Assembly: GCA_902516065.1 (NCBI GenBank)
Contig: CABXXB010000009.1
Coordinates: 1 to 32,091 of the forward strand
Origin: an uncultured Pelagibacteraceae bacterium
GTDB lineage: Bacteria; Pseudomonadota; Alphaproteobacteria; Pelagibacterales; Pelagibacteraceae
Direction: 5' to 3'
DNA: 32,091 bases
The notes below the pieces were generated by a model, which saw nothing but the letters and a program-made list of their open reading frames with translations, had not been told where the DNA came from and did not search any database. Shown here one piece after another: positions 1 through 32,091 of the stretch. The first letter of the stretch is position 1. Every line of letters starts with the position of its first letter. Both the position numbers and the translations under genes were made by a program.

Positions 1-106
1 TCTTTTTTATAATCTCTCTAAATAAAGTATAATGACCATCATGAAATGGTTGCCATCTTCCTAACATTTGTGCTGTTGGTTTTTTATTATCCCATTCGTA
101 AGTCAT
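1..106 (-). CDS. Nucleotidyltransferase / cytidylyltransferase-like protein, N-terminal part (runs off window start)
   Basis: Reverse-strand translation from ATG at 106: MTYEWDNKKPTAQMLGRWQPFHDGHYTLFREIIKK; GRWQPFHDGH is a HxGH-type nucleotidyltransferase motif. ORF open at window edge. Confidence 0.75.
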   Translation of the reverse strand, partial: MTYEWDNKKPTAQMLGRWQPFHDGHYTLFREIIKK

Positions 107-248
107 TATTTTATCTCCTTTAGTATTTTTGGTGCCCAATTTTTAGCATCTTGAGTTGTAACATGAAAGTCATACTTATCAGGTTTTACAAACATTTTAT
201 TCGTATCATCAAATCTTCCTTCTTTTATTGTGTCAACCCAAATGACAA
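107..248 (-). pseudogene. C-terminal fragment of an adenylylsulfate-kinase-like (CysC-like) protein, truncated at its 5' side by a junction near 240
   Basis: Reverse-strand reading VIWVDTIKEGRFDDTNKMFVKPDKYDFHVTTQDAKNWAPKILKEIK* overlaps the ATG of the downstream nucleotidyltransferase; no N-terminal (Walker A) part is present. Confidence 0.55.
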
Positions 249-888
249 AAAAGTTAAGGTAATAATTCTAGAAGGTGCTGGAAAAGGATTTAGTGCTGGT
301 CATAATTTAAAAGAAGTAAAGGGTTTAAAAAAAAAGGAAAAATATCAAAAACTATTTAATTTATGTTCAAAGCTAATGCTTCAAATAATTGAAGGAAGGA
401 AACCTGTAATAGCCAAAGTCCATGGTGCTGCTTATGCTGCAGGATGTCAATTAGTTGCAAGTTGTGACTTAGCATACAGTACAAAAGATGCACTGTTCGC
501 AACACCTGGAGTAAATATAGGTTTATTTTGTAGTACACCAATGGTTGCTGTTAGTAGAAAAATTAATAGAAAACCAATGATGAAAATGTTGCTTACAGGA
601 GAACCAATAAAAGCTACTTACGCAAAAGAAGTAAATCTAATTAATGATTGTTTTCCAAAATCAAAATTAAATAGTGAAGTTTTGAAGATTGCTAAAAAGA
701 TTGCTTCTAAATCAAATCTTACAATTAAAATTGGTAAACAAGCTTTTTACAAACAATTAGAAATGCCATTAAGAAAAGCTTACGCCTATACCAGTAAGAT
801 GATGACATTAAACATGATGGCTATGGATGCTAAAGAGGGAATTTCAGCTTTTTTAGAGAAAAGAAAACCTAAATGGAAAAATAAATGA
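241..888 (+). CDS. Enoyl-CoA hydratase/isomerase family protein, 5'-truncated (listed ORF start at 151 is antisense to the CysC-like fragment)
   Basis: KVIILEGAGKGFSAGHNLKEV and VIAKVHGAAYAAGCQLVASCDLAYSTKDALFATPGVNIGLFCSTP are crotonase motifs; the usual N-terminal ~40-50 residues are absent and residues 1-30 of the ORF have no crotonase character. Confidence 0.8.
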   Translation, partial: NDKKVKVIILEGAGKGFSAGHNLKEVKGLKKKEKYQKLFNLCSKLMLQIIEGRKPVIAKVHGAAYAAGCQLVASCDLAYSTKDALFATPGVNIGLFCSTPMVAVSRKINRKPMMKMLLTGEPIKATYAKEVNLINDCFPKSKLNSEVLKIAKKIASKSNLTIKIGKQAFYKQLEMPLRKAYAYTSKMMTLNMMAMDAKEGISAFLEKRKPKWKNK

Positions 889-1073
889 AAATAAAAAATA
901 TTTTGATTATTTTATTTATAATTGTGGGTCTCTATATTGTTTTAGATTTTAGAGATCATAATTTTAAAAGAGCTACGGATGCTTGCATTGCAGGAAGTCA
1001 AAAATTAGAACAGCCAATGACACAACAGGAAGCTAAAAAATTTTGTGAAGACAAAATTAAGAACAAAAAATAA
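885..1073 (+). CDS. Small single-TM hypothetical protein (62 aa)
   Basis: ORF overlapping the upstream stop (ATGA) and downstream start; N-terminal hydrophobic helix. Confidence 0.6.
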   Translation: MKIKNILIILFIIVGLYIVLDFRDHNFKRATDACIAGSQKLEQPMTQQEAKKFCEDKIKNKK

Positions 1074-1507
1074 TGAGTAAAATTAAAGATATTCTTTCTA
1101 AATATAAATCTATTGCAATGATTGGAGTTAGCAATGACCCAACTAAAGCATCAACTATTGTCATGAAATATATGCAAAATTATGGATTTAAAGTTTATCC
1201 AGTTAATCCATCTGCTAAAGGTCAAAAAATTTTAGGTGAAGAGGTTTTTGCAAAGATAACTGATATAAAAGAACCAGTAGATATTGTTGATGTTTTTAGA
1301 CCATCCAGAGAAGTTTTGGATATTGCAAAAGATACAGTAAATATTGGAGCTAAAGTTTTATGGTTGCAACTTGGTATTAGAAGTGAGGAAGCAAAAAAAA
1401 TTGTTGAAAAAAATAAAATTGAATATATTGAAGATAAGTGTACTAAAATGGAATATCAAAAAAATTTTTTAAAAGTACGTCAGGCATTTCCAGTTTTACA
1501 AAGTTAA
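1073..1507 (+). CDS. CoA-binding domain protein (YccU-like)
   Basis: SIAMIGVSNDPTKASTIVMKYMQNYGFKVYPVNPSAKGQKILGEEVF...VDIVDVFRP is typical of the CoA_binding_2 family. Confidence 0.85.
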   Translation: MSKIKDILSKYKSIAMIGVSNDPTKASTIVMKYMQNYGFKVYPVNPSAKGQKILGEEVFAKITDIKEPVDIVDVFRPSREVLDIAKDTVNIGAKVLWLQLGIRSEEAKKIVEKNKIEYIEDKCTKMEYQKNFLKVRQAFPVLQS

Positions 1508-1508
1508 A

Positions 1509-1723
1509 ATGAAAAAAATATTTCTTGTGTATGGACACTATGATGACAAGTCATTTAATGCGGCCATTAGAGATACTTTTATTCAAACAGCTAAAAAAGG
1601 GTTTTTCATATGTGCGGCATTTATAATATCAATTATAGAAGATATTTTGCTGTACCATTTGTAAGTGATAAAAAAAGAAAAGAATTCCTTAATGATGTTA
1701 AAAAAACTGCACTTAACGTTTAG
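1509..1723 (+). pseudogene. Remnant of NAD(P)H dehydrogenase (quinone), flavodoxin-like fold, with internal deletion and frameshift
   Basis: Frame 1: MKKIFLVYGHYDDKSFNAAIRDTFIQTAKK; then another frame: FHMCGIYNINYRRYFAVPFVSDKKRKEFLNDVKKTALNV*. N- and C-terminal ends of a MdaB/KefF-type protein with the middle missing. Confidence 0.6.
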
Positions 1724-2168
1724 TGTAATTGTAATTTTTTTCTTTAATGTTTCATTTTTAAAAGCAGATTTATTAATTCCAAAAAATTCAATTTTACCTG
1801 CTGAAGTGGTAAAAATACAATTAGTTGGGCTTATGAATAACGATAGAGAGTACAAAGATAGTGGAATTGAACAAACTTGGCAATTTGCACATCCAAAAAA
1901 TAAAAAAGTAACTGGCCCTTTAGACAATTTTAAAAGAATGATAAAAGGGGACACATACCAAATGATGCTTAATCATTTAAGTCACACAATTACACAGCTC
2001 GGAAGTGGTGATAAATGGGCTCAATTTGAAGTAATTATTTTAGATAAGAATAAGATTTACCATAAGTTTAATTGGCAGGTTGAAAAATATATCGAGGATG
2101 GAGACCTTAAGGATTGCTGGCTGACTACTATGGTCTCAAATCCCATCCCACTTGGAAGTTCAATTTGA
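1692..2168 (+). CDS. DUF4864-family secreted/periplasmic protein
   Basis: Start at 1692/1695 gives a signal peptide (MLKKLHLTFSVIVIFFFNVSFLKA); LPAEVVKIQLVGLMNND...GIEQTWQFAHPKNKKVTGPLDNFKRMIKG matches the DUF4864 pattern. Confidence 0.7.
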   Translation: MMLKKLHLTFSVIVIFFFNVSFLKADLLIPKNSILPAEVVKIQLVGLMNNDREYKDSGIEQTWQFAHPKNKKVTGPLDNFKRMIKGDTYQMMLNHLSHTITQLGSGDKWAQFEVIILDKNKIYHKFNWQVEKYIEDGDLKDCWLTTMVSNPIPLGSSI

Positions 2169-2224
2169 TTATATCTAGTTACAATTTTGTTTCGTTATTA
2201 CAAAAAATTTAGTAGGAATCGCTC

Positions 2225-4657
2225 ATGAAAACAAAAACCAAAGTTGTAGTAGTTGGTGGTGGAGTAGTTGGTGTAAGCGCTCTTTATCATTTAGCTAAAA
2301 AGGGTTGGTCAGATGTTGTTCTTGTAGAACGTAAAGAATTAACTTCAGGTTCAACTTGGCATGCTGCTGGACTATTACCTTTGTTTAACATGAGCTATTC
2401 AGTAGGACAGCTTCATAAATATGCTGTTGATCTTTATAAAAAATTAGAAGAAGAGACAGGAAAAAATGTTGGTTTTAGTGTTGTATCAAATATTCGTTTA
2501 GCAAGTACTAAAGATAGAATGGATGAATACCACCAATATGCTGGTGTTGCTCAAACAATTGGAGTTGATGTAAAATTTTTAACTCCTAACCAAGTAAAAG
2601 AAATTTGGCCACTATGTCATACTGATGATTTAGTGGGTGCAATTCAACATCCAGAAGATGGCTATATTCAACCAGCAGATTTAACCCAAGCACTTGCTAC
2701 TGGTGCAAGAAATATGGGTGCAGAAATTTATAGAAACACCGCAGTTGTTGCCATGAAACAAACTAAAGACGGTTGGGTTGTTGAGACGGATAAAGGTTCG
2801 ATTGAATGTGAACATGTAATCTCTTGTTCAGGTAATTTTGCAAGACAGACTGGTGAGATGGTTGGATTAGATATTCCTGTTATACCAGTTGAACATCAAT
2901 ACATTGTAACAGAACCACATCCTGAAATTCAAAAAAGAAAAAAAGATGGTCTTCCTGAGATGGGGGTTTTAAGAGATAGTGATAGTAGATGGTATATGAG
3001 GGAAGAAGCAGGTGGATTAATTCTAGGTCCATACGAAGATGGCGCTCCAGCTTGTTATGTTGAAGGACCTTCAAAAAATTCTGAGTATGAATTATTTCAA
3101 GAGGATTTAGATAGATTAGCACCACATATTGAGGGTGCAATTCATCGTGTTCCTGCTTTTGGAGAAGTTGGAGTTAAAAAAGTTTATAATGGAGCTATTT
3201 GTTATACACCTGACGGGAATCCAATTGTAGGTCCTGCTTGGGGACTAAAAAATTTTTGGATTAATGAAGGACACAGTTTTGGAATTACTGCAGCAGGCGG
3301 TGCTGGTTGGCAATTAGCAGAGTGGATAGTTGATGGTGAACCAACTATAGATATGCTTGGTGTTGAACCAAGACGTTATGGAAATTACGCAACTAAATCG
3401 TATTTAAAAGCTAAAAACGAAGAAGCTTACAGCCATGTTTTTATAACACACTATCCTGATGAAGAAAGACCTGCAGCTAGACCATTAAGAACTGCTCCTT
3501 GTTATGAGAGAATGAAAAATTTAGGTGCTGTTTTTGGTCAAAAGTTTGGTTGGGAAAGACCAAATTTTTTTGCAACAGATGGTATGGAACAAAAAGATGA
3601 TTGGTCTTTCAGGAGATCTAAGTGGTTTGATGCAATTAAAAAAGAATGCCAGAATGTAAAAGAAAACGTTGGTCTTTTAGATATGACAGCATTTGCCAAA
3701 TGTAGAATAAAAGGACCTAAATCTGAAGAGTTTTTAGATTATTTAGTAGCTAATAAAATTCCAAAAAAAATTGGTAGAATTAATTTGTGTCATGCACTTA
3801 ATACTAAAGGTGGGGTTCATTCAGAATTTACAATTATGAAGGAAGCAGAAAACTCTTATTATCTAGTTTCTGCTGGTGCAAATTTAAGACTTGATCATGA
3901 CTGGATCCAAAAGTGGATGCCTAATGATGGTTCAGTTATATTTGAAGATCTTACTAATAGTACAGGTGTTCTTGTAGTGGCAGGACCCAAAGCTAGAGAA
4001 TTAATGCAAAAAGTTTCTACAGATGATTTTTCAAATGAAAATTTCAAATGGTTAACAGCTAAAAATGTTAACGTTGGATATGCTCCAGTAAATGCTATGA
4101 GAGTAAATTTTGTTGGTGAATTGGGCTGGGAATTACACCATCCAATTGAATATCAAAATCATATTTTTGATAAGTTAATGGAAGCAGGTAAGGACTTAGG
4201 AATAAAACCTTTCGGCATTAGAGCTATGAATAGTTTAAGAGTAGAAAAGTCTTATAAGTTAGTTGGAACGGAATTATCAATTGAATATTCCCCATATGAG
4301 TCTGGCCTAGATAGATTTGTTCATCCTAATAAAGGAAATTTTATAGGTTTAGAGGCTCTTAATAAGTGGAGAGAGAAAGGTTTTGATAACAAATTAGTAA
4401 CTTTAGAAGTTCATAATACTAAAGATGCAGATGTTTTAGGAAATAACCCAATATATAAAGATAATAAGGTAGTGGGAAGAGCCACAGGCGGAGAATTTGG
4501 ATTTAGATTGGATAAATCAATAGCTCTTGCAATGGTAAAACCAGATTTTGCAAATGTGGGTGACAAATTACAAGTTGATATCTTGGGCGAAATGTACGAC
4601 GCTACAGTTCTAGATGAGAGTCCTTATGATTCTGAAAATAAATTATTGAGAGCTTAA
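2225..4657 (+). CDS. FAD-dependent dimethylglycine/sarcosine dehydrogenase-like protein with C-terminal GcvT-type folate-binding domain
   Basis: N-terminal [44 protein letters not shown] (DAO family), C-terminal GcvT/GcvT_C segments; 810 aa; followed by ETF genes. Confidence 0.85.
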
Positions 4658-5406
4658 TGAAAATATTGGTCGCTGTTAAAAGAGTAATAGATTATAACGT
4701 TCAAATAAGAATTAAAGAAGATGGCTCAGGAATTGTGACAGACAATGTAAAAATGTCTACTAATCCACCAGATGACAATGCAATTGAAGAAGCAGTAAAA
4801 ATAAAAGAAGCCGGTAAAGCAACAGAAGTAGTTGCGGTAACAGTTGGTGAGGAGAAAGCTCAAGAAACAGTTAGGAAAGCTTTAGCAGTTGGTGCTGATA
4901 GAGGTATTCACGTTAAAGCAGATGGCATTATTGAGCCTTTAGCAGTTTCAAAAATATTACAAAAAATAGTAGATAAAGAAAAACCAGATTTAGTATTCAT
5001 GGGTAAACAAGCAATTGATGATGATTGCAACCAAACAGGACAAATGTTGAGTTCTTTATTAGATTGGCCTCAAGCAACATTTGCTTCTAAAATTGACGTT
5101 AAGGATGGAAAACTTGAAGTTGTTAGAGAAATTGATGAAGGGTTGGAGACAATTGAAATTGCTACACCAGCAATAGTTACATGTGATTTAAGACTTAATG
5201 AACCAAGATATGCTTCATTGCCAAACATAATGAAAGCAAAGAAAAAACCAATTGAACAATTAAATGCTTCCGACTTAGGTGTCGACGTAGCTCCAAAAAT
5301 ACAACAAATAAAAGTTGAAGAGCCTCCTAAGCGTAAGGCTGGAATAAAAGTTTCAAGTGTTGCTGAGTTAGTTCAAAAATTAAAAAATGAGGCTAAAGTC
5401 ATATAA
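4657..5406 (+). CDS. etfB: Electron transfer flavoprotein beta subunit
   Basis: [20 protein letters not shown]...[34 protein letters not shown]. Confidence 0.95.
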
Positions 5407-6359
5407 TGTCTGTATTATTAATAGCAGAACATAACAATAAAGAGCTAAAAGCATTTACTTTAAATGCAGTTACAGCAGCTTCTCAAATTGATACAGATAT
5501 TCATGCATTGGTTATAGGAAATAATTGTACTGATGTTGCTAAAGCTGCATCTCAGTTACCTTTAGTTAAAAAAGTAATCTCTATTGAAGCAGCACATTAT
5601 GAAAATTTTATTGCAGAAAATTTTGCGCCAGTTGTAATTAAACTTGCGGAAAATTATTCTCACATTGTTTGTTCAGCAAATACATTTGGAAAAAATTTAA
5701 TGCCAAGGATTGCCGCCAAATTAGACACATCTCAAATAAGTGATATTATTAAAGTAGAGTCACCTGACACTTTTATTAGACCAATTTATGCTGGTAATGC
5801 TTTTGCAACGGTTAAAACTACTGATTCAAAAAAATGTGTTACCATAAGACCTACTTCTTTTGATCCTTGTGAAAGTTCAGGAGGTTCAGCCCCAATAGAA
5901 AGTGTTGAAGCAGGAGAAGAATTCGTATCAACAAAATTTATAAAAAGAGAAGAAATTAAATCAGATAGACCTGAGCTTGGTACGGCAAGAGTAGTTGTTT
6001 CTGGCGGCAGAGGAATGCAGAATGGGGATAATTTTAAATTAATTACAGCTATTGCAGATAAATTAAATGCTGCGATAGGAGCATCAAGAGCTGCAGTTGA
6101 TGCAGGATATATAAGTAACGATCATCAAGTCGGCCAAACAGGTAAAGTGGTAGTTCCAGATCTTTATATCGCAGTTGGAATTTCTGGTGCAATCCAACAT
6201 TTAGCTGGAATGAAAGAAAGTAAAGTGATTGTCGCAATCAATAAAGATGGTGAAGCACCAATTTTTAGTGTCGCAGATTATGGTTTAGAGGCCGATTTAT
6301 TTGAAGCCCTTCCACAGTTCATAGAAGAACTGAATAAATTAAACACTATACAAAAATAA
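5406..6359 (+). CDS. etfA: Electron transfer flavoprotein alpha subunit
   Basis: C-terminal FAD domain [16 protein letters not shown]...[62 protein letters not shown]. Confidence 0.95.
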
Positions 6360-6381
6360 TTCTTAAAGATAAAAATATCAC

Positions 6382-8001
6382 ATGGGTAAAGAGTCGATGG
6401 AGTACGATGTGGTGATAGTTGGGGGTGGTCCTTCAGGCTTAGCGACAGCAATAAAATTAAAACAATTAGACTCAGAATTAAATGTATGCTTGCTTGAAAA
6501 AGCATCTGAAATTGGAGCTCATATTCTGAGTGGTAATGTTTTTGAAACAAGAGCTTTGGATGAACTTTTGCCAAATTGGAAAGAACTTAATTCACCAATT
6601 AAAACAAAAGTTTCAAAAGAAAAATTTTTATTTTTAGGAAAAACTAAATCTCTAAGTTGGCCAACATGGTTACTTCCCAAAGTTCAACAAAATCATAATA
6701 ATTATATAATTAGTTTAGCAAATTTGTGTCGATGGCTTGCTGAACAAGCTGAAGCTTTAGGTGTTGAAATTTTTCCTGGATTTCCAGCAAGTGAAATTTT
6801 GTATAATGAAGACGGTTCTGTCAAAGGTGTTGCCACTCAAGATATGGGTATAGATAAAGAGGGCAATCAAAAAGATAGTTTTGAACCTGGTATAGAACTT
6901 TTAGGAAAAGTAACTGTATTTGCAGAGGGTTGTAGAGGTCATTTAGGAAAACAATTAATTGAAAAGTTTAGTCTTTCAAAAAACAAAAACCCTCAACAGT
7001 ATGGAATTGGTTTTAAGGAAATTTGGGAAATAGAAGAAAAAAACCACGAAGAAGGAATGGTCATGCATACTGCTGGGTGGCCTTTAGATAACAGCACATA
7101 TGGGGGAAGTTTCATGTACCATGCAGAAAATAAGCAAGTTTTTTTAGGCTATGTAATAGGCTTAGATTATAAAAACCCTTATCTCTCCCCTTATGATGAA
7201 TTTCAAAGATTTAAAACTCATCCAGCTATAAGAAAGATAATTTCTGGTGGTAAAAGAATTTCATATGGTGCTAGAGCTTTAATTGAAGGTGGTCTCCAGA
7301 GTCTTCCCAAAATGCATATGCCTGGTGCTTTACTAGTTGGATGTGATGCTGGAACTTTGAATATGCCTAAAATTAAAGGTTCTCATACTGCTATGAAAAG
7401 TGGAATGATTGCTGCTGAAACAATAATTGAAAATATTAAAGAAAATAAAGATTTATCAATTTACGAGGAAAAATTTAAAAATAGTTGGGTATATAAAGAA
7501 CTTCATGCAGCACGTAATGTTAAGCCAAGTTTTAGCTGGGGTTTAATTCTTGGAATAATTTTTACAGGAATTGATCAAATTTTATTTAGAGGAAAATTAC
7601 CTTTTACTTTAAGACACAAACATGCAGATCACGAAACTTTAAAGCCTGCAAGTGAAATGAAAAAAATAGATTATCCAAAATATGATAACGTTATAACATT
7701 TGATAAAACTAGTTCAGTTTATTTGACTGGTACAAATCATACAGACAACCAACCAGTACATTTAAAACTTAAAGATCCTAATTTGCCAATTAGTTATACA
7801 TTAGAAAAATTTGATGAACCTGCTCAAAGATATTGTCCAGCTGGTGTTTATGAAGTTCAAAGAGAAAATGATATAAATAAATTTGTAATTAATTCTCAAA
7901 ATTGTATACATTGTAAAACTTGTGATATTAAGGAACCCTCTCAAAATATTACCTGGGTAACACCCGAAGGCGGTGGTGGTCCTAAATATGGAAATATGTA
8001 G
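6382..8001 (+). CDS. Electron transfer flavoprotein-ubiquinone oxidoreductase
   Basis: FAD motif DVVIVGGGPSGLATAIKL; C-terminal 4Fe-4S CPAGVYEV...NCIHCKTCDIKEPSQNITWVTPEGGGGPKYGNM. Confidence 0.95.
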   Translation: MGKESMEYDVVIVGGGPSGLATAIKLKQLDSELNVCLLEKASEIGAHILSGNVFETRALDELLPNWKELNSPIKTKVSKEKFLFLGKTKSLSWPTWLLPKVQQNHNNYIISLANLCRWLAEQAEALGVEIFPGFPASEILYNEDGSVKGVATQDMGIDKEGNQKDSFEPGIELLGKVTVFAEGCRGHLGKQLIEKFSLSKNKNPQQYGIGFKEIWEIEEKNHEEGMVMHTAGWPLDNSTYGGSFMYHAENKQVFLGYVIGLDYKNPYLSPYDEFQRFKTHPAIRKIISGGKRISYGARALIEGGLQSLPKMHMPGALLVGCDAGTLNMPKIKGSHTAMKSGMIAAETIIENIKENKDLSIYEEKFKNSWVYKELHAARNVKPSFSWGLILGIIFTGIDQILFRGKLPFTLRHKHADHETLKPASEMKKIDYPKYDNVITFDKTSSVYLTGTNHTDNQPVHLKLKDPNLPISYTLEKFDEPAQRYCPAGVYEVQRENDINKFVINSQNCIHCKTCDIKEPSQNITWVTPEGGGGPKYGNM

Positions 8002-8002
8002 A

Positions 8003-8377
8003 TTAAGATAAATCTATTGCAAACTTTTTTAATATTTCAATAGGCACATGTTTAAGAGTATTTTCATGTGTTCTTTTCAAAAATATTGGACATCCTTTAC
8101 CTGCTTGGACTGCTCTTGCATACCAACTTGCGCATAAACACCATCCATCTCCATCTTTTAAACCCGGAAATCCAAATTCAGGATGTGGGGTTATTAAATC
8201 GTTACCTTCTTTTTTCATCCATTCTAAGCATTCAGTAGTCACCTTAGCACAAACTGTATGAAGTCCATGATCATTTTCATCTGTGTTACAACAACCATCC
8301 CTAAACCATCCTGTTACAGGATCGTTAGAACATTCCTCTAAATCTTCTCCAAGAACATTTTTTTGTTTATCTGACAT
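8003..8377 (-). CDS. DUF2237 family protein
   Basis: NVLGEDLEECSNDPVTGWFRDGCCNT...GLHTVCAKVTTEFLxx-type pattern and WCLCASWYARAVQAGKGCPIFLKRTHENTL. Confidence 0.85.
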   Translation of the reverse strand: MSDKQKNVLGEDLEECSNDPVTGWFRDGCCNTDENDHGLHTVCAKVTTECLEWMKKEGNDLITPHPEFGFPGLKDGDGWCLCASWYARAVQAGKGCPIFLKRTHENTLKHVPIEILKKFAIDLS

Positions 8378-8845
8378 TTAAATTTTAGTTGGATTTGGTT
8401 GTCCTTTATAGACTTTCTCTGGATCAAACTTTTTTTCTTTTTCAGTAAACTCCATTTCAACTTTTCTACCGTTATCAATTGGACCCAATGGAATTGATCT
8501 ATAAAAGCATGATCGATATCCTACATGACAGCTAGCTCCATCACCAATATCAACAGTTAACCAAATTGAGTCTTGATCATCATCAATTCTGATTTCAGTG
8601 ACTTTTTGAGTAAAGCCACTAGTTTTACCTTTATGCCAAATAGCTTTTCTTGATCTGCTAAAATAATGAGCCTCTTTTGTTTCAATAGTTTTTTTTAATG
8701 CTTCAACATTCATATATCCATGCATTAAAATTTCTTTAGTTTTAGAACACATAGTAATGACCGGAATAAGCCCATCATTATCAAATTTTGGTGAAAGTAG
8801 ATTTCCCTCTTCAATTTCAACCACATTCTCTCTTTTTTTGAACAT
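8378..8845 (-). CDS. hisI: Phosphoribosyl-AMP cyclohydrolase
   Basis: FDNDGLIPVITMCSKTKEILMHGYMNVEALKKTIETKEAHYFSRSRKAIWHKGKTSGFTQKV...DIGDGASCHVGYRSCFYRSI. Confidence 0.93.
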   Translation of the reverse strand: MFKKRENVVEIEEGNLLSPKFDNDGLIPVITMCSKTKEILMHGYMNVEALKKTIETKEAHYFSRSRKAIWHKGKTSGFTQKVTEIRIDDDQDSIWLTVDIGDGASCHVGYRSCFYRSIPLGPIDNGRKVEMEFTEKEKKFDPEKVYKGQPNPTKI

Positions 8846-8921
8846 AATATGTAATTATGTAGCACAAATAAGTATATTTTAAATATTTTAAAAATACAGA
8901 TTTATAGGTATAAAACTCTTC

Positions 8922-9536
8922 ATGAAATTAGTTAAAGACACAGACAACGATAAAATCTCAAATAAAGTTTCAGATAAAGAGGCTGAAGAAGCTTTTAAAA
9001 CAATATTGTCTTGGATGGGTGAAGACCCAAATAGGGAGGGATTGTTAGAAACTCCCAAGAGAGTTGTAAAAGCATTCAAAGAATATTTTAAAGGATATAA
9101 AGAAGATGCTAATCAAATTTTAGATAAAACTTTTGGTGATGTTGAGGGCTACGATGATATGGTTGTTCAAAAAAATATTTCAGTTCAAAGTCACTGTGAG
9201 CATCACATGGCACCTATTATAGGTAAAGCACACGTAGCTTACATTCCAAAAGAGAGAGTAGTAGGTCTAAGTAAGTTAGCTAGAGTTGTAGAAGTTTTTT
9301 CAAAAAGACTACAAACACAAGAGAGACTTACTATGCAAATAGCGAATACATTAATGGAATCTTTAGATGCAAAGGGAGTAGCCGTAACAATAGACTCCAC
9401 ACATCAATGTATGACTATGAGAGGTATTAAAAAAGAACAAGCTTCAACAGTTACAAACTATTATTTAGGTCAATTTAAAGAAGATCTTAGTTACCAAAAT
9501 AGATACTTAAGATTTATTAGTATAGCAAAAGATTAA
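8922..9536 (+). CDS. folE: GTP cyclohydrolase I
   Basis: GEDPNREGLLETPKRVVKAFKEYF...VQSHCEHHMAPIIGKAHVAYIPKERVVGLSKLARVVEVFSKRLQTQERLTMQIA. Confidence 0.95.
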   Translation: MKLVKDTDNDKISNKVSDKEAEEAFKTILSWMGEDPNREGLLETPKRVVKAFKEYFKGYKEDANQILDKTFGDVEGYDDMVVQKNISVQSHCEHHMAPIIGKAHVAYIPKERVVGLSKLARVVEVFSKRLQTQERLTMQIANTLMESLDAKGVAVTIDSTHQCMTMRGIKKEQASTVTNYYLGQFKEDLSYQNRYLRFISIAKD

Positions 9537-9537
9537 A

Positions 9538-10542
9538 GTGTCAGAACAATTTAAAGCTCTTATACTTAATCAAGATGGTGAAAGTTTTAATAGAGAGGTA
9601 AAATCTGTTGAAAAAAGTTTTTTAAAACACGGAGATGTAACCGTAAAAGTTGAATATTCTGGATTGAATTATAAAGATGCCCTTATCTTAAAAAATGGAG
9701 CAAGATTAGTTAAAGAGTTTCCACATATCCCAGGAATAGATTTTAGTGGTGTTGTAGAAGAAAGTAATCATAAAGACTTTAAATCTGGTGATGAAATTAT
9801 TTTAACTGGATGGAGAGTCGGTGAAATATTTTATGGTGGATACTCTCAATATGCAAAAGTTAATGGAGATTTTTTAGTTAAAAAACCAAAAAGTCTATCT
9901 CTTAAACAAGCTATGATAATGGGTACAGCTGGATTTACTGCACTACAATGTTCATTTACTGCAAAAACTACTAGAGAAGAATTATTGTTAGGTGAAAAAG
10001 TTCAAAGTGTTATTGTTAGTGGTGCTTCAGGTGGAGTAGGAAGTATAGCAGTAATGATACTTAACAAACTTGGATGTGATGTTACTGCCGTTACTGGAAA
10101 AGATAGTAATAAAGATTATTTAAAATCAATAGGCGCCAAAAATGTTGTAAATACTAGTGAATTGATGAAAGATGCAAGACCTCTAGACAAAGGTTTATGG
10201 GATGGTGCAGTTGATACTGTTGGAGGCAAAGTTCTAGAAAATATTTTATCACAAACAAAAGATGCAGGTATTGTAGCATCGTGTGGTAATGCAGCAGATA
10301 TCAAATTAAACACTACAGTTATGCCATTTATAATTAGAGGAGTTAAACTTTGGGGCATAAACTCTGTAACTGCATCAATTAAAAGAAGACAATTTTTATG
10401 GAGTGAAGCTGCAAAATTGATTGATTTCGAGATTCTTGAGAAATCAGTTAAAGAAATTAATTTAGATCAGGTCATAGATATTTATCCTAAGATGTTGAAA
10501 GGAGAAACATCAGGAAGATATATTATAAATTTGAACAAATAA
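9538..10542 (+). CDS. YhdH/AcuI-family quinone or acrylyl-CoA reductase (MDR superfamily), GTG start
   Basis: EYSGLNYKDALILKNGARLVKEFPHIPGIDFSGVVEES... VIVSGASGGVGSIAVMILNKLGCDVTAVTGK. Confidence 0.85.
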   Translation: MSEQFKALILNQDGESFNREVKSVEKSFLKHGDVTVKVEYSGLNYKDALILKNGARLVKEFPHIPGIDFSGVVEESNHKDFKSGDEIILTGWRVGEIFYGGYSQYAKVNGDFLVKKPKSLSLKQAMIMGTAGFTALQCSFTAKTTREELLLGEKVQSVIVSGASGGVGSIAVMILNKLGCDVTAVTGKDSNKDYLKSIGAKNVVNTSELMKDARPLDKGLWDGAVDTVGGKVLENILSQTKDAGIVASCGNAADIKLNTTVMPFIIRGVKLWGINSVTASIKRRQFLWSEAAKLIDFEILEKSVKEINLDQVIDIYPKMLKGETSGRYIINLNK

Positions 10543-11429
10543 TGGATTGGGACAAATTAAAAATATTTCATGCTGTCGCTGAGGCTGGAAGTTTTACAAA
10601 TGCAACAATCAATTTAAATTTAAGCCAATCAGCTATAAGTAGACAAATTCAATCATTGGAACAAGATCTTAAGGTTCAATTATTTGAGAGACATGCAAGA
10701 GGATTAACTCTTACTGAAAATGGCGAATATGTATTCAAAACAGCTCATGAAGTTATCAGTAAGTTAAAAGAGGTAGAAACCTCTTTAGGTGATCAAAAAA
10801 ATAAGCCCACAGGAAAATTAACAATCACTACTGTAAGAAGCTTTGGGACTCACTGGTTAACACCTAGAATTGAAGAATTTATGAGACTTAATCCCGAAAT
10901 TGAAACTGAACTCGTATTTGATGATAAGGAGTTAGATTTGAGTACTAGACAAGCTGATATCGGTATTTTCATGAGAAGACCTAAACAACTTAATTATATT
11001 CAAAAAAAGCTAGTTGATATTAAGTATTATATATATGGTTCAAATAAATATTTAGAAAAACACGGAATGCCTAAAACTGTTGGTGATTTAAACAAACATA
11101 AATTTATATCTTTTGGAAAAGGTGCTCCTTCACCAGTTTATAATCCTGATTGGGCGTTAAAACTTGGAATGCATGATGGAAAAAAAAGAAAAACTATAAT
11201 GAAAGTTAACAGTGTTATGGGTTTACTTTTAGCAGTTGAGTCAGGGGTTGGATTAGCCGCTTTACCAGAATATTTAGTTACAAATTCAAACAATGTTATA
11301 AAAGTCCTCCCAAAATCAGAGGGACCTATAACAGAGGCCCACTTTGTTTATCCTCAATCACTTAAAAATACTGCTAGAGTCCAGGCTTTTAGAAACTTCT
11401 TGTTTAGCAAGATAGGTGATTGGAAATAG
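10542..11429 (+). CDS. LysR-family transcriptional regulator
   Basis: N-terminal HTH WDKLKIFHAVAEAGSFTNATINLNLSQSAISRQIQSLEQDLKVQLFERHARGLTLTENGE. Confidence 0.95.
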   Translation: MDWDKLKIFHAVAEAGSFTNATINLNLSQSAISRQIQSLEQDLKVQLFERHARGLTLTENGEYVFKTAHEVISKLKEVETSLGDQKNKPTGKLTITTVRSFGTHWLTPRIEEFMRLNPEIETELVFDDKELDLSTRQADIGIFMRRPKQLNYIQKKLVDIKYYIYGSNKYLEKHGMPKTVGDLNKHKFISFGKGAPSPVYNPDWALKLGMHDGKKRKTIMKVNSVMGLLLAVESGVGLAALPEYLVTNSNNVIKVLPKSEGPITEAHFVYPQSLKNTARVQAFRNFLFSKIGDWK

Positions 11430-11497
11430 CCTAATAGATAAATATAAGTCTATAAATTCTTAAAAAAACTCTTTACAACTGCGACACTATATGCGAT

Positions 11498-11528
11498 TGA
11501 TAATCATTCGCATTGAGAATAATTCTCA
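11498..11528 (+). promoter_or_regulatory. Tandem Fur-box-like operators upstream of the iron ABC transporter
   Basis: Two 7-1-7 elements, TGATAATcATTCGCA (11498-11512) and perfect palindrome TGAGAATaATTCTCA (11514-11528), 16 bp apart, 31 bp before the start codon at 11559. Confidence 0.75.
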
Positions 11529-11558
11529 TTCGCAAAATAACGTAAATTTAAGGAGATT

Positions 11559-12587
11559 ATGAGAAAAATATCAATATTTGCATTAATAATGTCTTTATGT
11601 GTATCTGCTTTTGCAGTCGCAAACGAGGTTAACATTTTTAATGCAAGACACTACAAAGCAGATTCTGAGCTTTATTCGAAGTTTACAAGTATGACTGGAA
11701 TTAAAGTTAATCTGATAAATGGAAAATCTGGAGCCCTAGAAAAAAGAATAATTGAAGAGGGTGCAGATTCTTCCGCAGATCTTTATATCACTGCTGACGC
11801 TGGAAGATGTGGCGCTATGGATGCAAAAGGGCATCTTCAAAGTGGTTTATCATCTAAAGCTATAAAAGCTGCTGTTCCAAAAACCTTTAGAACAAGTAAA
11901 TGGGTTGGAATCGCAAAAAGAGCTAGAATAATTTATTATTCACCTGAAAGAGTTACTGGTGCTGAACTATCTGGAATGACTTATGAAGGTCTAGCTGATC
12001 CTAAATGGAAAGGAAGATTAGTAATAAGAAAATCTAGCAACATATATAATAAATCTCTTGTAGCTTCATTAATTGAAAATAATGGAAAAAAAGCTACAGC
12101 TGAATGGGCAAAAGGGGTTGTTGCAAATATGGCTAGAGACTCTAAAGGAAATGATAGAGCTCAAATTATGGCAGTAGCTGCTGGTGAAGCGGATATAGCT
12201 GTAGCTAATACTTATTATTTAGCTTTAATGTTATCTGGTAAAAAAGGTGCAGAGCAACAAGAAGCTGCTAAAAAGGTTAAAGCTTTCTTCCCTAATCAGA
12301 ATGATAGAGGAACACATATGAATGTTAGTTGTGCAGCTCTAGTCAAAGGAGCTCCTAATAAAGCTAATGCTATTAAACTTGTAGAGTTTTTATTAACTCC
12401 ACAATCTCAAGAGCACTTTACAAACAATACTTTTGAGTTTCCAATGATTGATGGTGTTTCACCAAGTCCATTAGTAGTGAATAACTTAGGATTAGATTTC
12501 AAACAAGATATGAATACTAAGTTGGCTTCTTATGGAAAAAATCAAGCTGCTGCATTAGAAGCAATGACAGCTGCAGGTTGGAAGTAG
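11559..12587 (+). CDS. futA: Fe(III) ABC transporter substrate-binding protein (FutA/FbpA-like)
   Basis: Signal peptide; EVNIFNARHYKADSELYSKFTSMTGIKVNLINGKSGALEKRIIEEG...VANTYYLALMLSGK; followed by permease and ATPase, preceded by Fur boxes. Confidence 0.9.
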   Translation: MRKISIFALIMSLCVSAFAVANEVNIFNARHYKADSELYSKFTSMTGIKVNLINGKSGALEKRIIEEGADSSADLYITADAGRCGAMDAKGHLQSGLSSKAIKAAVPKTFRTSKWVGIAKRARIIYYSPERVTGAELSGMTYEGLADPKWKGRLVIRKSSNIYNKSLVASLIENNGKKATAEWAKGVVANMARDSKGNDRAQIMAVAAGEADIAVANTYYLALMLSGKKGAEQQEAAKKVKAFFPNQNDRGTHMNVSCAALVKGAPNKANAIKLVEFLLTPQSQEHFTNNTFEFPMIDGVSPSPLVVNNLGLDFKQDMNTKLASYGKNQAAALEAMTAAGWK

Positions 12588-12593
12588 TAATAA

Positions 12594-12782
12594 GTGAAAA
12601 AGAATTTATTTACTTTTAATTTAAATAATTCTTCTGAGAAGAGGGGTTCATATAGTAGTCAGGAAACTTGTGAACCTTGCTCTTCAGAGTGTGAGAAGAT
12701 TAAAAGTAGAATAAATAACAGGAAATTATCTGATATTAAAGACGAAGAGATCTTAAATACTCTTACCCCGTTTAAATATTGA
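12594..12782 (+). CDS. Small hypothetical Cys-rich protein (62 aa, GTG start) within the iron transporter operon
   Basis: ORF 6 bp after futA stop, MKKNLFTFNLNNSSEKRGSYSSQETCEPCSSECEKIKSRINNRKLSDIKDEEILNTLTPFKY. Confidence 0.55.
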   Translation: MKKNLFTFNLNNSSEKRGSYSSQETCEPCSSECEKIKSRINNRKLSDIKDEEILNTLTPFKY

Positions 12783-12798
12783 TATTTTTTCTTTTTAA

Positions 12799-12862
12799 TG
12801 TGCTCAAAGCTCTGTCTCCGCAGCTAGGATTCTTACCCTTTCCTAAATTAGCTTTGGGCACA
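12799..12862. other. Long intergenic hairpin / structured RNA-like element between the small Cys ORF and the iron permease
   Basis: Arms TGTGCTCAAAGC (12799-12810) and GCTTTGGGCACA (12851-12862): 11 Watson-Crick pairs + 1 G-U; the 40-nt interior contains a further TAGGA...TCCTA pairing. Confidence 0.7.
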
Positions 12863-12916
12863 AAAAAAATTTTATAAGGTATATCAAAAAATCACATTAT
12901 ATTATAAACCAAAGTT

Positions 12917-14536
12917 ATGTTTAAGACTTTAAATATTTGGTTTGTGTTATCACTTTTAGTTTCTATAGGTGTATTAATTCCCATATTTACAGTTTTTTTT
13001 AGTTTCTTTGAAAATACATCAAATTATTATCAAATTCTGAAAGAAACTTTTCTTGTAGAATATATTTTTAACTCAATAATTTTATTAATTTCAGTTTTAA
13101 TTCTAACTTTTATTATTGGAACAGGGTGTGCTTACTTAGTTTCATTTTACAAATTTCCTTTAAGTAATTTTTTTAAATGGGCATTAATATTATCATTTGC
13201 AGTACCTCCTTATATTTATGCTTATTCACTAACTGCTTTTTTTGAAAACTATGGGACCGCTTTCACTATTTTAAAAAATTTGTTTGGCGAGGCAAATTAT
13301 AATCAGAATATCCCAAAATTTGATGGTATTTTTGGAGCAATACTTTCGCTATCTTTTTCATTATATGCTTATGTATATATTCTCACTAGAGCATCTTTTT
13401 TATATCAATCTCAAAACCTAATTGATTTAGGAAGAAATCTTGGTTTTTCAAAATTTAAATCCATTTTTTCTTTAATTTTACCGTCTGCTCGGCCTGCTAT
13501 TGTAGCAGGGTTATCTCTTGTTGCGATGGAAACATTAGCTGAATTCGGTGCAGTTGACTTTTTTTCTATAAATACTCTTACAACAGGAATTTATAATTCT
13601 TGGATAACTTTTGATGATTTGGCTTTTTCAAATAGATTATCTTTTTTTTTACTCTTGTTTATATTTGCACTCTTTATTTTAGAGAACCTATCAAGAAAAA
13701 AAGCAAGATATCATTTAAATGTTAGAGGTGGTTTTAAACAAAAAGAAAAAATACAATTATCTGGAAGTAAATCCTTTTTAGCATTTATATTTTGCTTTAC
13801 TATTTTTTCATTAAGTTTTTTATTTCCTTTAAGTCAAATGTTGTATTGGACAATTAAATTTCCCGAAAATTTATTTGACTTAGATATTATTTCATTAACT
13901 TTAAATACTGTTTATTTAGTTTTATTATCTAGTTTAGTGCTGATATTGTTTTCTCTTATTTCTAATTATGGTAATAGAGTATCAAAAAATAAATTTTTGA
14001 ATTTCTTATCCACTTTATCGATTTCAGGTTATGCAATCCCAGGTGTGATTTTAGCTGTTGCTTTTATAACTTTTATAGCTTGGTTTGATGAAAATATTGT
14101 AAAAGCATTTGGCTTCTTATCAATTAAAAAATTATTTATTGGCTCTATACTTGGTTTAATTATAGTTTATTTTGTAAGATTTTACTCGTTAGCTTTTAAT
14201 GGAATCAAATCTGGATATGAAAAAATAAATATGTCAGTCGATGAAAGTTCTTATTTACTTGGTTATTCTAAGAAAAAAACTTTTTTGAAAATTCATATTC
14301 CCTTTTTAAGAAACTCACTTTTATTTGTTTGTATACTTATTTCTCTTGAAATTATAAGAGAATTACCAATCACTTTAATTCTAAGGCCATTTAATTTTGA
14401 AACTTTTGCAACCACAGCTTATATTTCTGCTTCAGAGGATTTATTAGAAGCCGCAGCTGTTCCTTCATTATTTTTAATTTTAATTGCATCCATATTTATA
14501 ATGATTACATCTAAATATATTTTAAGAGAAAAATGA
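12917..14536 (+). CDS. futB: Fe(III) ABC transporter permease (FutB/FbpB-like)
   Basis: 539-aa two-domain binding-protein-dependent permease with EAA loops (LIDLGRNLGFSKFKSIFSLILPSARPAIVAG; ...ESSYLLGYSKKKTFLKIHIPFLRNSLL). Confidence 0.9.
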   Translation: MFKTLNIWFVLSLLVSIGVLIPIFTVFFSFFENTSNYYQILKETFLVEYIFNSIILLISVLILTFIIGTGCAYLVSFYKFPLSNFFKWALILSFAVPPYIYAYSLTAFFENYGTAFTILKNLFGEANYNQNIPKFDGIFGAILSLSFSLYAYVYILTRASFLYQSQNLIDLGRNLGFSKFKSIFSLILPSARPAIVAGLSLVAMETLAEFGAVDFFSINTLTTGIYNSWITFDDLAFSNRLSFFLLLFIFALFILENLSRKKARYHLNVRGGFKQKEKIQLSGSKSFLAFIFCFTIFSLSFLFPLSQMLYWTIKFPENLFDLDIISLTLNTVYLVLLSSLVLILFSLISNYGNRVSKNKFLNFLSTLSISGYAIPGVILAVAFITFIAWFDENIVKAFGFLSIKKLFIGSILGLIIVYFVRFYSLAFNGIKSGYEKINMSVDESSYLLGYSKKKTFLKIHIPFLRNSLLFVCILISLEIIRELPITLILRPFNFETFATTAYISASEDLLEAAAVPSLFLILIASIFIMITSKYILREK

Positions 14537-15594
14537 GTAATAATTTTTTAGAAGTTAAAAATGTTGATTTCACAATTGGTGGAAAAACAAAGGTTAAAAA
14601 TGTATCTTTTTCTATTGAAAATGAAGGTGATACTATTTGCCTTTTAGGCCCATCAGGTATTGGAAAAACAACAATACTAAGAACAATAGCTGGATTAGAA
14701 AAAATTCAAAAAGGCTTAATTAAACTCAATGGCAAAGTATTATCTTCAAAAGAGATAAATGTAGAACCAGAAGATAGAAAGATTTCCTTGGCGTTTCAAG
14801 AAAATAGCCTGTTTCCACATTACACAGTTGAAAAAAATATATTATTAGGTGAAGAAAGAAATAAAAAACAAAAAAATAAAAAACTAAGTTTTAAAGAAAT
14901 AATAAATTTATTAGATATATCAAATATATTAAAACAATATCCTCATGAAATCAGCGCTGGGGAAGCTCAAAGGGTTTCGCTTGCAAGGTCTTTATTAACT
15001 GGAGCAGATCTTTTATTACTTGATGAACCATTATCTAATGTTGATCAAAGTTTTAAGGAGGAAATACAAGTAAGATTAAAAAAGATTTTAAAAAAACTTA
15101 AGATAACGACTATTATAGTCACTCATGACTCATATGAAGCTTTTTATTTAGGGTCAAAATGTGGAATAATTTTAAATCAAAAACTAAAACAATTTGATGA
15201 TCCCTATAAAGTTTACCACTTCCCAAACTCTATTGAGGTAGTAAATTTTTTAAATAGAGGCATATTGATCCCAGCTAAAGTTACAAGTCCAAAAAGTCTT
15301 GATAATGAAGATTTAGGAACAATAACTGGCAATTTTATAAAACCATTTCCAATAGGATCTAATGTAAAACTTTTAATACAGCCAGAAGATTTACAACATG
15401 ATGATAAAAGTAATTTACAGTTAGAAGTTGTTGATAGAAAATTTAGAGGAACAAGTTTTATATATACTTTAAAAACACCTAGTAATACTCTAATTCCTGT
15501 ATTTGTTCATTCACATCATATTCATCAACACGAGGTGGATGAAAAATTTGGAATTAAAAGACCAATTCATATTGATCATATAGTTTGCTTCTAA
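14533..15594 (+). CDS. futC: Fe(III) ABC transporter ATP-binding protein (FutC/FbpC-like)
   Basis: Walker A GPSGIGKTT, signature ISAGEAQRVSLARSL, Walker B LLLLDEPLSNVD. Confidence 0.92.
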   Translation: MSNNFLEVKNVDFTIGGKTKVKNVSFSIENEGDTICLLGPSGIGKTTILRTIAGLEKIQKGLIKLNGKVLSSKEINVEPEDRKISLAFQENSLFPHYTVEKNILLGEERNKKQKNKKLSFKEIINLLDISNILKQYPHEISAGEAQRVSLARSLLTGADLLLLDEPLSNVDQSFKEEIQVRLKKILKKLKITTIIVTHDSYEAFYLGSKCGIILNQKLKQFDDPYKVYHFPNSIEVVNFLNRGILIPAKVTSPKSLDNEDLGTITGNFIKPFPIGSNVKLLIQPEDLQHDDKSNLQLEVVDRKFRGTSFIYTLKTPSNTLIPVFVHSHHIHQHEVDEKFGIKRPIHIDHIVCF

Positions 15595-15609
15595 TAAAAA
15601 CTTTCGTAA

Positions 15610-16311
15610 ATGAGCAATAAATCAAAAAACTTTTTTAAAGGCATAAAAGATACAAGTCCATTAATGATACCAGTAGTACCATTTGGGATTATTTTTGGAG
15701 TGTTAGCAATTGATTTAGGGTTAACACCATTAACGACGATTGCAATGTCAGTTATTATTTTTGGTGGTGCATCACAGATAATTTTTCTTCAATTATTTTC
15801 AGCAGGTGCCTCTTCTTTTGTGATTTTAAGTTCAGTTGGGGCTGTAAATTCAAGACATTTATTATATGGAACTGTTTTATCTGAACATCTCTCTGATTTA
15901 AACCTAACATGGAAAATAATTGTTTCATATTTTTTAGTTGATCAAGCTTTTGCAGTTTCAAATAATCATTTTAAGAAAAACAAAGAAGATAAAGATAAAT
16001 ATTTTCATTTAATTGGCGGAGGTTTGAATTGTTGGACAATTTGGCAAATTACAACAATAATAGGAATTTATCTTGGTTCAATAATTCCAGAAAAGTTAGG
16101 TTTAACTTTTGCAATTCCACTAACATTTTTAGCATTACTAGTTAATGATTTTAGAAAGTTTATTAATGTAATTGTAATTATCATATCAGGTTCCATTGCA
16201 ACATTAGGCTATCAAATAATCCCTTATAAGGCATATGTGATTGTTGCAGCTTTTGTAGGATTGTTTGTGGCGTTTATATTAACAAAATTTTTAAAAAAAA
16301 ATTATGAGTAA
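15610..16311 (+). CDS. azlC: AzlC-family branched-chain amino acid exporter, large subunit
   Basis: GIKDTSPLMIPVVPFGIIFGVLAIDLGLTPLTTIAMSVIIFGGASQIIFLQL...NSRHLLYG. Confidence 0.9.
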   Translation: MSNKSKNFFKGIKDTSPLMIPVVPFGIIFGVLAIDLGLTPLTTIAMSVIIFGGASQIIFLQLFSAGASSFVILSSVGAVNSRHLLYGTVLSEHLSDLNLTWKIIVSYFLVDQAFAVSNNHFKKNKEDKDKYFHLIGGGLNCWTIWQITTIIGIYLGSIIPEKLGLTFAIPLTFLALLVNDFRKFINVIVIIISGSIATLGYQIIPYKAYVIVAAFVGLFVAFILTKFLKKNYE

Positions 16312-16618
16312 TTTAGCATTAATAATTTATTGTGGATTGATTACCTTTTTAACAAGGTTTTCAATGATTGCTCTACTAAAAAAAGAAATGTTTAACGATA
16401 GAATTAGAGAAGTTTTATCTTATGTGCCATCAGCAATCTTTCCTGCAATTATTTTTCCAGCTATATTTTTAGATAATTCTGGATTTATTCAATTAGATGA
16501 TAATCCTAAAATTTTAGCATCAATTATTGCTATGATTATTGGAGTTTTTAGTAAAAATGTTTTAGCAACAATATTTTCTGGTTTATTTTCATACTGGACC
16601 ATAATTTTTATTTTTTGA
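16304..16618 (+). CDS. azlD: AzlD-family transporter small subunit
   Basis: 104-aa hydrophobic ORF overlapping azlC; LTRFSMIALLKKEMFNDRIREVLSYVPSAIFPAIIFPAIF. Confidence 0.88.
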   Translation: MSNLALIIYCGLITFLTRFSMIALLKKEMFNDRIREVLSYVPSAIFPAIIFPAIFLDNSGFIQLDDNPKILASIIAMIIGVFSKNVLATIFSGLFSYWTIIFIF

Positions 16619-16675
16619 GTTATCTAGAAATTAAATAAATTGTTTTTTATATTTTAAGATATATAGTTTTTATAA

Positions 16676-17059
16676 ATGACAATAAAATCATCTCAAACTC
16701 TAGTTCAGGAAGCTTTAAAAGAAATTAAAACAATTAATACCGATGAAGCATATGAGTTATCACAAAATGACAAATGTAACTTAATTGATATAAGAGATGT
16801 TCGAGAATTAGAAAATGAGGGAAGAGTTGAAAATTCACATCATATACCTAGAGGCATGTTAGAATTTTGGTTAGATCCTGAAAGTGCTTACTTTAAAAAA
16901 GGAAAATTAGATCCTAATAAGGAAATGGTTTTATTTTGTGCTGGAGGATTAAGATCAGCACTTGCAACAAAATCTCTTAAAGAAATGGGCTTTGAAAAAG
17001 TTTCACATATTGAAGGTGGATTTGCAGCTTTAAAACAAAGTAAGTTTAAAATAAGTTAA
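16676..17059 (+). CDS. Rhodanese-like domain protein
   Basis: CNLIDIRDVRELENEGRVENSHHIPRGMLEFW...MVLFCAGGLRSALATKSLKEMGFEKVSHIEGGFAA. Confidence 0.92.
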   Translation: MTIKSSQTLVQEALKEIKTINTDEAYELSQNDKCNLIDIRDVRELENEGRVENSHHIPRGMLEFWLDPESAYFKKGKLDPNKEMVLFCAGGLRSALATKSLKEMGFEKVSHIEGGFAALKQSKFKIS

Positions 17060-17070
17060 AAAAAAATTAA

Positions 17071-17976
17071 ATGAATAATAAAAGTCTTTGGAATTATATA
17101 ATTAATAAAGGGCATATTCTTCCCTCACCTTTAGCAAATAGGCTTGGAATACCAGTTTTAAGAACAATTTTAGCAAATTTAATAATACGAATTAGAAGAT
17201 TTAAAAATTGTAGACCTCAAAATGATTATGAAAATACATTAATTAAGGATGGAATTGTTGTGATCCCAGATTTTTTACCTGAAGAAGAATTTTCTCAGCT
17301 CAAAAAAGAAATATACGAGGGAATATCTGATCAAAAAGAAGTTATAGTTGCAAATAATGGCTCGTCTCAAGCGACTCTTTATCCTTTTTCTAAAGACAGG
17401 TATAAAAATTTTCCTGCAATACAAAATTTTGTGAAAAATAAAAAATTGATAAGATTAATAGCGGCTGCCGAAGGTATGAAAGTCTTTAATGAAATTTCGT
17501 CATTTAGATTTGAAAAAACAATATTTGGAAATCCAAAAGCAGATACAGATAATAATATCCCATTTCATGCTGATGTTCATTTTCATTCTCATAAAGTTCT
17601 ATTTTATTTGAGCAATGTAACAGAAGACGAGGGTCCCTTTGGGTATTGCCTTAAATCCCATAAAAATGATTTTGATAGATTGTGGTTTGAATTTAAAAGA
17701 GGTCAGCTTAAAGACTCACATAAAAATTCTTGGCGAATAGAGGATCATCTTGATAATAAATTTTTTAAAAATTACTTTCAAAAACTTATGAATATGAAAT
17801 ATAAAGTCGTAGGTAAACCAAATACATTAATCATTGCAAATGTTCACGGTTTTCATCAGAGAGGAGAGGCTTTAGAAGGAGCTAGTAGGTCATTAATTCG
17901 AATCCCATATAGATACAATCCACTAGGACCTCAAAAGGAATTATCACCAGACATGTACTCAGGTTCATTGTTTTAA
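17071..17976 (+). CDS. Phytanoyl-CoA dioxygenase (PhyH)-like Fe(II)/2OG oxygenase
   Basis: HADVHFHSHKVLFYLSNVTEDEGPFGYCLKSHK (HxD-like) and distal H/R (NVHGFHQRGEALEGASRSLIRIPYR). Confidence 0.7.
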   Translation: MNNKSLWNYIINKGHILPSPLANRLGIPVLRTILANLIIRIRRFKNCRPQNDYENTLIKDGIVVIPDFLPEEEFSQLKKEIYEGISDQKEVIVANNGSSQATLYPFSKDRYKNFPAIQNFVKNKKLIRLIAAAEGMKVFNEISSFRFEKTIFGNPKADTDNNIPFHADVHFHSHKVLFYLSNVTEDEGPFGYCLKSHKNDFDRLWFEFKRGQLKDSHKNSWRIEDHLDNKFFKNYFQKLMNMKYKVVGKPNTLIIANVHGFHQRGEALEGASRSLIRIPYRYNPLGPQKELSPDMYSGSLF

Positions 17977-18025
17977 GATTAAACTTAGACTAATTGTCTT
18001 TACCCAAAATGAACAAGCATTTTCT

Positions 18026-18054
18026 TTGACACATCTTTATTAATTTAGTTTAAT
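18026..18054 (+). promoter_or_regulatory. Putative sigma70 promoter of proX
   Basis: TTGACA (18026-18031), N17, TTTAAT (18049-18054), 27 bp before the start codon at 18082. Confidence 0.55.
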
Positions 18055-18081
18055 TAAATTTAAATAAACCGAGGGGAAAAA

Positions 18082-19044
18082 ATGAAAATAATTAAAACTA
18101 TATTAATAGCTGGATTAATTTCAATTTTTGCAACTTTTTCATCATTTGCTGAAAAAGTAAAAATTGGAGATCCAGGTTGGACTGGTGCTACCGCAATAGC
18201 AAATTTACTTGCAGCAGTTGTTACAGATAAAATGGGTGGAGAAGCAGAGCTTGTTCCAGGAAACAATACGGCAATCTATGGTGCTATCGATAGGAGCAAA
18301 GGTGAAATAGAAGTTCACCCTGATATATGGTTGCCAAATCAACAAGCTTATACAAATGATTTAGTTCCAAAAGGAACTTTAAAATTAAGCAGCAAACCTT
18401 ATGAAGGAAACCAAGGTTATTGTGTTTCACAACAGTTTGCAAAAAAGATGAATATTACTGCAATTGAAGATTTAGGAAGACCTGAAGTTGTTAAAGCTAT
18501 GGATAGTGATGGCAATGGTAAAGGTGAATTTTGGATTGGAGCAGATGGTTGGGCATCAGCAAATGTTAACCAAGTTAAATTAAGAGACTATGGTTTATAC
18601 GATGCTGGTATCGAACCAATAAGAGCAGCAGAGGCAGTTAAAAATGCAAGAGTTCTTGACTCAATTAAAAAAGGTGAGGGATATGCATTCTATTGTTACA
18701 AACCACATGCAATTTGGGGAATGGCTGATGTAGTTATGTTGGAAGAACCAAAATTCGATCCAGCTAAATACAAAATGGTTCAACCAAAAGAAGATGCAGA
18801 TTGGTATAATAAATCATACGTAGCTTCAAAAGATGCACTCAAACAAATACAAATAGGTTGGGGTACGTCTTTAGAGAAAAAATCACCAGCAATTGTAGAA
18901 TTCTTTAAGAATTTTCAATTAACAGCAGATGATGTTTCGTCAATGGCTTATGCAATTTCAGTTGAGAAAAAAGATCCAGCTGATGTAGCAAGGGCTTGGA
19001 TGAAAGCAAACAAATCTACTGTTGATGGTTGGTTAGGACTATAA
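18082..19044 (+). CDS. proX: Glycine betaine/osmolyte (possibly TMAO) ABC transporter substrate-binding protein, OpuAC/ProX family
   Basis: Signal peptide; VKIGDPGWTGATAIANLLAAVVTDKMG...EVHPDIWLPNQ...GYAFYCYKPHAIWGM; followed by ATPase and permease. Confidence 0.88.
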   Translation: MKIIKTILIAGLISIFATFSSFAEKVKIGDPGWTGATAIANLLAAVVTDKMGGEAELVPGNNTAIYGAIDRSKGEIEVHPDIWLPNQQAYTNDLVPKGTLKLSSKPYEGNQGYCVSQQFAKKMNITAIEDLGRPEVVKAMDSDGNGKGEFWIGADGWASANVNQVKLRDYGLYDAGIEPIRAAEAVKNARVLDSIKKGEGYAFYCYKPHAIWGMADVVMLEEPKFDPAKYKMVQPKEDADWYNKSYVASKDALKQIQIGWGTSLEKKSPAIVEFFKNFQLTADDVSSMAYAISVEKKDPADVARAWMKANKSTVDGWLGL

Positions 19045-19060
19045 TCTAAATTAAACTATT

Positions 19061-19091
19061 TATACTCGGCAATATTTAATTGCCGAGTATA
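19061..19091 (+). terminator. Intercistronic hairpin between proX and proV (attenuator or mRNA stabiliser)
   Basis: Perfect 13-bp stem TATACTCGGCAAT-attta-ATTGCCGAGTATA followed by TTTT. Confidence 0.75.
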
Positions 19092-19116
19092 TTTTCCTAA
19101 AATATAAGAGAGACTA

Positions 19117-20178
19117 ATGAATTCGTCTGGATCAGCTATTAAAATTGAAAATGTTTGGAAAGTTTTTGGCAATAATTCCAGTGAAGCTTTAGATGCAATT
19201 CAAAATCAAAAAATTTCAAAAACTGAAGCTTTAGAAAAATATAATTCAGTAATAGGTGTCTCTGATGTTTCTTTTGACGTAAAACAAGGTGAAATATTTT
19301 GTGTCATGGGCCTATCGGGTAGCGGAAAATCAACATTAGTAAGACATATCAATAGACTTTTAGAACCTACTTCTGGAAAGATTTTAATTAATGATCAAGA
19401 TGTGATGAAACTTGATAGGGAAAGTCTACAAGAATTAAGAAATAAAAAAATAGGTATGGTTTTTCAAAATTTTGCTCTAATGCCACATAGATCTGTAGTG
19501 GATAATATAGCAATGCCTCTAGAAATTAGAGGGATTAGTAAAAATGACAGATTAGATGTAGCAAATAAAATTTTAGATGTCGTTGAATTACAAGGTTGGG
19601 GTAATAAATTTGCACATGAATTATCAGGCGGTATGCAGCAAAGAGTTGGCCTTGCAAGAGCGTTAGCTGCTGATCCTGAATTTCTTTTAATGGATGAACC
19701 ATTTAGCGCATTAGACCCATTAATAAGAAGACAACTACAATCTGAATTTATTAAGCTTTCAAAACAGATGAAAAAAACAACTGTCTTTATTACACATGAT
19801 TTAGATGAAGCAGTAAGAGTTGGACACAGAATTGCGATTATGAGAGATGGTAAAGTAATACAAATTGGAACACCCGAAGAAATAGTAGTTAGTCCTGCGG
19901 ATGAATATGTGGCAGACTTTGTAAAAGGTATTTCACGATTAAAAGTTGTGCAAGCCAAATCAATAATGCAGTCGGTAAAAGCTTATGAAAAAAAACATGG
20001 TAAATTATGGGATGACCCTGAAAGTGTTCAAGATGACGAACTATTGAGTCAACTAATTGAAAAATCTAAATCAAAAGAAAAACCATTAGTGGTAAAAAAT
20101 TCTGATGAGAATGTTATTGGTGTAATCACACAGGCGGATCTTTTAAAAGCTGTAATTGAGGGTAGTGATGGAGAATAA
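19117..20178 (+). CDS. proV: Glycine betaine/osmolyte ABC transporter ATP-binding protein with CBS region
   Basis: FCVMGLSGSGKSTLVRHINRLLEPTSGKI, LSGGMQQRVGLARALAADPEFLLMDEPFSALDPLIR; C-terminal CBS-like VIGVITQADLLKAV. Confidence 0.93.
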   Translation: MNSSGSAIKIENVWKVFGNNSSEALDAIQNQKISKTEALEKYNSVIGVSDVSFDVKQGEIFCVMGLSGSGKSTLVRHINRLLEPTSGKILINDQDVMKLDRESLQELRNKKIGMVFQNFALMPHRSVVDNIAMPLEIRGISKNDRLDVANKILDVVELQGWGNKFAHELSGGMQQRVGLARALAADPEFLLMDEPFSALDPLIRRQLQSEFIKLSKQMKKTTVFITHDLDEAVRVGHRIAIMRDGKVIQIGTPEEIVVSPADEYVADFVKGISRLKVVQAKSIMQSVKAYEKKHGKLWDDPESVQDDELLSQLIEKSKSKEKPLVVKNSDENVIGVITQADLLKAVIEGSDGE

Positions 20179-21667
20179 AAATAACCCTTCTAGGTCAGAA
20201 TTGATCACAGATTTTGTCAAAACAAACCCTAATTATTATATTGAGCAGTTTCAAAAAATAGGTAGCAAACCAACATTTTCTTACTCATTTAATCTTTATG
20301 CTGCAATTTTTGGACCTATATGGTTTGGGATAAGAAATATTTGGAACTGGGCATTAACATTTTTAATAATTGAAACTTTTGCAGTAGTTCAAATTATAAG
20401 AGGTTTATTTGGTAATATTACAGCTGAGGCAATTCAAAAAATTGAACAAGTTCAATCAACTATAGCATTTAGAAATAAACAATTAGAGGCTGCAATAACA
20501 AATAATCCAGATAAAGTTGATGTTTATAAGCGTAATATCAAATCATTAGAGGATGCAATGCAAGGCTATATTAATGAAGTTGATAGAATTGAGGCCTCAG
20601 CAATTTGGATTACTATTTTTGGAATTGTATTATTAATTTCAATAAAAATAACTCAAGGTATTATTGCAAATTCTAAATTGGAAAAAAGATATTCAGAGTG
20701 GTTATCCGATAAAACTATTAGCCCTGGTATGCAAATAAAGAATTATATTCTAAGTACTATTTTTACTTCAGTGATAATGTTTTTCTCAGTGGTTCACTAT
20801 AGTTTTCCTGGCTTAATAACTATAATGAATGAATTTCCAACACATCCTGAAATTAGATTAACATCTATTAGTTGGGTTGAAACAGTATTTAATTACGCGG
20901 TCATTAAAGGTGATGCTCTATTTACAGCAATTACAATTGGTATTCGTTCTGTTTTAGATTTTTTAGAATTGTTGTTCGTAAAAACACCCTGGATAGTGAT
21001 CATAACTACTATAGTTATTTTAACTGGTTTATCTGCAGGACCGCGTGCTGCAATTTATTCAGCTGGATTTTTGTGCTACATGGGTTTTCTAGGTTTTTGG
21101 GTAAAAGCGATGACTACCCTGGCATTACTTGGAACAGCAGCAATTTTAAGTATTGTAATTGGAATACCTCTTGGAATTTTCTGTGCTAGACGCCAAAGAT
21201 TTTATTCGATGATCAGACCAATAATGGATTTTATGCAAACAATGCCTGCTTTTGTATTTATGATTCCAGTCATAGCATTCTTTGGGACAGGAAAGGTTGC
21301 CGCAGTAATAATCACAATGATTTTTGGTGGAACGCCTGTGGTGAGACTAACAGTGCTTGGTTTAAGAGGAGTGCCAGAAACTATAAGAGAAGCGGCAATA
21401 GCCTATGGTGCAAGTAAATGGTATTTACTTAGAAAAGTAGATTTACCATTAGCAACTCCTTCAATATTAGCAGGGGTAAACCAAACAGTAATGTTAAGTT
21501 TAGCAATGGTTGTAGTTGCATCATTAATTGGTGCAAAAGGTTTAGGACAAGATGTCCTAGAAGCATTACAGTATGCTAATGTAGGACAAGGTATACTTGC
21601 CGGTGTAGCCATATTATTTGTCGCATTAATCCTCGATAGAGTTGTTCAAGGAAAAAAAAGAGTTTAA
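20168..21667 (+). CDS. proW: Osmolyte ABC transporter permease with DUF2628-like N-terminal membrane extension
   Basis: C-terminal BPD_transp_1 domain (GVPETIREAAIAYGASKWYLLRKVDLPLATPSILAGVNQTVMLSLAMVVVASLIGAKGLG); N-terminal SYSFNLYAAIFGPIWFGIRNIWNW plus a coiled-coil-like segment. ATG at 20168 preferred over TTG at 20156. Confidence 0.9.
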   Translation: MENKNNPSRSELITDFVKTNPNYYIEQFQKIGSKPTFSYSFNLYAAIFGPIWFGIRNIWNWALTFLIIETFAVVQIIRGLFGNITAEAIQKIEQVQSTIAFRNKQLEAAITNNPDKVDVYKRNIKSLEDAMQGYINEVDRIEASAIWITIFGIVLLISIKITQGIIANSKLEKRYSEWLSDKTISPGMQIKNYILSTIFTSVIMFFSVVHYSFPGLITIMNEFPTHPEIRLTSISWVETVFNYAVIKGDALFTAITIGIRSVLDFLELLFVKTPWIVIITTIVILTGLSAGPRAAIYSAGFLCYMGFLGFWVKAMTTLALLGTAAILSIVIGIPLGIFCARRQRFYSMIRPIMDFMQTMPAFVFMIPVIAFFGTGKVAAVIITMIFGGTPVVRLTVLGLRGVPETIREAAIAYGASKWYLLRKVDLPLATPSILAGVNQTVMLSLAMVVVASLIGAKGLGQDVLEALQYANVGQGILAGVAILFVALILDRVVQGKKRV

Positions 21668-21675
21668 AAATAATT

Positions 21676-22038
21676 ATGAAGAAAATTTTTACATTAATTT
21701 TTTGTGTATTTGCGTTTAGTGCAATTGCAAAAGAAACAACTTTTAATAAAGAGTTATTTGATAAAGCCCAATTAGATGGCAAGGTTGTAATAGTTAGTTC
21801 TTGGGTAAAATATTGTACGTCTTGTGCAAGTCAAATGAAAGTTTTAGATAAAGCTAAAAATGATTTTAATAATATTGAATATTTTAAATTCGATGTAAGA
21901 AATAAAGAAATAGCTGATTTATTTAACATTCAATATCAAACAACTCTTTTAATTTTTAAAGATAATAAAGAAGTTTATAGAAGCATTGGTGAAACAAGTA
22001 GAGAAGCAATCTATAAAGCTATTAAATCTTCAATTTAG
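21676..22038 (+). CDS. Thioredoxin-fold protein (DsbD gamma/TlpA-like), exported
   Basis: Signal peptide, VVIVSSWVKYCTSCASQMKVLDKAKNDF... (CxxC). Confidence 0.8.
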   Translation: MKKIFTLIFCVFAFSAIAKETTFNKELFDKAQLDGKVVIVSSWVKYCTSCASQMKVLDKAKNDFNNIEYFKFDVRNKEIADLFNIQYQTTLLIFKDNKEVYRSIGETSREAIYKAIKSSI

Positions 22039-22055
22039 GTTTAAGCACCTAAATT
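22032..22055. terminator. Bidirectional hairpin overlapping both stop codons of convergent genes
   Basis: AATTTAGGT-ttaagc-ACCTAAATT perfect 9-bp stem; + strand stop 22036-22038 and - strand stop 22041-22043 lie inside. Confidence 0.6.
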
Positions 22056-22721
22056 AATATTTCTAGATACATTAGTTTCTATTTCTGCAGGTTTTTTTAA
22101 ATTAAGATTATTCATAATAACAATATACTCATCAACACTGCTAACTTGTAATCTAGGATTATTTTTTTTTTCTTTTCCAATTGTACTTACTTTTTGCCCT
22201 TTATAGTCATGAGCAGGATATAAAAGGGTCTCTTCTGGTAATTTTAAAAGTCTATTGAATATTGAATTATATGCATCTTTTGAACTTCCATTTTGGAAAT
22301 CTGTTCTACCTGTACCATTAATTAATAGTGTATCTCCAGAAAATAAATAGTTATCCATTAAAAAACTATAGCTGTCTGAAGTATGTCCTGGAGTATACAT
22401 TGCTCTAATTTTGAGATTATCTAAATTAATATATTCATCATCTTTAACTTTTATTTCAACCGTTTCCGCAGGAGAATGGGCACCCATAATAGTTGAACAT
22501 TTGGTAATATCTTTAAGCTTAGATGCTCCTGTTACGTGATCAGCATGAATGTGAGTGTCAATCACCTTAACTAATTTTAAATCTAACTCTTTCAACAGTT
22601 TAATATAATCGCCAACATTCTCTTTAACAGGATCAATAATTAATGCCTCTCGACCTTTCCCTGATGAAATTAAGTATGTATATGTTGAAGATTTTGTGTC
22701 AAACAATTGTTTAAAAATCAT
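22041..22721 (-). CDS. MBL-fold metallo-hydrolase, ETHE1/persulfide dioxygenase-like (start trimmed to 22721)
   Basis: MIFKQLFDTKSSTYTYLISSGKGREALIIDPV...VKVIDTHIHADHVTGA...YTPGHTSDSYSFLMDNYLFSGDTLLINGTGRTDFQNG...LLYPAHDYKG; the first 68 residues of the longest ORF are antisense to the cupredoxin gene. Confidence 0.88.
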   Translation of the reverse strand: MIFKQLFDTKSSTYTYLISSGKGREALIIDPVKENVGDYIKLLKELDLKLVKVIDTHIHADHVTGASKLKDITKCSTIMGAHSPAETVEIKVKDDEYINLDNLKIRAMYTPGHTSDSYSFLMDNYLFSGDTLLINGTGRTDFQNGSSKDAYNSIFNRLLKLPEETLLYPAHDYKGQKVSTIGKEKKNNPRLQVSSVDEYIVIMNNLNLKKPAEIETNVSRNINLGA

Positions 22722-22791
22722 CTTAATATAATACCATAAAAGAACAAATTGACCCATTGTTAAAATAAAATTTAATATTATTTTTTTAATT

Positions 22792-23294
22792 ATGGAACTG
22801 ATAAAATTTATAATTATATTTCTATTTTTACATTCATTTGCGTATGCAGATAAGAATATGAAAATTGGCTCTAAAGGCAAAGAAAGCGAAGTCTCACGTG
22901 TAGTTAAAGTTTTTATGTATGACAATTATTATGAGCCAAGTTCATTTCAAATTAAAGCCGGCGAAACGATAAAATTTGAAGTAGAAAATGCCGGTATGCT
23001 TGTTCATGAATTTAATATCGCAAATAAAATGATGCATATGAAGCATCAACCAGAAATGTTAAAAATGGTTGAAAATGAAATTCTTTTAGCTGACTCAATC
23101 GACAAAAAAAAATGAAAAAAATGGCAAAAATGGATAAAGCCATGGGTCACTCACATAGTAATAGTGTTTTACTTGAGCCAAAACAAAAGGGAGAAATAAT
23201 CTGGAAATTTGATAATGCAGTTGACATTGAAGTAGCTTGCAATGTGCCCGGTCATTATCAAGTTGGAATGATTGCTAAAGTTGATATAAATTAA
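22792..23294 (+). CDS. Exported cupredoxin-like (type 1 copper) protein, broken into two ORFs at an A9 tract (22792-23115 and 23112-23294)
   Basis: First ORF: signal peptide + YEPSSFQIKAGETIKFEVENAGMLVHEFNI; second ORF: KGEIIWKFDNAVDIEVACNVPGHYQVGMIAKVDI with the Cys-His-Met copper loop. Break lies in AAAAAAAAA (23104-23112). Confidence 0.8.
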
Positions 23295-23298
23295 CTTG

Positions 23299-23745
23299 AT
23301 GGACACTGCAGCTAAAGCTAATTTTCATTGGTCATGTAAACATACTTGGAAGAAAAGTGCTAAAAACACAGGTTGGTGTTTGTTGGGTTGTGCAATTGGA
23401 GATTTGGGTACAATTTTATTTTTCCAGCTTTCAAAAATTCCTTTTCCTATTTTAGGAATTATGACTTTAGCTATTATTAATGGTTTAATTACAAGTATCA
23501 CTTTAGAAACAATTATTTTGATGAGACAAAATTTTGATTTTTCTAAAGCTTTTAAAACAGCATTGGCTATGAGTTTTATTTCTATGATTAGTATGGAGAT
23601 AACAATGAACTTAACTGACTATTATCTAACAGGAGGTGCTACTTTGACATGGTGGGTTATTCCTATAATGCTTGGAGTGGGTTTTATAACTCCTTGGCCA
23701 TATAATTATTGGAGGTTAAAAAAATTTGGCATCAACTGTCATTAA
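23299..23745 (+). CDS. DUF4396 family membrane protein
   Basis: HWSCKHTWKKSAKNTGWCLLGCAIGDLGTILFFQ...AMSFISMISMEITMNLTDYYLTGGA...WWVIPIMLGVGFITPWPYNYWRL. Confidence 0.8.
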   Translation: MDTAAKANFHWSCKHTWKKSAKNTGWCLLGCAIGDLGTILFFQLSKIPFPILGIMTLAIINGLITSITLETIILMRQNFDFSKAFKTALAMSFISMISMEITMNLTDYYLTGGATLTWWVIPIMLGVGFITPWPYNYWRLKKFGINCH

Positions 23746-24445
23746 AAATTGGGATAATAAAACTTGGCTTTCATCTAAGAACTATATTTTAAATTTTAAC
23801 AATTTTTTAATAAAAGCTAACAAATTAGACTCAAATTCACAAATTTTAGATATTGGATGTGGTCGAGGTAAAATCATTGGTTCATTAAGTTCTAAATTAA
23901 AGCTTAGAATGAAACCTATTGGCATTGATTTAGTTTATCACAAAGATAAAGATAAGAGAATTGATTTTAAAAAAACTGATGCCATTTCTTTTTTTTCTAT
24001 AAACAAAAAAAAATTTGATTTAATCTTAATTAAGCAAACTATTCATTTGCTTAAAATTAGTGAAATAAAAACTTTGTTAGTTGAGATGAAAAAAAGTTTA
24101 AAGCCTAACGGAAAAATTTTAATATTCACATTAGAACCACATAAAAATGAAATACCAAATTTTGCATTAATGAGATTAAGATTATTAAAATCTCTAAAAA
24201 GAGATAAAAAAATTTTAAAATTTATTTCAAAACTTTATCCAAAAAGAATTATAAAATATTTTTCTTATAAAGTTACTATAAGTAAAAAAAAATATATTAA
24301 TATGATTTCAAAAAAATTTATTTCTACACTTCTTAATTTAAATAAAAAACAAATTAGCACTGGTATTAATGAAATTAATCTTAAATACAAAAAAGATTTA
24401 AATTTTAATGATAAATTAGTTTGTATAATTATCAAAAATAATTAA
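23726..24445 (+). CDS. Class I SAM-dependent methyltransferase (TTG start)
   Basis: SQILDIGCGRGKIIGSLSSKL...PIGIDLVYHKDKDKRIDFKKTDAISFFS...LKPNGKILIFTLEP. Confidence 0.8.
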   Translation: MASTVIKNWDNKTWLSSKNYILNFNNFLIKANKLDSNSQILDIGCGRGKIIGSLSSKLKLRMKPIGIDLVYHKDKDKRIDFKKTDAISFFSINKKKFDLILIKQTIHLLKISEIKTLLVEMKKSLKPNGKILIFTLEPHKNEIPNFALMRLRLLKSLKRDKKILKFISKLYPKRIIKYFSYKVTISKKKYINMISKKFISTLLNLNKKQISTGINEINLKYKKDLNFNDKLVCIIIKNN

Positions 24446-24455
24446 GATCGATTAT

Positions 24456-24866
24456 ATGAATCATTTAATAAAAAAATTTAATAATTTTTTCTTAAATTTT
24501 GAAGCTCTAGGATCTCTTTTATTAAGACTTGCAGTAGGTACAGCTTTTATCATTTATGGTCTTGGAAAGTTTCCTTTACCACCCGAAGGTCTTATAGAAT
24601 ATTTTGATTTATCACCATTTCTTGCAAGTTTAGTTGCGATATCAGAAGTATCCACTGGTATTATTCTTATCATTGCTAATTTTATCAAAAATTCAATTGG
24701 CCACATATTAACCAGATTGGCAGGTTTAAATATCGTCATTTTAATGATTTGTATTTTTGCAGTAGCTCATAGAGATTGGTTTATAACAAAACAACTTTTC
24801 ACCAGTGTGCAAATTTTTCTTTTAATTGGTGGTTTTTATTTTTTAATAAAGGGTAATAAAATATAA
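24456..24866 (+). CDS. DoxX family membrane protein
   Basis: SLLLRLAVGTAFIIYGLGKFPLPPEGLIEYFDLSPFLASLVAISEVSTGIILI. Confidence 0.8.
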   Translation: MNHLIKKFNNFFLNFEALGSLLLRLAVGTAFIIYGLGKFPLPPEGLIEYFDLSPFLASLVAISEVSTGIILIIANFIKNSIGHILTRLAGLNIVILMICIFAVAHRDWFITKQLFTSVQIFLLIGGFYFLIKGNKI

Positions 24867-24901
24867 ATTGCGTTATAGGTGAATTTATATATTCTTAGAC
24901 G

Positions 24902-25081
24902 ATGAGATATATAAATGGTTTTATAAATTTAATTACAAGCTTAATAGTTTCAACAATTATTATTTATGCAATTAATATCGTTGCAGGCTTTGCAGGTGCA
25001 GATTATTCATTTTCGAACGGTGAAGTATTTGTAATGTGGATTTTAATGGCAATATTAGTTAATAATTGTTTTAAAAAATAG
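24902..25081 (+). CDS. Small two-TM hypothetical protein (59 aa; below the ORF-track length cut-off)
   Basis: ATG at 24902: MRYINGFINLITSLIVSTIIIYAINIVAGFAGADYSFSNGEVFVMWILMAILVNNCFKK*. Confidence 0.5.
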   Translation: MRYINGFINLITSLIVSTIIIYAINIVAGFAGADYSFSNGEVFVMWILMAILVNNCFKK

Positions 25082-25091
25082 CATTTCTAAA

Positions 25092-25379
25092 GTGAGTAAT
25101 TCAGTAAAAACTGACGACGTAATCTTTAATTTCTTTAAACAAATTTGTGATGAAAAAGATGATAAAAAATGTGTCGAGCTAGGAAATAGCTGGATAAAAG
25201 CTATGGAGACAAATCTAGCAAACATGGAAACAAATTTAGATGAAAAAGATAAAATTAAATATAAAAAAGATATTCAAAATAATCGTAGTCACTTAGATAG
25301 TCTTAAAGAGAAAAATTCATCTGAGTGGAAAGAATATGCAACCAAATGTATGGTTGAAATCATGGATAATAAAGTATAA
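25092..25379 (+). CDS. Hypothetical protein (95 aa, GTG start)
   Basis: ORF in a short gap; charged helical composition; no family recognised. Confidence 0.5.
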   Translation: MSNSVKTDDVIFNFFKQICDEKDDKKCVELGNSWIKAMETNLANMETNLDEKDKIKYKKDIQNNRSHLDSLKEKNSSEWKEYATKCMVEIMDNKV

Positions 25380-25389
25380 ATATTCAATA

Positions 25390-25452
25390 AAGGGGTGTCT
25401 TAACAGACTGAGATTAAACCCTAAGAACCTGTCCGGTAATTCAGAAAGGGAT
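25390..25452 (+). promoter_or_regulatory. TPP riboswitch (THI element)
   Basis: AAGGGGTGTCTTAACAGACTGAGATTAAACCCTAAGAACCTGTCCGGTAATTCAGAAAGGGA: conserved CTGAGA, ACCC, GAACCTG and AGGGA blocks; P3 GTCT/AGAC and P2 GGGT/ACCC. Confidence 0.93.
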
Positions 25453-25456
25453 AACA

Positions 25457-26899
25457 ATGGATAAATCATTTTTTTTAAGTCAATCTACATCATTAACATT
25501 AGTCATTATTATAAGTTTAATATTTGTTTTTTTAGGGCTACTTCATTCGAAAAAATATCAAGGAATAAACAACTATTTAACTGCTAATAGAAATATTGGA
25601 TTATTTTCTTTGACAACTAGTTTAACTGCTTCAGCTTTAGGAGCATGGATTTTATTTGGCCCAGCCTCAGCGGCAACATGGGGTGGAATAGGGGCTATTA
25701 TAGGGTATTCACTTGGTACAGCCTTTCCAATGTTTTTTTTAATATATCTTGGAAAGAAAATTAGAAAAGAATTTCCCAAAGGATCTTCTTTAATTGAGTT
25801 CATGCGTAAAAAGTTTGGAAAAAATTTATTCAAACTTATTCTATTAATGACAATTTTTTATATGTTCATTTTTTTATGTGCTGAAGTTACTGCTGTAGCT
25901 GTTTTAATAAATTATATTTCAGGCACAGAGCTTTGGATAACTGCACTAATTGTTTTGTTATCTACTCTTGCTTATACTTTATATGGAGGCTTAAGGGCAT
26001 CTATATTTACTGACAATATTCAAATGGTCGTTATAGGAGTTCTTTTGTTAATTTCTTTATTTTACATAAACTCATTTACAGGATCTGAATTTTCTTTTGA
26101 TTTTATCAAAGAAAAAAATCCTCAACTTTTAAGCTCATCTTACATTCCTAGTTATACAGCTGGTTTGACTTTTTTTATTGCAGTAGCTGCAACTAATTTA
26201 TTTCATCAGGGTAATTGGCAAAGAGTATATGCTGCTAAAAATTTTGAAACTCTTAAAAAAAGCTTAATTATATCTTTTTTTATTATTATACCTGTCGTAT
26301 TTTATATGGGATTTACAGGAATGGTTGCTTTTTCAATAGACCCTACCACAAGACCTGATCTTGGTTTTTTTACATTATTACTTAAAAAACAGACGGAACT
26401 ACTTTCTATTGTAGTGATTATATTAGGTTTGGCATTAACCATCTCTACTGTAGATACTTTAGTGAATGCAATATCAAGCTTGATTGTTGTAGATGGTAAA
26501 GCAACATTAAATTTAGATAAAAAAACAGATTACTTAAATGTTTCTAAATATATAATTTTATTTTTATCATTAATTTCTTTTATCGTTGCATCTAAAGGAT
26601 TTGATATTTTATATTTATTTTTACTAGCTGATTTATTCTGTTGCGCTTTTGTGCTCACTGTTTTCTACAGCTTTTATAATAAAAATATTAATGAAAAAAC
26701 TGCATATGTATCAATTATTATTGGATTAATAGGAGGTTTTTTAATGTTTCCTTCTCCAGATTTTTCTAAAAGTTTACTGGTTGGTATTCTTTTGCCTAAT
26801 GAATTATTTGCACCATTTGTAACACAGTCATTATTATTTTTGTCTTTTGTAGTAGCAACTTTTTTACCAATTTTAGTTTTTAAAGCTAAAAAGTTTTAA
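25457..26899 (+). CDS. thiV: Sodium:solute symporter, ThiV-like putative thiamin-precursor (HMP) transporter
   Basis: SSS-family 13-14 TM protein (YLTANRNIGLFSLTTSLTASALGAWILFGPASAATWGG); start codon 5 nt after the TPP riboswitch core. A TPP-riboswitch-controlled SSS symporter in SAR11 has been described as ThiV. Confidence 0.85.
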   Translation: MDKSFFLSQSTSLTLVIIISLIFVFLGLLHSKKYQGINNYLTANRNIGLFSLTTSLTASALGAWILFGPASAATWGGIGAIIGYSLGTAFPMFFLIYLGKKIRKEFPKGSSLIEFMRKKFGKNLFKLILLMTIFYMFIFLCAEVTAVAVLINYISGTELWITALIVLLSTLAYTLYGGLRASIFTDNIQMVVIGVLLLISLFYINSFTGSEFSFDFIKEKNPQLLSSSYIPSYTAGLTFFIAVAATNLFHQGNWQRVYAAKNFETLKKSLIISFFIIIPVVFYMGFTGMVAFSIDPTTRPDLGFFTLLLKKQTELLSIVVIILGLALTISTVDTLVNAISSLIVVDGKATLNLDKKTDYLNVSKYIILFLSLISFIVASKGFDILYLFLLADLFCCAFVLTVFYSFYNKNINEKTAYVSIIIGLIGGFLMFPSPDFSKSLLVGILLPNELFAPFVTQSLLFLSFVVATFLPILVFKAKKF

Positions 26900-26946
26900 T
26901 ATTAGTCGATTGTATTAGAAGAATTAATGTTTATATATCTGACACA

Positions 26947-27882
26947 ATGTCAGATAACCAAATAGCAATTAAGGATCTTTCAAAAGTATATGACAATAGT
27001 TTTAATGCACTAAAAAAAATTAGTCTTAAAGTTAAGCAAGGTGAAATTCTTGCATTGCTTGGACCAAATGGTGCAGGAAAGACAACCTTAATTAGTATAA
27101 TTTGTGGGATTGTTACCCCATCATCTGGCACCGTTACTGTTGATGGCTTTGATATTATCAAGGATTATCGTGAAACAAGATCTAGAATAGGAATGGTTCC
27201 TCAAGAATTGAACTTAGAGTCTTTTGAAACAGTTTTCGATACCGTATCATATTCAAGAGGCTTATATGGTAAACCTCCAAAACCAGAACATATAGAAAAA
27301 ATCTTAAAAGACTTAAGTTTATGGGATAAAAAAGATCAAAGATTAAAACAATTGTCTGGTGGAATGAAAAGAAGAGTTCTAATTGCTAAAGCCTTATCTC
27401 ATGAACCAAAAATATTATTTTTAGATGAGCCAACAGCAGGAGTTGATGTAGAATTAAGAAAAGAAATGTGGAAAGTAGTAGATTCTTTAAGAAAAACAGG
27501 AGTAACAATTATTTTAACAACTCATTACATTGAAGAGGCTGAAGCAATAGCGGATAGGATCGGCGTTATTAATCAAGGTGAAATAATACTCGTCGAAGAA
27601 AAAAAAGAATTATTAAAAAAGATGGGTCAAAAAACACTTACAATTGAATTACAAGAAAGAATTGAAGAAATACCTAAATCATTAGAAAAATATAACTTAA
27701 ATATTGGAGATGATAATATGTATCTAAATTATACATATAGTCTTAAAGAAAAACAAACAGGTATAACAAATTTATTACAAGATTTAAAAGATACTGGCTT
27801 AAAGTTACGAGATTTAAAAACAGAACAAAGCAATTTGGAGAATATTTTTGTTAATTTAGTAAGGGAGAATAATGAAATTTAA
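26947..27882 (+). CDS. ABC-2 type transporter ATP-binding protein
   Basis: LLGPNGAGKTTLISIICGI, LSGGMKRRVLIAKAL, ILFLDEPTAGVDVELRKEMW. Confidence 0.93.
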   Translation: MSDNQIAIKDLSKVYDNSFNALKKISLKVKQGEILALLGPNGAGKTTLISIICGIVTPSSGTVTVDGFDIIKDYRETRSRIGMVPQELNLESFETVFDTVSYSRGLYGKPPKPEHIEKILKDLSLWDKKDQRLKQLSGGMKRRVLIAKALSHEPKILFLDEPTAGVDVELRKEMWKVVDSLRKTGVTIILTTHYIEEAEAIADRIGVINQGEIILVEEKKELLKKMGQKTLTIELQERIEEIPKSLEKYNLNIGDDNMYLNYTYSLKEKQTGITNLLQDLKDTGLKLRDLKTEQSNLENIFVNLVRENNEI

Positions 27883-28639
27883 TTATTATGGTTTTAAGGC
27901 TATATATGTTCATGAGATGAATAGATTCTTAAGAACTGTAGGTCAGTCTATTCTCTCACCAGTGATATCTACATCTTTATATTTTGTTGTTTTTGGTTCA
28001 GTGATTGGTGGTTATATACAAAAAATTGATGGTGTAAGTTATGGATCATATATTGTTCCAGGTTTATTAATGCTAACGTTACTTACTCAATCAATAAGTA
28101 ACACTTCTTTTGGAATCTTTTTTCCAAAATTTAACGGGACTATTAACGAGATTTTAGCAGCACCTATCTCAACACTTGAGACAGTTTTAGCTTTCGTTGG
28201 AGCGGGAGCTACCAAAACTTTAATCGTTGGTACAGTAATATATATCACTGCTACATTTTTTGCTGAAGTGAGTGTTGAATATCCAATGTTAATGATATTC
28301 TTATTAGTTTTGGTTTCTTTTACTTTTGCATTATTTGGTTTTTTAATTGGTGTTGTTAGTAAAAACTTCGAACAAATGTCTATCATTCCATCATTAGTTA
28401 TTACGCCAATGGTATTTTTAGGAGGTAGTTTATATAGTTTAGATATGTTGCCACCATTCTGGCAAACTGTTTCTTATTTTAATCCAGTAGTTTATCTAAT
28501 TGATGGTTTAAGATTTTCATTTTATGGAATATCAGATTTTAATATTTGGATAAGTGTAGGATCCATGGTGTCATTTTTAGTTGTATGCGTCATCGCTGTC
28601 TCAAAATTATTGAAAAAAGGTTATAATATTAAATCTTAA
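27872..28639 (+). CDS. ABC-2 type transporter permease
   Basis: 255-aa membrane protein, VGQSILSPVISTSLYFVVFGSVIGG...PMVFLGGSLYSLDMLPPFWQTVSYFNPVVYLIDGLRFSFYG. Confidence 0.92.
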   Translation: MKFNYYGFKAIYVHEMNRFLRTVGQSILSPVISTSLYFVVFGSVIGGYIQKIDGVSYGSYIVPGLLMLTLLTQSISNTSFGIFFPKFNGTINEILAAPISTLETVLAFVGAGATKTLIVGTVIYITATFFAEVSVEYPMLMIFLLVLVSFTFALFGFLIGVVSKNFEQMSIIPSLVITPMVFLGGSLYSLDMLPPFWQTVSYFNPVVYLIDGLRFSFYGISDFNIWISVGSMVSFLVVCVIAVSKLLKKGYNIKS

Positions 28640-29775
28640 GATGAGACAATTTTCTTTTTAGGATCGTAAAATGGCTTTTCAATTATTTTAGAATTAATCT
28701 CTTTATCATCAAAAATAACTTTCAAATTATTTCCAATTTTTGAATTGTTTATTTCTATCATTGCTAAAGCAATGTTTTTTTTTAATCTAGGAGAATATAC
28801 AGCCGATGTTACTTTACCAATATTTTTACCATCTTTATATATTGCCCAGAAAGTTGTATTTGGTCCTTTTAAAGGGTCACAGTCTAATTCTAAACCAACT
28901 TGTTTTCTTTTAATTCCATTCTGTTTTATTTTTTTTAAAGCTTCTTTACCTATAAAGTTAACCTCATTTTCTAAGTTAACCAATCTATCTAAACCTAGTT
29001 CAAATGGATTTGTATTGATGTCTGCATCTGCATGATAAGAAAGCATTCCACCTTCAATTCTTCTTATAGATGATGTATGACCTGGTTGAAGACCATGTTC
29101 TTTTCCTGCTTCCATTATTTTTTCATAAAGTTGATTACCCTTTGAGCCATCTCTAAGGAATAATTCATATCCAAACTCACTAGACCAACCAGTTCTTGAA
29201 ACAACTAACGGTATTCCATCCAATTTACATTCTCTAAACCAGTAATATTTAAGATCTTTAATATCTTCACCAAATAATTTAATCATTATTTCAGCTGAAG
29301 TAGGCCCTTGTAATTGAAGTGGAGATACGTCTGGTTCTGTAATATTTACATTTAATCCTGAATTCACAGCTACCCCTTGAGCCCATAATAAAACATCGCT
29401 GTCGGCAAGAGATAACCAAAAATGATTTTCGGCTAGTCTTAAAAGAACAGGATCATTGATTATTCCACCCTTATTATTTACGATTAGTACATATTTACAT
29501 TGACCAACTGACAATTTTGAGAGGTCTCTAGGAGTGAGTAATTGAATAAATTTGTAAGCATCTGGACCAGTAATTTCTACTTGTCTTTCAACTGCCACAT
29601 CACAAAGAATTGCTTTTTCAATTAAATTCCAAAAATTTTGTTCGGGACTCCCAAAATCTCTTGGTATGTACATATGATTGTAAACAGAAAAACCTTTGGC
29701 TCCCCATTTGACTGTCGAATCAAAATAAGGCGATTTTCTAATCTGAGTTCCAAAACCAAAATTTTTATTTACCAT
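28636..29775 (-). CDS. GcvT-family protein, DMSP-demethylase (DmdA)-like
   Basis: GFSVYNHMYIPRDFGSPEQNFWNLIEKAILCDVAVERQVEITGPDAYKFIQLLTPRDLS...INDPVLLRLAENHFWLSLADSDVLLWAQGVA...NPFELGLDRLV; resembles DmdA (YNHM, ERQVEI, SDSDV/ADSDV region) more than canonical GcvT. Confidence 0.7.
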   Translation of the reverse strand: MVNKNFGFGTQIRKSPYFDSTVKWGAKGFSVYNHMYIPRDFGSPEQNFWNLIEKAILCDVAVERQVEITGPDAYKFIQLLTPRDLSKLSVGQCKYVLIVNNKGGIINDPVLLRLAENHFWLSLADSDVLLWAQGVAVNSGLNVNITEPDVSPLQLQGPTSAEIMIKLFGEDIKDLKYYWFRECKLDGIPLVVSRTGWSSEFGYELFLRDGSKGNQLYEKIMEAGKEHGLQPGHTSSIRRIEGGMLSYHADADINTNPFELGLDRLVNLENEVNFIGKEALKKIKQNGIKRKQVGLELDCDPLKGPNTTFWAIYKDGKNIGKVTSAVYSPRLKKNIALAMIEINNSKIGNNLKVIFDDKEINSKIIEKPFYDPKKKIVSS

Positions 29776-29813
29776 AGAGGCTCATAACATAGACCATAAA
29801 GATTATAAATGTT

Positions 29814-29847
29814 TAAATAACCAACCCATTTCTGGGTTAGTTATTTA
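29814..29847. terminator. Hairpin between aceA and the DmdA-like gene
   Basis: TAAATAACcAACCCA-tttc-TGGGTTaGTTATTTA: 14 pairs with one mismatch. Confidence 0.6.
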
Positions 29848-29877
29848 GATTTCTAACATTAAAGAGGAATTATTTTA

Positions 29878-31152
29878 TTAGAATTGTTCAGACTCTGTTG
29901 AGCCATCCATTGCTGTAGTTGAGCTTTTTCCACTACTTATAGTATTAGAAACAGCATCGAAATAAGAAGTACCAACTTCTCTTTGATGTTTAACGCTAGT
30001 GTAACCATCTTTTTCACGAGCAAATTCTTGTTCTTGAATTCTTGAATAAGCTGACATGCCTTCTTTTTTATATTTTTCTGCTAATTCAAAAATAGCAATG
30101 TTTTGAGTATGAAAACCAGCAAGAGTTATGAATTGAAACTTATAACCCATCTTGCTGATTTCTTGTTGAAATGATGCAATTTCTTCATCAGATAAATGTT
30201 TTTTCCAGTTGAATGAAGGAGAACAATTATAAGCTAGAAGTTTGCCTGGAAATTTTTTATGAATAGCATCAGCAAACTTTTTAGCTTCTTCCAAGTTAGG
30301 TGTTGCTGTTTCACACCAAATTAAATCTGAATAAGGTGCGTAAGCTAATCCTCTAGATATTGCTTGATCTATACCTGCCTTAACATAATAAAAACCTTCC
30401 GGAGATCTTTCACCAGTTAAGAAAGGTTTATCGTTATCATCATGATCGTTAGTAATTAGTTTCGCTGCATTTGCATCTGTTCTAGCTAATATAATCAGGG
30501 GCACGTTTGCTATGTCTGCAGCTAATCTTGCAGCTTTTAAATTTTTTATCATCGTCCCAGTTGGTACTAGAACTTTACCACCCATATGACCACATTTTTT
30601 TTCACTAGCTAATTGATCTTCAAAGTGAACACCAGCAGCACCAGCTTTTATAAATTTTTTTGCAAGTTCAAAAACATTTAACGGTCCACCAAAACCTGCT
30701 TCACCATCAGCAATAATTGGCAACATGTAATCAACTTTTTTCTCACTTTTCATATCTCCATCTTTAATTTCCATATGTTGAATTTGATCTGCTCTTATTA
30801 AGGCATTATTCATAGACTCAACTAATTTAGGTGCACTATCGTAAGGGTATAGAGATTGATCTGGGTACATTTCACCAGCACTATTTGCATCAGCCGCAAC
30901 TTGCCATCCACTCAAATAAATAGCCTTTAGACCTGCTTTAGCATGTTGCACAGCATGGTTTCCTGAGAGAGAACCTAGAGTATTTACATATGGTTCTGAA
31001 TTTAATAAGTTCCATAATTTTGTTGATTGGTGTTTGCACATTGAATATTCAATTTTTATTGAGCCTCTCAATCTTTCCACTTCCTCTGGAGTATAATCTC
31101 TTTTAATTCCTGCAAATCTTTTTAAATCGTATGAGATATTTTCTGCGCTCAT
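29878..31152 (-). CDS. aceA: Isocitrate lyase
   Basis: [30 protein letters not shown]...[46 protein letters not shown]. Confidence 0.96.
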
Positions 31153-31215
31153 TATTACTATCCTGTGCTGTTAAATGTTACTTTATAAGAAATGAATTAA
31201 GTTGAATAAATTAAA

Positions 31216-31377
31216 TTAGTTTGAGTCGTCAAGGGTCTCAACTAGATCTTTCATTCCACTTGAACCCCAATCACAATGATCATCTCTCATGTAGATTCCT
31301 CTGCTATTATGTCTAGCAAGGTCTTCATGTCTTATGATTTGAGCCTCATTTTCGTTATTTTTTAATTTATCGTTCAT
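31216..31377 (-). CDS. Small hypothetical protein (53 aa) upstream of aceA
   Basis: MNDKLKNNENEAQIIRHEDLARHNSRGIYMRDDHCDWGSSGMKDLVETLDDSN*; start trimmed from 31413 because the upstream part is operator-like AT repeat. Confidence 0.6.
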   Translation of the reverse strand: MNDKLKNNENEAQIIRHEDLARHNSRGIYMRDDHCDWGSSGMKDLVETLDDSN

Positions 31378-31480
31378 GTAAATTGTATAATTTACAAGAT
31401 TTACAAAATCCATAAAAAAGTTAAAAAAGCTTGTAAATTATAGAAAAAAAATGTAAATATTAATTTACAAAATTTACAAA
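31377..31480. promoter_or_regulatory. Duplicated TTTACAA operator array between small ORF/aceA and XRE regulator
   Basis: AATTTACAAGATTTACAAA (31389-31407) and AATTTACAAAATTTACAAA (31462-31480), 18/19 identical, each preceded by an inverted TGTAAAT; one extra TTGTAAA at 31431-31437. Confidence 0.65.
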
Positions 31481-31488
31481 TAGAAAAT

Positions 31489-32091
31489 ATGAGTCAATTA
31501 AATTTAAAAATCGGGCCAAAAATCAAGGCTTTTCGCAGACAGATGGGTCTTCAAGCTAATAAGCTTGCAGAAGACTTAAGTATTTCTCCCAGTTATTTGA
31601 ACTTAATTGAGGGAGGAAAAAGAAAAATTGATGGAGATTTGCTATTAAAAATTTGTGAAAAACTCAATATTGAGCTTTCTCAACTAACCTCAAAAACTGA
31701 TATAAATTTAGAGAACACATTATCAGAAATTTTGGATGATAAATTATTTGAAGACTTAGATATTTTGAGTCCAGAAGTAAAAGATCTTGTAGGAACAAAT
31801 CCAAAAATAGGAAAAGCCATAGTTAGACTCGGTGATATTTTAAAAAAGAAAGATCATGAGATGATTAATAAAATTGAGAGCATATCTGGTAAAATTGTTG
31901 ATGGAAGAAAAAGTTCATTTCCAGGTGAAGTCATTTCAGATTTTTTACAAGAAAATAAAAATTATTTTCCTAAATTAGAAGATTTTGCAAATAAAGTTTT
32001 TGAAAAGATCCAAAAAAATAATAGAACTAGATACATTGCTTTATGTGAATATTTAAGATCAGAATATGGGATAACAGTTATTGATGTAATT
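31489..32091 (+). CDS. XRE-family regulator, RamB/ScfR-like (short-chain fatty acid / glyoxylate-type regulator), truncated by window end
   Basis: MSQLNLKIGPKIKAFRRQMGLQANKLAEDLSISPSYLNLIEGGKRKIDGDLLLKICEKLNIELSQL...; HTH_3 followed by the beginning of an IrrE-like region (RTRYIALCEYLRSEYGITVIDVI). Confidence 0.8.
   Translation, partial: MSQLNLKIGPKIKAFRRQMGLQANKLAEDLSISPSYLNLIEGGKRKIDGDLLLKICEKLNIELSQLTSKTDINLENTLSEILDDKLFEDLDILSPEVKDLVGTNPKIGKAIVRLGDILKKKDHEMINKIESISGKIVDGRKSSFPGEVISDFLQENKNYFPKLEDFANKVFEKIQKNNRTRYIALCEYLRSEYGITVIDVI

What the first reader, a model, noticed from the sequence alone, without database searches (positions are those of the whole stretch)
31377..31491. Duplicated TTTACAA operator pair, about seven helical turns apart, between aceA-side genes and a RamB-like regulator
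AATTTACAA(G/A)ATTTACAAA occurs at 31389-31407 and 31462-31480 (73 bp apart), each composed of two TTTACAA direct repeats 9 bp apart and preceded by an inverted TGTAAAT. One copy abuts the regulator's ATG (31489); the other overlaps the start region of the small ORF upstream of aceA. The regulator looks like the XRE + IrrE-like RamB/ScfR family, and RamB controls isocitrate lyase in actinobacteria through a TTTGCAAA-type site. This suggests a local, possibly looped, autoregulated switch for the glyoxylate shunt that I do not know to be described in SAR11.
Basis: partly seen in the sequence, partly recalled or inferred. Interest (0 to 1): 0.6.

Follow-up and report, generated by a model that had tools for sequence, protein, structure and literature searches.

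The report
RamB-type operator array at SAR11 aceA
The repeated TTTACAA motifs are real and almost unchanged across SAR11 ocean bacteria: they are very probably docking sites for a neighbouring RamB-type regulator that controls both itself and isocitrate lyase, the entry enzyme of the glyoxylate shunt, and so they point to a testable explanation of how these abundant cells switch that pathway.

Summary
Two TTTACAA tandem pairs lie 73 bp apart in the 111-bp divergent gap between a 53-aa ORF followed by aceA, and an XRE regulator. They belong to a larger array of up to seven half-sites. In 116 non-redundant Pelagibacter loci both tandems are kept (at most 1 mismatch) and spacing is 73 (110) or 74 (6). 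In four genomes of sister genera it is 83, about one helical turn more. The regulator (full length in relatives) is a ScfR/RamB-family protein: XRE HTH, IrrE-like and ScfRs domains, and all four [4Fe-4S] cysteines of M. tuberculosis PrpR. The operator has the geometry of the footprinted PrpR site and of the binding-verified Paracoccus RamB boxes, and recurs upstream of alphaproteobacterial ramB homologues. Near-complete SAR11 genomes without the regulator lack aceA; off-locus motif matches inspected fell in coding sequence. Published microarrays show aceA and a 'transcription regulator' two locus tags away rising together about 1.6-fold under iron limitation in Ca. P. ubique. Best reading: RamB-type, autoregulated, local control of the glyoxylate shunt, probably sensing an acyl-CoA through an Fe-S-dependent domain. 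This is a new SAR11 variant of a known kind. Looping, the ligand and the sign of regulation are unproven.

The parts
31377..31382 (.). Half-site A, TGTAAA, overlapping the start codon of the 53-aa ORF
   Evidence: Exact in 101 of 117 loci (one of the 117 is a truncated artefact); eroded in most double-HTH relatives; not conserved as such in sister genera
31391..31406 (+). Tandem operator B-C: TTTACAA GA TTTACAA (two half-sites, 9 bp apart), proximal to the small ORF-aceA transcript
   Evidence: At most 1 mismatch in 116/116 non-redundant loci; core columns invariant; present with the same 9-bp spacing in three sister genera
31431..31437 (-). Half-site D, TTGTAAA, between the two tandems; 31 bp from C and 33 bp from F
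   Evidence: Exact in 114 of 117 loci; D-to-F distance of 33 bp identical in all four sister-genus genomes
31451..31457 (-). Half-site E, (T/A)TGTAAA, 20 bp after D and 13 bp before F
   Evidence: Exact TTGTAAA in 103 of 117 loci, 1 mismatch in 13 including this window; TGTAAA invariant; absent at this place in three of four sister-genus genomes
31464..31479 (+). Tandem operator F-G: TTTACAA AA TTTACAA, ending 9 bp before the regulator's ATG
   Evidence: At most 1 mismatch in 116/116 loci; in sister genera the last two half-sites before the ATG are in the opposite orientation
31384..31389 (-). Candidate -10 element of the small ORF-aceA promoter (TATACA here, usually TATAAA), abutting B; inferred only
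   Evidence: TATA columns 31386-31389 invariant; the mechanical promoter scan does not call it
31216..31377 (-). 53-aa ORF of unknown function with conserved core GIYxRDDHCDWGSSGM; first gene of the presumed aceA transcript
   Evidence: Conserved in all relatives with the intact locus; single copy, 68 of 147 Pelagibacterales genomes; no Pfam family and no credible NCBIfam match
29878..31152 (-). aceA, isocitrate lyase
   Evidence: PRK15063 equivalog, 728 bits against a cut-off of 562; PF00463
31489..32091 (+). ramB-like regulator (ScfR family), first 201 residues; contig ends inside the gene
   Evidence: XRE HTH; NF038139 RamB E=1.7e-21 on the fragment; full-length relatives have PF06114 and PF09856 and align to M. 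tuberculosis PrpR, E=1.6e-62

Best explanation
The repeats are the operator array of the adjacent RamB-type regulator. Each 16-17 bp tandem (TTTACAAA-n-TTTACAAA) takes two HTH domains side by side. One tandem sits in the presumed core promoter of the small ORF-aceA transcript and the other in that of ramB, so one protein controls isocitrate lyase and its own synthesis from one 111-bp gap. By homology the protein is a [4Fe-4S]-dependent acyl-CoA regulator. I expect it to hold both promoters down (or poised) when CoA/acyl-CoA and the cluster keep it in one oligomeric state, and to release or activate them when the acyl-CoA signal or iron supply changes. Shown here or in cited work: the array, its conservation, the family, the cysteines, the co-occurrence with aceA, and the published co-induction. 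Inferred: binding, promoter positions, ligand, sign of regulation, and any bridging between the tandems.
For: 116/116 non-redundant loci keep both tandems at 73-74 bp, and footprint columns are invariant in the half-sites. Sister genera keep B, C, D and F, with spacing 83 bp, about one turn longer. Regulator identity. Fe-S cysteines kept in 120/120 sequences. Near-complete genomes without the regulator lack aceA. Off-locus matches inspected lie in coding sequence, so control looks local. The tandem form occurs 15 times upstream of 30 alphaproteobacterial ramB homologues against 0.18 expected, and matches both the binding-verified Paracoccus boxes TGACAAACCTTACA/TGACAATACTGACT (PMC10370305) and the PrpR footprint (PMC3420887). 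In Ca. P. ubique, aceA (SAR11_1240, 1.58-fold) and SAR11_1242 'Transcription regulator' (1.60-fold) rise together under iron limitation (PMC2864753); a genome of HTCC1062's size carries this locus with the same array.
Against: No binding or expression experiment on this protein. No promoter in the gap is called by the mechanical scan. Scores are about half the NCBIfam RamB equivalog cut-off (361 against 700 bits). Acyl-CoA pocket residues differ from MtPrpR/RamB: F/H155 is Gly and R159 is Ser. The microarray changes are small, with P = 0.05-0.09.
Confidence: 0.82

Rival explanations
1. The two tandems are simply one independent operator per divergent promoter, with no physical link between them; the fixed spacing only reflects two packed promoters. 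(A sub-reading of the best explanation.)
For: Compact 111-bp gap. The two ends have evolved separately: in sister genera the last two half-sites before ramB are flipped and E is missing, and half-site A is eroded in double-HTH relatives.
Against: B-to-F distance is 73-74 in 116 loci and exactly 83 in four genomes of three other genera, i.e. about 7 or 8 turns; D-to-F stays at 33 across genera. By contrast the small ORF-to-aceA spacer varies widely.
Confidence: 0.5
2. The tandems form a helically phased pair bridged by one RamB tetramer (a short loop or wrapped complex), opened by an acyl-CoA or by loss of the Fe-S cluster. (A sub-reading of the best explanation.)
For: Phase kept at about 7 or 8 turns. 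PrpR and Paracoccus RamB are tetramers; Paracoccus RamB shifts to dimers with CoA esters, and its two boxes lie 32 bp (3 turns) centre to centre (PMC10370305, PMC6765138).
Against: Only one inferred 10-bp change separates the two spacings, so the phase argument rests on few independent events. No binding data. 73 bp is short for a DNA loop.
Confidence: 0.32
3. Another transcription factor (for example an iron or general regulator) binds these sites and the neighbouring RamB does not.
For: aceA responds to iron limitation in the published microarray, and the genome encodes Fur and Irr (PMC2864753).
Against: The array occurs at the ramB-aceA gap and is missing where both genes are missing. The same tandem motif recurs at ramB homologues across the class and is the verified RamB/PrpR site type. 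The Fur box is GATAAT-like (PMC2864753).
Confidence: 0.05
4. Chance repeats in an AT-rich gap.
For: The genome is AT-rich, with many looser matches.
Against: P about 1e-5 for two tandems; strict conservation in 116 loci; reversed control patterns are rare.
Confidence: 0.01

Closest known systems
Paracoccus denitrificans RamB (class 2 ScfR) on the aceB-aceA (GC) promoter, PMC10370305
   Same: Alphaproteobacterial RamB divergent from glyoxylate-cycle genes; verified 14-bp boxes each hold two half-sites 9 bp apart (TGACAAACCTTACA); [4Fe-4S] cluster; activator and repressor of isocitrate lyase
   Different: Two boxes 32 bp apart (18-bp spacer) instead of tandems 73 or 83 bp apart with extra half-sites between; the operon starts with malate synthase; its preferred ligand comes from the ethylmalonyl-CoA pathway, whose key enzyme Ccr is not found over cut-off in the nine Pelagibacteraceae genomes searched
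Mycobacterium tuberculosis PrpR/RamB (IsaR clade), PMC6765138 and PMC3420887
   Same: Homologous along the C-terminal region (E=1.6e-62); the four Fe-S cysteines; operator of two 8-mers separated by 1 bp (TTTGCAAA n TTTGCgAA); control of isocitrate lyase and autoregulation
   Different: TTTACAAA in place of TTTGCAAA; pocket residues F/H155 and R159 are Gly and Ser in SAR11; one regulator rather than two cross-talking paralogues was found
Corynebacterium glutamicum RamB (class 1), PMC4448153
   Same: Acetate regulator controlling aceA and aceB, negatively autoregulated, AA/GAACTTTGCAAA site
   Different: Many targets genome-wide with single 13-bp sites; in SAR11 the array appears to be at a single locus

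Membership tests
ScfR/RamB (IsaR) regulators | N-terminal XRE HTH | tested here: met
   PF01381 E=7.8e-11 on the window fragment
ScfR/RamB (IsaR) regulators | IrrE-like plus ScfRs C-terminal domains | tested here: met
   PF06114 and PF09856 (E=2.4e-58) in full-length relatives; in the window itself the gene is cut by the contig end
ScfR/RamB (IsaR) regulators | C-X2-C-X4-C plus a fourth cysteine ([4Fe-4S] ligands) | tested here: met
   All four cysteines in 120/120 full-length SAR11 sequences; the window copy ends before them
ScfR/RamB (IsaR) regulators | NCBIfam RamB equivalog score over cut-off (narrow equivalog only) | tested here: not met
   361 bits against 700. None of 289 class genomes passes either, and only one of 14 control genomes does, so this excludes the narrow equivalog, not the ScfR family
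ScfR/RamB (IsaR) regulators | Operator of tandem TTTGCAAA-type half-sites 9 bp apart | tested here: met
   TTTACAAA-n-TTTACAAA; same geometry as PMC3420887 and PMC10370305
ScfR/RamB (IsaR) regulators | Gene linked to acetate/propionate assimilation genes | tested here: met
   Divergent from aceA in 80 of 80 loci
ScfR/RamB (IsaR) regulators | Binds CoA thioesters through the known pocket residues | tested here: inconclusive
   R348 kept, F/H155 is Gly, R159 is Ser; binding itself not testable here
ScfR/RamB (IsaR) regulators | Protein binds this operator | not testable with these tools
   Needs EMSA, BLI or footprinting

The most novel reading that the evidence does not exclude
A helically phased operator pair bridged by one Fe-S/acyl-CoA-sensing RamB tetramer acts as the direct iron and carbon switch for the SAR11 glyoxylate shunt; in one set of relatives the two HTH domains that read each tandem have been fused into a single chain by domain duplication.
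Probability: 0.25. Interest if true: 0.72.

Novelty: new variant of a known kind. Interest (0 to 1): 0.55.

Why it matters
SAR11 are among the most abundant bacteria in the sea and have few transcription factors. Isocitrate lyase expression in SAR11 rises in iron-poor water (Beier et al. 2015, as cited in PMC6618146), and no regulator for it was named in the papers I could read. This locus supplies a specific candidate: an Fe-S-dependent acyl-CoA regulator whose operator array is practically unchanged across Pelagibacter. That turns 'how is the glyoxylate shunt switched in SAR11' into simple in vitro and reporter tests.

Tried and rejected
Wider regulon: exact tandems elsewhere occur singly, and the off-locus matches inspected (L053, L061, L075, L076, L078, L079, L081) all lie inside coding ORFs. 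A -35 at half-site D with a -10 17 bp downstream toward aceA: rejected, because the first two positions of that -10 are not conserved. An RNA element: Rfam finds none near the locus. A conserved aceA-GcvT/DMSP-demethylase-like operon: the second gene is next door in only 22 of the 74 loci long enough to show it. A small-ORF family outside SAR11: nothing convincing in the class. Carter and Alber 2015 on ScfR classes is not held. A first tree mislabelled two double-HTH proteins as single (L040, L043); the HTH-only tree has all eight.

Full report
Observation. A Markov model puts the chance of two such tandems in a 111-bp gap near 1e-5. Numbering the half-sites from the aceA side: A 31377-31382, B 31391-31397, C 31400-31406, D 31431-31437, E 31451-31457, F 31464-31470, G 31473-31479.

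Surroundings. To the left, on the minus strand, lie a 53-aa ORF (31216-31377) and aceA (29878-31152; PRK15063, 728 bits). To the right, on the plus strand, is the regulator from 31489, cut off by the contig end. In relatives the small ORF starts at 31377, so the divergent gap is 111 bp and tandem B-C is upstream of the ORF rather than inside it.

Regulator. Full-length relatives carry an XRE HTH, the IrrE-like domain PF06114 and the ScfRs domain PF09856. They match the NCBIfam RamB model along its whole length at 361 bits and solved structures of M. tuberculosis PrpR at E=1.6e-62. The four cysteines that hold the [4Fe-4S] cluster in PrpR (C363, C447, C450, C455; PMC6765138) are present in all 120 full-length SAR11 sequences. 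Two acyl-CoA pocket residues differ from PrpR/RamB: F/H155 is Gly in all, and R159 is Ser in 118 of 120. The ethylmalonyl-CoA pathway enzyme Ccr, source of the Paracoccus ligand, is not found over cut-off in the nine Pelagibacteraceae genomes searched. The ligand therefore probably differs.

Conservation. In 116 non-redundant loci with the intact locus both tandems are kept with at most one mismatch, and B-to-F spacing is 73 bp in 110 and 74 bp in 6. One further locus in that count, L051, is an artefact of a truncated gene. A weighted column profile shows near-invariant half-sites separated by variable sequence (effective number of sequences about 12). Four genomes of three sister genera in the family keep tandem B-C, half-site D and F, with C-to-D 41 bp instead of 31 and D-to-F 33 bp as in Pelagibacter. 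B-to-F is thus 83 bp, 10 bp or about one helical turn longer. There the last two half-sites before ramB point the other way and E is missing in three of four.

Co-occurrence and locality. Regulator and aceA are found together. Near-complete genomes of the same genus without the regulator (G009, G022, G147) and the four genomes tested from another family of the order have only weak PrpB-like matches or none to aceA. All 80 named Pelagibacteraceae/Pelagibacterales loci have aceA on the opposite strand next to the regulator. Exact tandems elsewhere in these genomes occur singly, and those inspected lie inside coding sequence, so control looks local.

Known operators. PrpR protects two 8-mers separated by one base pair, TTTGCAAA and TTTGCgAA (PMC3420887). 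Paracoccus RamB binds two 14-bp boxes, TGACAAACCTTACA and TGACAATACTGACT (oligonucleotides 46 and 48 of PMC10370305); each holds two half-sites 9 bp apart. The SAR11 tandem TTTACAAA-n-TTTACAAA is the same arrangement. The tandem half-site form is found 15 times upstream of 30 ramB homologues across the class, against 0.18 expected. It is therefore an old RamB operator type and not a SAR11 invention. What is particular to SAR11 is the AT-rich form, the larger array and the 73/83-bp spacing.

Expression. In Ca. P. ubique HTCC1062, aceA (SAR11_1240) rose 1.58-fold (P=0.091) and 'Transcription regulator' SAR11_1242 rose 1.60-fold (P=0.054) under iron limitation, both in the late cluster (PMC2864753). 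A genome of 1,308,759 bp (HTCC1062's size, from my own knowledge) has aceA, the 53-aa ORF and ramB in this order with the same array; that SAR11_1242 is this ramB is inferred from that order and numbering. The joint rise of two divergent genes is what a shared operator predicts, but the changes are small. PMC6618146, citing Beier et al. 2015, reports higher SAR11 isocitrate lyase expression in iron-poor than in iron-fertilised Southern Ocean water.

Mechanism. I take it that two HTH domains occupy each tandem. B-C abuts an invariant TATA at 31386-31389 that could be the -10 of the small ORF-aceA transcript, and F-G lies just before the regulator's ATG; occupation would control both promoters. 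Promoter positions are inferred only (the scan finds none in the gap). Whether bound RamB represses, activates or does both, as in Paracoccus (PMC10370305), is open. Bridging of the two tandems by a tetramer fits the 7- or 8-turn phase but rests on one inferred 10-bp change.

Double-HTH relatives. Eight genomes (L040-L047) encode a regulator of about 563 aa with two HTH domains in one chain; both keep the motif ISPSYLNLIE or nearly so, and the operator array is kept. The N-terminal HTHs form one group, consistent with a single duplication. This fits the idea that two HTHs read each tandem.

Verdict. It is a new SAR11 variant of the known RamB-glyoxylate control, with iron/acyl-CoA sensing as a testable but unproven extension.

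Noticed in passing
L040-L047 (relatives G034, G046, G019, G003, G004, G008, G026, G037): The regulator carries two tandem XRE HTH domains in one chain (about 563 aa) while the operator array is unchanged; the N-terminal HTHs form one group in a tree. I do not know of a described double-HTH ScfR protein.
   Followed up: partly
window 31216-31377 (-): 53-aa conserved small protein with core GIYxRDDHCDWGSSGM between aceA and ramB; single copy, present in three genera of the family, without any Pfam family; function unknown.
   Followed up: partly
window 28636-29775 (-): GcvT/DMSP-demethylase-like aminomethyltransferase (386 bits, below the 410-bit DMSP demethylase cut-off) downstream of aceA; next door in only 22 of 74 relatives long enough to show it.
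   Followed up: partly
window 12794-12867 (+): potC RNA motif (RF01751, 62.9 bits), a cis-regulatory RNA family.
   Followed up: no
L239 (HTCC1062-sized genome), record positions 1178198-1183681: aceA lies just upstream of an iron ABC transporter operon (sfu in PMC2864753) on the same strand, so iron-response genes and the glyoxylate shunt are neighbours there; the window genome has different genes at that place.
   Followed up: no
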